Positions 1-49,825 of a stretch of DNA of 49,825 nt are shown in pieces (within the stretch, counting starts at the first letter, position 1; each line of letters starts with the position of its first letter). The notes under the pieces are model-generated. The model did not search any database. It worked only from the letters and a program-made list of their open reading frames with translations, and had not been told where the DNA came from. This stretch comes from Chloroflexota bacterium (lineage in GTDB: Bacteria; Chloroflexota; Anaerolineae; Aggregatilineales; Phototrophicaceae), in the NCBI GenBank assembly GCA_028875185.1, contig JAPPFH010000138.1, positions 1 to 49,825 on the forward strand, written 5' to 3'. A program made the translations under genes and the position numbers.

Positions 1-49
1 CTTTCAATTCACGTTGAAATGCCTACGACCAATACCAATCAAGCCTTAC
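1..49. repeat. Left copy of the 49-bp inverted repeat at the window ends
   Basis: These 49 bases are the exact reverse complement of 49772-49820. The inner 19 bases (AATACCAATCAAGCCTTAC, 31-49) also form the ends of the element at 44278-44472. The outer 30 bases contain a small hairpin (TTTCAA, 2-7, with TTGAAA, 14-19). On the other strand they end in ATTGAAAG, which resembles the 3' end of some CRISPR repeats, but no spacer array is present. The likeliest reading is that the contig stops inside two copies of one dispersed element. Confidence 0.85.
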
Positions 50-75
50 AACGTCGTATTGAAAAGGACAATATG

Positions 76-119
76 TCTCTCTGTGCCCTCTGTGTTTCCT
101 CGTTTACTCGGTGGTGAAG
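76..119. repeat. Dispersed CTCTGTG/CCTCGGTGGT motif, copy A
   Basis: The stretch carries CTCTGTGCCCTCTGTGTTTC followed by CTCGGTGGTGAAG. Related copies lie at 26556-26580, 33098-33142 and 37290-37328. Its function is unknown. The rest of 120-190 shows nothing recognisable. Confidence 0.5.
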
Positions 120-190
120 CTTTAGAAATCTGTTGCATGTTGCAGAGACAGCAATGCCAACAAGTACCGGACTAGCCCTACAGATTCGCA

Positions 191-1495
191 TTAGGCTGAA
201 AAGACCCGCTCGGCCTGCGCGGCGAAGCGATCCACCACATCATCCAGCGCGAATGTCGGATGCCCGTTCAGGTAGCAATGAATTTTGTTGTTGAAATTGC
301 GCGTCCAGTGTTCGGGGATGGCGCCCGCGCCGTATACCGCGCCGAAGATGCTGCCGGCGGTGGCGGCGGTGCAATCGTTATCCTGGCCCATGGAGACGGT
401 CTCGCCGATGACTTTGGTGCAGTCCTCGCCGCCGACAGCCAAGCCCCAAACCGTCAGGGCGTTATTTTGGAAAGAATGTGACTTCCACATGCCGGGATAA
501 CGCTCCTGGACCAAGGCATCGGCGTCTTTGTAGCCGGAAATGGACGGCGCTTTGTCAAGCGCCCAACGGATCTCGCGCGCGGTAATGCTATCGGCCGGGA
601 TCTCTTCCAAGCCAATTCGCAGCGCCTCCATAGGGTCATCGACGGCGAAGGCGGCTGCAATCGCGGCTGACCAATACATGGCGGCATAGACGCCATTGCG
701 CCGGTGGCTAATGGTGGCATCGCGCCAAGCCATTTCAGCCGCTTTCTCGGGCCAGCCGGGCGCGGCGTAACCCCAGGGGTCGGAGCGGATATCAGCGCCG
801 ATCCAATTCTGGCAAGGATTGTTGAGCGCGCCCGCTTGCATCGCCGGCACGCCCTGGCGCAGATTATCCAGCGCGATGCCCTCGGCGGTGAAGGCGAAGG
901 GCAGATATTTGACCCAGGCTTCGCCCATGTCGGCAACGGTAAAATCGGGCCCGTATTCTTCCAGCACCAGCAGACCGAGCAGCGTGTAGTTGAGGTCGTC
1001 ATCGCTAGGCACGCCATTCATCTTCGCGGGCGTGTAGTCATGGCGTACGCTCATCTTCAAGCGGGGTAGATGCGGCTGCTCCGCCTGGCTCCAATAATCC
1101 ACCAGCGGGAAGGGGTCCCCCAGATAAGCCGCCCAGTTTTCCATGCGGTCCACCTTCCAGCCTTCGACGATGGAACCGAGCGTGCAGCCGCTGCAGCGCG
1201 TCAGCCAGGCGCCTTCGAGGCGATCGCGGAAGTTGTCGGGGAGCGCAGTCAACAGGCGTCGCTCCCCTGCCGGGCGCAGCGCCTTGATCGCTTCCAGATC
1301 GTCGGGCTCAGCCTTTTCCAGCTCGGCGTCATTGGGCAGCGCGTCCAACTCGGCGATCTTCTGCTTAAGCAGGGCTTCGATTTCGGCGACCTTTTCCGCC
1401 ACGCCTTGCGCGCCAAATTCCACCTTTTGCGTGGCGTAGCGATTGATCGTCAAATCCCAGTTTTCCACCGGGTCGGGGTAATCGAACAGTTTCAT
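191..1495 (-). CDS. ADP-ribosylglycohydrolase family protein (DraG fold), long form
   Basis: This 434-residue protein belongs to the DraG/ARH family, which removes ADP-ribose from proteins or small molecules using two Mg or Mn ions. The metal-binding signatures are visible: SDDD near residue 165 and GQDNDCTAAT near residue 370, matching the family's T/S-D-D and GxDxD motifs. About 85 N-terminal residues form a charged helical extension that the 334-residue paralogue at 11119-12123 lacks. The ATG lies 9 bases after the stop of the upstream propeller gene, so the two are probably co-transcribed. Substrate cannot be read from sequence. The long form in such sugar-catabolic contexts may act on a small glycoside rather than a protein; that is inference. 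Confidence 0.85.
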   Translation of the reverse strand: MKLFDYPDPVENWDLTINRYATQKVEFGAQGVAEKVAEIEALLKQKIAELDALPNDAELEKAEPDDLEAIKALRPAGERRLLTALPDNFRDRLEGAWLTRCSGCTLGSIVEGWKVDRMENWAAYLGDPFPLVDYWSQAEQPHLPRLKMSVRHDYTPAKMNGVPSDDDLNYTLLGLLVLEEYGPDFTVADMGEAWVKYLPFAFTAEGIALDNLRQGVPAMQAGALNNPCQNWIGADIRSDPWGYAAPGWPEKAAEMAWRDATISHRRNGVYAAMYWSAAIAAAFAVDDPMEALRIGLEEIPADSITAREIRWALDKAPSISGYKDADALVQERYPGMWKSHSFQNNALTVWGLAVGGEDCTKVIGETVSMGQDNDCTAATAGSIFGAVYGAGAIPEHWTRNFNNKIHCYLNGHPTFALDDVVDRFAAQAERVFSA

Positions 1496-1504
1496 GTTTC
1501 GCTC

Positions 1505-2971
1505 CTATTTCGCTTCGCGCAAATACATGGCATAAAGCCGGACATCTTCGGGGCGGACGCCAGTGAAATCGACGCGGATGCGTATACGTCCAGACAAGCG
1601 CGCAATCGCATCGCCGCCGCCCCAAGTCACCAATTGATTGTAACCAGTTTCTGTGGGCGCGTCACAATTTTCGCGCAAATAGCCGGGCAGCGGATGCAAA
1701 CGTTCGTCGAGGATCTCAATGCTGAGGCTGCTATGCTCATGGACGCAATCGAGATTCAGATATAAGCGCGCCGCTTTTCCTTCGAGATCAATCGGCGCCG
1801 AAATGATGTGCGGCTCGCGCTCGGCTTCGCTGGCTAAGGGTCCCCCCATATAAGCGCGAAAGCAGCCGAGACGGTCGCGCGGCCAGCTGGCGATGCGGAC
1901 GCCATCACTCTTCTGCTCGGGCCAGGGTCCGTACCAGAAGAGCGTTTCATCGCCCACATTCTCGAAGCCCTGCCCTTGTATCAGCGTCGGAAAGTTCAGC
2001 AGCTGATCGCCGCGAGGCGGCTTTGCCCAGCCGTCTTCAGCCGCCGAAACGATGGGGAAATTGGGAATCGGCTCGCGGTAGCGCAACCCATCGTTGCTGA
2101 AAGCCAAACCCAGGTCCATGGTGGTCATGCGGCGGTCGTTGGCGGGGTGGCCATTCCACATGCCGTAGAAGCCGATGATAATGTTGCCGCGATTCCAAAG
2201 CCCGGCGCCGAGGTGAATTTGCTCGCCGGCGTCTCCGCCCAGGACACGCGGGCGCGGCGCGACATCACTGCGCTGCAAACCGAGACAAGACGCCAAGCTC
2301 CAATTCTCGAAGTCGTATGAGACGTGGCTGGCGAATTGGCGAAAGAGATCGGGGATATGCGCCCCACCTTGCCCGGCGAGGACGTACATGTCATCAATCT
2401 TGGACCCGCCAGACATCTCGAACCAGGGACCGACCGGATTCGCCGGCGATTCAGTCCAACGCAAGCCGTCCGGGCTGAAGGCGACAGCGAAGCGATTGCC
2501 GTAGCGCTGGTCTTCAAAAGCCATCTTGAAGCGGCGCGATTCGTCCGGATCGGCCGGATCATGGAAGACGACGCAGGCGGCGATATGCCCGGCATCGCCC
2601 ATATCGACCAGGTTGTTGTCGCGGCTTCCCTTGTATTTGACCAAGCCCAGATTTGGCTTGTCCCATTTATAGCCGTCGCGGCTAAAGGCAAGATGCACGC
2701 GTTGGAACCAGGTCTGTTCGGCGCCTTGCCCCAGATACCACATCCAGAGTAGGTCGCCGATACGGATTACCGTGCCGTAATAGGCGACATGTTCACTGTC
2801 CGGCGCGCCCTCTGGACCGGGCGCGAGCACGATGCGCGTTCGGCCGCAGGTGGCGCGGTGGCCATTGAGGTGAAGCTGGACGCCGCGCTGCAGCGGGATG
2901 GCGCCGTCATCGAAGGGGAAAAGCGCGATCTCGTCAAGGCTGCGCGCCGATGCGCTGCTTTGGATTTTCAC
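1505..2971 (-). CDS. Five-bladed beta-propeller protein, GH32/GH43-like
   Basis: This 488-residue protein has no signal peptide. It shows recurring propeller-blade phrases such as LLWMWYLGQG, AFSRDGYKWDKP and AFSPDGLRWTES. These resemble the blades of glycoside hydrolase clans F and J and of uncharacterised sugar-active propellers, so a role in processing glycosides or their oligomers is likely. The last ~110 residues look like a separate beta domain. The start is a GTG. The gene is first in a two-gene minus-strand operon with the ADP-ribosylglycohydrolase. No catalytic triad could be assigned by eye, so the activity is left open. Confidence 0.6.
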   Translation of the reverse strand: MKIQSSASARSLDEIALFPFDDGAIPLQRGVQLHLNGHRATCGRTRIVLAPGPEGAPDSEHVAYYGTVIRIGDLLWMWYLGQGAEQTWFQRVHLAFSRDGYKWDKPNLGLVKYKGSRDNNLVDMGDAGHIAACVVFHDPADPDESRRFKMAFEDQRYGNRFAVAFSPDGLRWTESPANPVGPWFEMSGGSKIDDMYVLAGQGGAHIPDLFRQFASHVSYDFENWSLASCLGLQRSDVAPRPRVLGGDAGEQIHLGAGLWNRGNIIIGFYGMWNGHPANDRRMTTMDLGLAFSNDGLRYREPIPNFPIVSAAEDGWAKPPRGDQLLNFPTLIQGQGFENVGDETLFWYGPWPEQKSDGVRIASWPRDRLGCFRAYMGGPLASEAEREPHIISAPIDLEGKAARLYLNLDCVHEHSSLSIEILDERLHPLPGYLRENCDAPTETGYNQLVTWGGGDAIARLSGRIRIRVDFTGVRPEDVRLYAMYLREAK

Positions 2972-3167
2972 CGCCGCACCCGTCTGCGTGAAAGCAATTG
3001 CGAGAGCATAACAATTTGAGCGGCGGGCGTCAAAGCGCCCGGTCGAAAGGGAGTGGTGAAACCTGTAGACCTTCTCCCTTTAGCCAATACTGTACAGCTT
3101 TTGCCGCAGCTCCTCGCGAGTCGAGACTTGGCTCTTACAAAACTGCGAACCCAAGAAATTGAGAAAT

Positions 3168-3216
3168 TGTAGAGGCGAGCCGATGGGTCGCGTAGACACT
3201 GACCTGCGCTCGCCCG
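3168..3216 (+). repeat. REP-type palindrome with a long loop
   Basis: It begins TGTAGAGGCGAGC and closes with GCTCGCC. The loop holds the recurring module GTCGCGTAGACACTGACC. Confidence 0.6.
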
Positions 3217-3240
3217 TTTATTTCTAAGCGATATATGCGC

Positions 3241-3265
3241 GGACGTTTCACGAAACGCCCCTACA
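3241..3265 (-). repeat. REP-type palindrome, CGTTT/AAACG stem
   Basis: Read on the minus strand it starts TGTAGGGGCGTTTCGTGAAA. It has the same stem as the copy inside the coding sequence at 24338-24362. Confidence 0.7.
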
Positions 3266-3497
3266 GACGACTTCCCGGATGAGATTCGCCAAAGGGAGAA
3301 GAGCGTAAGGCGCGCAAACAGCGGCTAAGCCGCCGACCTTGACCGTTAGTTGCCCCCGGAGCGCGAAAGCTGTAGAGCCAGCGCAAGTGTCTCCTCCGAA
3401 ACTTCGGCGGGCGCATGGCGACCGGGCGTCACGCTGTGCCATAATACGCGCGTTACTAAATCTGCGGCAAACCGAATGCCGATAGAAAGAATATTCT

Positions 3498-4616
3498 ATG
3501 CCCCAGGACCGATATCCCAGCGCCATACGTCCGGCAAATGCGGAGCACATTACGATCTATTACGACAGCGAATCCTTCGCCGGCTGGCCCTTCAATCACG
3601 GCTTCAAAGCCTTCTCCCAAGACGAGCTGCTGATCAGCTTTTCGCGCGGGCCCTGCAATTACAAATCGCGCTACGACATGGGGCATCATGTCGTGGATGC
3701 GCGCGGCGGCGAATATGTCACGATGCGCTCGAGCGATGGCGGGCGGAGCTGGCCGCTGGAAGGCATGCAGTCATTGGGCTCGCGACAGGATATCGAGCGC
3801 CCGCTCTACCAGAATCCTGGCGATGCGCCCTTACAGCCATGCGACTGGAGCTCGCTGGATTTCTTCCTGACGGCCGGATTCGGCATTCCGCCGGACCGCG
3901 ACCAGAACCTGGGTTACATTCAGTACAGTCGCGATCGCGGGCACACATGGGAAGGTCCTTATCGTATGCCCACTTTTGGCTTCGCCTGGGCGCAGGTCAA
4001 GCCCGATTACATCGTGAGGCCCGATGGCGTTGTGCTGCTCTTCGTTACAGTCGGGCTTGGGGATGGCGCGCCGCGCAATCGCCTGGTCGCCGTCTACGCC
4101 TCGCCCGATGCCGGCTTGAGTTGGCATTACTTGTCGTCAATCACCGCCGAAACACCGGATTGGCGCTTTGTTAAGCGCTATTACGCCAGCCCGGTCTTGC
4201 TGGACGATGGGCGGATTCTGGTCGCGCTGCGCTGCCAGATGGATGCGCGCAACGCCTGGCCCGAGATCTTCGAATCGGGTGACGGCGGGCGCAGTTGGCG
4301 CTTCCGCTCGCGGGTGAGCGATTGGGGCGGTCCCACGGATTTGACCCTGCTCGACGATGGCCGTCTGCTAGCAGTCTACGGTTATCGCACCCCGCCATAT
4401 GGCATCCGCGCCCGGCTCTCCGAAGATGATGGCGCGACCTGGGGAGCGGAGCTCATCCTGCGCGATGACGGCGGCTCCTGGGATCTGGGTTATCCGCGAA
4501 CGGCGTTGCTGGGCGGCTGCAAGGTCATCACCGCGTATTATTTCAATTGCGCAAGCGATGAGAAACAGTTGGATGGCGGGGTACGCCATATCGCGGCGAC
4601 CATCTTCAAGCCTTAA
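3498..4616 (+). CDS. Sialidase-like six-bladed propeller with Asp-boxes
   Basis: The 372 residues contain five Asp-box motifs: SSDGGRSW (~78), SRDRGHTW (~145), SPDAGLSW (~203), SGDGGRSW (~262) and SEDDGATW (~310). These are the BNR repeats of the sialidase/neuraminidase superfamily. There is no signal peptide, so it probably acts in the cytoplasm or has been recruited for another glycoside. It is the first gene of a compact plus-strand operon, and the next start codon is 13 bases past its stop. The sialidase catalytic arginine triad was not confirmed, so exo-sialidase activity is not claimed. Confidence 0.75.
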   Translation: MPQDRYPSAIRPANAEHITIYYDSESFAGWPFNHGFKAFSQDELLISFSRGPCNYKSRYDMGHHVVDARGGEYVTMRSSDGGRSWPLEGMQSLGSRQDIERPLYQNPGDAPLQPCDWSSLDFFLTAGFGIPPDRDQNLGYIQYSRDRGHTWEGPYRMPTFGFAWAQVKPDYIVRPDGVVLLFVTVGLGDGAPRNRLVAVYASPDAGLSWHYLSSITAETPDWRFVKRYYASPVLLDDGRILVALRCQMDARNAWPEIFESGDGGRSWRFRSRVSDWGGPTDLTLLDDGRLLAVYGYRTPPYGIRARLSEDDGATWGAELILRDDGGSWDLGYPRTALLGGCKVITAYYFNCASDEKQLDGGVRHIAATIFKP

Positions 4617-4629
4617 GGAAGAATCAAAG

Positions 4630-5736
4630 ATGAAAATAACTGACGTTCAATTGCGGCAATATCGCTGGGAGCGGGGCGCGCCAATCCGCAATGGCATGCA
4701 TATCTATACCCATAGCGGCTTGAATCTGCTGACGATCGAAACCGACGCGGGCATCGGCGGCATCGGCTGGGCGCATAAGCCGCAGACGCTGGGCATGGCG
4801 AAGGTGTCGCAAGGCTTGCTGGAGCATTTCAAGCCCCTGCTGATCGGCGAGGACCCTTTCAATTATCGCCGCATCTGGCAACGGCTTTGGTCGCCGAAGC
4901 TGGTCGGGCGGCGCGGCATCACCACGCGCTTCATCAGCGCCATCGATATCGCGCTCTGGGATCTAATGGGAAAGGCGACCGGCAAATCGGCGCACAAGCT
5001 GCTGGGCGCGGCGCATGATCGCGTGCCTGCTTATATCGCCGGCGGCTATTATGGAGAAGGCAAAGGTTTGCCGGAGCTGGCGGCGGAAATGGAAGAGAAT
5101 CTCGCATTGGGCGCCAAGGCGGTCAAAATGAAGATCGGCGGCGCGTCGATCGCTGAGGATATCGAGCGCGTGCGCGTCGTGCGCGAAACGGTGGGCGCGG
5201 ATGTCAAGCTGATGGTCGACGCAAACTGCGCCTACAGCGTTCGCGAGGCGATCAATATCGCGCGCAGAATGGAGCCATACGATATCTTCTGGTTCGAGGA
5301 GCCGCTGCCGCCGGATGATTATCGCGGTCACAGGCGGCTGGCGCAGGCGACCGCCATTCCGATCGCCACCGGCGAGAATGAGTATACGCGCTACGGCTTC
5401 CGCGATCTCATCGCCCATGACGCGGCCGCGATCTACAACGCCGATGCCCAAGTGCTCGGCGGCATCACCGAGTTCATGAATGTCGCCGCCCTGGCCGCGG
5501 CGCATGACCTGCACATCGCGCCCCACGGCGATCAAGAGGTCCACCTGCATTTGGTCGGCGCGCTTCCCAACGGGCTGATCGTCGAATTCTACCGCGAGAC
5601 GGTCGATGTCAATCGCGGGCGCATGTTTGAAGAGAAGCTGCAACTGGACGATGACGGCTGGCTCACGATTCCGCAGCGCCCGGGCTTGGGCTTCACGCCG
5701 AATTACGAATTTCTGGAGCGATATCGGGTGAACTGA
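4630..5736 (+). CDS. Mandelate racemase/muconate lactonizing family dehydratase
   Basis: This is a 368-residue member of the enolase superfamily, MR subgroup. Such enzymes abstract a proton next to a carboxylate and usually dehydrate sugar acids. Visible catalytic elements are KMKIGG (the KxK pair, ~163), the metal ligands in MVDANCAYS (~195), FWFEEPL (~221) and ATGENEY (~247), and the His base in HIAPHGDQEVHLHL (~297). The open frame runs further upstream, but MKITDVQLRQYRWE is the typical family N-terminus, and its ATG follows AGGAAGAATCAAAG. The neighbours point to catabolism of an acidic sugar. The exact substrate is unknown. Confidence 0.85.
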   Translation: MKITDVQLRQYRWERGAPIRNGMHIYTHSGLNLLTIETDAGIGGIGWAHKPQTLGMAKVSQGLLEHFKPLLIGEDPFNYRRIWQRLWSPKLVGRRGITTRFISAIDIALWDLMGKATGKSAHKLLGAAHDRVPAYIAGGYYGEGKGLPELAAEMEENLALGAKAVKMKIGGASIAEDIERVRVVRETVGADVKLMVDANCAYSVREAINIARRMEPYDIFWFEEPLPPDDYRGHRRLAQATAIPIATGENEYTRYGFRDLIAHDAAAIYNADAQVLGGITEFMNVAALAAAHDLHIAPHGDQEVHLHLVGALPNGLIVEFYRETVDVNRGRMFEEKLQLDDDGWLTIPQRPGLGFTPNYEFLERYRVN

Positions 5737-5749
5737 AAACTTAGGCTCA

Positions 5750-6577
5750 TTGCGAAAATACCGTATGCCGAAACCTGAACGCTCGCGCGACAAAGTATCT
5801 CCGTTCCTTTACCATCGAACATCATTCATCGCCTATGGCGCCGATCCTCGGTTCTCGTATTGCTTGTACGTGCCGGATGAGGTCCGGCAGATTTGCGTTT
5901 ACGTGCACGGGACCTACCGCGACGCCGCCATGTATCGCGATCAACTGACGGATTTCGCCGTCCGCAATCAAGCCCTGCTGGTCTGCCCGCTATTCCCCGC
6001 CGGTCTCATTGACCCGCAGGATGTCGAAAACTACAAGCTCTTGCTCTACCGCGGCATTCGTTTCGATCAGATTCTGCTCGGCATGGTCGATGAGATATGT
6101 AAGCGCTACGCGGTCCATTTCGAGCGATTCATGTTGGGCGGGTTTTCCGGCGGCGCGCAATTCGCCCATCGCTTCGCATACTTCCACGCGGACCGCTTGA
6201 CAGCCCTCTCGCTGGCGGCGCCGGGCCGCGTGACCCTGCTCGATGAATCGCTTGACTGGTGGAGCGGCACAGGCGACGCCGAGCAGCTCTTCGGCCGCGC
6301 CATTGATATCCCCGCTCTGCGCGCGCTGCCGATTCAGCTTTTGGTCGGCGAGAACGACGCCGCCAATATCACCATTGCGAAGGGCGATCCCTGGTGGGTT
6401 CCTGGCGCCGATCGCGCGGGCGCCAACCGCCGCGAACGACTCGATTCGCTTCACCGGCAATATCAGCGGATCGGCTGTGACGCGCAACTGGAAGCAGTCG
6501 CGAACTGCGGACATGACTGGCATCCCCTGCGGGACGCGACAATTCGCTTCTTTGAGGTATCATCCGTATTGGATTAG
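5750..6577 (+). CDS. Alpha/beta hydrolase
   Basis: A single-domain alpha/beta hydrolase of 275 residues (270 if the ATG at 5765 is used). It shows the oxyanion region VHGTYR (~53), the nucleophile elbow GFSGGAQ (~132), the acid region VGENDA (~200) and a C-terminal histidine in NCGHDWHPL (~257). That completes a Ser-Asp-His triad. The TTG at 5750 has an AGG five bases upstream; the ATG at 5765 has no clear ribosome-binding site. The gene starts 13 bases after the dehydratase stop. It may de-acylate or de-lactonise an operon intermediate, which is inference from position. Confidence 0.75.
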   Translation: MRKYRMPKPERSRDKVSPFLYHRTSFIAYGADPRFSYCLYVPDEVRQICVYVHGTYRDAAMYRDQLTDFAVRNQALLVCPLFPAGLIDPQDVENYKLLLYRGIRFDQILLGMVDEICKRYAVHFERFMLGGFSGGAQFAHRFAYFHADRLTALSLAAPGRVTLLDESLDWWSGTGDAEQLFGRAIDIPALRALPIQLLVGENDAANITIAKGDPWWVPGADRAGANRRERLDSLHRQYQRIGCDAQLEAVANCGHDWHPLRDATIRFFEVSSVLD

Positions 6578-6599
6578 CATCAGACTGGAGCGGTATACC

Positions 6600-7766
6600 A
6601 TGGCGCCAAATAGCGAATCCAACGGCGATTCAGCGGCTGTCGCTGGCAAACAACCCTCAAGCAGCGCCGCCGCCGAGCCGCGGGCGATCGCTAAGGGCGC
6701 CGCCATCATGCCGCGCGACTTCTCAATTTCGCTGCGCGCCCGCAGCGTCGATGCTTATCTGCGCAACCCCGGAAGCGAACGCGCGCAGCGCATACGCGGC
6801 TTTGAGGACCAGTACTGCGATATCATCGATTACATCGTGCGCATCACCCATCGCATCTGGGAAGAAAAGGATGTCGGTTATATCTACGACACCTACAGCC
6901 AGACCTCGCGGGTCTATGATGATTATGGCTTGCAATACGGCAGTGAAAAGATTGTCGCCGATACCGTCCACACGATCAACGCCTTCCCCGATATTCGCTT
7001 GTACGCTGATGAGATTATCTGGGCGGGCGATGACGAGATCGGCTTTCACACCTCGCATCGCACGGTAATCAAGGGGCATAACACCGGCTATTCGCGCTAT
7101 GGCCCGCCGACGGGCAAGGCGGTTTTCCTCTGGTGCATCGCCAATTGCGTCTCGCTGGAGAACGAAATCTTCGCCGAATGGGTGATATACGACACCGCCA
7201 ATCTGATTCGGCAACTGGGCCACGACCTGCCGCTGATGGCGCGCAAACTGGGCAATGAAATGGAATGCGAGGATCCGCGCTTCGGCGAGGCTGAGCGTCT
7301 GCCTGGGCAAGGCGCGCCGCCGCGGATCTTGCCCAGCAACGCGGGCGGTTTCGATGTGGAGGAATTCATCCGCCGCAACTGGCACAATATCTGGAATCGT
7401 CGCAGCCCGCGCGAGGTGATTACCGCCTACCATCCTGGACTCGTCTGCCGCGGCAGCAGCGGGCGCGTATTGTACGGGCGCGGCGAATATCAGTCTTTCG
7501 TGCTCAGCTTGCTGGCGATGTTCCCCGATGCCATGCTGCAAATCGACGACATCTATTGGATGGGCAACGATGCCGACGGTTATCTGGCGGCGGTGCGCTG
7601 GCGTCTTGCCGGCACGCATCGCGGCGTTGGCATTTATGGCGCGCCGACGGGACGGCGGATCAATTTGTGGGGCATCGCCCAGCAACAGATCGAAGGCGGC
7701 CTTATCACCAGAGAGTGGCTGCTTTTCAACGAATTCGCCGTCATGCAGCAGATCTATCGGGATTGA
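6600..7766 (+). CDS. Tandem SnoaL/NTF2-like domain protein
   Basis: The 388 residues contain two NTF2-fold SnoaL-type domains. The first is around residues 70-215 (IVADTVHTINAFPDIRLYAD, YSRYGPPTGKAV). The second is around 250-385 (SFVLSLLAMFPDAMLQIDD, GIYGAPTGRRINLWG). The matching FPD and YGxPTG phrases show an internal duplication. Single SnoaL domains include polyketide ester cyclases and many uncharacterised small-molecule enzymes. The ATG was chosen over an upstream extension because GGAGCGGTATACC precedes it. It is last in the 3.5-7.8 kb operon. The function in sugar metabolism is not known. Confidence 0.75.
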   Translation: MAPNSESNGDSAAVAGKQPSSSAAAEPRAIAKGAAIMPRDFSISLRARSVDAYLRNPGSERAQRIRGFEDQYCDIIDYIVRITHRIWEEKDVGYIYDTYSQTSRVYDDYGLQYGSEKIVADTVHTINAFPDIRLYADEIIWAGDDEIGFHTSHRTVIKGHNTGYSRYGPPTGKAVFLWCIANCVSLENEIFAEWVIYDTANLIRQLGHDLPLMARKLGNEMECEDPRFGEAERLPGQGAPPRILPSNAGGFDVEEFIRRNWHNIWNRRSPREVITAYHPGLVCRGSSGRVLYGRGEYQSFVLSLLAMFPDAMLQIDDIYWMGNDADGYLAAVRWRLAGTHRGVGIYGAPTGRRINLWGIAQQQIEGGLITREWLLFNEFAVMQQIYRD

Positions 7767-7862
7767 CTTAAATCTAAGCCCTCCCCATAGCGATGCTGAG
7801 GACAGGACAGGTTTGCGGCGAGCGGAATTTCGTCGCAAATTATGTGTTTTCTAGGGCTTTTT

Positions 7863-7933
7863 CGGGCGACCCACCGCCGCGCGTAGGTCGCGTAGACACT
7901 GACCGGCGACACTGCGGTTCAGTCGCCCCTACA
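7863..7933 (-). repeat. REP-type palindrome with expanded loop
   Basis: The arms GGGCGACC and GTCGCCCCTACA enclose a ~50-base loop. The loop carries GTAGGTCGCGTAGACACTGACC and a following GGCGACACTG unit. Confidence 0.6.
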
Positions 7934-8120
7934 AGGCTTGTCCGCTACTCGACGCTGGGCGTGGCTTGCTGCCCCCATCCCCCGGCCCCTAGCCCCCACA
8001 AGGAGGAGTTTTCATTCGTCTTCGCAGATTTTTGGCCCCTCCCTCTTCATGGCTGACTACAGGACAGTTTTGCGGCGAGCAGAATTTCGTCGCAAATTAT
8101 GTGTTTTCTAGGGCTTTTTC

Positions 8121-8146
8121 GGGCGACCCATCGGGTCGCCCCTACA
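8121..8146 (-). repeat. REP-type palindrome
   Basis: GGGCGACCCATCGGGTCGCC followed by CCTACA. It is a compact stem with four unpaired loop bases. Confidence 0.75.
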
Positions 8147-8276
8147 ATTTTCGCACTTAGCATTGCTTGTGATTGGCACATCGAAGCATCCATAGCCAAT
8201 CGGATTAAACCTGTCCTGTCCTCAGGACTAACGGGGGGGGGGATTTACGGTGGGACTTGGGCCGGGGGATGGGGGC

Positions 8277-9221
8277 TCAAGCCCCGCGCAGCCGCGCCGC
8301 TGCCAGCTCGACCAGGCGCTCGCCATCGACGCCGATGCAGACATTCACCAGCGGGCGCCCCTCCCAGGCCGGCAGTAAGCGGCCGCCGGTGGCGGGCCAA
8401 GTCTTGCCGCGGCCCAAGCCCTGTGTGCCGACGCGGATGGGCCAGGACCTCACAGTGAACAGGCCGGGATCAATCACATAAGCGATGGCGCTGGAATCGT
8501 GCACGAAGATGCCCTCGGCGTCGTAATTCGCTTCGAAGTAATTGCGGTAATGTGGCAGAATGCGCGTGATGTGATCCGACAGCGGATTGCCATGCGCTGC
8601 ATATTCGGCGATATCCTCGGGTCTCATGTGGACGCGCAAGGTGACATCCAGCCCGACCATGGTCACCTGCCAATCGGCGCCGAAGACCAGGTCGGCGGCT
8701 TCGGGATCGTTGCGGATATTGGCTTCGCCGGCCGGGCTGGCGTTGCCCGGCGCCAGCGCGTTCCCGCCCATCAGCACCACTTCATCGACCCATTCGGTGA
8801 TGCGCGGCTCGAGCCGAAGCGCCAGCGCGATATTGGTCAGGGGTCCAACTGGAACCAAGGTGATCTCGCCCGGATTAGCGCGCAGTTGCTCGATGATGAA
8901 TTGGGCGGCGCTGAGGTCTATCGGCGCGCCGGCTGGGTCGGGCAGGAAGATATCGCCTTGTCCATCGGCACCATGCACGACGGGTACCGGTCCCTCAAAG
9001 TCGCCGGTCAGCGCGTCATCTGCGCCATGCGCCACCGGGATATCGCCGCGCCCGGCGATATCGAGCAGCCGCAGCGCGTTCTTGGTCGCCAGTTCGGTAT
9101 GGACATTGCCGAAGATGGTGGTTAACCCGATTAGTTCCAGCTCGGGCGAGCAGAGGGCGAAGAAGATCGCCATTGTATCGTCGACGCCGGGGTCGGTATC
9201 GATTATGATTTTTCGTGGCAT
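8277..9221 (-). CDS. Inosine-uridine preferring nucleoside hydrolase
   Basis: The 314-residue protein hydrolyses the N-glycosidic bond of nucleosides to give a base and ribose. The hallmark calcium-binding signature IDTDPGVDD lies at residues 6-14. The substrate-pocket phrases EANIRNDPEAA (~165) and FVHDSSAIAYVIDP (~243), with the catalytic-type His, are all present, so it should be active. It is cytoplasmic, with no signal peptide. It is the last gene of the minus-strand nucleoside run, separated from YjbQ by a 404-base gap. Purine versus pyrimidine preference cannot be judged. Confidence 0.88.
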   Translation of the reverse strand: MPRKIIIDTDPGVDDTMAIFFALCSPELELIGLTTIFGNVHTELATKNALRLLDIAGRGDIPVAHGADDALTGDFEGPVPVVHGADGQGDIFLPDPAGAPIDLSAAQFIIEQLRANPGEITLVPVGPLTNIALALRLEPRITEWVDEVVLMGGNALAPGNASPAGEANIRNDPEAADLVFGADWQVTMVGLDVTLRVHMRPEDIAEYAAHGNPLSDHITRILPHYRNYFEANYDAEGIFVHDSSAIAYVIDPGLFTVRSWPIRVGTQGLGRGKTWPATGGRLLPAWEGRPLVNVCIGVDGERLVELAAARLRGA

Positions 9222-9267
9222 TCGCCATCTCCTATTCTGTTTCGGCGCAGTGGCAATATCGGTCGCG

Positions 9268-9495
9268 CTAGGTCGGAACCAACTCGGCGCGCCTGTTTAC
9301 AAACTGCGCTGGAGCAAACACATTAAAGGGCGCCATGACGCCAGCGGTAAAGCCGACAAGCAGCGCCCAAAGTACAGCATGACCAGTCTGTTCCGCCCAG
9401 CCCATCGGCCAATGCAACCTCGCCATTGGACGGCCGAAGCCCGCGGTCGATTCAGCCCTGTGCATGGGTCGGTGGTCCGCCTTCTGTTTGAGCAT
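9268..9495 (-). CDS. Possible small single-pass membrane protein
   Basis: A 75-residue frame with one hydrophobic segment (HAVLWALLVGFTAGVMAPF, roughly residues 38-56). The ATG at 9495 is preceded by AGGGTGAGGA, a good ribosome-binding site. An ATG 15 bases upstream is an alternative. No family is recognised, and a long frame on the other strand overlaps it. The call rests on the ribosome-binding site and the hydrophobic helix. The rest of the 9222-9625 gap shows nothing else. Confidence 0.3.
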   Translation of the reverse strand: MLKQKADHRPMHRAESTAGFGRPMARLHWPMGWAEQTGHAVLWALLVGFTAGVMAPFNVFAPAQFVNRRAELVPT

Positions 9496-9625
9496 ATTCC
9501 TCACCCTCATGGACCGTTGGCTACACCGTATACAAGTTTCGACCGCCTAGCGCGCTACCTAAGGCGCGCCGCGCAGCGCCAACAGAAGTGGCTTGTAGCA
9601 GAAAGCATGGCGGACGTTTCCGCAA

Positions 9626-10033
9626 TCAGCCGGCGATGATTTTCACTTGAATCTCGCGGCTACGCGGACCATCGAATTCGCAGAACAGGATGCTCTGCGA
9701 CCAGCCAACCAGCAGCTCGCCGGCGTCAATCGCCAGGGTGATGCTGTTCCCGACCAGGGTCGCTTTGATATGCGCGGCGGCGTCAGCGGGCGTGTCGTAT
9801 TGGTGGATGAAGTCGACCCGCGTCGGCACCAGTCGCCTGATATCGGCGACTATATCGGCAGGCGTGGCCGGGTCTAAGCCCGAGTTGAGGGTGATGGCGG
9901 CGGTGGTATGGGGAACGATTAGCGCGCAGATGCCCGCTTGGACGCCGCTATTCGCCACCAATTCTTTCGCTTCCGGCGTTATGTCCACCAAGGCGTCGCC
10001 GGCCGGCGTTTCGATGGTGATAGTATTCAACAT
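9626..10033 (-). CDS. yjbQ: YjbQ family protein (UPF0047)
   Basis: A compact 135-residue beta-rich protein. The family signature is seen in LIVPHTTAAITLNSGLDP (~39-56), FIHQYDTPADAAAHIKATL (~74-92) and the C-terminal WSQSILFCEFDGPR. Some homologues rescue thiamin-phosphate synthase mutants, but the physiological role is uncertain. Its start overlaps the end of the PfkB kinase by 7 bases, so the two are translationally coupled. The pairing may only reflect operon packing. Confidence 0.88.
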   Translation of the reverse strand: MLNTITIETPAGDALVDITPEAKELVANSGVQAGICALIVPHTTAAITLNSGLDPATPADIVADIRRLVPTRVDFIHQYDTPADAAAHIKATLVGNSITLAIDAGELLVGWSQSILFCEFDGPRSREIQVKIIAG

Positions 10034-10983
10034 GATATGTTTATCCCGGTATTCTCTCGGTCTAGCAAGGATTGTACGTCGGCGCCCGCCGGGACGCTAG
10101 CGCCCGCGCCGGCTTTCGCCACGCTGGCCGCGCCCATGGCATTGGCGATTGCACCGCATGCCCGCGGCGAATACCCGTTCAGATCCGCCCAGATGTAAGC
10201 GCTGGCGAAAGCATCGCCCGCGCCAACCGTATCAACCACATCGACAGTGAATCCCGGGCAGACGAGATCGAGATCGCGCGAAATGATGCGGCAGCCGGCG
10301 GCGCCAAGTTTGAGCGCGATCGTGAGTTGGGCGTATTGAGCGCAGAGACGGCGGCAAGCATCCAGCCCGAGCGCGCCCTCGGCGACGAAGGGGATCTCGT
10401 CTTCGGTGAGCAGCAGAATATGGCACAGCGACAAGACCTGGTCGATCTGCGCTTGAGTCAAATGGCGCGCAAAGGGACCGACATCGAAATAGAACCGGCC
10501 ACCCTGCTTCGCCAGCCAGTCGCATACGCCCGCGACCAAAGGCGATAGCCTCGCCTCGGCCAAGGTATAGCCCGGGATGAAGATAGCGTCGCTGGCGTCA
10601 AGCCGCTCTTCCGCCACGTCTGTGAAGTCGATATCAGCGCCCTCGCCGTAATGTCCTAGAAAGACATGCCCGCCCTGCCCGCTGTCGCTGAGCGCGACCA
10701 CCGTGGTTGTGGCGCTTCCGGGCGGAATTACCAGAGCCGACGTATCGACAGCGGCATCGTCGAGGATATCGAGCAGCATGCGCCCCTGTAAATCGTCGCC
10801 GACTGTACCGAGCGCGGCGATATCCAATCCCATCTTCCGCGCCGCCAGGATAGTCGTGCAAGCCCCGCCCGCTTCAAAGCGCAGGCGTTTCGCCGTCTGA
10901 TGCTGGTTGGGATGCAGCGGCAGTACCGCGTCGAGCACGATATCGACTACCAGATCGCCGACTGTCACCAAGCGCTTAGCCAT
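10027..10983 (-). CDS. PfkB-family (ribokinase-like) sugar or nucleoside kinase
   Basis: The 318-residue kinase has both PfkB signatures. The N-terminal substrate region is FEAGGACTTILAARKMG (~32-48). The C-terminal motif DTVGAGDAFASAYIWADLNG (~250-269) carries the catalytic Asp and the anion hole. It likely phosphorylates ribose, a nucleoside or a related sugar with ATP. It sits directly downstream of an ADP-ribosylglycohydrolase and upstream of a nucleoside hydrolase, an order recalling E. coli yegU-yegV. Ribokinase, adenosine kinase and pseudouridine kinase are all possible. Confidence 0.85.
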   Translation of the reverse strand: MAKRLVTVGDLVVDIVLDAVLPLHPNQHQTAKRLRFEAGGACTTILAARKMGLDIAALGTVGDDLQGRMLLDILDDAAVDTSALVIPPGSATTTVVALSDSGQGGHVFLGHYGEGADIDFTDVAEERLDASDAIFIPGYTLAEARLSPLVAGVCDWLAKQGGRFYFDVGPFARHLTQAQIDQVLSLCHILLLTEDEIPFVAEGALGLDACRRLCAQYAQLTIALKLGAAGCRIISRDLDLVCPGFTVDVVDTVGAGDAFASAYIWADLNGYSPRACGAIANAMGAASVAKAGAGASVPAGADVQSLLDRENTGINISC

Positions 10984-11048
10984 CAGCCGTAACGCTAGTT
11001 TCGCTGGAAATCAACGCCCGCGACGTATCCGGCAATCGCGCTGGGCAG

Positions 11049-11096
11049 CGCTCCCCCTCCCTGATACTTGGGGAAGAGTGCTGGAGGGAGGGGTTG
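11049..11096. repeat. C/G-rich hairpin repeat
   Basis: CCCCTCCCTG and GGAGGGAGGGG pair around TACTTGGGGAAGAGTGCT. A related sequence with CTCCCCTTCCCTCATTTTGG lies at 44389-44434, and a reverse relative near 7969-8006. It falls in the 135-base gap between two minus-strand genes and could act as a transcript-end stem. Confidence 0.5.
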
Positions 11097-11118
11097 GCCA
11101 GCGGGTCCACAACATCAC

Positions 11119-12123
11119 CTAACGCGCTTCAATCATTCGCCGCAATCCCGCCGCAATCTCGCGCACTTTATAAGCTTGGAAGATCTCATCGTTTTCGAGC
11201 ACAGCCACATCTTCCGCCGGTATCGCGTCAAAGCCGGCGAATGCGCCAGCCATTGCGCAGGCGATCGCGCCGATTGTATCGGCATCGCCGGAGAGATTCG
11301 CAGCTAGAATCGCCGTATGCTTAGGGTCGCCCCCCGCCATCGCCAGCAGGCCGAAGGCGGCGCCGACGGTCTCCGGCACATTGAGGGTGGCGCCGACTTC
11401 GTCGAACAGGCGTCGGAGGTTCACCCGTACATCGGAGCCACTGTTAGCGATTTTCAAGGCTTGCTCAATCTTAAAGGGTACCGAACAGCCGAACCAGCGC
11501 CGCCCCTGCTTCGCGCCGAGTTCAGCGCCGCGCAGACCGGCTGAGATCGCGGAATCGAGCGTGGCGCCGACGACAATCGCCCCGGCGACAGCCGCCGCCA
11601 CTGCCGCCGCTCCCGAGACCGCCGGCTGAGTGAAATGGGTAGGCATGCAAACGATGGCCGCATCGGCGGCGGCGCCTTCGATATCGCCCGGATGCAGCAG
11701 ACCGATGGGCGCGATGCGCATGGGCGCGCCATTGGTATCGCCCCATAAGCCAGTCGTTCGCGGGTCCTCGCCCCGTTTGAGCGCGTTCATGCCGCGCCTC
11801 GTGCTCGGGCCGACATAAGGCGAATTCGGTCCATCGACGCGGTCGTACCATGCCGTCAGTCCGTCCACCGCCGCTTCCAGCGTAACGCCGCCGGCCTCAA
11901 TCACCGCCCGGGCGATCGAGAAGGCTTGCTCCGAGTCATCCGTGATGCGCCCAGCCGGCAGACCGGCGTGCACGACATGGTCATCAGGCGCGGCCTGCCA
12001 GCTCTCAAGCCAGCCAAAAGCCCGCTCGGTGTCGTCAGGGTGGACATGGGCCGGCATCGCGAAAGCGTCGCCCAGCGCTTGGCCGTAGAGGCAGCCGAGG
12101 ATACTGTTGTGGACATATTTCAT
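11119..12123 (-). CDS. ADP-ribosylglycohydrolase family protein (YegU-like)
   Basis: A standard-length (334-residue) DraG-fold hydrolase. The metal ligands are in RITDDSEQ (~58-65), GDTNGAPMRIAPIG (~128) and SGDADTIGAIACAMAGA (~285-301). The N-terminus SILGCLYGQALGDAFAMP is typical of the family. It lies one gene upstream of a PfkB kinase in the nucleoside-uptake run, as in E. coli yegU-yegV. That suggests a small-molecule N-glycoside or ADP-ribose derivative as substrate; this is inference. An ATG start at 12123 leaves a 62-base gap to the methyltransferase upstream. Confidence 0.88.
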   Translation of the reverse strand: MKYVHNSILGCLYGQALGDAFAMPAHVHPDDTERAFGWLESWQAAPDDHVVHAGLPAGRITDDSEQAFSIARAVIEAGGVTLEAAVDGLTAWYDRVDGPNSPYVGPSTRRGMNALKRGEDPRTTGLWGDTNGAPMRIAPIGLLHPGDIEGAAADAAIVCMPTHFTQPAVSGAAAVAAAVAGAIVVGATLDSAISAGLRGAELGAKQGRRWFGCSVPFKIEQALKIANSGSDVRVNLRRLFDEVGATLNVPETVGAAFGLLAMAGGDPKHTAILAANLSGDADTIGAIACAMAGAFAGFDAIPAEDVAVLENDEIFQAYKVREIAAGLRRMIEAR

Positions 12124-12185
12124 ATGATGAGGCTTACGCCTATACGCTTCAAATTCGCAAAGTCAAGCGACGCTGCAACACAGGC

Positions 12186-13634
12186 CTAAGCAGTTATTCT
12201 CCCACCGCGCCGTCTGCCATACCGCGGCGGTAGCAAAGGACGTTTACCTTCTAGCAGATCTTCCACACTGAATGACTGAATAACTGGATAGGTTCCGGAA
12301 GCATCGGACCATGTATCTCTACTGCGCTGGTTCTCCACCGTAGACGCCTGCTCTTTAAAGCAAACCAGAATGCCCGCGACAGAACCAGTTCGCCTAACAA
12401 CCTCACTTAAAGCTCTAACACTGTCTGCCGAGACGTTACCGCCTTTAACCTGTACAATTGCAGTTTCTTTGACAACTTTTTGGTCTTGGACAGTATCAAG
12501 TTCTATGATGCCATCAATCCCGCCATCAGCTCCTCGTGCGCCCAGTCGCTTACCCAGACCATTTGATCCTATTCTCCCGCAAATCCATTTCTCAAATTCA
12601 AATGGATCCATTCTTGCTAATTGGCGCGCATCTGTAATGTCTTCAGGCAAACCGATGATACTGATCGAGTCAAGATCGCGCAATCTATGCGCGAAATTGC
12701 TCTGGACACGCTCGCGAATTAGCTCAACGGCAAAGCGCGATATATCTACGCCTATCCAATGCAACTCCTTGTCTTCCGCAGCATGTACTGTAGTGCCACA
12801 ACCACAGAACGGGTCCAACACAACACCAGTGGATGGGCAAGCTGCTTCGATAATCCGGTCTAACAGAGCAAGAGGCTTTTGCGTCGGATATCCCAGCCTC
12901 TCTGCGGATGTTCGTCCGATTGCATTTATCTCCCAAACATCCCGCATCGTCGCCATTGTATACCAGCGTCCCTCTTCGTCCTTGAACTCTTCAACGCCGC
13001 TAAAGCGATACGGCTTATTATCGCGATTATAAGAGCGCTCCTTTGACACGGTTATTGAGTACTTGTCCGACTTAGAATAGAACAATATTATGTCGTGCTT
13101 GCGACCAAACCATCGAGCGCTCACACCTCCAGTACGATATGCCCACACAATTTCATTTCGGAAATTCGATTTCCCAAACACCGTGTCCATGACAAGCTTG
13201 AGATAATGACTTGCAGTTGGATCGCAATGTAAATAGATGCTGCCAGTGTCGCGCAAAATCGGTTTCATTGCAATTAGTCGATCTGCCATATTTAACAGAT
13301 AAGCAGCCAAGCTCGATTCACGTTTGCGCGTACGCGCATCAAGATCTTCAACTTGCTGCGCGAAATCAATTACAGTTGCTATTGATGAGTATGGATCACC
13401 AGAACGACGAAACTCAGCCAACCGTATGTCGTTTTCAGGCTTCCAGGTCCAAGTATCAACGAATGCTTGAACCGCCGTATGAGTCTTGTCCTTTCCCCGA
13501 AATGGCAGATTGTAGTTGCTTTTCGAGTTGAACGGAGGATCAAGATAGATGAGGTCAACGGAGTCGGGTTCAAGGTAATCTTGCAGTATCTCGAGACAGT
13601 CGCCACGATAGAGCTTACGGGTGCTTGTGTCCAT
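12186..13634 (-). CDS. DNA methyltransferase fused to an Mrr-like nuclease domain
   Basis: The 482-residue protein has two parts. Residues ~1-320 form a beta-class amino-methyltransferase: motif IV LDPPFN (31-36) comes before the AdoMet motif LDPFCGCGTT (~270). The C-terminal ~130 residues show a PD-(D/E)xK nuclease core of the Mrr_cat type, with GADGGIDGI (368-376) then VQVKGG (394-399). It may be a single-chain restriction-modification enzyme or a modification-dependent nuclease. An AAGGAG ribosome-binding site precedes the ATG. It starts 22 bases after the ABC permease stop, on the same strand, and is visibly more AT-rich than its neighbours, consistent with insertion. The specificity is unknown. 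Confidence 0.8.
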   Translation of the reverse strand: MDTSTRKLYRGDCLEILQDYLEPDSVDLIYLDPPFNSKSNYNLPFRGKDKTHTAVQAFVDTWTWKPENDIRLAEFRRSGDPYSSIATVIDFAQQVEDLDARTRKRESSLAAYLLNMADRLIAMKPILRDTGSIYLHCDPTASHYLKLVMDTVFGKSNFRNEIVWAYRTGGVSARWFGRKHDIILFYSKSDKYSITVSKERSYNRDNKPYRFSGVEEFKDEEGRWYTMATMRDVWEINAIGRTSAERLGYPTQKPLALLDRIIEAACPSTGVVLDPFCGCGTTVHAAEDKELHWIGVDISRFAVELIRERVQSNFAHRLRDLDSISIIGLPEDITDARQLARMDPFEFEKWICGRIGSNGLGKRLGARGADGGIDGIIELDTVQDQKVVKETAIVQVKGGNVSADSVRALSEVVRRTGSVAGILVCFKEQASTVENQRSRDTWSDASGTYPVIQSFSVEDLLEGKRPLLPPRYGRRRGGRITA

Positions 13635-13656
13635 TTATTTCTCCTTCATCTCGTAC

Positions 13657-15054
13657 TCAGTCCGACTCCGCCCGCATCAACACGCGCCCGCCAATCATAA
13701 ACCACACGACTGCGCTCAAGACCAGCCCGATGGCCAGCGCCAGCAGCAACTCGAAGAAAAGCGCCATGAAGAGCGTCAGGTAGATGCCGAGCGAGACAAT
13801 CGTCACCAGCGCGCTCGCCAGCCATTGCCGCTGGATACTGAAGATATCGCGGACGAATGGGATACCGACGACGAATAGCGCGACTGAGGCAAAGCCGATG
13901 AGCAAGCCGGCCGGCACTGCGGTTTCCGCGCCGCCGAAACCATTGGGCGCGGCCAGCATGGAGCCGCTGGTCACAACGCCGATCACAGCGATCATCATCA
14001 GCAGCATGTGCAAAATGCTGATGCGCTGGATCGAGCCCCAGAAGGCGGCGTCAAATGCGGCGCCGGACGCCGTGCGCATCTCGGTGACGCGCTGGGAAAT
14101 CCGGCGCTGCAGCGCATAGATCACTAACGCCAGCACAGTGGCGAAATATGGGATCGATTGCGGCAACTGCGCCGGTATCTCCAGCGAGCCGATACGCAAA
14201 CCCAGCGCATCGAAGAAGCCAAATATCGACGACGCGATCATGGTCCCCACCGGTGTGCCGCCGCCGAGCGATGGCGTAACCAGGGCGATGAAACCGCGCC
14301 CGTTGGTCATATCGCGCTGGAAGAGCTGCAAGTAGCCCATGCCGATGTGGATGCCGCCCAAGCCAGCGAAAAAGCCGCTGATCATCAGGGCGTAATAACG
14401 AATCCGCTTGACATTGATGCCGACCGAAGCAGCCGCTTCCGGGTTCTCGCCGACGGCGCGCAGATGCATGCCGAAGGGCGTGCGGTACAAGACGAAGGCG
14501 ACGACGAAAACAGCGATGAAGGCGATCCAGGTCATCAGGTTCTGATTGCTGAAAGCGCCGCAAAGAAATTCGAAGATAGTCGTGGTCGTTTCCGTTTTGA
14601 CGCAGCCGGGCAGCTGAATGAAGGGCATCTGCAAGCTGGCCAGGGTGCTGGTATTTCCGCGGTCGCCGGTCAATTCAAACATGATAGCGACTGTGGCGGA
14701 CGAGCCAAGGATATTGAGCGCAATGCCGGAGAGGAAGAGATCGCCCTTCAAATCCAAATGAAAGAGCGCCAAGACAAATGAAAGCAATACGGAAACGGTC
14801 ACGCCGAGAACCAGCCCAAGCCAGGGTCCAATGCTGACGCCGGTTTCGAAACCAAACCAGTCTTGGGCATATGCGCTGACGACAACACCGGTGAATGCCG
14901 AAGAGAGCATCATGCCCTCGAGCCCGATGTTGAGCACGCCGGCCTTCTCCGAAATCAGGGCGCCCAGCGAGGGCAGCAGGATCGGCGTGGTAACGCGCAG
15001 GATGGCGGCGACAAAAAGCGCGCTGAAGATCCCGTCAATGACATTTTCAAACAT
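13657..15054 (-). CDS. BMP-type nucleoside ABC transporter, second permease
   Basis: The 465-residue membrane protein has about ten hydrophobic helices. The family phrases SEKAGVLNIGLEGMML (~34-49) and RAVGENPEAAASVGINVKRIRYYALMISG (~196) mark a permease of the BMP/RbsC-like (YufQ/NupQ) class. The last ~150 residues add further helices that standard ~310-residue members lack, and this extension is unexplained. It pairs with the permease upstream and the ATPase at 17160-18701. GAGGGAAG precedes the ATG. Confidence 0.85.
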   Translation of the reverse strand: MFENVIDGIFSALFVAAILRVTTPILLPSLGALISEKAGVLNIGLEGMMLSSAFTGVVVSAYAQDWFGFETGVSIGPWLGLVLGVTVSVLLSFVLALFHLDLKGDLFLSGIALNILGSSATVAIMFELTGDRGNTSTLASLQMPFIQLPGCVKTETTTTIFEFLCGAFSNQNLMTWIAFIAVFVVAFVLYRTPFGMHLRAVGENPEAAASVGINVKRIRYYALMISGFFAGLGGIHIGMGYLQLFQRDMTNGRGFIALVTPSLGGGTPVGTMIASSIFGFFDALGLRIGSLEIPAQLPQSIPYFATVLALVIYALQRRISQRVTEMRTASGAAFDAAFWGSIQRISILHMLLMMIAVIGVVTSGSMLAAPNGFGGAETAVPAGLLIGFASVALFVVGIPFVRDIFSIQRQWLASALVTIVSLGIYLTLFMALFFELLLALAIGLVLSAVVWFMIGGRVLMRAESD

Positions 15055-15126
15055 CGCTTCCCTCGGACTTTCTGCGTCTCTCTGCTAAAGAACCCGTACA
15101 ATCCCTATTCCTTATTCGTCGGCGCA

Positions 15127-15152
15127 TGTAGGGGCGACTCGGTGAGTCGCCC
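15127..15152 (+). repeat. REP-type palindrome, CGACTC/GAGTCG stem
   Basis: TGTAGGGGCGACTC, GGT, GAGTCGCCC. It has the same stem as 44252-44278 in the opposite orientation. Confidence 0.75.
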
Positions 15153-15174
15153 ACCCCCGACATCTTGGAAATCA

Positions 15175-15202
15175 GCGGGCGCGCCACCTGCTCGCCCCTA
15201 CA
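15175..15202 (-). repeat. Degenerate REP-type palindrome
   Basis: GCGGGCG and CGCCCCTACA arms around GCCACCTGCT. It directly abuts the element at 15204-15350. Confidence 0.45.
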
Positions 15203-15203
15203 A

Positions 15204-15350
15204 GGCTTGTCCGCTATTGGGTGATTGACCCGCAATTCTACCCCCCACCCCGGCCCCAGACACCATCTCAATGGTGCATGGGTTTGGGGTGGGGGGTAGC
15301 ACGCGTACATTGCTCGGATAATCTTGCAAAAGAACATTAGCGGACAAGCC
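15204..15350. mobile_element. 147-bp element with inverted ends and a G-rich palindrome
   Basis: The ends are GGCTTGTCCGCT (15204-15215) and its exact reverse complement (15339-15350). Inside, CTACCCCCCACCCC (15238-15251) pairs perfectly with GGGGTGGGGGGTAG (15286-15299). Their loop contains a further CACCAT/ATGGTG hairpin (15261-15276). There is no ORF. The same end sequence, CTACAAGGCTTGTCCGCTA, appears next to a REP at 7927-7945. It fills most of the 363-base gap between the two permease genes. Confidence 0.65.
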
Positions 15351-15417
15351 CTACAGAGTCTTGTTTTCACGGGTTCGTCTTTTTGTGTCTGCCGAGATGT
15401 AACTTGCGAGGTGCTGG

Positions 15418-17163
15418 TTAACCATCCGCCGCCTCCAAGGACTCAACCGCGTGTCCCTCTTCGTCGATATCAGCCCGCTTCTGGCGCGCCTGGAAGAAGG
15501 TCACCAGCGCTTCCGCGGTGATCAGCAGGATGATGATTGCCTGAATCATGCGCACGACTTCAAAGCTGACGTTGGCGTCGCGCTCCATGAATTGCGCGCC
15601 CGCTCGCAGGTAGGCGTAAAGCAAACCGGTAAAAGGCACGACCAGTACATTCAGGCGCGCCAGCAAGGCGACCACTACCCCTTCAAATGCCAGGTTAAAG
15701 GAGATATTGAGGATCAACTGCCGGTGGATGCCATTGGCCAGGTGCATGCCCGCCAAGCCAGCGACGATGCCGCCAATCGCCATCACCAGCATAATCGTCC
15801 GCTTGGTGTTGACCCCGCCGTAATCGGCGAAACGCAGGTTGGAGCCGATGATGCGGATCTCGTATCCCAGCGGCGTCCGGCGGATCAACAGCCAGGAGAC
15901 GAAAATGACGACCGCAAGGATGAATACAGCGACAGTTACTTGCGTCTTATCCACAATCACCGGCAATATGGCGTTCTCGGTGAATTTCGCCGAGGCGACA
16001 TATCCGGCGTCGGGCGGCTTCAGTTGGAAGTTGAGCACCATCTCGAAGAAACGGGTGGCGACAAAATTGAGCATCAGGGTCGAGACCAGTTCGTTGGCGC
16101 CCAGGTAGGCTTTCAGCGCGCCCGGTATCAGCCCATAGATGAAGCCGGCTGTGCCCGATGCCAGAATGATGAAGGGGATGAGGATGATGCCCGGCACATG
16201 GGGCGAGTTCAGGGCGATGATGCCGCTGACCAGCGCGCCAAAGTAGAGCTGCCCCTCGGCGCCGAGGCTGAATTGCTGCGCGCGGAATACGATGGCGAAG
16301 GACAGGCCCAGCAGAATCAGCGTAATCGCGTCTTGAATCCAGACGCCCCAGCGATTGACCCGCTCGATTGGACCCAGCAGCAGCGCCTCGAAAGCCAACT
16401 GCGATTGGCTCAGCGCTTCGGACAATACCGTCTCCGTGGCAATATCTTCGGGACGCGAATAGAGTGTATACAAGCCGTCGGCGGGCAATTGGAAGCCTTC
16501 GATGACGGCGTCCTTGACGCTCACCAGATCGTCGAAGGTCTCGTCCACTTGCGTCTCAGTTGCCGAGGTCGCCGCCGCCAGAAGCGCGCCCGATTCATCG
16601 CGCAGCTCGACCAGCAGGTCGACTTCGGAGCGCCGATTCTTGGCGTAAGCCAGCAGCGAGACGACATCGCCTTCGCGCCCGGCGAAAGTCCAGGCGATCT
16701 CGCTGACCGGCGCCACGACCTTAGGCTTGTTGAATTCGCCGCCGCGCCGCTTGTTGTACTCCAGGTCGACTTCGTCATTCTCGGTTGGCTCGGCATCGGA
16801 GACGACCTGCGCGCGAAACTCGCCGCGCCCGAAGCGATCGGCTGAATCAAGATTGAAGATGAAAGTCACAAGAAAGCCCAGCAGAAGCGCCACGACCACC
16901 GTCAATAAGACGCGGATCGCCTGCCGCCGCAGCTCGACCACGAAGAGAAAGATGCAAGCGCCGACCAGCGCGTTCACCAGCAGGATATTCCGCCAGTCGG
17001 TTGTGCCGGTCATCTTTTCGATAGAGCCATCGAAAAGCGTGTTCATGACAAATAGCGTGACCAGAATGCCGGATGCGCCGCCAACCATCAGCAGCAGGCG
17101 CTTCTTGAAAAATGACGCGACCGAATTGGATTCTGGCGGAGCGTCGCTGGTCTTGTCTTTCAT
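15418..17163 (-). CDS. BMP-type nucleoside ABC transporter, first permease
   Basis: The 581-residue permease is larger than usual. The N-terminus (1-115) holds two or more helices. A soluble, probably extracellular, insert spans residues ~115-275 (GRGEFRAQVVSDAEPTENDE onward). The standard permease core follows, with FRAQQFSLGAEGQLYFGAL (~298-316) and RIIGSNLRFADYGGVNTKR (~435). Its start overlaps the ATPase stop by 4 bases (ATGA), so translation is coupled. The extra extracytoplasmic domain may contact the binding protein; that is inference. Confidence 0.85.
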   Translation of the reverse strand: MKDKTSDAPPESNSVASFFKKRLLLMVGGASGILVTLFVMNTLFDGSIEKMTGTTDWRNILLVNALVGACIFLFVVELRRQAIRVLLTVVVALLLGFLVTFIFNLDSADRFGRGEFRAQVVSDAEPTENDEVDLEYNKRRGGEFNKPKVVAPVSEIAWTFAGREGDVVSLLAYAKNRRSEVDLLVELRDESGALLAAATSATETQVDETFDDLVSVKDAVIEGFQLPADGLYTLYSRPEDIATETVLSEALSQSQLAFEALLLGPIERVNRWGVWIQDAITLILLGLSFAIVFRAQQFSLGAEGQLYFGALVSGIIALNSPHVPGIILIPFIILASGTAGFIYGLIPGALKAYLGANELVSTLMLNFVATRFFEMVLNFQLKPPDAGYVASAKFTENAILPVIVDKTQVTVAVFILAVVIFVSWLLIRRTPLGYEIRIIGSNLRFADYGGVNTKRTIMLVMAIGGIVAGLAGMHLANGIHRQLILNISFNLAFEGVVVALLARLNVLVVPFTGLLYAYLRAGAQFMERDANVSFEVVRMIQAIIILLITAEALVTFFQARQKRADIDEEGHAVESLEAADG

Positions 17164-18701
17164 ATGTAGCGCTCCATTTCTTGCGGCGGTTGGCGTTCGG
17201 CGCCCAGCATGTAATAGCCGATGCGCTCTTCAGTCAGGCTCTCGTCATTGGGAAAGACGCCAACGATCTCGCCCTCGTACATCACCATGATGCGGTCGGA
17301 GAGCTTCATCACTTCTTGCAGGTCAGCCGAGATCAGCAAAATCGCCAAGCCGCGCGTACGCTGATCGACGAGCTCCTGGTGGATGAATTCGATCGCGCCA
17401 ATATCGACGCCGCGCGTCGGCTGGGCGGCGATCAGCAGCTTGGGCGAGGAGGACAGCTCGCGCGCCACCACCACTTTCTGCATATTGCCGCCCGATAGCG
17501 CATTGACCGGAATGGCGCCGTCCGGGGCGATGATGTTGAACTCGCCGATGAGCTTCGCGCCATTTTCAACAATAGCGTTGATATCAAGCAGGCCCCGACG
17601 GGTGAATGGCTCGCGATAATAGCGATCGATGATTAGGTTGTCGTCAATGGACGACCAGAGCGCGACGCCATTGGTCAGGCGGTCTTCGGGGATATGCGCC
17701 ACCTGATGCTCGCGCACCGAACGCGGTCCGCGCCCCAAGATCTGCTCATCATTAATATAGGCTTCGCCGGTTGTCGGCGGCCGCAATCCGGTGAGCACTT
17801 CAGCCAGCTCGGTCTGCCCGTTGCCCTCGACCCCGGCGATGCCGAGGATCTCGTTCTCGTAGACGTTGAAGCTGACTTGTTTGAGCAGTTGATGTCCGCT
17901 GGAATCGGCGTAGGTCAAATCGGCCACATGCAGCACCGACCCGCCGCGCGCGACTTCGGGACGGTCAACCTGCATAAAGACTTCGCGCCCGACCATCATA
18001 CGCGCCAATTCGCGCTCGCTGGTTTGCGCCGTCTTCACCGTGCCAATCTTGCGCGCGTCGCGCATGACGGTGACGCGGTCGGAAATCTCGATGACTTCTT
18101 TGAGTTTGTGCGTGATGAAGATGACTGTCTTGCCGCCCTCGACCAGATTGCGGATGGCGGCGAAGAGGTCTTGCGTTTCGCTCGGCGTCAAGACGGCGGT
18201 TGGCTCATCAAGGATCAGAATCTCGGCGCCGCGATAAAGCGCTTTGAGGATCTCGACCCGCTGGCGCATACCCACCGGAATGTCTTCGATTCTGGCATCT
18301 GGATTGACCGCCAAGCCATACTCTTTGGACAGCGACTTGGTATCGGCGACTGCCTGCTGGAAATCAATCTGCATGCCCTGCTTGGTCTCACGGTTGAGGA
18401 TGATGTTCTGCGCCACGGTGAAGGAATCCACCAGCATGAAGTTCTGATGCACCATGCCGATGCCCTGCTCGATGGCGTCTTGCGGATTGCCGATTTGCAC
18501 CTCTTGATCGCGGATGAATATCTGCCCCGAGGTCGCGTGCTCCAGCCCATAGATCAGCTTCATCAAGGTGGATTTGCCGGCGCCGTTCTCGCCGACGAGG
18601 GCGTGGATCTCGCCCGGCTCAACGGCGAAATCGATGTCGTCGTTGGCGTGTACGCCGTTGGGGTAGATTTTGTGGATGCTTCGGGTTTCGACTATTGGCA
18701 T
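17160..18701 (-). CDS. BMP-type nucleoside ABC transporter, tandem ATPase
   Basis: The 513-residue protein has two nucleotide-binding domains, as in RbsA/YufO/NupO-type importers. The first has a Walker A at [11 protein letters not shown] (37-47), Walker [12 protein letters not shown] and an H-loop. The second has a degenerate P-loop, [10 protein letters not shown] (~285), a signature LSGGNMQKV (~405) and AAQPTRGVD in place of a strict Walker B. It energises uptake through the two permeases, probably of purine nucleosides. It starts 12 bases after the inserted restriction gene and should be read from the same transcript. Confidence 0.9.
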
Positions 18702-18713
18702 GGCTGTTTCAAA

Positions 18714-19820
18714 TTATTTCCCTGCAGCAATCTGATTCCAGGATTCTTTCAGTTCGAATGTTATCGCTGAGTCTTTTTCAAGATGCGATACATATGTGTC
18801 AACGAAGGAACGCGTCTCGCCAATTAAGCGCAGATAGTATAGTAATGTGCGGTCAACTCCATTCACAATCAGTTGACAACCGTGAGTGCGCGCAACGCGA
18901 TCTATGTCGGGTCTGAATTCGTCGTAGTTCGCATGCGAAAACGTCGTAAGTATGTAGAAAACCTTGACCGGCGTTGTCCGCAACTTTTCAAAGGATGATT
19001 GTATCAATTCCGAATTTATCCGCACATTGTGTTTTATTTCGTATCCCTCAAATAGAGCGCCATCTCCATCGACAACATTTATGTCGCCTATGAGATTCGA
19101 ACGTGAATCAGCAGTTGTATGAGCCTCAAGTTCTAGAAGTGTACAGTTGCGGTAACGATCCGTTTCTCTTGCAAGGATAGTCAGAATGGCGTGGACAGCT
19201 AACACCGGAAGGCGCGCCGCGCCCGACGCGTTAACATCGTGATGTTGCCGCAACCTGTCCACGAGCTCGGCAATTGACAAGTTTACGGGCCGCGCGAGCT
19301 TAAGATTTGTGTTCTTGTCCCGCGCCTCAACCAAGCCAATGAACAACCTATGCAGGAAACGTTTCGCGATAAGCGCCCCTTGCCTCTGGGCAACGTCAAT
19401 CAAGCAGAGAAACGACCTTTTCAACACTTTGGGTGTAATATTGCCGGGATAATCAAAGTCAAATGAATGTGACTGCTCAAAGGATCGGGTCAACCAACCT
19501 GACTCACTCATACTTGGGAACTGCTTGGATCGCAGGAAAGGCGTAACGATTTGCGTATCAAGCCTTCGACCACTGAAACCGCCATCGAATTCTGCCCGGT
19601 GGAGTCGTATATCCTGATCCGGGCTTAAAACTTTCTTCAGCAGCAATGTAACGAATACTGCGAGAGCTCCCTTTCTGTGCTCTTGATTCTGTATAACCGT
19701 CGCAAGATGACTCTCTTCCACATCAGTTATCCCCGGTACGGATACATTGAGGGAATAAGAGTCGACGGCTTCCCTATAAACTTCTTCCAAAATCTCCTTA
19801 GCCCTGTCGCTCTCCGTCAC
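18714..19820 (-). CDS. Type II restriction endonuclease, probably SacI-like
   Basis: The 368-residue protein is coupled to the DNA methyltransferase by a 4-base ATGA overlap, the usual sign of a restriction-modification pair. A PD-(D/E)xK active site is plausible at GDINV (Asp ~246) and YEIKH (Glu 261, Lys 263). The phrases FSGRRLDTQIVTPFLR (82-97) and SGWLTRSFEQ (107-116) match my memory of the SacI endonuclease family. That assignment is moderate, and the recognition site is not claimed. Base composition is clearly lower in GC than the ABC genes on either side, consistent with horizontal acquisition. Confidence 0.65.
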   Translation of the reverse strand: MTESDRAKEILEEVYREAVDSYSLNVSVPGITDVEESHLATVIQNQEHRKGALAVFVTLLLKKVLSPDQDIRLHRAEFDGGFSGRRLDTQIVTPFLRSKQFPSMSESGWLTRSFEQSHSFDFDYPGNITPKVLKRSFLCLIDVAQRQGALIAKRFLHRLFIGLVEARDKNTNLKLARPVNLSIAELVDRLRQHHDVNASGAARLPVLAVHAILTILARETDRYRNCTLLELEAHTTADSRSNLIGDINVVDGDGALFEGYEIKHNVRINSELIQSSFEKLRTTPVKVFYILTTFSHANYDEFRPDIDRVARTHGCQLIVNGVDRTLLYYLRLIGETRSFVDTYVSHLEKDSAITFELKESWNQIAAGK

Positions 19821-20869
19821 AAGAGCTTCTCCATTGCCGGCACTGGCGACTCGCCCAACGAATTCCGCATGCGCTCTTGCGCGTCAATGCAATAATCGCG
19901 GCTGATATCAATTCCGATACAACTTTGACCTTCAAGCAGAGCCGCTATCATGGTGGACCCACTTCCAAGATATGGATCCAGCACCATTCCATCTTCCGGG
20001 CAAAGCAGTCTTATTAACTCTCTTATGACTTCCACCGGGAATATAGCGGGATGATCGTTGCCAGGCAAGCTCTCAACGGGATTCTCAATTACATCACGCT
20101 TCAATGGCTCGCCGGAGATACGTATGATGGTAAATCCGTACCGCTCAATTCGCATTTTCCGGCCGCCTTCTTGCCCACCATAAGCAGGCGCATGAATCCC
20201 ACGAATCTTCATCCGAAAACTGTGAATTTTACCTTTGCGCACATCGTCGATCACTTCGTCTAAAGCCCGATGCGCGCCATCCTTCTCGCTCTGGCTTAAA
20301 GTTGAAGAATCTATCAGTTCCCGATATTTGGCGCCGAGTTTTTTTGTTGGCTTTGAACGCCGCTTGCGGCCGGCCCGTTGAAACGCTTTTCGATCATAGT
20401 AGTAGTCTCGGCCCAGCGCGAAATGAAAAAACGGTTCTGTACTCGCAATTAACCGACGAGAAAACTGATGAGGCGTCGGATTGGATTTGACCCATGTTAT
20501 GTCATTTACTAGTCGCAAATCGAAATCTTCAAGTACTTTTAGAGCAAACCGATATGGAACTAGCAGCATGCTTCCATCAATGATCTTGTCGCCCATATTG
20601 TAAACAATGTTCCCCGTCGGCTTCATGACACGCAGGACTTTCGCGAAGGTAGTTATGATGCTTTCAAGATACTGTTCGACCGTTTCCTCGTTTCCAAGAC
20701 CTTCCGCGCCATAATCTCGTTGCTGAAAATAGGGTGGCGAAGTGACCACTAGATCAACCGAACGCGGCACAATTCTAGCAAGTTCCGCGTTGCTGTCTCC
20801 GCAGATAACCTGGTATTCCAAGTTCTTCACTCGGTGGGAGTAGATGACGCTGTTATTCATGCAATGCAA
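19817..20869 (-). CDS. Type II DNA methyltransferase (probably N4-cytosine)
   Basis: The 350-residue beta-class methyltransferase has motif IV TSPPYF (43-48), which is usual for N4-methylcytosine enzymes. The AdoMet-binding motif VLDPYLGSGSTMIA follows late in the protein (~300), before GIDISRDYC. It should protect host DNA from the endonuclease that overlaps its 3' end. Together they form a compact R-M cassette on the operon strand, between the nucleoside-binding protein and its ATPase. An adenine target cannot be excluded. Confidence 0.85.
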   Translation of the reverse strand: MHCMNNSVIYSHRVKNLEYQVICGDSNAELARIVPRSVDLVVTSPPYFQQRDYGAEGLGNEETVEQYLESIITTFAKVLRVMKPTGNIVYNMGDKIIDGSMLLVPYRFALKVLEDFDLRLVNDITWVKSNPTPHQFSRRLIASTEPFFHFALGRDYYYDRKAFQRAGRKRRSKPTKKLGAKYRELIDSSTLSQSEKDGAHRALDEVIDDVRKGKIHSFRMKIRGIHAPAYGGQEGGRKMRIERYGFTIIRISGEPLKRDVIENPVESLPGNDHPAIFPVEVIRELIRLLCPEDGMVLDPYLGSGSTMIAALLEGQSCIGIDISRDYCIDAQERMRNSLGESPVPAMEKLL

Positions 20870-20879
20870 TTCTAGCCCG

Positions 20880-20898
20880 GCGTCCGATAAGCGGACGC
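20880..20898. terminator. Stem-loop upstream of the R-M cassette
   Basis: GCGTCCG-ATAAG-CGGACGC is a perfect 7-bp stem with no T-run. It lies between the DUF5678-like gene and the methyltransferase start. It could attenuate read-through or mark the cassette edge. Confidence 0.4.
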
Positions 20899-20980
20899 AT
20901 TATCACGGGGCAAATCTACTTTGAACTGCGTTTGCGTTTGCATCAATCGAAAACGACGCCGCTCTGGCCTCATCAAGGCG

Positions 20981-21232
20981 TTAGGGATCCAAGTCTGCAA
21001 TGAACGAAGGAACAATCTCATAATCGCGGCCCAGTTCTTGCATGAGCACCGTGCCGCGTTCGTGTTCAACATATACAGCGTTTGCGGCCGCTCGGTAGTC
21101 TTCAAAAATGCCCAGCACCGCTTGACCCTTGATCGCAACCAGTTTCCCGTGATGTTCCCGAGCCAACTGGTCTCGGACCGTAAGGTAATATTCGTATTCT
21201 TTCTCCAATGGCTTTGGCATGAGTTTGCCCAT
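20981..21232 (-). CDS. Small DUF5678-like protein
   Basis: The 83-residue acidic protein has the pattern EYYLTVRDQLAREHHGKLVAIKGQAVLGIFEDYRAA, typical of small DUF5678-type proteins of unknown function. The ATG at 21232 follows GGGTAGGG; the second Met, four codons in, is an alternative. It lies on the operon strand between the binding protein and the R-M pair. There is no membrane segment or signal. Confidence 0.65.
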   Translation of the reverse strand: MGKLMPKPLEKEYEYYLTVRDQLAREHHGKLVAIKGQAVLGIFEDYRAAANAVYVEHERGTVLMQELGRDYEIVPSFIADLDP

Positions 21233-21310
21233 CGCCCTACCCGTACACCCAGCATTCTAGCACATCGCCAATCACCCTGTATTACCTCCGAGCAATGTCA
21301 GCAATGCAGG

Positions 21311-21334
21311 GTGGGGCGAGCCGATGGCTCGCCC
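21311..21334 (+). repeat. REP-type palindrome (GTGG variant)
   Basis: GTGGGGCGAGCC, GAT, GGCTCGCCC. The usual GTAG foot is changed to GTGG. Confidence 0.65.
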
Positions 21335-21354
21335 TTCGTTGCGGGAGTGTTTTC

Positions 21355-21405
21355 TGTCGGGGCGATTCACCGGGTCCCTTAGACACCGACCGTCGATCGC
21401 CCTTA
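21355..21405 (+). repeat. REP-type palindrome with long loop
   Basis: GTCGGGGCGAT and ATCGCCCTTA arms. The loop again carries a GTCCCTTAGACACCGACCG module, related to those at 3168, 7863 and 41176. Confidence 0.5.
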
Positions 21406-21438
21406 GGGATTGCTAGCAGATAGGGGATAAACCCCTCC

Positions 21439-22587
21439 CTACATATCGTCCATCATCAGATCGCTGATGCTCATGCCAGCCGTCGGCATATCGGCGCAAG
21501 CCGTGCCGACCGCCGCCATCATGTCCTCGCTGGTGAAGACCGTCTGAACCTCGATATCGCCGGCGACCACAGCAGCCTCAGCCGCTTCCACCATCGCCTT
21601 GATGTCATCGGAGGTGGCCATATCATAGAATTCATTCTTGGCCAGACCGACGCCGCCCTCGGGGATGCCCAGGCTCTCGGACGAACCGTACGGCAATTCG
21701 CCGTCAAGGTGCAGGGTGATGGCGCGGAAAATGGAGTTATCGACATTCTTCAGCATGGAGGTCAGGATGCGCTCGGCTTGATCGGGATCGGTCTCGGCGA
21801 CGATCACCGCCTGATCCGAATCAACGCCGATAGCGTAGCGCCTCTGCTCCTGCGCCGCTTCAAAGACGCCGACGCCGGTGCCGCCCGCGACCTGGAAGAC
21901 AATATCCGCGCCCTGCTCATACATCGCCAGGGTAATCTCTTTGCCGCGCGCCGGATCGTTCCAGCTGCCGGCGTACTGCACGATGCTCTGCGACTCGGGA
22001 TTGACCAGACAGGCGCCCTGTTCGTAGCCAACGATGAAGTCGTCGATGACCGGTATCTGTTGCCCGCCTACGGCGCCGATGATCGGATCGTCATTTGTGC
22101 CTTCCATCATGCTGGTGGTGATCGCGGCGGCGTATACGCCAGCCAGGAAGCTGCCCTGATTCTGCGCGTAGGTCATCGAATAGACATTGGCGCAGCCTTC
22201 GACGCAAACGTCCATATCGCCATAAGGCATGGGCGCGTCATAGAACATGAAGAGCTTGTCGGGATAGTTGTGCACGTTGGCGGCCATGAAGTCGATCATT
22301 TGGAAGGTGCCGGCGATCAAGATGTCGTAAGAATCGGTGTCCGCCATCACATCAAGCAAGCCCGGTTCCCAATTGGCCGGGTCAATGCCGAGCTCAACCG
22401 TGTCGATCTCGATGTCGTATTCATCGGCGATCGCGTCCATGCCGCGCTGGGCGCTATCGAAGAAAGACTTGTCGCCGAGCGTGCCGTTGATCACCGAGAC
22501 GACCTTGAGCGGTTCGTCCTGGGCGACGGCGGTGAAGGCCAGCATAAACACAAGCATTACCGCGAGCAAAAGACGTAGCGTATTCAT
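21439..22587 (-). CDS. BMP-family nucleoside-binding protein
   Basis: The 382-residue substrate-binding protein matches basic membrane protein (BMP/PnrA/YufN) types, which bind purine nucleosides. It shows VSVINGTLGDKSFFDSAQRG (30-49), NQGSFLAGVYAAAI (~141) and GVDSDQAVIVAETDPDQ (~248). The signal peptide ends in FTAVAQDE with no lipobox cysteine, so it may be released or held by other means. A GGAGG lies 6 bases before the ATG, and a good promoter is upstream. It is the first gene of the importer run, split from its ATPase by the R-M cassette and a small ORF. Confidence 0.9.
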   Translation of the reverse strand: MNTLRLLLAVMLVFMLAFTAVAQDEPLKVVSVINGTLGDKSFFDSAQRGMDAIADEYDIEIDTVELGIDPANWEPGLLDVMADTDSYDILIAGTFQMIDFMAANVHNYPDKLFMFYDAPMPYGDMDVCVEGCANVYSMTYAQNQGSFLAGVYAAAITTSMMEGTNDDPIIGAVGGQQIPVIDDFIVGYEQGACLVNPESQSIVQYAGSWNDPARGKEITLAMYEQGADIVFQVAGGTGVGVFEAAQEQRRYAIGVDSDQAVIVAETDPDQAERILTSMLKNVDNSIFRAITLHLDGELPYGSSESLGIPEGGVGLAKNEFYDMATSDDIKAMVEAAEAAVVAGDIEVQTVFTSEDMMAAVGTACADMPTAGMSISDLMMDDM

Positions 22588-22957
22588 TTCTTGCCTCCGT
22601 TAAGATGATTGTTGGATCAGAGTCAAATCTGATGACAGTATTATAACCGCGTTTCGACTGTTTAGACAAAATATACGAGTTCACCGGATTTGCTTGACGC
22701 GAATGCAAATTCAGTTTAGCGTGTATGTAAGTTAGGGGAAGGAGCCTCCGCCAATTTAGAGAAGCAACTCCTTGAAAGTAGGACCGGAAGTTCGCTTTGG
22801 CGCTGTTCAATCAATAACATCGACCATCAATTCAAGCCGAGTACGGCAAATTGTTAGACGGGTTTTGGAATTAGCAATATGTAAATGCCCGGAGGCGGCT
22901 CGCGCGGGTCGCCTCCTTTCCTCCTGTGAGATAAACAGCGAACTTCGGTGGCTCAAG
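22588..22957. other. Divergent intergenic region
   Basis: This region holds the minus-strand promoter listed next. It may also hold the start signals of the plus-strand membrane gene. No repeat of the REP type and no gene were seen. Confidence 0.4.
22640..22669 (-). promoter_or_regulatory. Sigma-70-type promoter for the nucleoside importer run
   Basis: Read on the minus strand: TTGTCT, an 18-base spacer, then TATAAT, about 50 bases upstream of the binding-protein ATG. It is the best promoter match in the window. Confidence 0.65.
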
Positions 22958-23665
22958 ATGAAAATCCAAAATGTCGCCTTAGCTGATCGCGTACGCTTCG
23001 CTGTCATCCTAGCAGCCGGCTGGCTCCTGCTAAGCTCCTTGCTTTATTTCGCTTTCGATATGACGATTGGCATCTATATGTCAAGTTATCCGCTGCGCCG
23101 CGCCCTGATGTACGCCACAATGGTCATCGCCTTCGCCATTCTGCAGCGGCAGCTGATTAACAGTTGCTTTCGCGTCAACTTTCAACATTGGCTGCGCTGG
23201 ACAGTCGCCGGCGCAGCTGTTGGCGCGCTTTGCCATGAGATTTTCACAGCGGCTATCCCATCGCCATCCGAGTTCTGGTGGTATCGGCGCATCAGCCCGC
23301 CGCCCTCCGCGCAGGATCTTTTTATTGTGGATGCCTACCACGCCATTCGTTGGTTCTTCCGCTTTGGGTTGGTGGTTTTCTTTCAGGCATTTGCCTTGCC
23401 GAGCGATTTGCCAATCCGCCGGCTGTGGCTGCTTGCCGCGATTGTCGCCGCGCCGCTTTGGCATTCGCATAGCTGGATTGCCGTTATCATCATCGCGCTG
23501 GCGCTGGATCGCATCGCTCTCTGGCGCTACCGATTTCACTTTGATAAAGTCGCGCGGAAACGCAGCCAGACTACGTTAGATCCGTGCAAAGCAAGGGCTG
23601 CTCTTAGTTCGCCAAACTCCCCAGCGCCAGCCTCAAGCTTTCCAACTCCTCGCCGGACCCCGTGA
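22958..23665 (+). CDS. Multi-pass membrane protein of unknown function
   Basis: The 235-residue protein has about five or six hydrophobic segments, such as FAVILAAGWLLLSSLLYFAF (~13-32), ALMYATMVIAFAI and LLAAIVAAPLWHSHSWIAVI. No family is recognised. The ATG at 22958 was chosen because translation upstream is low-complexity and hydrophilic. Its 3' end overlaps the convergent gene by 62 bases. The last ~35 residues (Ser/Pro-rich) read through that gene's end and may be a recent extension. Confidence 0.55.
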   Translation: MKIQNVALADRVRFAVILAAGWLLLSSLLYFAFDMTIGIYMSSYPLRRALMYATMVIAFAILQRQLINSCFRVNFQHWLRWTVAGAAVGALCHEIFTAAIPSPSEFWWYRRISPPPSAQDLFIVDAYHAIRWFFRFGLVVFFQAFALPSDLPIRRLWLLAAIVAAPLWHSHSWIAVIIIALALDRIALWRYRFHFDKVARKRSQTTLDPCKARAALSSPNSPAPASSFPTPRRTP

Positions 23666-25490
23666 CCGCCGGCAGTTCCGGTCCATCGGGAAAGACATAC
23701 CAGCGAATCTCCAGCGAGAGTTCCCGGGTCGCCGCCGCATCCGCTGGAACTTGCATGATGTATTCGTCGCGGTAATCGGTAGCCAGCGTCATCCAGGGAT
23801 GCGGCATCGTGCCCCAGCCGGGCCAGGTCTCGAAGCTGCTGATGACTTCGCCCGCCTCATCGACGAGGCTAAGCACGAGCGCATAGGCTAATGGCGATTG
23901 CGCTTCGGCGCGCCAATAGAACGTTACCGGAATCTCGCCGCCGGCTCGCCATGACTGCTGCTCCGGCAGCGTGTAAGCGCTCAAGCGCAGGTCGCCCCAG
24001 CGAACGTCAGCGCGCGCCGCCGACACCGGCAACCGCTCAACCGCCGGCGGATGATCGTAGTTGGGCATGATGGTGGTGAAGGGCGCGACTATGCTAAAGA
24101 CGAAAAGCGGCGCGATGATCAGCGGCTTGGGGATGCGCAGCGCGTGAATGCCCAGCGCCAGCAGAATGCTCGCCGATGTGATGTATGGGAAGAGCAGCCG
24201 CCCGGTGCTCGCCCAGGTATCGAGGCTCCAGGCGATCAGCGCCGCCGCCCCCAGCGCGAGCGTGACGCCAAGAAAGCCGACAGCGGTTATTAAATCTTCC
24301 TTGCGTCTCTCAGGTGAATCCCTCCAAGGAAGAATGCTGTAGGGGCGTTTCGTGAAAGGCCCGCTAGCATTCGCAGGCTCCTTCGACGGACGGCTGTCTA
24401 GCGGCTGTGGCGAATTTCCCCTTATGGTCTTCGCCAAGAATACCACAAGCCCGACCGCGGCAATCAGCGTCAGCCCATCCATCAACTGATAGAAGCGCTC
24501 GTCCACGATGGTATTGAAAGTGCCGAAGACCGCCCAATAACTGACGCGCAAGCCCTGAAACTCCTCGACGATGAGCTGCCCGAGGCTGATGGACCGCCTT
24601 CCAAAATAATCCAACATCGTAGATGTGCCGAAGAGCTCGCCGTAGAGCGTCAGGTTGCGCGCGTACCACCAGAGCGCGATGAGCAGCCAGGCGATCAGCG
24701 TCATGGCGGCGAGCTGCAAAAAACCGCGCCGGTCGCCCCGGCGGATGACCAGCCAGAGAGCCGCCAGCCCGGCGGCGGCGCCCAATACCAGCCCGCTAAG
24801 CTTGGCGAGCGACGCCAGCGCGATCAGCAGCGCCAGAACGAGGCTGCGCCGCGTATCAAAGCCGTCGCGCAGCATCAAGAGCATGCGCCAACTTATCAGC
24901 GCCGCCAGCATATTCACCAGATTGTCATTGCTGACGGAAGCGCTGATGAAGAGGAACTGCGGGTTAAAGGCGACCAGCGCGCCCGCCAGCAGCGCCAAGC
25001 CGGCGTCGCCCGGCATCACGACGCGCGCCGATTGATACACCGCCCACACGGCCACGGCGCCCATGCCCAAACTCAGCAGGCGAATGACATAAAGCGCCAA
25101 AGACGACCCGGCTAAATCCGGAGGATAAGGCTGCTTGTAAATGACCAGATTGCGATTGCCGCGCCCGGACGTGTCGCCAAAGACGGTGAAGGGGCTCGGC
25201 AGGTAGCGCTGGTCGAAATCCGAGGTGTCGAAGGCGCTCCAGACCGCCGCCATAATCAGGTAGTAGAGCGGCGGCTGGCTGGCTTCCTGGCCATAAAGCT
25301 CGTTGTGATTGCCGGATTGAACCGGCAGCGCGCCGGTCTCGGCGATGAATTTGATCATGCCAACGTGCGGGGCGGTATCGGAGGCTTCGAAGTTGGGCGC
25401 GGCGTAAAGGTAGACCAGCCCGGACATGAAGAAAAGCAGAGGCAAAAGCCGCTGCATGGGCAGCTTTTCCCGGGCGGCGCGTTGCTGCAA
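23604..25490 (-). CDS. GT-C type membrane glycosyltransferase-like protein (PMT/DUF2142-like)
   Basis: The 628-residue protein has roughly ten to twelve transmembrane helices. It carries the GT-C hallmarks EASDTAPHVG (acidic motif after helix 1) and GQEASQPPLYYLIMAAVW. Such enzymes transfer sugars from polyprenyl-phosphate donors outside the membrane. The last ~150 residues form a soluble beta domain. A TTG start at 25490 is favoured because AGGAGGT lies about 8 bases upstream; the ATG at 25457 has no such site. Residues ~375-400, between helices, include a segment encoded by a REP palindrome (24338-24362). Confidence 0.75.
   Translation of the reverse strand: MQQRAAREKLPMQRLLPLLFFMSGLVYLYAAPNFEASDTAPHVGMIKFIAETGALPVQSGNHNELYGQEASQPPLYYLIMAAVWSAFDTSDFDQRYLPSPFTVFGDTSGRGNRNLVIYKQPYPPDLAGSSLALYVIRLLSLGMGAVAVWAVYQSARVVMPGDAGLALLAGALVAFNPQFLFISASVSNDNLVNMLAALISWRMLLMLRDGFDTRRSLVLALLIALASLAKLSGLVLGAAAGLAALWLVIRRGDRRGFLQLAAMTLIAWLLIALWWYARNLTLYGELFGTSTMLDYFGRRSISLGQLIVEEFQGLRVSYWAVFGTFNTIVDERFYQLMDGLTLIAAVGLVVFLAKTIRGNSPQPLDSRPSKEPANASGPFTKRPYSILPWRDSPERRKEDLITAVGFLGVTLALGAAALIAWSLDTWASTGRLLFPYITSASILLALGIHALRIPKPLIIAPLFVFSIVAPFTTIMPNYDHPPAVERLPVSAARADVRWGDLRLSAYTLPEQQSWRAGGEIPVTFYWRAEAQSPLAYALVLSLVDEAGEVISSFETWPGWGTMPHPWMTLATDYRDEYIMQVPADAAATRELSLEIRWYVFPDGPELPAVTGSGEELESLRLALGSLAN
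24338..24362 (+). repeat. REP-type palindrome inside a coding sequence
   Basis: TGTAGGGGCGTTTCGTGAAA then GGCCC. It has the stem of the copy at 3241-3265 and is read in frame as part of GPFTKRPYS in the glycosyltransferase-like gene. Confidence 0.75.
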
Positions 25491-25541
25491 CTGGTGACCT
25501 CCTGTACCCGCGAGCGCCGCTTGTCATTCTAGCGCGGCTTG

Positions 25542-25570
25542 TTTTGCGCCCGCTGCGAAAGTGCTATACT
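25542..25570 (+). promoter_or_regulatory. Promoter for the second nucleoside hydrolase
   Basis: TTTTGC, a 17-base spacer, then TATACT, 54 bases before the ATG at 25625. Confidence 0.45.
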
Positions 25571-25624
25571 GCATGCTAATCTTACCGCAATCTGATAATT
25601 TGTTGATTGGGAAGCGACAAGATT

Positions 25625-26554
25625 ATGAAGCTAATCATTGATACCGACGCCGGCGTGGACGACGCGCAGGCGATCTTGCTCGCCCTGACGCATCCGGGAG
25701 TCGATGCGCTCGCCATCACTACGCTGACGGGCAATGTGCATATCCGCCAGGTCAATCCCAATGTGCTGACCATTCTCGAAATTATGAATCGCGATGTGCC
25801 GGTTTACGCCGGCATCGACCGTCCGCTGATCTCTGAATGGGAGGACGCGGCCGAGTTCCACGGTGGCGATGGGCTGGGAAACTTCCATGACCGCCCAGCG
25901 CTCACCCGCGCCATCGAAGACGAACACGCTGTGCTCGCCCTGCTGCGGCTCGCGCGCGAATACGAAGGCGAATTGACCCTGATCGCCCTCGGTCCGCTGA
26001 CCAATATCGCCGCCGCCGTCCGTCTCGATCCGGACTTTCCGGCGCGCGTCAAGCAATTCGTTTTCATGGGCGGCACGATCGCGGCGCATGGCAACACGCC
26101 GATCGTCACCGCCGAATATAATATCTGGACCGACCCGGAAGCGGCCGCCATAACGCTGGCCGCCTTTGATGACGCGACGATGCTCAGCTGGGAGACCACC
26201 CTGGCTCATGGCTTCCCCTGGGACAAGTTCAATGCGCTCTGCGCAATCGACACGGTCAAGGGTCGGTTCTTCCGCGCCATCTCGCAAGAGACGGCGCAGC
26301 GGCTGGAAACGACCTACCGGCGCCCGGCTTATCTGCTGCCCGATCCCCTGGCGATGGCGATCATGCTGCGCCCGGATCTGATTCGCCAGAGCGGGAAATT
26401 CTACACCACAGTCGAGCTGAACGGCGCGCATACGCGCGGGCAAACGGTTATCGATTACAATCACACGAGTGGGCGCGCGCCCAATGTGAACGTGATTCAA
26501 GCGCTGGATACCGATGGTGTGTACGAGATGTTTGTTGAGGCGCTGTCTTCATGA
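25625..26554 (+). CDS. Nucleoside hydrolase with an altered active-site His
   Basis: The 309-residue protein carries IDTDAGVDDAQAI (4-16) and TAEYNIWTDPEAA (~158), the calcium and ribose sites of nucleoside hydrolases. The C-terminal segment reads LLPDPLAMAIM, where many relatives have HDPLA, so the acidic-proton-donor His is replaced by Pro. Base preference or turnover may therefore differ from the paralogue at 8277-9221. The ATG is preferred to the in-frame TTG at 25607. It is monocistronic with its own promoter and diverges from the glycosyltransferase-like gene. Confidence 0.85.
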   Translation: MKLIIDTDAGVDDAQAILLALTHPGVDALAITTLTGNVHIRQVNPNVLTILEIMNRDVPVYAGIDRPLISEWEDAAEFHGGDGLGNFHDRPALTRAIEDEHAVLALLRLAREYEGELTLIALGPLTNIAAAVRLDPDFPARVKQFVFMGGTIAAHGNTPIVTAEYNIWTDPEAAAITLAAFDDATMLSWETTLAHGFPWDKFNALCAIDTVKGRFFRAISQETAQRLETTYRRPAYLLPDPLAMAIMLRPDLIRQSGKFYTTVELNGAHTRGQTVIDYNHTSGRAPNVNVIQALDTDGVYEMFVEALSS

Positions 26555-26555
26555 G

Positions 26556-26580
26556 CGCTCTTTGTGCCCTCGGTGTCTCG
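26556..26580. repeat. Dispersed CTCTGTG/CCTCGGTG motif, copy B
   Basis: CGCTCTTTGTGCCCTCGGTG directly follows the nucleoside hydrolase stop. Two REP palindromes follow it. Confidence 0.4.
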
Positions 26581-26609
26581 TATTTGATAAACTTGCTCTA
26601 GACGACAGT

Positions 26610-26635
26610 TGTAGGGGCGAGACTTGCCTCGCCCT
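26610..26635 (+). repeat. REP-type palindrome
   Basis: TGTAGGGGCGAGAC, TT, GCCTCGCCC. The stem has one bulge. Confidence 0.65.
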
Positions 26636-26657
26636 AAAGTACGCATTATGACAAGCG

Positions 26658-26684
26658 TGGGCGACCCAATGGCTCGCCCCTACA
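26658..26684 (-). repeat. REP-type palindrome
   Basis: GTGGGCGACCCAATGGCTCG then CCCCTACA. It faces the copy at 26610-26635 across a 22-base spacer, giving a REP/inverse-REP pair. Confidence 0.7.
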
Positions 26685-26758
26685 GATTCCCAGATCGCGA
26701 GTCGGTAGATTTGTGTGATCCAAGTCTTGACTCGCGAGGGGCTGTGGTGACTTGAACC

Positions 26759-27853
26759 GTGACAACTCCTCAGATCAAGGACCTATTCTCCCATATCAGC
26801 GCAGACCCGGCAGTCGCGCCCAAAGCCATCTTCGACAGACTCTCGCGCTTGCTGGCCGCGCCGGCGCCCGCTAACAGCTGCGCGTTGCCAGGGGCGGTCG
26901 GCGAAGTCATCAGCGCGCTCGCGGATGAACTCGGCTTAACCTGCGCGCCAATCGCCTCTAGCGGCAACCTCGCCATCGAGATCGGCGATCCGGACGCGCC
27001 GCTCGACCTGCTGATGAGCGCCCACATGGATCGCCCCTGCTTCCGCGCGCGGAATCCAGCGGACGGGTCGCTGGTTCCGCTTTGCGCCATCCGCGCGCCC
27101 GGCGCTGGCTACAGCTGCGAGGCGATTGCGCTGCGCTACATCGACGACCGCGTGAACATCGCGGAGCGCGGTCAGTTGCGCTTTGAAGAGAACGGGAAAG
27201 GCGAGTATCGCACCCGCTTCAGCGCCGAGAGCGGCGGACTGCGCGCTGGAGACACGGTGATGATGCATAGAGCGCCGCAGCTGAGTGACGGGCTGGTCAT
27301 CGGGGCGGGATTGGACAATGCCATCGGCGTGCTGCTCGCTCTGCTCAGCGCCCACGCTCTGCAGGAATATCCCCCATACGCCATCGCGGACCGCCGCGTG
27401 CTCTTCGCCTTCACCGATCAGGAAGAGGGACCGCCGATCGGCCTCTTCGGCCAGGGCGCCGCCCGCCTGGCCCATCACATCGAGCCGCCCCGCCTCGGCT
27501 TCGTAAATATCGACGGGCACAACGTCGACGAGTCGTTGGGCCACGTCCTCGGCGTGGGCGCGTCGCATGCCTTCGTTTCCGGCGATGGCCGCGGTTCGGT
27601 CGTGCCGCTGGATTACCAAGCGCTGGCGGAGTCGCTGGCGGCGCAGGTCAACCAGTATCGACCGGGAACGGCGCGGCTGAATTACAGCTACGTCTCGCGC
27701 AGCGACGACATGCTATTGAGCCTGTGGGCGCGTCCCCTGGGCTTGACCGGCGTGATCGTGGCGAATGCGCATACGACCGATGAGACAGCGGCGCTTAGCG
27801 ATATCGCCTCGGCCGCGCATTGGATACCGGCGTTTGTCGCTGCCGTGCTGTAG
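26759..27853 (+). CDS. M42/M20-like metallopeptidase
   Basis: The 364-residue di-zinc peptidase shows SAHMDRP (first metal His and catalytic Asp, ~83), GAGLDNAIG (bridging Asp, ~180), TDQEEGPPIGLFG (general-base Glu pair, ~223), NIDGHN and AHTTDE near the C-terminus. All expected ligands are present, so it is probably an active cytoplasmic aminopeptidase or deacylase. The start is GTG; no better Met lies near. It follows the nucleoside hydrolase by 204 bases of repeats and is not obviously linked to it. A strong stem-loop lies downstream. Confidence 0.8.
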   Translation: MTTPQIKDLFSHISADPAVAPKAIFDRLSRLLAAPAPANSCALPGAVGEVISALADELGLTCAPIASSGNLAIEIGDPDAPLDLLMSAHMDRPCFRARNPADGSLVPLCAIRAPGAGYSCEAIALRYIDDRVNIAERGQLRFEENGKGEYRTRFSAESGGLRAGDTVMMHRAPQLSDGLVIGAGLDNAIGVLLALLSAHALQEYPPYAIADRRVLFAFTDQEEGPPIGLFGQGAARLAHHIEPPRLGFVNIDGHNVDESLGHVLGVGASHAFVSGDGRGSVVPLDYQALAESLAAQVNQYRPGTARLNYSYVSRSDDMLLSLWARPLGLTGVIVANAHTTDETAALSDIASAAHWIPAFVAAVL

Positions 27854-27919
27854 GCGGAAGTATGTAGCGTACAATGGCGCATCACTGATGCAATATCTGA
27901 ATTGACAATAAAATAATGG

Positions 27920-28123
27920 TGGCGAAATCCTTCGCCAGAAAGCAAACAAGCGCCGGGCTGGGCGCTTGTTTATTCTGAGAGGAGGTGGCCGATGAACGGT
28001 TACGTTGGCTTTAGGCTAACTGTTCGCGCCCACGAGCTTGTTTTGCTCGTGGTCATCTGGCATTTCATCCATGCCAGACGGCAGTAGCCACATACTCCCC
28101 TTAGTTATTGCTAAGGGGAGTAT
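27920..28123 (+). ncRNA. Six consecutive hairpins: structured RNA candidate
   Basis: Six stems follow one another. TGGCGAA/TTCGCCA (27920-27937). AACAAGCGCC/GGCGCTTGTT (27945-27970, terminator-like, then TATTCT). GAACGGTTA/TAACTGTTC with one G-U (27994-28025). CCACGAGC/GCTCGTGG (28030-28052). TCTGGCAT/ATGCCAGA (28056-28078). ATACTCCCCTTAG/CTAAGGGGAGTAT (28092-28123, 13 bp perfect). Three of them lie inside a 31-codon ORF with a near-ideal ribosome-binding site. The strand is set by that ORF. No known RNA family is recognised. A type I toxin mRNA or a riboregulator are possible readings. Confidence 0.6.
27992..28087 (+). CDS. 31-residue hydrophobic peptide
   Basis: ATG follows GAGAGGAGGTGGCCG, the strongest ribosome-binding site in the window. 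The peptide has a short basic N-terminus, a hydrophobic core (ELVLLVVIWHFI, 15-26) and a basic tail (HARRQ). This is the shape of small membrane-active toxins of type I systems and of small regulatory membrane peptides. No homologue is recalled. Its codons double as three stable hairpins, which would hinder translation unless the RNA is remodelled. Confidence 0.5.
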   Translation: MNGYVGFRLTVRAHELVLLVVIWHFIHARRQ

Positions 28124-28148
28124 ACCAAACTATCTTTAACTTAGTCAA

Positions 28149-28199
28149 GATTCCTGCCATGATTTGGCAGTTAATCTGTCCAAGATTGGGCAGGATTCC
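28149..28199. promoter_or_regulatory. Imperfect palindrome upstream of the methyltransferase-HNH gene
   Basis: GATTCCTGCC (28149-28158) mirrors GGCAGGATTC (28189-28198) with one mismatch. A nested CTGCCA/TGGCAG lies at 28155-28170. It could be an operator or controller site for the modification gene. Confidence 0.35.
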
Positions 28200-28324
28200 A
28201 ATTGTTCCAAATTCCAAGACAAAATTTCGTAAGATTAGCGCGGTCACTATCAGATGTAGTTTTTGCACATGATATGCCGTGAATCCCCCTGTACAGCCCC
28301 GCTGACAGCCTTTACAGTCTCAGC

Positions 28325-29689
28325 ATGCCAGCGCCGAACTTCAGCAATCGCACGGTCTGGGTGGGCGACAACCTGCACGTCATGCGCGGGATCAATTCCG
28401 AATGCATTGACCTCATTTACCTCGACCCGCCCTTCAATTCCAATCAGGATTACGCCGCGCCCATCGGGTCAATCGCCGCCGGCGCCGCCTTCAAAGACAC
28501 CTGGACGCTGTCGGATATTGACACGCACGAGCACGGCGAGCTGGCCGACCGCAACCCGGCCGCTTACAGCGTGATAGAAGCGGCGCGCAACACCAGCGGC
28601 AAGAGCATGATGAGTTATCTGATTATGATGGCGGTGCGGCTGATCGAGATGGAGCGCATCCTCAAGCCGACGGGGAGCATTTATCTGCACTGCGACCCGA
28701 CGGCGAGCCACTATCTCAAGCTGCTCATGGATGCCGTTTTTGGCGGTGGTAACTTCCGCAACGAGATTACTTGGCAGCGCACCAATGCAAAGGGATTAGC
28801 GAGTAGGAATCTACCAAACAATCACGACATAATGTTGCGATACACTAAGTCCGATAAGTTCACCTGGAATCAACAATATGTTCCGCACGATCCGGACTTT
28901 GTGGATAGATTCTACAAGCACGTCGAAGAAAGCACTGGCAGGCGATACACACTGGACAATCTAGTTAATCCAAATCGAAACAGACCCAATCTAACTTACG
29001 AGTTTCTAGGCGTTCACCGGGTTTGGCGCTGGACAAAAGAACGAATGCAAAAGGCTTATGAAGATGGAATCGTAATTCAGACGAAACCAGGCGCCGTACC
29101 GCGTCAGAAGAGATACTTAGATGAACAAAAGGGAGCGCCGCTTGGCTCTGTCTGGTCAGACATTAAACCAGTGCAATCGCAAGCAAGAGAACGCACCGGC
29201 TACCCCACTCAGAAACCCATCGCCCTGCTCGACCGCATCATCGAAGCCAGCAGCAACGAAGGAGACTTCGTCTTCGATCCCTTCTGCGGCTGCGCGACGA
29301 CCCTGGTCGCCGCCGACCGCCTGGAGCGTCAATGGGCGGGCATCGACTTGTCGCCGCTGGCGGTCAAGCTGGTCAACGAGCGCATCAACGAAGATCGCGG
29401 CGCGCTCTGGGGCGGCGCCAACGTGGTCGACACGCTGCCGAAACGCACCGACCTGGGTGCGCTGCCCAATTACCGCAGTCATCGCCACCGGCTTTACGGC
29501 GAGCAGGAGGGCGTCTGCCTCGGCTGCGACACGCATTTTCCCTTCAAGGTGATGGAGGTGGATCACATCCTGCCCAAGTCGCGCGGCGGGACGGATCACG
29601 CCGAGAACTTGCAGCTGCTATGCACACATTGCAACAAGAGCAAAGGCAGCAGGACGATGGCTGAGTGGCGGGCGGGGCAGTCGATGTAG
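28325..29689 (+). CDS. DNA methyltransferase fused to an HNH nuclease
   Basis: The 454-residue protein has beta-class methyltransferase motifs: motif IV LDPPFNSN (33-40), HCDPTASHYL, TGYPTQKPIALLDRI, then AdoMet motif FDPFCGCATT (~317-326). A C-terminal HNH domain (~385-450) has zinc-type pairs C398xxC401 and C433xxC436 with the catalytic VDHILPKSRGG (His 414). It is related to the MTase-Mrr protein at 12186-13634 but with a different nuclease. The middle (~145-280), likely the target-recognition part, is AT-rich. The stop TAG lies in the GTAG foot of a REP palindrome. It may cut and modify as one chain; not proven. Confidence 0.82.
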   Translation: MPAPNFSNRTVWVGDNLHVMRGINSECIDLIYLDPPFNSNQDYAAPIGSIAAGAAFKDTWTLSDIDTHEHGELADRNPAAYSVIEAARNTSGKSMMSYLIMMAVRLIEMERILKPTGSIYLHCDPTASHYLKLLMDAVFGGGNFRNEITWQRTNAKGLASRNLPNNHDIMLRYTKSDKFTWNQQYVPHDPDFVDRFYKHVEESTGRRYTLDNLVNPNRNRPNLTYEFLGVHRVWRWTKERMQKAYEDGIVIQTKPGAVPRQKRYLDEQKGAPLGSVWSDIKPVQSQARERTGYPTQKPIALLDRIIEASSNEGDFVFDPFCGCATTLVAADRLERQWAGIDLSPLAVKLVNERINEDRGALWGGANVVDTLPKRTDLGALPNYRSHRHRLYGEQEGVCLGCDTHFPFKVMEVDHILPKSRGGTDHAENLQLLCTHCNKSKGSRTMAEWRAGQSM

Positions 29690-29711
29690 GGGCGTCCCAT
29701 CGTATCGCCCA
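29685..29711 (+). repeat. REP-type palindrome supplying a stop codon
   Basis: TGTAGGGGCGTCCCATCGTA then TCGCCCA. Its TAG is the stop of the methyltransferase-HNH gene. Confidence 0.6.
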
Positions 29712-29764
29712 CAAGCAAGATATATGTTGGCTTGCAATTGAGCCACCTGCAACAAATCTCAATC

Positions 29765-29793
29765 TGTAGGGGTGAGCCATTGGGTCGCTCGCC
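29765..29793 (+). repeat. REP-type palindrome left of the RAYT gene
   Basis: TGTAGGGGTGAGCCATTGGG then TCGCTCGCC. The GTAG foot points toward the transposase gene. Confidence 0.65.
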
Positions 29794-29822
29794 TGATCAC
29801 AAATCTTAGAGCCAGATTCCCA

Positions 29823-30347
29823 GTGAGAAACCCGTGCCAATCACGTCCCAATCGCCGCTCCTCACGTCTGAAAGACTACGATTATCGCAGTTCGGGCGTC
29901 TATTTTGTTACCATTTGCGCTATGGAAAAGCGACCGCTATTCGGTTTGGTTCGTGAAGGGCAAGTTCAGCTCAGTGAACTCGGGCTATTAGCAGATAACT
30001 GCTGGAAACAGATCGAGACTGTCCGCAGCGAGATAGCGCTTGACGCCTATATCGTCATGCCAAATCATATTCATGGCATCTTGCATGTTTCTTCGGAAAT
30101 CACGGCGCCAAGGGCGACCTCCGCGGCTCGCGAGTTGACGGCTGGCTCGCTCGGCGCGATTATTGGACAATTCAAAGCAATCGTCACGAAACGCAGTCAA
30201 TTCTTGCAGCCGCCACCAATGCGCCCTATTTGGCAACGAAACTACTATGACCACATCATCCGTAGCGCGGCTGCATTGGAAAAGATCCGCCAATATATTG
30301 TCAGAAATCTGGCCCGCTGGGAGGATGATGAACTGTACATCAATTAA
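29823..30347 (+). CDS. REP-associated tyrosine transposase (RAYT, Y1/HUH)
   Basis: The frame is open from a GTG at 29772, but that would translate the REP hairpin. The GTG at 29823 gives 174 residues beginning MRNPCQSRPNRRSSRLKDYD, close to the usual RAYT N-terminus. Core features are DYRSSGVYFVTICAMEKRPLFG, the HUH motif in YIVMPNHIHGIL, and a C-terminal helix YYDHIIRSAAALEKIRQYIV with a candidate catalytic Tyr. RAYTs are single-copy chromosomal relatives of IS200/IS605 TnpA. They bind and nick REP hairpins with a GTAG foot. This copy is flanked by inverted REPs at 29765-29793 and 30351-30377. Confidence 0.88.
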   Translation: MRNPCQSRPNRRSSRLKDYDYRSSGVYFVTICAMEKRPLFGLVREGQVQLSELGLLADNCWKQIETVRSEIALDAYIVMPNHIHGILHVSSEITAPRATSAARELTAGSLGAIIGQFKAIVTKRSQFLQPPPMRPIWQRNYYDHIIRSAAALEKIRQYIVRNLARWEDDELYIN

Positions 30348-30350
30348 ACG

Positions 30351-30377
30351 CGGGCGAGCCAATGGCTCGCCCCTACA
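30351..30377 (-). repeat. REP-type palindrome right of the RAYT gene
   Basis: CGGGCGAGCCAATGGCTCGC then CCCTACA, a perfect 8-bp stem. It is inverted relative to 29765-29793, so the gene lies between facing REPs. Confidence 0.75.
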
Positions 30378-30415
30378 TGTCTGCAAATTTCAAAGTATCG
30401 GAAGGACTCACCCCC

Positions 30416-31579
30416 ATGTCCACACGCTCGCCCATGCACCAGCAAATCGACACCTTGCCCGCGCTCGTCCGCGATATCGTCAAGCCCTTTGACGCCTCCG
30501 CCCGCCGCGCTTTCGATTTCGAGACCTGCGCGTCGGTCAAGCGCATCTATCTGGTGGGCTGCGGCGACAGCCACCACGCCCCCGTCGGCGCCGAGCTGGC
30601 CTTCCACCAACTGACCGGCGTACCCACGCAAGCGATGAGCGCCCTGCCCTTCAGCCGCTACACCGCCGGTTACCTGCCCGCCACCGGACCCAAGACCAAT
30701 CTGGTCATCGGCGTCTCGGTCTCCGGCGAGGTCAGCCGCACGATTGAAGCGCTGGATATGGCGCGTCTGGCCGGCGCGACGGCAGTGGCTTTGACCGGCA
30801 ATCCCGGCGGACCGCTGAACGGGGTCGCCGAGAAGCTCTTCGAAACGGCGGTGCCGCCGCTGCCCGATGAGCTGGCGGGCATGGTGGTGCCGGGCATCCG
30901 CTCCTACCTCGCTTCGCAAATCGCGCTGCTGCTGGCCGCTCTGCGTATCGGCGAGGTGCGCGGCAATTTGAGCACCCGCGCCGCCGATGCCGAGCGCGCC
31001 GCCATCGCCGAGTTGGCTGATGTCATTGAGGAGACGATTCAGATCTGTGAGCCGATCGCCGATGAGCTGGTCGATACCTGGAGCGATGCGCCGATCTTCG
31101 AATTCGTCGGCGCCGGCCCGCTCTACGGCGTCGCCATGTTCAGCGCCGCCAAAGTGCTGGAAGCCAGCGGCGACAGCGCCCTCGCCCAGGAGACGGAAGA
31201 ATGGTCGCATTTGCAATATTTCATCGAGGCGACCAATATCCCGACGATCCTGCTCTCGGCAAACGGTTTCGATGCCGACCGTATGGCAGAGGTGGCGCGC
31301 GCCGCCCAGAGCATCGGCAGACCGCTGGCGCTGGTTTCGACCGAAGACGCGACCGCGATTCGCGGCTACGTCAAAACGCTGCTGCCCATCCCGCGTCAGG
31401 CGCCGGAGCGCTACGCCTCGATTGTGTACAGCATCCCGGGCGAGCTATTCGCCGCCGCGCGCGCGGCTGCCATCGGCGCGCCCTACTTCCGCAATTTTGA
31501 GGGCGGCCGCCGGCCTGATTGGGCTGACGGCGCCAGCCAGATCCGTTCGAGCCACATGATTACCGAGTTGAAGCGTTAG
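30416..31579 (+). CDS. Double SIS-domain sugar-phosphate isomerase/deaminase-like protein
   Basis: The 387-residue protein has two SIS domains. The first has VGCGDSHHAPVGAELA and GVSVSGEVSRTIEAL, the phosphosugar-binding loop. The second has EFVGAGPLYGVAMFSAAKVLE and ETEEWSHLQYF. The layout matches the isomerase half of GlmS and AgaS-type proteins, acting on an amino or keto sugar phosphate. GGAAGGA lies about 10 bases before the ATG. The open frame runs upstream into the REP, which is not credible as protein. It has no direct partner and may serve the sugar pathways nearby. Confidence 0.82.
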   Translation: MSTRSPMHQQIDTLPALVRDIVKPFDASARRAFDFETCASVKRIYLVGCGDSHHAPVGAELAFHQLTGVPTQAMSALPFSRYTAGYLPATGPKTNLVIGVSVSGEVSRTIEALDMARLAGATAVALTGNPGGPLNGVAEKLFETAVPPLPDELAGMVVPGIRSYLASQIALLLAALRIGEVRGNLSTRAADAERAAIAELADVIEETIQICEPIADELVDTWSDAPIFEFVGAGPLYGVAMFSAAKVLEASGDSALAQETEEWSHLQYFIEATNIPTILLSANGFDADRMAEVARAAQSIGRPLALVSTEDATAIRGYVKTLLPIPRQAPERYASIVYSIPGELFAAARAAAIGAPYFRNFEGGRRPDWADGASQIRSSHMITELKR

Positions 31580-31613
31580 AATTAGGAAATGGAGCGGCGC
31601 TAGAATATGGGGA

Positions 31614-33041
31614 ATGGAGCAAGATCTTAGCTTTTCGCAGGCGAAAACTCAGCCGATTCGGACAGTCCGAACAAGGCGCGCCCGAATCAGACGTATTGTC
31701 CTGTTCCTGTTTTTCCTCATCTCCCTTGCCGCCATGTTCGTTTCAGGTTTTGCCTTTGGCAGGGGTATGGAACTTCAGCCTGCTGCTCGCGCTATCGCCG
31801 CCACAGTGATCGCCGCATTGCCTACTCCCGTTGCTTCACCGCATACCGTCGCCGCACCTAGTCGATTGACGCCAATGCCGTCGCCGATTCCGCCGACAGC
31901 AACCGCCACCCCAATCCCGCCGACGGCAACACCCTTGCCAACAGCGACTGAAATCCCGCCGACGGCAACAGCTGTCCCTACAGCAACAGCTGTCCCTACA
32001 GCAACCGACAGACCGCCCACTCCGACGCCACTGCCAACCGTCGCGATAACCTCCTGTTATGCACACTCTGAAGTATGGGTTGCCGGCGCCATGAATGTTC
32101 GGCAGAGACCGTCTGTTGGCGCCGGTAAGGTATACGTTGCAGAGGCAGGTGAACGCTTCGAAGTCTTGGAGTCTCGACAGAGCGATACATACTGCTGGTT
32201 ACGTATTCCGCCGGGCTGGATGGCTCAGACGTCATACGTTAGCTCAACGAAGCCCCAACCACGCGCTCCAAGCACGGCAAGCAGCGGCGTGCGCCAGGCT
32301 TTAGTCACCTTGAGTACGCTTGTTGTTGCGCCGGAGAATCGCTGTTCACCTTACGACTCGGACAGTTATCCATACTCCCAATCTGTCGAAGCGCAGATTG
32401 TATCGCGGATGGGCGGGCGCATTTATGGACCGTACACAGGGACGACTTTCAGCAGTACGCGTGAGACGGACATAGAGCATATCGTGGCGAAGTCAGAAGC
32501 GCACGATAGCGGACTTTGCAGTGCAGGCGCAGGCACACGTAGAACTTTCTCCAATGACCTACTGAATCTCACGCTAGCATCTCCAAGCGTGAACCGACAT
32601 CAGAAGAGTGGAAAGGACTTTGCAGAATGGAGACCTGCATTGAACGCCTGTTGGTACGCGGACACGATCATCAAAGTCAAATTCAAATATAAATTGACAG
32701 TGGATAATCGTGAAAGAGCAGCGCTAGAAAGAACATTGCTTGGGTGTACTTCCGCTGGCATGATTTTCAGAACAGCGGTTCCGCAGCAGGCCCAGCCAGC
32801 ACCGCAACAATCTGAGCCGCAACAGCAGTCTCCGCCGCAGCAGCCGACTCAACCGCCGCCACAAACGCAAGCACAGCCCGCACAACCTGCGAGTGGCAAC
32901 TGGCAGCAATGGGATACAAACGGCAACGGACGAATTACCTGCGCCGAAGCGCGAGCGGCGGGAATCGCGCCAGTACACAGAGGACACCCAGCATACCCGC
33001 GCATGGACGATCGAGACAACGACGGGATAGTATGCGAATAA
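31614..33041 (+). CDS. Surface-anchored HNH (DUF1524-like) nuclease with SH3 and Excalibur domains
   Basis: The order of parts in 475 residues is as follows. A basic cytoplasmic tail and one membrane helix (~28-48). A Pro/Thr-rich stalk (83-142). An SH3-like wall-binding domain (~158-208, MNVRQRPS to WMAQTSYV). A GmrSD/DUF1524-type HNH nuclease (~240-365) with TDIEHIVAKSEAH (His 289), NDLLNL and N327/K331/D335. A Gln/Pro linker. A C-terminal EF-hand-like Excalibur domain (~433-475) with DTNGNG and DDRDNDGIVCE. It should degrade DNA outside the cell in a calcium-linked way. An 18-base tandem duplication in the stalk encodes ATAVPT repeats. Confidence 0.85.
   Translation: MEQDLSFSQAKTQPIRTVRTRRARIRRIVLFLFFLISLAAMFVSGFAFGRGMELQPAARAIAATVIAALPTPVASPHTVAAPSRLTPMPSPIPPTATATPIPPTATPLPTATEIPPTATAVPTATAVPTATDRPPTPTPLPTVAITSCYAHSEVWVAGAMNVRQRPSVGAGKVYVAEAGERFEVLESRQSDTYCWLRIPPGWMAQTSYVSSTKPQPRAPSTASSGVRQALVTLSTLVVAPENRCSPYDSDSYPYSQSVEAQIVSRMGGRIYGPYTGTTFSSTRETDIEHIVAKSEAHDSGLCSAGAGTRRTFSNDLLNLTLASPSVNRHQKSGKDFAEWRPALNACWYADTIIKVKFKYKLTVDNRERAALERTLLGCTSAGMIFRTAVPQQAQPAPQQSEPQQQSPPQQPTQPPPQTQAQPAQPASGNWQQWDTNGNGRITCAEARAAGIAPVHRGHPAYPRMDDRDNDGIVCE
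31965..32003 (+). repeat. Tandem duplication in the stalk-coding region
   Basis: The 18-base unit ACAGCTGTCCCTACAGCA occurs twice in a row within the Pro/Thr-rich stalk of the nuclease. This is a likely length polymorphism site. Confidence 0.6.
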
Positions 33042-33061
33042 AAGTCAAAAGCTAAAGCAAT

Positions 33062-33088
33062 TGTAGCGGCGAGCAATCAGGTCGCCCG
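33062..33088 (+). repeat. REP-type palindrome
   Basis: TGTAGCGGCGAGCAATCAGG then TCGCCCG. The stem is weakened by mismatches. Confidence 0.5.
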
Positions 33089-33097
33089 AAATGACAT

Positions 33098-33142
33098 CCT
33101 CTCGCTGTCCTCTCTGTGTCCTCGGTGTCCTCGGTGGTAAAA
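33098..33142. repeat. Dispersed CTCTGTG/CCTCGGTGGT motif, copy C
   Basis: CTCTCTGTGTCCTCGGTG, then TCCTCGGTGGTAAAATC, ending 8 bases before the next start codon. This makes it the leader of the PfkB-like gene. Confidence 0.5.
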
Positions 33143-33149
33143 TCGACCC

Positions 33150-34067
33150 ATGCCCGCGCCCGAATTCATAGCCATCGGCAGCATCATCATTGACGACATC
33201 GTCTATCCCGATGGGCGCACGAGCATGGGTGTGCTCGGCGGCGGCGGGTCGCACGCGGCTTACGGCATCGCCTTCGCCGGCGAGAAACCGGGGCTGGTCG
33301 GGCTGGTGGGCGAAGACCTGCCGAGCGATATCCGCGCCCGCCTCAAAGCTGATTTCGATTGCGCCGGGCTCGTCTGGACGCATCATGCGCAGATGCGCGG
33401 CTGGCAGATCTTCGAGTGGAACGGACTGCGCAACGAGATCTTCCGCGTCGATGTCATTGAGCCCTTCATGTATGGTCCCGCTGCCGACAGTCCGGGCCTG
33501 CCGTTTGACCAGGCCACCGGTTTCACGCTGCTGCGCGCGCCCGAACATGTCGCTGGCTGGCGGGCGCGCTTCCCCGATGCTGTGCTGCTCTGGGAGCCGG
33601 TGCGCGTCTTCATGCTCGGCGCCGACCATGAGGCTTTCCTTCAGGGCATCGCTCATGCCGATATCGTCTCGCCCAATCTGCATGAAGCGCAGACGATGTA
33701 CGGCATTGAGGACGAGCGCGAAATTCTGCGGCGCATGTTGGCTGATGGCGTCAAGCTGGCGGCGCTGCGCATGGGCGAGCGCGGCTCGCTGGTGGCGCGG
33801 CCGGGGGCCGGGCTGGCTCACTATATCCCCGCTGTCGAGGTCGCTGAGGTGGTCGATCAGACCGGCGCCGGCAATGCCTATGGCGGCGGCTTCCTGGTCG
33901 GATATTGCCGCGAGGGCGATATTGCTGAGGCCGGCTGTTATGGCGCGGCGGCCGCCTCATTCACGCTGGAAGCGGTCGGCTGCGCGCGGATTCCTCATGG
34001 CTTGGAGGCGGCGTGGGAACGTAGGCTGGCCGAGGCGCGGGCGGGCGTCCGATCAGTGGCGCTTTGA
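33150..34067 (+). CDS. PfkB-like protein with GAGN in place of GAGD (MAK32-like)
   Basis: The 305-residue protein has the PfkB fold: GSIIIDDIVY (10-19), GGGGSHAAYG (30-39) and the C-terminal DQTGAGNAYGGGFLVGY (236-252). The codon at residue 242 is AAT, so Asn replaces the catalytic-base Asp of the GAGD motif. Yeast Mak32-type PfkB homologues are recalled to carry the same GAGN change, so this is probably a subfamily trait and not damage. Kinase activity is doubtful. The ATG is close behind the repeat leader. No operon partner is evident. Confidence 0.8.
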   Translation: MPAPEFIAIGSIIIDDIVYPDGRTSMGVLGGGGSHAAYGIAFAGEKPGLVGLVGEDLPSDIRARLKADFDCAGLVWTHHAQMRGWQIFEWNGLRNEIFRVDVIEPFMYGPAADSPGLPFDQATGFTLLRAPEHVAGWRARFPDAVLLWEPVRVFMLGADHEAFLQGIAHADIVSPNLHEAQTMYGIEDEREILRRMLADGVKLAALRMGERGSLVARPGAGLAHYIPAVEVAEVVDQTGAGNAYGGGFLVGYCREGDIAEAGCYGAAAASFTLEAVGCARIPHGLEAAWERRLAEARAGVRSVAL

Positions 34068-34075
34068 TGCTTGAA

Positions 34076-34105
34076 TTGGTTCATGCCATTCCGATATGGT
34101 ATAAT
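34076..34105 (+). promoter_or_regulatory. Promoter for the coiled-coil membrane protein
   Basis: TTGGTT, an 18-base spacer, then TATAAT, about 65 bases upstream of the TTG start at 34172. Confidence 0.5.
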
Positions 34106-34171
34106 TTGACTGGCTCTTTTAGCATATTGTTGTGATAGGAACTTGTTGCACAATCGAATTGGAGCATTCTG

Positions 34172-34546
34172 TTGGATACGGCACAGCAGTTGAACGACCA
34201 CGAAAGACGTATATCTCAGTTAGAAGGCAAGCTGGATTCGCTTGCAACCAAAGAACTCGTATTGCAGTTGAACGCAAAGCTACTGGAAGCAATTAACAAG
34301 AAGATTGACCAGCAGACTGAACTGCTACGCGGCGAATTCCGCGCCGAATCAAGAGAGTTGCGGGACGAATTGAAAGAGATTCGAGGCGATGTCCAGAATC
34401 TTGACCAGCGCATCAATGACCAAGACAAGAAGTATACCAAACTCGCTGGCGCAGCCGTCGCAATTGGCCTGATCTTGTCCATCCTAGTTGGCGCCGCAAA
34501 CGTGTTTGTCGCCGCGGTTGGCGCTGGCATATTAAGTGTCGGTTAG
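34172..34546 (+). CDS. Small coiled-coil protein with C-terminal membrane helix
   Basis: A 124-residue protein with a long charged heptad-like helix (residues ~5-88). It ends in a hydrophobic helix (AGAAVAIGLILSILVGAANVFVAAVG, ~93-118). The topology suggests a cytoplasmic coiled coil tethered at its C-terminus, as in many DUF1640-like or phage-like proteins. The TTG start has a GGAG 7 bases upstream. Its stop lies 11 bases from the convergent AsnB stop. No family is assigned. Confidence 0.65.
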   Translation: MDTAQQLNDHERRISQLEGKLDSLATKELVLQLNAKLLEAINKKIDQQTELLRGEFRAESRELRDELKEIRGDVQNLDQRINDQDKKYTKLAGAAVAIGLILSILVGAANVFVAAVGAGILSVG

Positions 34547-34557
34547 CTCCACGACCT

Positions 34558-36450
34558 TCAACCAACCTGCGCCTCATCCACAAACTGCCGATGCCACTCC
34601 TCCAACGTCAGCAGCGCCCAGAGCTGCCGATTGTGATCGCGCGCGCCGCTCTCGTGCTCGGCGATCAGCCGCTCGACTACGCGCATTGCCAACAGGCCGC
34701 GCTCCCGCGCCCGCCGGCTGAGCAGGAGTTCACGCACTGGCGACATATCGCGCCGCAGCCAAGCCCCCAGCGGCACGCCGAAGCCGTGCTTCTTGCGCTC
34801 GATTATCTCATCAGGCAACAGCCCGCGCGCCGCCTCTTTGAGTATGCGCTTCGCGCGTGATCCATTGAGCTTCAGATTGAAGGGTATGGACGCGGCGAAT
34901 TCAGCCAGCTCGTGATCGAGGAAGGGCGCGCGCGCCTCCAGCGACGCCTGCATGGAGCAGCGGTCGGTTTTGATCAGCAGATCATCGGGCAGATACGACA
35001 ACATATTGGCTTCGACGAGTTGGGCGACTGGATGCGGTTGACCGGCATTCATGTAGGGATACATCATCGGCGGAAGTCGATAGGCGCCCGGGCAGATCTC
35101 CGCCAGCAGTTCGGTGTCAAATACACGCGCTAGGTCGAAGTAGGCGTCGCCCAGTCCTTGGCTCGCCGCCCGCGCGAAACGCCGCGCGCGCTTGACCGGA
35201 TCGTAGTAGCCCGTGCCTTCCGGCAGATGTCGCAGCAATCCGGCCGCGCTGCGCATAATCGGCGCCGGCAGGACCGATAATTTGCGCATCAACTCCGCGG
35301 CGTAGAATCGCTCGTAACCGACAAAGAGCTCATCGCCGCCATCGCCGGTCAGCGCCACAGTCACCTGCGCGCGCGTCAGCTTGCTGACCAGATAAGTCGG
35401 GATGGCGCTGCTATCAGCGAAGGGCTGATCGTGATGCCACACCAGGTCGGAAAGCAGGCTCATCGCTTCCGGCTCGACGCGGAAAGCGCTGTGCTCGGTA
35501 TTGAGATGGCGCGCGACCCGCTCGGCATGTGGCGTTTCATCAAAGCTGTCGTCGCCCTCGAAGCCGATGCTGAATGTTTTGATGTCCGCGTTGCTGTGTT
35601 TGCGCATCAGGGCGACAATGAGGCTGCTATCGAGACCGCCGCTCAGAAAGGCGCCGAGGGGCACATCGCTAACCAGGCGCAGCTTTACCGCTTCCTCCAG
35701 CTGTTCGCGCAAGCCGCCGATGTACGCGCTCGTTTGCGCCGATGGGTCGGGCGGGGCGAGGCGAGGCGCCTGCCAGTAGCGACGTTCCTGCAGCGCGCCA
35801 TTGCAATCGACGCTCAGCGTCATCGCCGGCGGGAGCATCTTGATGCCGACGAAGGCGGTTTCCGGCGCCGGCGCATAACCGAAGCTCAGATATTCCGCCA
35901 GCGCCCGCCGGTCGTCAGCGGCGAAACGCGAAACGCGCGGCACATCCGGATGGGCTAATATCGCCTTGATCTCGCTGGCGAAGACGAAGACTTTTCTGTC
36001 CACGTAATAGTAAAGCGGTTTCTGCCCGAAGCGATCGCGCGCCAGCAGCAGCCTGCCCCGCCGCCTATCCAAAAGCGCCAGCGCAAACATCCCGCGCAGA
36101 TACGCCAACGCGCCGCCGCCATGTTCCTCATACAGATGCGCGATCGTCTCGCCATCGCCCTCGGTTTTGAAGCGATGCCCGCGCGCTTCCAGCTGACGGC
36201 GCAGCTCGCGGTAATTGTAGATTTCGCCATTGAAGATTACCTGGATCATTCCGTCTTCATTGCTGAGCGGCTGATCGCTGCCGGCGATGTCGATGATCTT
36301 GAGCCGCCGCATCGCCAGACCGACAGCCCCATCCATGTAGTAACCCTCGCCATCGGGTCCCCGATGGGTCAGCGTATCGTTCATGCCGGCAAGCATTTCG
36401 CGCGTTACCGGTTTCCCGTCAAAATGGATGAGGCCGCAGATTCCGCACAT
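34558..36450 (-). CDS. asnB: Asparagine synthase (glutamine-hydrolysing)
   Basis: The 630-residue enzyme makes asparagine from aspartate, ATP and glutamine. The N-terminal glutaminase domain starts with the catalytic Cys2 in MCGICGLIHF and has FNGEIYNYREL and DGETIAHLYEEHGGG. The synthetase domain has the PP-loop GAFLSGGLDSSLIVAL (~260) and GDGGDELFVGYERFY. The length is typical. Relatives of this size also work in capsule or exopolysaccharide loci. It stands alone here, with its 5' end 137 bases from a divergent pseudogene. Confidence 0.93.
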   Translation of the reverse strand: MCGICGLIHFDGKPVTREMLAGMNDTLTHRGPDGEGYYMDGAVGLAMRRLKIIDIAGSDQPLSNEDGMIQVIFNGEIYNYRELRRQLEARGHRFKTEGDGETIAHLYEEHGGGALAYLRGMFALALLDRRRGRLLLARDRFGQKPLYYYVDRKVFVFASEIKAILAHPDVPRVSRFAADDRRALAEYLSFGYAPAPETAFVGIKMLPPAMTLSVDCNGALQERRYWQAPRLAPPDPSAQTSAYIGGLREQLEEAVKLRLVSDVPLGAFLSGGLDSSLIVALMRKHSNADIKTFSIGFEGDDSFDETPHAERVARHLNTEHSAFRVEPEAMSLLSDLVWHHDQPFADSSAIPTYLVSKLTRAQVTVALTGDGGDELFVGYERFYAAELMRKLSVLPAPIMRSAAGLLRHLPEGTGYYDPVKRARRFARAASQGLGDAYFDLARVFDTELLAEICPGAYRLPPMMYPYMNAGQPHPVAQLVEANMLSYLPDDLLIKTDRCSMQASLEARAPFLDHELAEFAASIPFNLKLNGSRAKRILKEAARGLLPDEIIERKKHGFGVPLGAWLRRDMSPVRELLLSRRARERGLLAMRVVERLIAEHESGARDHNRQLWALLTLEEWHRQFVDEAQVG

Positions 36451-36587
36451 AGGATTATTCTAGCACCGCCGCGGTATGTCTTCCGCGCCGGCGCCGATGC
36501 TCGTCCCCCGATAATTGGGGCGCGAAATGCGTGGCGATTTCAGTATCATTCACTTATCGCCTCGCAATATTCTCAAAGGATGCTTCG

Positions 36588-37327
36588 ATGACGACGCTGA
36601 AGTTTATCGGCATTTTGCTAAGCTTGCTGGCGCTGCCAATGGCGGCGGCGCAACAAGATTATACAGCGGCGGACGGCATTTACTCATTGACCCTCCCAGC
36701 GGGCTGGACGATAGAGGCGCGCGATCCCATCTTGCGCTTCAGCAAGGATGCGGTACGTATTTCCCTGCTGTCGCTGCCGGCGGAATCGGAAGACGCCTCG
36801 ATCAAAGCTGCCTTCAAACGACTTGAAATCAGCCCGACGGCGCTGCTCAGCGAATCGGACGCTCCTCTGCCCAATGGCGTCTGGAAACAGCATATCTACA
36901 CGCAAGGCACGAATCTCAATATCGCTCTGGCGCAGCTGCGCGAAGGCAAGGCGCTAGCATCCTCATCGTCGGCGCCTTGAGCCTGCCAGTTGGCGCGGGA
37001 GCCTTCCCGACGGCTGTCATCGTCCACGGCTCGGGACCGCACAATCGCGATGGACAGTTGGGCCCGCTGACGCCCTATCGCGATCTCGCCCACGGTCTGG
37101 CTTCGCGCGGCATCGCCGTTTTAGGTTACGACAAGCGCACGCTCACCTATGGCGCGGAAATCACGCTAGACGAGACTTTCACCATCGACAGTGAATCCAC
37201 CGACGACGCCCTGCATGCCGTCTCATTCTTAAGCCAAATCGAAGACATCGACAGCGCGCGAATTTTCGCCCTCGGTGGCGGAAAAAAACGCTGTGCGCTC
37301 GCTGTTTCCTCGGCTCATCTGTGGTAA
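36588..37327 (+). pseudogene. Broken secreted alpha/beta hydrolase
   Basis: The first frame (ATG 36588 to stop ~36980) encodes a signal peptide (TTLKFIGILLSLLALPMAAA) and a beta domain (ADGIYSLTLPAGW). The hydrolase start follows in another frame from ~36977 (FPTAVIVHGSGPHNRDGQ, GIAVLGYDKRTLTYG). Around 36955-36975 a second frame reads ILIVGALSLPVG, so a frameshift and probably an internal deletion join the parts. The protein then stops at SARIFALGGGKKR, exactly where the GHSLGG nucleophile elbow is expected. The rest is replaced by the CTCTGTG-type repeat. It lacks the catalytic serine. Confidence 0.75.
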
Positions 37328-37328
37328 A
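37290..37328. repeat. Dispersed CTCTGTG/CCTCGGTGGT motif, copy D
   Basis: CGCTGTGCGCTCGCTGTTTC, then CTCGGCTCATCTGTGGTAAAG. It replaces the 3' half of the hydrolase pseudogene and runs up to the GatA stop. Confidence 0.5.
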
Positions 37329-37336
37329 GAAAATAT

Positions 37337-38797
37337 TCAACCCAAGTCCGGCGAGCGCAAATGCCAATCCGTCGCCCGCTGATAAGCCGCGCCTACCTGC
37401 AACAGGCGCTCCTCGGTGAAAGGCGCGCCCAGGATCTGCATGCCGATGGGCAAACCCGCCGCATCGAAACCGCAGGGCGCGCTTAAACCGCAAATGCCGG
37501 CAAGGTTGGCTGATATCGTCAGCACGTCCGCCAGGATCATGCGCAGCGGATCATCGGTCACTTCGCCAAATTTGAAAGCGGTCGAGGGCGCGACTGGCGC
37601 AATCAAGACATCGACTTCGGCGAAAAGCGCATCGAAATCGCGGCGGATCAAAGTGCGCGCCGTCTGCGCCTTGCCGTAGTAGGCATCGTAGTAACCAGCC
37701 GAGAGCGTGTAAGTGCCAAGCATGATGCGGCGTTTGACCTCTTCGCCGAAGCCGGCGCCGCGCGTCTTCTTGTAGGAATCAATCAGGTCAGCGCCATCGA
37801 CGCGCGCGCCAAATCGGACACCATCGTAACGCGCCAGGTTGGCGCTCGCTTCCGCCATGGCGATGATGTAATACGCGGGCAGGCTATAATCGGCGTGCTT
37901 GAGGCGGACCTCGCGCGCCTCGGCGCCCATATCCGCCAACTGCGCCACAGCCGCCCGCACCGCCTGCTCCACATCCGGCTGCAAACCCTCGGCGAAGTAT
38001 TCGGCCGGCAAGCCGATCTTCAAGCCGCGGATGTCGCCATCAAGCGCCGCTGGATAATCGGGCACGGGGCTCGGCATGCTGGTCGAATCGAGCGGGTCAT
38101 TCCCGGCGATGACAGCCAAGACACGCGCCACATCTTCTACCGTGCGCGCGAAGGGACCGGCTTGGTCGAACGATGAGCCGTAAGCGATCAAGCCATAACG
38201 CGAGACGCGCCCGTAACTTGGCTTGATCGCGCTGACGCCGCAGAACGAGGCCGGCTGGCGGATGCTGCCGCCGGTATCGCTGCCGAGGGTCGCCAGCGCC
38301 ATCTTCGCCGCGACGGCTGCTGAACTGCCGCCGCTGCTCCCGCCCGGCACATGCGCCAGATTCCAGGGGTTGGCGGTGGGGAAGAAGCCGCTGTTCTCGG
38401 TCGACGAGCCCATGGCGAATTCGTCCATATTCAGCTTGCCCAGCATCACCGCGCCAGCGTCATATAGCCGGGCGACAACGGTCGCGTCAAAGACCGGATG
38501 ATAGCCCTTAAGCATACGCGAGCCGCAGGTAGTCTCGATGCCCTTGGTCGATAGCACATCTTTCAGCGCGATTGGCACGCCCAGCAGCGGACGCTCATCG
38601 CCGGCGGCGCGCGCTTCATCAGCCGCCCGCGCGCCTGCGCGCGCGAAATCGGCGGTGACGTTCAAGAAAGCGCGGATAGCCGGATCAAGCTTTTCGATCC
38701 GAGCCAGATGCGCCTCGGTCAATTCCAACGCCGATATTTCACCGTTGCGCATCAGCGCCAGCGCCTCGGCGATGGTCAGGCTTGTGAGGTCGGTCAT
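37337..38797 (-). CDS. gatA: Asp-tRNA(Asn)/Glu-tRNA(Gln) amidotransferase subunit A
   Basis: The 486-residue amidase-signature enzyme has a Ser-cisSer-Lys triad: catalytic Lys in [14 protein letters not shown] (~73-86), cis-Ser in [14 protein letters not shown] (~150) and nucleophile Ser in [16 protein letters not shown] (~173). The C-terminal [16 protein letters not shown] and [12 protein letters not shown] match GatA closely. It supplies ammonia for transamidation of mischarged tRNA, with GatB and GatC encoded elsewhere. It stands alone and is a core gene, so the surroundings are chromosomal rather than plasmid. Confidence 0.93.
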
Positions 38798-38932
38798 TCA
38801 AACCACCTAATGTTGCGCTTAGTCCAGTTGTAATCTTTGGGGCCTGCCCCACATTCGCTGGCTCAGGTTCGCCATTGGTCTGCCTACGCGTTCCCTTAGC
38901 ATCGCTGGGTCTTAAAACTGAATGGCGCAGCG

Positions 38933-39454
38933 TCAGCTAATCGGTGGCCCCGTAAGTTGATACAAGATCACAGCAACAATAAAGAATGTTGCAGCGGTAA
39001 ATAGGCAAGCCGCTTGAAACGCGCTGGTTTTTGGCGCGACGATGTCCTCGTGCTGTTTCCATAACTTGATGTACTGAGCAAGCAGGTTCGCTCTGTATTT
39101 CTCTGGCGTCAGCTTCCGCCACTTTTCCAATGCGCGTTGTTTTGGCTGTACGATTGCGATTGGCTGATATCGTGGCCACATTACTGCCAAGGTAGAGAAT
39201 ACAGCGAGTAGATCAAAAAGCACAAACAATCGAATGGCGTGAACAGTAACTTTCGCCGCCAGATCGGAGACATTGGCATAAGCAAACAGCACAAGAGCCA
39301 TAGCGGAACTCAGTATAGTAAAGCCATATTTTGCCTTTGCCTCTAAAATCTCGTGTGTCTTTAAGGTGGCCTCTATCACACCGTCAAGGCGTCTAATGAT
39401 ATCTTGTTCCGCATCCGACGAAACGCGTGTTATAATGTCGTTGTCGCTATCCAT
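38933..39454 (-). CDS. Three-helix membrane protein, Pycsar/SLATT-effector-like topology
   Basis: The 173-residue protein has a helical N-terminus, two adjacent membrane helices (~43-62 and ~73-93), a charged helical linker (~100-145) and a third helix (~147-168). The linker has the pattern EKYRANLLAQYIKLWKQHED. This layout resembles the small effector-type membrane proteins of DUF5706 (PycTM) or SLATT families, which act with nucleotide-signal enzymes in phage defence. No cyclase gene is next to it, so the assignment is tentative. It is AT-richer than GatA. It diverges from the 67-residue ORF. Confidence 0.5.
   Translation of the reverse strand: MDSDNDIITRVSSDAEQDIIRRLDGVIEATLKTHEILEAKAKYGFTILSSAMALVLFAYANVSDLAAKVTVHAIRLFVLFDLLAVFSTLAVMWPRYQPIAIVQPKQRALEKWRKLTPEKYRANLLAQYIKLWKQHEDIVAPKTSAFQAACLFTAATFFIVAVILYQLTGPPIS
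39431..39436 (+). promoter_or_regulatory. TATAAT box inside the divergent membrane gene
   Basis: A perfect -10 hexamer 40 bases upstream of the TTG at 39476. No good -35 is seen. It lies in the first codons of the minus-strand membrane gene. Confidence 0.4.
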
Positions 39455-39475
39455 GCAACCTCAAGGAGAACGGCT

Positions 39476-39679
39476 TTGGTCATCGATGAACCGCAGAATG
39501 ATAGCAGCCAACAAGGTGAATTTGTAGAATCGATAACCTTGGCGTCTTTGCTGGAAAATCCCGACCCGGACTTTGACGTGGTAGTCGCCAAGTTCAGTAA
39601 GGAAATGCCCGGTGGGATAGAACGAGCCCCAGGCGAAACCCGCCCGGCGCCCCCCAAGACCGAAAACGGCCAACCTTAG
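39476..39679 (+). CDS. Small acidic protein of unknown function
   Basis: A 67-residue frame starting TTG with AAGGAGA 6 bases upstream. It is acidic, with no membrane segment and a Pro-rich tail (RPAPPKTENGQP). It is head-to-head with the small membrane protein, sharing the space between their starts. It might be a regulator or partner. The call rests on the ribosome-binding site and the TATAAT box. Confidence 0.5.
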   Translation: MVIDEPQNDSSQQGEFVESITLASLLENPDPDFDVVVAKFSKEMPGGIERAPGETRPAPPKTENGQP

Positions 39680-39690
39680 CGTGAACCTCA

Positions 39691-39717
39691 CGGGCGAGCC
39701 AATAGCTCGCCCCTACA
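39691..39717 (-). repeat. REP-type palindrome
   Basis: CGGGCGAGCCAATAGCTCGC then CCCTACA. It differs from the copy at 30351-30377 by one loop-side base. Confidence 0.75.
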
Positions 39718-39777
39718 GCTCGCCAACTGTCGAACGATCCAAAGCTTTCCTCGCCATTTTGCGCTTCGCCGCCTCGC

Positions 39778-41043
39778 TCATCCGTCCTCCGCCATCGCCA
39801 TCGTCCAGACGACCGGTGGGGGCCAATTGCCATCGTGGATCTCGGACGCGCCGAATTGAAAGATCGCCAGCGCTTCGCCGGTGGCGCAATCGCCAGCGTG
39901 GGGCGATTCGTCCTGGCAGGTCAGCGAACCGGTCAAGCCGGGATAATTCTCCGTCGCCGCCAGCGCCTCGCGCAGCGCGCCCCTTCCGATCACCAGCGCG
40001 CCATCATCGCGCTCGGCAGCGGCCGCCTCAGTGGCGGCGAAGAGCAAATTGACAGCGTCATAGCCGTGCGCATGGAACGCGCCGGTTGGACCAGCCTCGT
40101 CAATCTCTCGCTTCCAGCTTTCTATGAAGGCTTCATAAGCCTTGCCGGAGACTTGCGGCGCGGCGACATAGAGGCCGATCCCCGCTTCGCCCGCGTCTTG
40201 GGCGAAAGACTTAGAAAAGCCGCCGTCCGCCGTCATCATGATGATGTCTTCCAGCCCGGGCGCATTCCTCAACTGCTCGACGATCAATTGCGCTTCGGGC
40301 GCGAATACTGGAAAGTACACAAGCTCCGCCCCGCTGTCCCTTATCGCCTGGAGTATCCCGCTCATATCCGTCACGCCCTTCACAATTTCGCCCTGGAAGA
40401 CGACCTCGCCGCCCAGGCTGCTGAAGGTGGAAGCCATCGCGCTGGACAGCCCGCGCGTGTATGGATCGCCATCATCGATTGTCGCTATCGTGGCGACCTC
40501 CAGCGCGGCAGTCGCGAATTGCGCGCTCAAAGCCCCTTGGAAGCGATCGTTATGCGACGTGCGGAAATAACCAGGTTGATATAGCCCGCCAGCGTCGCGC
40601 TCGGCAATGGTCAAGAGGGGCGACGAATTCGAGGGCGAGATCATGAGCCAGCCGGCCTCGCTGATGACAGGCAGGGCGCCTTTCGCCGCCAGCGAGCAGT
40701 TCGTCCCGATGACGCCGACGATCGCCGGATTCTCGATCAGGCGCCGCGCCCCTTCCCGAGCGCCTTCTTCAGAACAGGCGCTGTCTTCGAGCGCCAGCTC
40801 AATTTCGCGATTGAGAAGCAAACCGCCGCGCGCAATCGACGCCAACTGGAACGCGTTAACGGCGACATAGCCCGTCCAGGGTTCGGGACCCGACAAGCGC
40901 AGCAAGCCGCCGAAAACAATCGGCGCGTCAGGCGCGATCTCGATGCAGCCCAAGGCATCCGCGCAGCCATCGTCCGCTAGCGATGCGGTGGCTGACGCGA
41001 CGATAAGCAGTGACAGAAAAGTTATACGGAAAAGGGTAATCAT
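39778..41043 (-). CDS. Leu/Ile/Val-type substrate-binding protein, orphan
   Basis: The 421-residue type I periplasmic-binding protein has a signal peptide (FRITFLSLLIVASATASLA) and no lipobox. LIV-binding signatures are GGLLRLSGPEPWTGYVAVN, IGTNCSLAAKGALPVISEAG and ATIDDGDPYTRGLSSAMAS. It likely binds an amino acid or related solute outside the cell. No permease or ATPase of the Liv class is in the window, so it either shares a transporter elsewhere or acts as a sensor. It lies between GatA-side genes and coaE. Confidence 0.85.
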   Translation of the reverse strand: MITLFRITFLSLLIVASATASLADDGCADALGCIEIAPDAPIVFGGLLRLSGPEPWTGYVAVNAFQLASIARGGLLLNREIELALEDSACSEEGAREGARRLIENPAIVGVIGTNCSLAAKGALPVISEAGWLMISPSNSSPLLTIAERDAGGLYQPGYFRTSHNDRFQGALSAQFATAALEVATIATIDDGDPYTRGLSSAMASTFSSLGGEVVFQGEIVKGVTDMSGILQAIRDSGAELVYFPVFAPEAQLIVEQLRNAPGLEDIIMMTADGGFSKSFAQDAGEAGIGLYVAAPQVSGKAYEAFIESWKREIDEAGPTGAFHAHGYDAVNLLFAATEAAAAERDDGALVIGRGALREALAATENYPGLTGSLTCQDESPHAGDCATGEALAIFQFGASEIHDGNWPPPVVWTMAMAEDG

Positions 41044-41133
41044 GGCGTCGGGTCTCCGGGCAATTTAGAAAATCTTGAGCAGCTTCTGAATTGTCATTAT
41101 GTCCGAAAGCCGCGAGCGTGACCAGACGATTCG

Positions 41134-41160
41134 GCGGGCGACAAACTATATCGCCCCTAT
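41134..41160 (-). repeat. Degenerate REP-type palindrome
   Basis: GCGGGCGACAAACTATATCG then CCCCTAT. The foot is changed from CTACA to CTATG. Confidence 0.5.
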
Positions 41161-41175
41161 GGGATGAGATTGCGC

Positions 41176-41269
41176 GCGGACGTTTCAGCGCCGCGCGTAG
41201 GTCGCGTAGGTCGCGTAGACACTGACCGCCGACACTGACCGCCGACACCGCGGGTCAAACGCGCCTATG
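41176..41269 (-). repeat. Composite REP-type repeat with tandem modules
   Basis: It holds two tandem GTAGGTCGC units (41197-41214), the module GTAGACACTGACCGCCGACA and a second ACTGACCGCCGACAC copy. It then closes with GTCAAACGCGCCTATGG. It contains the stop and last codons of coaE. Confidence 0.6.
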
Positions 41270-41872
41270 GCTTGGGATTGCCCGCCAAGCCCGCCCCACC
41301 TGGGCGCGCGTTTCCTCGATATTCCCGTCGTTGCGGATGATGACATCGGCTTGACGCAGCTTGTCGGCTTGGCTGTTCTGCAGAGCGATGCGACTAGCGG
41401 CATCCGCCTCCGTCATTCCGCGCTGCGAAATCAAGCGCTTGCGCTGCGCCTCCCGCGGGGCGTCCACAACCCAGACGGAGTCGACCGCGTTTTTGAGGTC
41501 GCCCTCGAGCAGCTTGATCGCTTCAATGACTGCCACGCGCGCATCGGTCGCGCGAATCAACTGGTCGATACGGCGGCGGATGGCTGGATGCGTTATCCCT
41601 TCGAGCTGCTTGAGCTTGGCGGGGTCTGCGAATACGATTTCACCTAAAGCGGCGCGACCGATTTCGCCATCATCAGCGAGGATGCCAGCGCCGAAAGCGG
41701 CAATGATATCGTCGTAGGCGGCGCCTCCTCTGCGGATGACCTGATGGGCGACAAGGTCGGCATCGATGGCGGCGGCGCCCAGCTGCGCCAGCGTTTCGCG
41801 AACCAAGCTCTTGCCGACGGCGATATTTCCGGTCAAGCCGATGAGGTATTTGCTGGGATAGCGCTTGCTCAA
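41255..41872 (-). CDS. coaE: Dephospho-CoA kinase
   Basis: The 205-residue protein performs the last step of coenzyme A synthesis. The P-loop is GLTGNIAVGKS (~9-19), followed by AAIDADLVAHQVI (acidic substrate site), EGITHPAIRRRID and the Arg-rich lid VWVVDAPREAQRKRLISQRG. The frame extends 22 codons upstream, but the TTG at 41872 is preceded by GGAGA and gives the usual family length. The last residues (SHRRV) and the stop are encoded by the composite repeat. Confidence 0.9.
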   Translation of the reverse strand: MSKRYPSKYLIGLTGNIAVGKSLVRETLAQLGAAAIDADLVAHQVIRRGGAAYDDIIAAFGAGILADDGEIGRAALGEIVFADPAKLKQLEGITHPAIRRRIDQLIRATDARVAVIEAIKLLEGDLKNAVDSVWVVDAPREAQRKRLISQRGMTEADAASRIALQNSQADKLRQADVIIRNDGNIEETRAQVGRAWRAIPSHRRV

Positions 41873-41993
41873 TGGGAGTTCTCCACAAAGGAAACTCGCA
41901 TGAATTATAGCACGACGTCCAATCAGGCCGCCCGCCATCCTCGCTGCGGGAGTGGTGAATACTGCGGATATGAGCTACCCAGATTGACAACAA

Positions 41994-42020
41994 TGTAGGG
42001 GCGGCATATCATGCCGCCCG
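41994..42020 (+). repeat. REP-type palindrome, GCGGCAT/ATGCCGC stem
   Basis: TGTAGGGGCGGCATATCATG then CCGCCCG. Several stem pairs differ from the common version yet still pair perfectly. Confidence 0.75.
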
Positions 42021-42037
42021 CGTTACACAAAGAAATT

Positions 42038-42064
42038 CGGGCGACCTAGTAGGTCGCCCCTACA
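42038..42064 (-). repeat. REP-type palindrome, GCGACCT/AGGTCGC stem
   Basis: CGGGCGACCTAGTAGGTCGC then CCCTACA. It faces the 41994 copy across a 17-base spacer. Confidence 0.75.
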
Positions 42065-42142
42065 CCGTCTTATCAGTGTGTAACCCCGATTTTTCCAATC
42101 CCCTCGCTGCCGCCATTTTAATGAACGCCCTCAAACTTAAAC

Positions 42143-42169
42143 CGTAGGGGCGTCTCGCTGAGACGCCCG
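42143..42169 (+). repeat. REP-type palindrome, GCGTCTC/GAGACGC stem
   Basis: CGTAGGGGCGTCTCGCTGAG then ACGCCCG. This is a further compensated stem variant. Confidence 0.75.
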
Positions 42170-42191
42170 TTCGTCCTGTCACAGCTTTCGC

Positions 42192-42215
42192 GCGTTTCGC
42201 CGAAACACACCTACA
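42192..42215 (-). repeat. Degenerate REP-type palindrome
   Basis: GCGTTTCGCCGAAACACACC then TACA. It relates to the CGTTT/AAACG group. Confidence 0.5.
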
Positions 42216-42295
42216 GATAGCAGTAGTTATATTGTGTGAATCTCGTCGCGAAGCGCGCCGGGCAGCGGCGAACAGAAGCTCACGCGAACATATCG

Positions 42296-42411
42296 ACACC
42301 CACCAGTAGAACGGGTGTGCTAGTCTGCTGACAGACTGAAGGAGATCCCCATACGCGGACGGACTGCTTGCCGTTCCCGTTATGAGCCGGATGGCGAGTT
42401 GTGGGGGTCTC
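42296..42411 (+). ncRNA. Structured leader upstream of the terminase pair
   Basis: Three clear stems follow in order. ACACCC/GGGTGT (42296-42318). AGTCTG-CTGA-CAGACT (42322-42337). A long-range 10-bp stem GAGATCCCCA/TGGGGGTCTC (42342-42411, one G-T pair), enclosing ~50 bases that include a GCC/GGC mini-hairpin. It ends 45 bases before the small-terminase start. No T-run follows. It could be a packaging-recognition site, a leader RNA or a separate small RNA. The plus strand is assumed from the gene. Confidence 0.45.
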
Positions 42412-42455
42412 TTATTTCGTCGAAACCGAAGTTGTTTATCAGGGAATGAAGAAGG

Positions 42456-43088
42456 ATGAGTCGACGATATTCTCTCAAGACCAAGATCAAGGCGCTGAAC
42501 GAAATTGATGAGCACGACGGCGATTTGGCCCGCGTGGGCGAGTTTCTGGAGATTCCGCCGAGCAGCTTGCGGCGCTGGCTGCAAGACGAGGGGAACCTGC
42601 GCCGCCAGTATCACGAAAAACGACGGCGGCAGCGCGAACGCACTACGCGCGACCTGCAGTTTGAGATGCTGGAGCGCTGCCAATCGATATTGGCGCGGCT
42701 GGACACGGAAACGCTGGCGAAGGCGCCGCTGAATCAACTGGCCGCTGCGCTCGGCAGCCTGGTCAGCAACGCCCTGAAGTTGGAGGAGGCAGTCGAAGAA
42801 ATAGATGATGAAGAAGAGAAGGTCGTCCGATTCGAATTCTACTATGACGGTCAGGTTCAAGATGCTCCACCATGGGCAGGCGCTAGCGCTGGATCACCCC
42901 GCGCGGTTCAAGGTGGTCGCATGCGGGAGGCGCTGGGGCAAGACCGAGCTGGGCAAAACGGCGCTGCTGCTGAAGACGGGCCGGGACAAGCAGCGCGGCT
43001 GGTGGCTGGCGCCGACGGTGATGATGGCGAGCCAGGTCTGGCGCGATTTGAAAGCGAGCGCACGAAACTGGCCGGGCAGCAGCATTAG
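42456..43088 (+). CDS. Small terminase-like HTH protein
   Basis: The first ~135 of 210 residues look genuine. A helix-turn-helix (LKTKIKALNEIDEHDGDLAR, VGEFLEIPPSSLRRWLQDEG, ~6-48) is followed by a basic stretch and an oligomerisation-type helix. An acidic segment (EEAVEEIDDEEEKVVRFEFY) leads to DAPPWAG. Beyond that point the frame overlaps the large terminase by ~245 bases and reads as Gly/Ala-rich sequence. The original stop may therefore have been lost. AATGAAGAAGG precedes the ATG. It would bind the packaging site and recruit the motor. The call rests mainly on adjacency to the large subunit. Confidence 0.6.
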   Translation: MSRRYSLKTKIKALNEIDEHDGDLARVGEFLEIPPSSLRRWLQDEGNLRRQYHEKRRRQRERTTRDLQFEMLERCQSILARLDTETLAKAPLNQLAAALGSLVSNALKLEEAVEEIDDEEEKVVRFEFYYDGQVQDAPPWAGASAGSPRAVQGGRMREALGQDRAGQNGAAAEDGPGQAARLVAGADGDDGEPGLARFESERTKLAGQQH

Positions 43089-44040
43089 CGAGAGCGAGCG
43101 GCGCATTGACTTCGACGGCGATGGCATGCTGGCGGTGCGCAGCGCTCACCAGCCGGACAATCTGCGCGGCGAGGGATTGGATTTGGCGGTGCTGGATGAG
43201 GCGGCTTACATGGAGCCGCGCGTCTGGCCCGAGATTGTGCGCCCGATGCTGACGACAACGCGGGGCGGCGCGCTTTTCCTCAGCACGCCCTTCGGCCGCA
43301 ACTGGTTCTGGGACCATTATCGCCTGGGTTTGGACGATGAAGTCCCGGAATGGATGTCCTTTCACTTCTCCACTGAATCCAATGCTCTGATTGCCCGCGA
43401 TGAGTTGGAGAGCATCCGGCGTCAGACGAGCGAGCATATCTGGCGGACCGAATATCTGGCTGAATTCAGCGACGAAAGCGGGCAGGTTTTCCGCGGCATT
43501 CGCGCGGCGGTGGTTCCCGGGCGGGTAGCGGCGCCGGAAGCGGGGCGCGCCTATGTCGCCGGCGTCGATTGGGGGCGGCATCATGATTACACCGTCATCG
43601 CCGTGATCGACGCCACGGCGAAGCGGCTGGTGGCGCTTGATCGCTTCAACAATATTGGCTGGCGCTTGCAGCGCGGGCGGCTGCAAGCAATGGCGGCGCA
43701 TTGGCGCCCGCTGCTGATCTGGGCGGAAGCCAACAGCATTGGCGCGCCCAATATTGAAGCGCTGCAAGACGAGGGCTTGCCGATGCGCAGCTTCCTCACA
43801 ACTTCCAAGAGCAAGTCGCCCTTGATCGAATCGCTGGCGCTGGCGATTGAGCGCGGTTTTCTCAGCCTGTTGGATGACCCGGTTCTGCTCGGTGAGTTGG
43901 CGAGCTTTTCGTTGGAGCGCCTGCCCGGCGGCGCATATCGTTACGGCGCGCCGCCCGGCGCCCACGATGACACGGTGATCGCAACCGCCCTCGCCTGGTA
44001 CGGCGTAGAAAACGGCGGCATCAGCTACGACTTTGCCTGA
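42844..44040 (+). CDS. Phage-type large terminase (packaging motor)
   Basis: The 398-residue protein has both motor and nuclease parts. The ATPase has Walker A ACGRRWGKTELGKT (~26-39), Walker B LDLAVLDEAAYM (~112-123) and coupling motif LFLSTPFGRNW. The RNase H-like nuclease has GVDWGRHHDYT, LIWAEANSIG and HDDTVIATAL, giving three acidic metal ligands. Every catalytic element is intact. The ATG at 42844 was chosen because the following MTVRFKMLHHGQALALD fits the family start; 42805 is in frame but lies in small-terminase coding. No portal, capsid or tail gene lies within the window. Confidence 0.88.
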   Translation: MTVRFKMLHHGQALALDHPARFKVVACGRRWGKTELGKTALLLKTGRDKQRGWWLAPTVMMASQVWRDLKASARNWPGSSISESERRIDFDGDGMLAVRSAHQPDNLRGEGLDLAVLDEAAYMEPRVWPEIVRPMLTTTRGGALFLSTPFGRNWFWDHYRLGLDDEVPEWMSFHFSTESNALIARDELESIRRQTSEHIWRTEYLAEFSDESGQVFRGIRAAVVPGRVAAPEAGRAYVAGVDWGRHHDYTVIAVIDATAKRLVALDRFNNIGWRLQRGRLQAMAAHWRPLLIWAEANSIGAPNIEALQDEGLPMRSFLTTSKSKSPLIESLALAIERGFLSLLDDPVLLGELASFSLERLPGGAYRYGAPPGAHDDTVIATALAWYGVENGGISYDFA

Positions 44041-44069
44041 GTCTTCCGCTGCCGAATGCGGGAGCTTAC

Positions 44070-44095
44070 AGGCGACGCGCAGGCTCGCCCCTGTA
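44070..44095 (-). repeat. Degenerate REP-type palindrome
   Basis: AGGCGACGCGCAGGCTCGCC then CCTGTA. The foot is changed from CTACA to CTGTA. Confidence 0.45.
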
Positions 44096-44209
44096 TACGT
44101 TGAGCGCGTAGACCCCCACCCGCAGCCCCTCCCTCATATAGACTGACGACAGGACAGGTTTGCGGCTAGCGGAAATTCGTCGCAAATCATGTGTTTTCTT
44201 TGGCTTTTT

Positions 44210-44236
44210 CGGGCGACCCAGTGGGTCGCCCCTACA
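44210..44236 (-). repeat. REP-type palindrome inside copy 2
   Basis: CGGGCGACCCAGTGGGTCGC then CCCTACA, a perfect 9-bp stem. Confidence 0.75.
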
Positions 44237-44251
44237 TCTTTTGCGCTCCGT

Positions 44252-44278
44252 CGGGCGACTCACCGAGTCGCCCCTACA
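44252..44278 (-). repeat. REP-type palindrome abutting the nested element
   Basis: CGGGCGACTCACCGAGTCGC then CCCTACA. The nested element's end begins at its last base. Confidence 0.75.
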
Positions 44279-44472
44279 AGGCTTGATTGGTATTACAAGA
44301 CCGGCATGAAAAATGGGCAGAATACTGCATGACAGATCCTAATAACGAGACGAAATCGCAATCTGTGTACTGTTTCGCACTGGGCTAAGCTCCCCTTCCC
44401 TCATTTTGGGGTAAGGGGCTGGGGGATGGGGGCAGAAAATCAGGCGATTTTCGCTAATACCAATCAAGCCTT
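44278..44472. mobile_element. 195-bp nested element with the window-end sequence as its termini
   Basis: AAGGCTTGATTGGTATTA (44278-44295) is the exact reverse complement of 44455-44472. The same 17-18 bases form the inner part of the inverted repeat at both window ends. Between them lie an AT-rich stretch and a C/G-rich hairpin repeat (44389-44434). Copy 1 of the outer element lacks this insert, which supports a later insertion here. Confidence 0.65.
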
Positions 44473-44727
44473 ACAATTTGCGCACCTGGAGTTGCTTGTG
44501 ATTGGCACATAGAAGCATCCATAGCCAATCGGATTAAACCTGTCCTGTCGTCAACCCATATAGAGGGAGGGGAGCTACGACACAGCGGGCGCGAGCGCGG
44601 CGGAGGGCTTGGATTTGACGCAATCTATCGCCGATGTGGCGGCGCATGGGTACAATATGTTTCGCTTAACGCGTCTAATAGAAACCGTCCGCCATTCAGG
44701 ATAGGCCGCGAACGGGCAGACAGTCCG

Positions 44728-45912
44728 GTGTCGATGCTCTTCGCCTTGCGTAACAGTTTCGGTTCGATCCGCTTAGCCGCGCTTCAGTTTCTGAGCTTGG
44801 GCGCGATCGGCATTGTCTGGCCCTATGTCAATGTGTACCTGACCGATCAGGGATTCTCCGGCACTTTGATTGGCACGCTGGGCAGCGCCGGCGCCTTCCT
44901 CTCCCTGATTCTGACGCCCCTGATGAACCAGATCGCCGATCGCCTCGGGCTGCATCGGCGGCTGTTTATGCTGTACATGGGTGGCTTCGCGCTAGCGAAT
45001 ATCATCTTCGCCATCGCCCCGCATCATCTGCTGCTCGTCTTCGCCGTCTTGCTATCCCGCCTCACAATCAGCCCAAGCCTGACGCTGGGCATGCAACTGA
45101 CGCTCACCTTCTTGTTAAGCCGGGGGAAAGCCATACTCGGGCGGCTGCGCTCTTTCGCCTCGCTGGGCTTCACCTTGGCCAGTCTGCTCGCCGGGCAGTT
45201 GTTCGCCCTGGGCGGTTATCCCATGCTTTTCCTGGCGGCCGCTTTCATGGGTTTGCTCACCACGTTGACGGCAACGGTGTTCGCCGCCAAGTCAAAAGAG
45301 CCGGCAAAGACAGAGGACGAAGGCGGGCAACCGCGCAATCGCGGATTTTACGTGATGGCGGCCAGCCAATTCTTCGTCGCCATGGGCACTTACAATATGT
45401 ATAGCTTCATCTTCATTCATTTCAATCAGAATCTGGGCGTGCCATCGGCGCATATCGGCTTATGGGCGGCGCTGATGGGCGCGGTGGAATTCCCCTTCTT
45501 CTTCTTGATGGATGCCATCTTGCCGAAAGTGCGCATTCGCATTGCCTACATCATCGGCATGTTGGGCACCGCGCTCTTCGCCTTTCTGCTGGGCGTCGTG
45601 CCGAGCTTGACGCTGCTGGCGCCCCTGCTGATTCTGCGCGGCGTGGTATGGCCCTGCTATCAGCTTTCTTCGTTCACGCTGGTGAACGCCATCAGCCATC
45701 CGCGCAATGCCGCCACCAATCAAGCCATTCTGCAAGTGACCATGCCTAGCATCGCGCTGCTTCTGACCGGGTCGCTCTTCGGCTGGGCTTACGACAATCT
45801 AGGCCCGAGCGCCTTCTTTTCGCTGAGCGCGCTGATGACCGCCATCGGCGCTTGCATCGTCATCGCCGGCTTCCGCTTATTCGACGCGCGCAAAGTTGCC
45901 GCGGCCGCCTGA
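44728..45912 (+). CDS. MFS transporter
   Basis: The 394-residue protein has twelve predicted membrane helices in two halves, with a central charged loop (AAKSKEPAKTEDEGGQPRN, ~192-210). The helix-2/3 loop LMNQIADRLGLHRRLFM is the MFS signature region. It resembles the MFS_1-like group (phenylpropionate or nucleoside-proton symporter style). The substrate is unknown. GTG at 44728 or ATG at 44734 can start it; neither has a strong ribosome-binding site. A 104-base gap separates it from the sugar importer, so they could be co-transcribed. Confidence 0.82.
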   Translation: MSMLFALRNSFGSIRLAALQFLSLGAIGIVWPYVNVYLTDQGFSGTLIGTLGSAGAFLSLILTPLMNQIADRLGLHRRLFMLYMGGFALANIIFAIAPHHLLLVFAVLLSRLTISPSLTLGMQLTLTFLLSRGKAILGRLRSFASLGFTLASLLAGQLFALGGYPMLFLAAAFMGLLTTLTATVFAAKSKEPAKTEDEGGQPRNRGFYVMAASQFFVAMGTYNMYSFIFIHFNQNLGVPSAHIGLWAALMGAVEFPFFFLMDAILPKVRIRIAYIIGMLGTALFAFLLGVVPSLTLLAPLLILRGVVWPCYQLSSFTLVNAISHPRNAATNQAILQVTMPSIALLLTGSLFGWAYDNLGPSAFFSLSALMTAIGACIVIAGFRLFDARKVAAAA

Positions 45913-46016
45913 AAGATGGGCTAAACTCAGCTGGCGCAACCGATTTAATCTTTCACAACAGAGGCGGCGCGTGATATACTCGCCGCGACGCCGGCCGTCA
46001 GCGGAATCAGCAGTCA

Positions 46017-47021
46017 ATGCCAGTTTTAATTTCTGATCAAGCGACTTCAGCGCGGAACGCGGGCGCTTACCGCTTCGGCGCGCGAAGGCGGCTATCGGGC
46101 CGCGAGGCGCGCGCCAAACTGTGGCTGCGCATTCGCCGCAACTGGCAGCTTTACGCGCTGCTGTTTCTGCCAATCCTCTGGCTGATCGTCTTCCGTTACG
46201 CCCCGATGTACGGCGCGCAGATCGCCTTCCGCCAATATTCGCCCGCATTCGGCATTGAGGCCAGCCCCTGGGTCGGCTTGGCAAACTTCGAGCGATTCTT
46301 CAATTCGCCGAAATTTGAACCCGTCATTGTTAATACGCTCGTCCTCAGCTTCTATTCTCTGGTTGCCGGTTTCCCCATCCCGATTCTTCTGGCGCTGAGT
46401 TTGAACCAGGTCAAAGCGCGCTTGTTCCGCAGCAGCGTGCAGATGATCACTTACGCGCCGCATTTTATTTCAACGGTCGTGATTGTCGGCATGCTCTTCC
46501 AATTTTTGCATCCGCGCGTCGGTTTCACCGCGGTGCTGGCCAATGCGCTGGGCATGAGCGCGCCCAATTGGATGGGCGATCCGGACGCCTTCCGTCATAT
46601 ATTTGTCTGGTCGGGCGTCTGGCAAGAGACCGGTTTCAGCGCCATCATTTATCTGGCGGTGCTGTCTACCGTTGATCCCGCCCTGCATGAAGCTGCCGTC
46701 GTGGATGGCGCCAGCCGCTTGCAGCGCATCCGCTATATCGACATTCCCAGCTTGCTGCCGACGGCAATGGTGCTGCTGGTCTTGTCCACCGGGCGCGTCC
46801 TGGAGGTCGCCTTCGAAAAGGTCTATCTGATGCAGAGCCCGCTCAACCTGGGCGTCGCCGAGGTGATAAACACCTATGTCTACAAGGTTGGTTTGCTTTC
46901 GCCCATCCTCGACTTTTCTTATTCGACAGCCATCGGCTTGTTGAAAGGGATTGTGGGGCTGCTGCTTCTGATCACGGTCAACCATGCGGCGCGCAGGCTG
47001 ACTGCGAACAGCGTCTGGTAA
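46017..47021 (+). CDS. Sugar ABC transporter permease, LplB type
   Basis: The 334-residue permease has six membrane helices. It shows the N-terminal FLPILWLIVFRYAPMYGAQIAF and the cytoplasmic EAA loop EAAVVDGASRLQRIRYIDIP, which docks the ATPase. It matches LplB-class permeases of the carbohydrate-uptake-1 family. It is the first gene of an importer made of two permeases and a binding protein. It ends 11 bases before the next permease starts. Confidence 0.9.
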   Translation: MPVLISDQATSARNAGAYRFGARRRLSGREARAKLWLRIRRNWQLYALLFLPILWLIVFRYAPMYGAQIAFRQYSPAFGIEASPWVGLANFERFFNSPKFEPVIVNTLVLSFYSLVAGFPIPILLALSLNQVKARLFRSSVQMITYAPHFISTVVIVGMLFQFLHPRVGFTAVLANALGMSAPNWMGDPDAFRHIFVWSGVWQETGFSAIIYLAVLSTVDPALHEAAVVDGASRLQRIRYIDIPSLLPTAMVLLVLSTGRVLEVAFEKVYLMQSPLNLGVAEVINTYVYKVGLLSPILDFSYSTAIGLLKGIVGLLLLITVNHAARRLTANSVW

Positions 47022-47032
47022 AGGACCGACCG

Positions 47033-47953
47033 ATGGCTTCCATGACCAGTTACGAGAGCAATATCAACAAGGTCAACGAATCGGCTGTCGACCGCATCTT
47101 CATGATGGGCAACACAACACTTCTGCTGATCATCACCGTCATCATTCTGCTGCCTTTGATATTCATTGTCGCCGCCTCTTTCAGTTCGGCCGAAGCGGTG
47201 ATCGCCGGCCGGGTCACCTTGTGGCCTGTTGATTTCAGCCTCTTGGGCTACGAGACCATCTTTGAGCATAAGAAGGTTTGGAACGGCTTCGCCAATTCAC
47301 TTTTCTATACCTTCTTCGGCACCATATTCAATGTATTCATGACGATAATCGCCGCCTACCCGCTCTCGCGTCAGGACTTGGTCGGCCGGCGTTTCATCAC
47401 CTTCGGCTTCATCTTCACCATGCTATTCAGCGGCGGTTTGATACCGACCTATATGGTGGTGCGCGATCTGGGCTTGCTCAATACGCGCTGGGCGATGATC
47501 CTGCCCACCGGCATCGGACCCTTCAACCTGCTGATCACCATCACATTCTTTCGCACGACGATCCCGCCCGAGTTGATCGAAGCGGCGCGCATCGATGGCG
47601 CCAGCGATTTCCGTACTTTCCGCAGCGTCATCTTGCCCCTGGCGCGCCCGATCATCGCGGTGCTGGCGCTCTTCTACGCTGTCAACACTCACTGGAACAC
47701 CTACTTCCAGGCGCTGATCTATCTGAAAGATCAGGACCTTTTTCCGCTGCAAATCGTCCTGCGCGAGATCTTGATTCAGAATTCAATCGACGCCTCAATG
47801 CTGATTGACATTGAAGATTTAGTGGCGCGCGAGGGTTTGCGCGAATTGCTGAAATATTCGTTGATCGTCGTCGCCAGCGTGCCGGTTATGATCATTTATC
47901 CCTTTGTGCAGCGGCACTTCGTCAAGGGAATGATGATTGGCTCGGTGAAGTAG
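47033..47953 (+). CDS. Sugar ABC transporter permease, YtcP type
   Basis: The 306-residue partner permease has six helices, the EAA loop EAARIDGASDFRTFRSVILP, and the YtcP-type phrase TMLFSGGLIPTYMVVRDLGLL. LplB/YtcP importers usually lack their own ATPase gene and borrow a shared MsmX-type one. None follows here, in keeping with that habit. A stem-loop separates it from the binding-protein gene. Confidence 0.9.
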   Translation: MASMTSYESNINKVNESAVDRIFMMGNTTLLLIITVIILLPLIFIVAASFSSAEAVIAGRVTLWPVDFSLLGYETIFEHKKVWNGFANSLFYTFFGTIFNVFMTIIAAYPLSRQDLVGRRFITFGFIFTMLFSGGLIPTYMVVRDLGLLNTRWAMILPTGIGPFNLLITITFFRTTIPPELIEAARIDGASDFRTFRSVILPLARPIIAVLALFYAVNTHWNTYFQALIYLKDQDLFPLQIVLREILIQNSIDASMLIDIEDLVAREGLRELLKYSLIVVASVPVMIIYPFVQRHFVKGMMIGSVK

Positions 47954-47990
47954 CAAAGTTGCAAGACACCGAAAGGAGTTCGGCTATCGA

Positions 47991-48022
47991 CTAAATCCGT
48001 CCGCCAATTACGATCGATTTAG
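47991..48022 (+). promoter_or_regulatory. Stem-loop between permease and binding-protein genes
   Basis: CTAAATC (47991-47997) and GATTTAG (48016-48022) pair 20 bases before the binding-protein ATG. It could protect or boost the downstream message, which is usually needed in excess. An AAGGAG at 47973 has no following long frame. Confidence 0.4.
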
Positions 48023-48042
48023 ACCATCAGAGAGGAACTAAC

Positions 48043-49692
48043 ATGAGCAAGAGACTATTCGCATTGGCGCTGATTGCACTTGTTTTGGCGCTTCCATTAG
48101 TCGCCTCGGGGCAAGACATGGTGTCTGGTCCGGGCGAATTCCCCATCGTTGAAGAACCGATCACCCTGAATATCCTGATGCTGGGCCACGCGATTGTCGA
48201 AGACTTCAACACCAACACTTTCACCGATTGGTACAGCGAACGCACCGGAATCAATCTCAACTTTGATATCGCGCCGCCAAATGAATGGCAGGAAGTGCTG
48301 AATCTGACCATCGCCAGCGGCGACCTGCCCGATATCATCGTCGGCTTCACTGTCGATCCATCGACCCTGGCGCTTTTTGGTCCGCAAGGCTTGTTCCTGC
48401 CGCTCAATGGTCTCATTGAAGAGCAGGGGCACTACATCCTCGATGTCTTCGCCGGCTCGCCCCAGGTGCTGCCGCTGATCACATCGCCCGATGGCGAAAT
48501 CTACGGTCTGCCGCAAGTCAACGAATGCTATCACTGCTTCTACTCGCAGCGCGCCTGGATCAACTCGGACTGGCTGGCGAATGTCGGCATGGACGTGCCG
48601 CAGACAACCGAAGAATTTGTCGCTGTATTAACCGCCTTCAAAGAGCAAGACGCCAATGGCAATGGCGATCCGGATGATGAGATTCCGCTGGCGGCGGCCA
48701 CCACCGGCTGGAATGGCAATATCGATGGCTTCTTGCTGAACCCCTTCGTCTTGAGCGAATTCAACGGGCAGAATCGCTTCTTCGAGCAGAACGACGGCGT
48801 GATCACCCAGAACGTCACCAGCGAAGGTTATCGCGAGGGCTTGCGATATCTGAATCGGCTTTTCTCCGCCGGGCTTTTTGGCGAAGAGAGCTTCACCCAA
48901 CCGATGGATCAGATCAAGCAGCAGGTCGAGGGTGGCGATGCGCCGACCATCGGCGTGGTCGTTGCCGGCGCGCATTCCAACTTCGCCAACATCGGCGGCG
49001 ACCGCTGGATCAAATATGTCGCTGTACCCTCATTGGAAGGTCCCAGTGGCTTGCGTCAGGCGCCTTTCAACCCCTGGGGCGTTGGCTCCGGGCAATGCAC
49101 CATCAACAGCCAGACGGAACATCCGGTAGCGGCTTTCAAATGGTGCGATGGCTTGTACGACCGCGAGACGACTTTGCGCTCGGTCTTCGGCATCCCGCAG
49201 TGGGAAGCGGCTGAAGGCGAAGATGGGCAATGGCGCTGGGCGGAAGAGGGCGAAGGCGCGCTCGGCGGCGATGAATTCGAGGCAATCTGGCGCCGCCTCT
49301 CCACCTTCGGCACGCTGCAAAATGTCCATTGGGCGCAGCGCGGACCGAGCTACCGCCCCAATCACTTGCGCTTGGGCGAGGTCCGGCGCGATGACGCAGC
49401 CGGCTTGGAAGTTGTGCTGCTCGAAGAGACGCGAGTCGCCTACGAGCCTTACGCGCGCTCAATCGACGATTTGATTCCGCCGCTGGCGCTGACAAGGGCG
49501 CAAGCGGCAGAAGTCACCGAGCTGCGTCTGAGCATCACTGACTACGTGGCGCAGATGACAGCGGAGTTCGTCCTCGGGCGGCAAGATCTGGATGCTGGCT
49601 GGGACAATTTCGTCGCCACGCTGGAAAGTTTAGGCGTCAATCGCCTGGCGGAAATCTATCAAGCCGCCTATGACGCGCAATACGGCGGGTAA
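48043..49692 (+). CDS. Extracellular sugar-binding protein (family 1, LipO-like)
   Basis: The 549-residue protein has a signal peptide (LFALALIALVLALPLVASGQ) without a lipobox Cys. A typical family-1 fold follows: ITLNILMLGH, FTDWYSERTGINLNFDIAPP, LTIASGDLPDIIVGF, GEIYGLPQVNECYHCFYSQRAWI. The EF-hand-like DANGNGDPDDEIPLA loop (~203) is common in LipO-type oligosaccharide binders and may hold calcium. It delivers substrate to the two permeases upstream. AGAGGAAC precedes the ATG. The sugar is unknown; plant or host glycan oligomers are typical for this class. Confidence 0.9.
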   Translation: MSKRLFALALIALVLALPLVASGQDMVSGPGEFPIVEEPITLNILMLGHAIVEDFNTNTFTDWYSERTGINLNFDIAPPNEWQEVLNLTIASGDLPDIIVGFTVDPSTLALFGPQGLFLPLNGLIEEQGHYILDVFAGSPQVLPLITSPDGEIYGLPQVNECYHCFYSQRAWINSDWLANVGMDVPQTTEEFVAVLTAFKEQDANGNGDPDDEIPLAAATTGWNGNIDGFLLNPFVLSEFNGQNRFFEQNDGVITQNVTSEGYREGLRYLNRLFSAGLFGEESFTQPMDQIKQQVEGGDAPTIGVVVAGAHSNFANIGGDRWIKYVAVPSLEGPSGLRQAPFNPWGVGSGQCTINSQTEHPVAAFKWCDGLYDRETTLRSVFGIPQWEAAEGEDGQWRWAEEGEGALGGDEFEAIWRRLSTFGTLQNVHWAQRGPSYRPNHLRLGEVRRDDAAGLEVVLLEETRVAYEPYARSIDDLIPPLALTRAQAAEVTELRLSITDYVAQMTAEFVLGRQDLDAGWDNFVATLESLGVNRLAEIYQAAYDAQYGG

Positions 49693-49729
49693 TCGACGTA
49701 CCACTGCGCGGATGAATCTATGCAATTGC

Positions 49730-49755
49730 GGGTCAGCCACCGGCTGACCCCTACA
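49730..49755 (-). repeat. REP-type palindrome, GTCAGCC/GGCTGAC stem
   Basis: GGGTCAGCCACCGGCTGACC then CCTACA. It is the most divergent stem in the set yet pairs perfectly. Confidence 0.7.
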
Positions 49756-49771
49756 CAACCAAGAAGATGAT

Positions 49772-49820
49772 GTAAGGCTTGATTGGTATTGGTCGTAGGC
49801 ATTTCAACGTGAATTGAAAG
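49772..49820. repeat. Right copy of the 49-bp inverted repeat at the window ends
   Basis: It is identical to the reverse complement of 1-49, with no mismatch. It stops 5 bases short of the window end. Confidence 0.85.
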
Positions 49821-49825
49821 AAGGT

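Follow-up and report, generated by a model that had tools for sequence, protein, structure and literature searches.

The window, that is, the whole stretch of 49,825 nucleotides analysed, contains a RAYT gene located between an N6/N4 DNA methyltransferase gene and a SIS-domain gene. As the preliminary description had claimed, an intact HUH/Y1 RAYT lies between facing GTAG hairpins, and the hairpin coordinates given there, including those of a third one further upstream, were right within one base per end. The locus and the REPs of the window are as follows:

8121-8145, reverse strand: single REP with a GACCC stem
15128-15201, no strand: facing REP pair (REPIN-like, 74 bp)
26611-26683, no strand: facing REP pair (73 bp)
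28325-29689, forward strand: N6/N4 DNA methyltransferase with a C-terminal HNH domain, upstream neighbour (context)
29686-29710, forward strand: REP with an imperfect stem (hairpin scan and covariance model)
29766-29790, forward strand: upstream REP of the REPtron, GAGCC-ATT-GGGTC, with one G.G mismatch
29823-30347, forward strand: RAYT (TnpA_REP-like HUH/Y1 nuclease), 174 aa from GTG 29823
30352-30376, reverse strand: downstream facing REP, GAGCC-ATT-GGCTC, with a perfect stem
30417-31579, forward strand: SIS-domain gene, downstream neighbour (context, synteny anchor)
39692-39716, reverse strand: single REP
41995-42063, no strand: facing REP pair (69 bp)
42144-42214, no strand: facing REP pair (71 bp)
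44211-44277, reverse strand: tandem REPs with unlike stems, two in number, at a spacing of 42 bp
49730-49754, reverse strand: single REP, stem variant CAGCC-GGT-GGCTG

On either side of the RAYT gene stands a REP whose foot is GT[AG]G, at 29766-29790 (forward) and 30352-30376 (reverse), and the gene contains no REP between 29823 and 30347. The GTAG of the REP at 29686-29710 includes the TAG stop codon of the methyltransferase-HNH gene. The longest ORF listed (29772-30347) carries MPNHIHGIL and begins at a GTG that sits within the upstream REP; comparison with homologues makes the in-frame GTG at 29823 the likelier start. For the SIS gene, ATG 30417 was chosen as the start, the listed ORF beginning at 30362. 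The element, a RAYT set between REPs that recur many times across the genome, is a genuine bacterial REPtron and adds one more case to a known system. The host's assignment to the Chloroflexota, called probable in the preliminary description, is supported.

The RAYT protein and its conserved locus

The RAYT matches the NCBIfam model NF047646 'REP-associated tyrosine transposase' with an E-value of 1.3e-14 and 54.3 bits, under the cut-off of 80 bits; the model is typed 'equivalog' and may therefore be narrower than the RAYT family. No match to the RAYT was found in Pfam-A, nor in PDB with its single sequence; PHROGs gave no match, and Rfam at gathering thresholds matched nothing within the window. 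A profile of 24 relatives had 4er8 (TnpA_REP) as its sole PDB sequence match at E ≤ 0.01, and 4er8 was also the best Foldseek match (E 7.5e-7) of the predicted RAYT model (pLDDT 84.7), with 15% identity in the fold alignment. Four parts of the protein are considered below:

30066-30074, forward strand: HUH motif H82-I83-H84, aligned with PEHMH of 4er8
30132-30203, forward strand: candidate REP-stem specificity segment, residues 104-127, from covariation, with 116 and 119 foremost
30231-30263, forward strand: WQRNYYDHIIR (W137-R147), from the profile alignment to 4er8
30294-30296, forward strand: candidate catalytic tyrosine Y158 (YIVRNLARW), aligned with YI..NP of 4er8

Across 54 aligned relatives (57 rows were tried; L075, L080 and L083 were omitted, with a stop codon in L080 only), H84 is invariant, H82 and Y158 are almost so, and the consensus around the tyrosine is YIxxNPxRW. 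The W137-R147 block corresponds to the E. coli block that comprises W94, Q95, E100, H101 and R104 (residues as numbered in an excerpt of PMC6006769). By sequence and predicted fold, the HUH motif and the single Y1 tyrosine place the protein among the RAYTs. The window RAYT reads YIVRNL where its relatives have YIxxNP, and its upstream REP has a mismatch; this copy may therefore be losing activity.

Four species (G000, G310, G313 and G262) have the RAYT at one and the same locus, preceding the SIS gene. With dN/dS values of 0.28-0.33 against its three orthologues, and 0.25-0.33 among all four, the window RAYT is, by codon comparison, under purifying selection; its branch is 0.44, in relation to 0.12-0.34 for the three orthologues. 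The other two RAYTs of the host genome are 42 and 50% identical to it, and the draft genome showed no further RAYT copy above 50% identity, although draft assemblies often miss repeats. An IS200/IS605 insertion sequence was considered and rejected, as near-identical dispersed transposase copies were not found in the draft genome. Unlike typical insertion sequences, RAYTs are kept in few copies and inherited at a fixed locus, as is the case of the window gene. Eight congeners with both neighbours and without the RAYT show 0.6-1.4 kb of other sequence between them (read by eye); no clean REP empty site was obtained, and the methyltransferase-SIS interval of congeners gave no base-precise junction.

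REP numbers in the window, the genome and the class

Hairpins with an exact GTAG foot number 16 in the window, in relation to 0-2 per shuffle in 15 dinucleotide shuffles (sum 8), and 14 distinct REPs show both-side changes at seven of nine stem pairs. A covariance model built from 15 of its 22 sites, with opposite-strand duplicates merged by hand, found 22 distinct REP sites in the window at E ≤ 0.01. The preliminary description had counted about 26 palindromes in both orientations, at about one per 2 kb; both orientations are confirmed while the count falls to 22, and the density holds for the window (about one per 2.3 kb) but not as a genome figure, since the 13 strict-pattern REPs in these 49.8 kb are 2.8 times the genome mean.

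The draft genome (4.37 Mb) contains 404 strict REPs (control 0), and the host ranks top in REP density among 298 genomes sampled from its class. The perfect stem of the window RAYT accounts for 27 of the 404; in a 450 kb sample its stem, mismatched form included, is found in 12 of 95 REPs, 55 of which have a perfect upper stem, with loops of 2-3 nt. Of 21 REP neighbours no more than 150 bp from each other, 13 face one another, at distances of 68-79 bp. In a flank logo of 94 of the 95 sampled REPs, 82 have T at position -1 of the GTAG and 73% have C or T at -2; among 343 other GTAGG sites, T occupies -1 in 27%.

Across the class sample, the median was 3.6 REP/Mb in 138 genomes with a RAYT match and 0.73 in 160 without (p 2e-10), RAYT absence being uncertain there because in most genomes just 12 candidates were scored. 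The association also holds in a within-family permutation (p 0.0005), with many exceptions. The expectation that copy number tracks RAYT presence thus stands for density and fails in cases such as the congener G191, which has 117 REPs and zero RAYT matches. In the genus, every candidate was scored in 31 genomes (the congener G262 belongs to the class sample and is outside those 31). Cognate-stem REPs were more numerous where the cognate RAYT is present (combined p 0.006 and 0.0017), after subtraction of one REP per cognate-class flank, even if outside the strict pattern, and with kinship among these related genomes corrected only in part. For the GAGCC type alone, the medians of 22 with the cognate RAYT and 3.5 without were not significantly different (p 0.079), and among the five genomes counted as 'cognate' are G302 and G304, where the RAYTs flanked by GAGCC stems are perhaps of a clade other than the window's. 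Comparison with relatives went against the preliminary description: REPs with this stem are at least as numerous in G307 (66) and G314 (64), where no RAYT of the window's clade was found, though these genomes may once have carried one. However, the ATT loop is in none of the listed GAGCC REPs of G307, whose loops thus differ in part from those of the window. G302 has 84 REPs with that stem, but it also has a RAYT fragment accompanied by REPs of the GAGCC type, which was left off the tree.

RAYT-stem matching and the candidate specificity segment

The host genome has three RAYTs, each flanked by a different stem. Across the genus, 57 of 61 RAYT loci show at least one flanking REP, and the stems fall into 13 classes. 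Upstream and downstream stems are of the same class in 44 of the 47 two-sided RAYTs (shuffle mean 5.4, maximum 16, 10,000 shuffles); these classes were drawn after the stems were seen, and a class-free 5-mer match across both flanks, counted alongside, was found in 39 of 47 (shuffle mean 5.7, maximum 14). On the RAYT tree, which used 55 of the 61 (six pieces of less than 150 aa were dropped), stem class changes 18 times, in relation to 40.4 when shuffled. The duplicates L143 and L159, the host genome's own RAYTs, were dropped. The G262 orthologue has GACCC upstream and GAGCC downstream, and RAYT specificity may therefore be looser than one stem.

Outside the genus, 80 places were taken from the top of the match list, with the genus excluded; 13 loci of L004-L083 were put aside as genus (L006 from caution), and six of 147 RAYTs were dropped (less than 140 aa, first 140 aa duplicated, or no match). 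Seventy-three of the remaining 141 have no GTAGGGG hairpin within about 350 bp; the 68 with a REP were used, and are at most 56% identical to genus RAYTs. GTAGGGGC is present in 63 of these 68, which is informative for the eighth letter only because the scan required GTAGGGG. A wider scan requiring only GT[AG]G found no such hairpin for 22 of 80 RAYTs, and all 23 two-sided pairs of these wider relatives start with GTAGGGGC.

Covariation was analysed in 52 genus RAYTs (three more, without REPs, were removed from the 55). Region 104-127 was picked once the genus result had been seen, and was fixed beforehand for the outside set. A scan-corrected test in the genus, with features simulated independently, gave 0 of 400 for six features, and 2 of 400 when confined to the three inner stem positions. 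Per-column z scores were computed against a joint null, in which whole stems evolved along the same tree and which was relied on because simulating features independently understates variance. For the joint stem, the segment gave p 0.073 in the genus (weak) and 0.0017 outside. The genus values were 0.018 for the loop and 0.073, 0.24, 0.005, 0.067, and 0.0017 for stem positions 9-13, and the outside values were 0.0067 for the loop and 0.032, 0.0033, 0.010, 0.0017, and 0.0017, the last being the floor of 600 simulations.

In the genus, the top z-score column lies outside the segment for four of the six features (67 for the loop; 162, 76, and 140 for stem positions 10-12). Entropy-normalised mutual information with the joint stem, which favoured hypervariable columns, did not find the segment enriched (0 of 15 and 2 of 15). 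Helical periodicity (p 0.004 and p 0.012) was not counted as evidence, since it may reflect no more than amphipathicity. Residues 110-125 are a helix in the predicted model, and the segment consists of this helix and the turn preceding it. Covariation in both the genus and the outside set suggests that stem specificity may reside mainly in residues 104-127, notably 116 and 119.

Interpretation and comparison with known systems

We favour, at a probability of roughly 0.78, a resident and vertically kept RAYT with its own facing REPs, which acts on cognate REPs; each RAYT clade would mostly serve its own stem type, and the window RAYT would therefore be responsible for only a minority of REPs in this genome. 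The RAYT would bind REP hairpins as single strands, with the WQ....DH..R block reading the GTAG foot and helix 110-125, with the turn preceding it, helping to read the variable upper stem and loop. The HUH/tyrosine centre would cut the YT dinucleotide immediately 5' of GTAG, and cutting would copy or move cognate REPs, commonly in facing pairs that span about 70 bp. The remaining REPs would come from the other two RAYTs, or be relics of RAYTs lost or not assembled.

The preliminary description had this RAYT mobilising the whole palindrome family, which would mean that the GTAGGGGC foot suffices and the stem is irrelevant. In principle, a single enzyme might serve every REP that shares this foot, as the 23 wider pairs do, and hybrid stems such as GAGCC-ATT-GGGTC exist, one of them next to the window RAYT. 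However, three RAYTs with three stems share one genome, flanks match, stem follows RAYT clade on the tree, and the window stem makes up only a small share of the REPs, both among the strict ones and in the sample; we reject a single mobiliser on the stem data and hold it to be highly improbable. The stem match could instead be inherited baggage, with REPs carried by descent or gene conversion and a protein that does not read the stem. Flanking REPs are physically linked to the gene and co-inherited, so that linkage alone would produce the match to the tree, and gene conversion could homogenise the facing copies; yet genomes that have a given RAYT also carry more cognate-stem REPs away from its locus, and protein-stem covariation is concentrated in one segment beyond the whole-stem tree null in two separate sets, which makes baggage quite unlikely.

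A decaying, inactive RAYT among fossil REPs kept as intergenic spacers or transcription terminators is also unlikely, if less firmly so. It has been hypothesised that REPs play a part in terminating transcription (excerpt of PMC3733652), and the mismatched upstream REP, NL for NP and the longer branch than in the orthologues are as decay would have them. Against it, the 174-codon frame is intact, HUH, Y and WQ....DH..R are kept, and dN/dS is 0.28-0.33. The resident RAYT acting on its cognate REPs remains our preferred reading.

The known relatives were compared as far as excerpts of the respective papers describe them. The window RAYT may be a member of TnpA_REP subclass 2.4 (Quentin et al. 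2018), judging from its motifs and length: these proteins are short (median 194 aa; here 174-191), are scattered over phyla, and share NH[IFV]H and WQ, while their long REPs have the GTAG foot and a stem that starts with three G-C pairs at its base (PMC6006769). NHIH and WQ are present here; however, subclass 2.4 has YIxNNP where the window RAYT has YIVRNL and the consensus of the 24 relatives YIxxNP, and in-gene REP insertion, predominant but not universal in the subclass, is not seen in the window RAYT (PMC6006769). With E. coli TnpA_REP/REPtron Ec (4er8; PMC8266576) it shares the predicted fold, HUH and Y, WQ....[ED]H..R, the GTAG foot and a CT-like cleavage context, published TnpA_REPs cutting at CT; E. 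coli REPs have a bulged stem, whereas here upper stems are mostly perfect, loops are 2-3 nt and there are several RAYTs per genome. The same source leaves open how RAYTs recognise perfect-palindrome REPs, and speculates on helix alpha3 (PMC8266576).

RAYT-REP coevolution was already published for Stenotrophomonas and Pseudomonas (Nunvar 2010, PMC2817692; Nunvar 2013, PMC3686654), where, as here, cognate REP abundance depends on RAYT presence, REPs are left after RAYT loss and orthologous RAYTs have different REPs. The present case differs in phylum, RAYT group and the GTAGGGGC core, and the excerpts of both papers link no amino-acid positions to REP stems. Facing doublets are shared with REPINs (Bertels and Rainey 2011, PMC3116915): 71 bp separate the 16-mer starts of SBW25 GI doublets, in relation to 68-79 bp here. 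For REPINs, population sequencing has been reported to show excision.

What is new here is the covariation that places stem specificity mainly on the candidate segment 104-127, to which many natural gene-repeat pairs point as a possible reader of the hairpin. Earlier work had described GTAG repeats in Chloroflexi, with GTAG-23 in T. roseum, and the excerpt of that report makes no mention of this genus or its RAYT/stem pairs (Di Nocera 2013, PMC3733652). T. roseum belongs to the Chloroflexota.

We give even odds to the proposal that residues 104-127, with 116 and 119 as the main letters, help to specify the REP upper stem and loop while GTAGGGGC is the shared handle, with several orthogonal RAYT/REP pairs per genome. 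If true, such pairs would be distinguished by few residues, and the REPs present in a genome would record, like fossils, the RAYTs that it used to carry. REPs need to be split by stem before any single RAYT is credited with them, and the genus, with its 57 REP-flanked RAYT loci and 13 stem classes, is a resource in which stem recognition is testable by residue swaps.

The RAYT gene and its locus

The window is one entire contig of 49825 bases from a draft genome of 4.37 Mb in 158 contigs, and its ends (1-50 and 49771-49820) have a 50-base inverted repeat in common, as if the assembly had broken at a repeat. Two genes are considered here:

28325-29689, N6/N4 DNA methyltransferase with a fused HNH domain (domain search)
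29823-30347, + strand, short and intact HUH/Y1 gene (ORF listing)

The protein encoded by the second gene (174 residues) matches the NCBIfam REP-associated tyrosine transposase (RAYT), REPs being hairpin repeats with a GTAG foot, with an E-value of 1.3e-14 and a score below the curated cut-off. A Pfam-A search gave no match and a single-sequence search against solved structures gave none at E <= 1; a profile from 24 relatives gave one match at E <= 0.01, 4er8, which is TnpA_REP. The AlphaFold2 model (pLDDT 84.7, pTM 0.80) also has 4er8, a REP-hairpin-bound structure, as its best Foldseek match, with IS200/IS605-family transposases next. These results bear out the intact HUH/Y1 transposase between hairpins of the preliminary description. 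Both HUH histidines, the tyrosine and a WQ....DH..R block are conserved, and the E. coli counterpart of this block is reported to contact GTAG (PMC6006769). The longest ORF of the gene has a GTG start within the upstream hairpin.

A RAYT match was found in two of 28 fetched congener SIS regions (G310 and G313), placed, like the window's gene, directly upstream of the SIS gene, although absence at this locus is uncertain in some congeners because certain contigs end near the SIS gene. The further congener G262 likewise shows a RAYT match at this locus. A methyltransferase gene lies upstream of the RAYT in G310, and no methyltransferase match was found within the 3.2 kb fetched from G313. Pairs of RAYTs in the clade of the window's RAYT show dN/dS of 0.25-0.33 over 174 codons, and the gene seems to be resident at this locus rather than a mobile copy. 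The methyltransferase-HNH gene, possibly a restriction-modification gene, occurs close to the SIS gene in several congeners. Its in-frame TAG stop sits inside the GTAG foot of a REP (29686-29689); in G310 (locus L115) it also terminates at GTAG, and a degenerate stretch resembling a REP comes next.

Hairpins and the three RAYTs of the genome

Chloroflexi GTAG repeats were already reported (PMC3733652). A good hairpin with an exact GTAG foot was found at 16 window sites, against 0-2 per shuffle in 15 shuffles, and, with opposite-strand duplicates merged by hand, a covariance model at E <= 0.01 yields 22 distinct sites. Among 15 aligned REPs (14 distinct), seven of nine stem pairs were changed on both sides, which was reached in 0 of 500 shuffles. 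A strict REP pattern occurs 404 times genome-wide (reversed control, 0), with 13 occurrences in the window, 2.8 times the mean genome density. A wider pattern found 95 REPs in a 450 kb sample made up of the window and 20 stretches. In this sample, the base before GTAG is T in 82 of 94 REPs versus 27% of 343 other GTAGG sites, which resembles the published CT cleavage dinucleotide of TnpA_REP (PMC8266576). Furthermore, 13 of the 21 neighbours within 150 bp are facing, with a spacing of 68-79 bp resembling that of published REPINs (71 bp doublets of facing REPs; PMC3116915), and six of seven tandem neighbours are spaced by 40-42 bp.

The window's RAYT had been proposed to be, or to have been, the mobiliser of the whole palindrome family. 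Its genome contains three RAYTs, the other two being 42% and 50% identical to it, and each sits between facing REPs with a differing stem: GAGCC-ATT-GG[GC]TC at the window's RAYT, and GTTGC-TGY-GCAAC and GTTTC-GCC-GAAAC at the others. The perfect form of the window RAYT's stem is carried by 27 of the 404 strict REPs, and the commonest stem types among the 95 sampled REPs are GACCC (10), TACCC (8), GACTC (7), GAGCC/GGGTC (7) and GAGCC/GGCTC (5). Therefore, the single-mobiliser proposal fails. The upstream REP (29766-29790, GAGCC-ATT-GGGTC) resembles a hybrid between the stem types GAGCC..GGCTC and GACCC..GGGTC; this hybrid has six identical copies in the 450 kb sample, a sequence pattern that suggests exchange between REP families.

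Stem matching and REP abundance

RAYTs, REPtrons (a RAYT gene between facing REPs), REPINs and their coevolution are already described in published work, as are cognate abundance and REPs outlasting RAYT loss (PMC2817692, PMC3686654, PMC3116915, PMC6006769, PMC8266576). RAYT matches are present in 24 of 31 genus genomes. Within the scan, 61 RAYT loci (57 from genus genomes and four from G262) show REPs on both sides in 47 cases, on one side in 10 and on neither in four. The stem class matches up- and downstream in 44 of the 47 two-sided RAYTs (shuffle mean 5.4, maximum 16), and 39 of the 47 carry an identical 5-mer in the upper stem on both sides (mean 5.7, maximum 14). Mapped onto a 55-RAYT tree, stem class requires 18 changes, with a possible minimum of 13 and 40.4 when shuffled (none of 200 shuffles gave so few). 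One change each suffices for the GTTTC (8), GAGGC (6), TTGCC (4) and GATTC (3) groups; GACCC needs five and GAGCC three. The GAGGC group has a conserved mismatch, reminiscent of the E. coli REP bulge: GAGGC-GGT-GACTC REPs retain it at six congeneric RAYTs (L133, L134, L136-L139), on both sides in five; at L137 the upstream REP alone was found, and at L139 one upstream REP reads GGCTC.

Outside the genus, a GTAGGGG-hairpin scan of 141 RAYTs found REPs on both sides in 18, on one side in 50 and none in 73; the 5-mer is identical on both sides in eight of the 18 (shuffle mean 0.8, maximum 6). A separate scan of 80 wider relatives, some congeneric, which required GT[AG]G alone, found two-sided REPs at 23, all starting with GTAGGGGC, and the first 13 bases are identical on both sides in 16 of these.

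The expectation that copy number tracks RAYT presence holds in part. Among 298 genomes sampled from the class, median REP density is 3.6/Mb in the 138 with a RAYT match (E <= 1e-10) versus 0.73/Mb in the 160 without (p 2.3e-10; Spearman 0.40; within-family permutation p 0.0005). The window's genome has the highest density, 92 per Mb, and all seven genomes above 40 REPs per Mb have RAYTs; however, 16 of the 60 genomes with at least 10 REPs per Mb show no RAYT match, including the congener G191 (117 REPs). Across the 31 genus genomes, median counts with and without the cognate RAYT are 22 and 3.5 for GAGCC (p 0.079), 10.5 and 0 for GAGGC (p 0.023), 1 and 0 for TTGCC (p 0.012), 26 and 2 for GTTTC (p 0.003) and 35.5 and 3 for ACCTA (p 0.011); joint permutations gave p 0.006 and 0.0017. 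These comparisons are corrected in part for shared descent. The congener G307 carries 66 GAGCC REPs and 51 GAGGC REPs without a cognate RAYT. G322 has 28 GAGGC REPs and G191 has 20 mismatched ones, both without a RAYT match. The stems abundant without a cognate RAYT in G307 and G322 look like relics, and the mismatched GAGGC REPs of G191 and G322 are candidate relic populations.

Residues that may read the stem

RAYT columns whose residues covary with loop length and with stem positions 9-13 are concentrated at residues 104-127, mainly in model helix 110-125. With whole stems simulated along the RAYT tree 400 times as null, 26 of the 36 top columns lie in 104-127 in the genus (52 RAYTs; null 8.2 +- 3.7, 0/400 as high), and a scan across all regions, with features simulated separately, also gave 0/400. 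Outside the genus (68 RAYTs), where the region was fixed in advance, it holds 14 of 36 top columns (null 3.3 +- 2.0, 0/400). The mean over features gave p 0.0017 in both sets, the floor of 600 simulations, and per-column z scores for the joint stem peak at residue 119 in the genus (6.0) and at residue 116 in the outside set (6.7). Outside the genus, the top column falls within 104-127 for every feature except position 13 (64). Against this, within the genus the joint stem reaches p 0.073 for enrichment, p exceeds 0.05 for three of the six features taken singly, and the top columns for the loop (67) and stem positions 10-12 (162, 76 and 140) lie outside the region; an entropy-normalised joint-stem measure shows no enrichment of it. 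Among the titles and abstract openings listed in a literature search that covered few subscription papers, none uses covariation to connect REP stems with residues of the RAYT.

Residues in the region differ with the stem: GTTTC RAYTs show G119 in 8/8 and R116 in 7/8, GAGGC RAYTs Q112 and H116 in 6/6, and ACCTA/ACATA RAYTs R119 and I123 in 5/5. In E. coli TnpA_REP, K82 of helix alpha3 is reported to contact the REP bulge, and a role of this helix for perfect-stem REPs is offered there as speculation (PMC8266576). Judging by its position in the model, with the HUH strand on one side and the WQ strand on the other, helix 110-125 of the RAYT would be the equivalent of E. coli alpha3.
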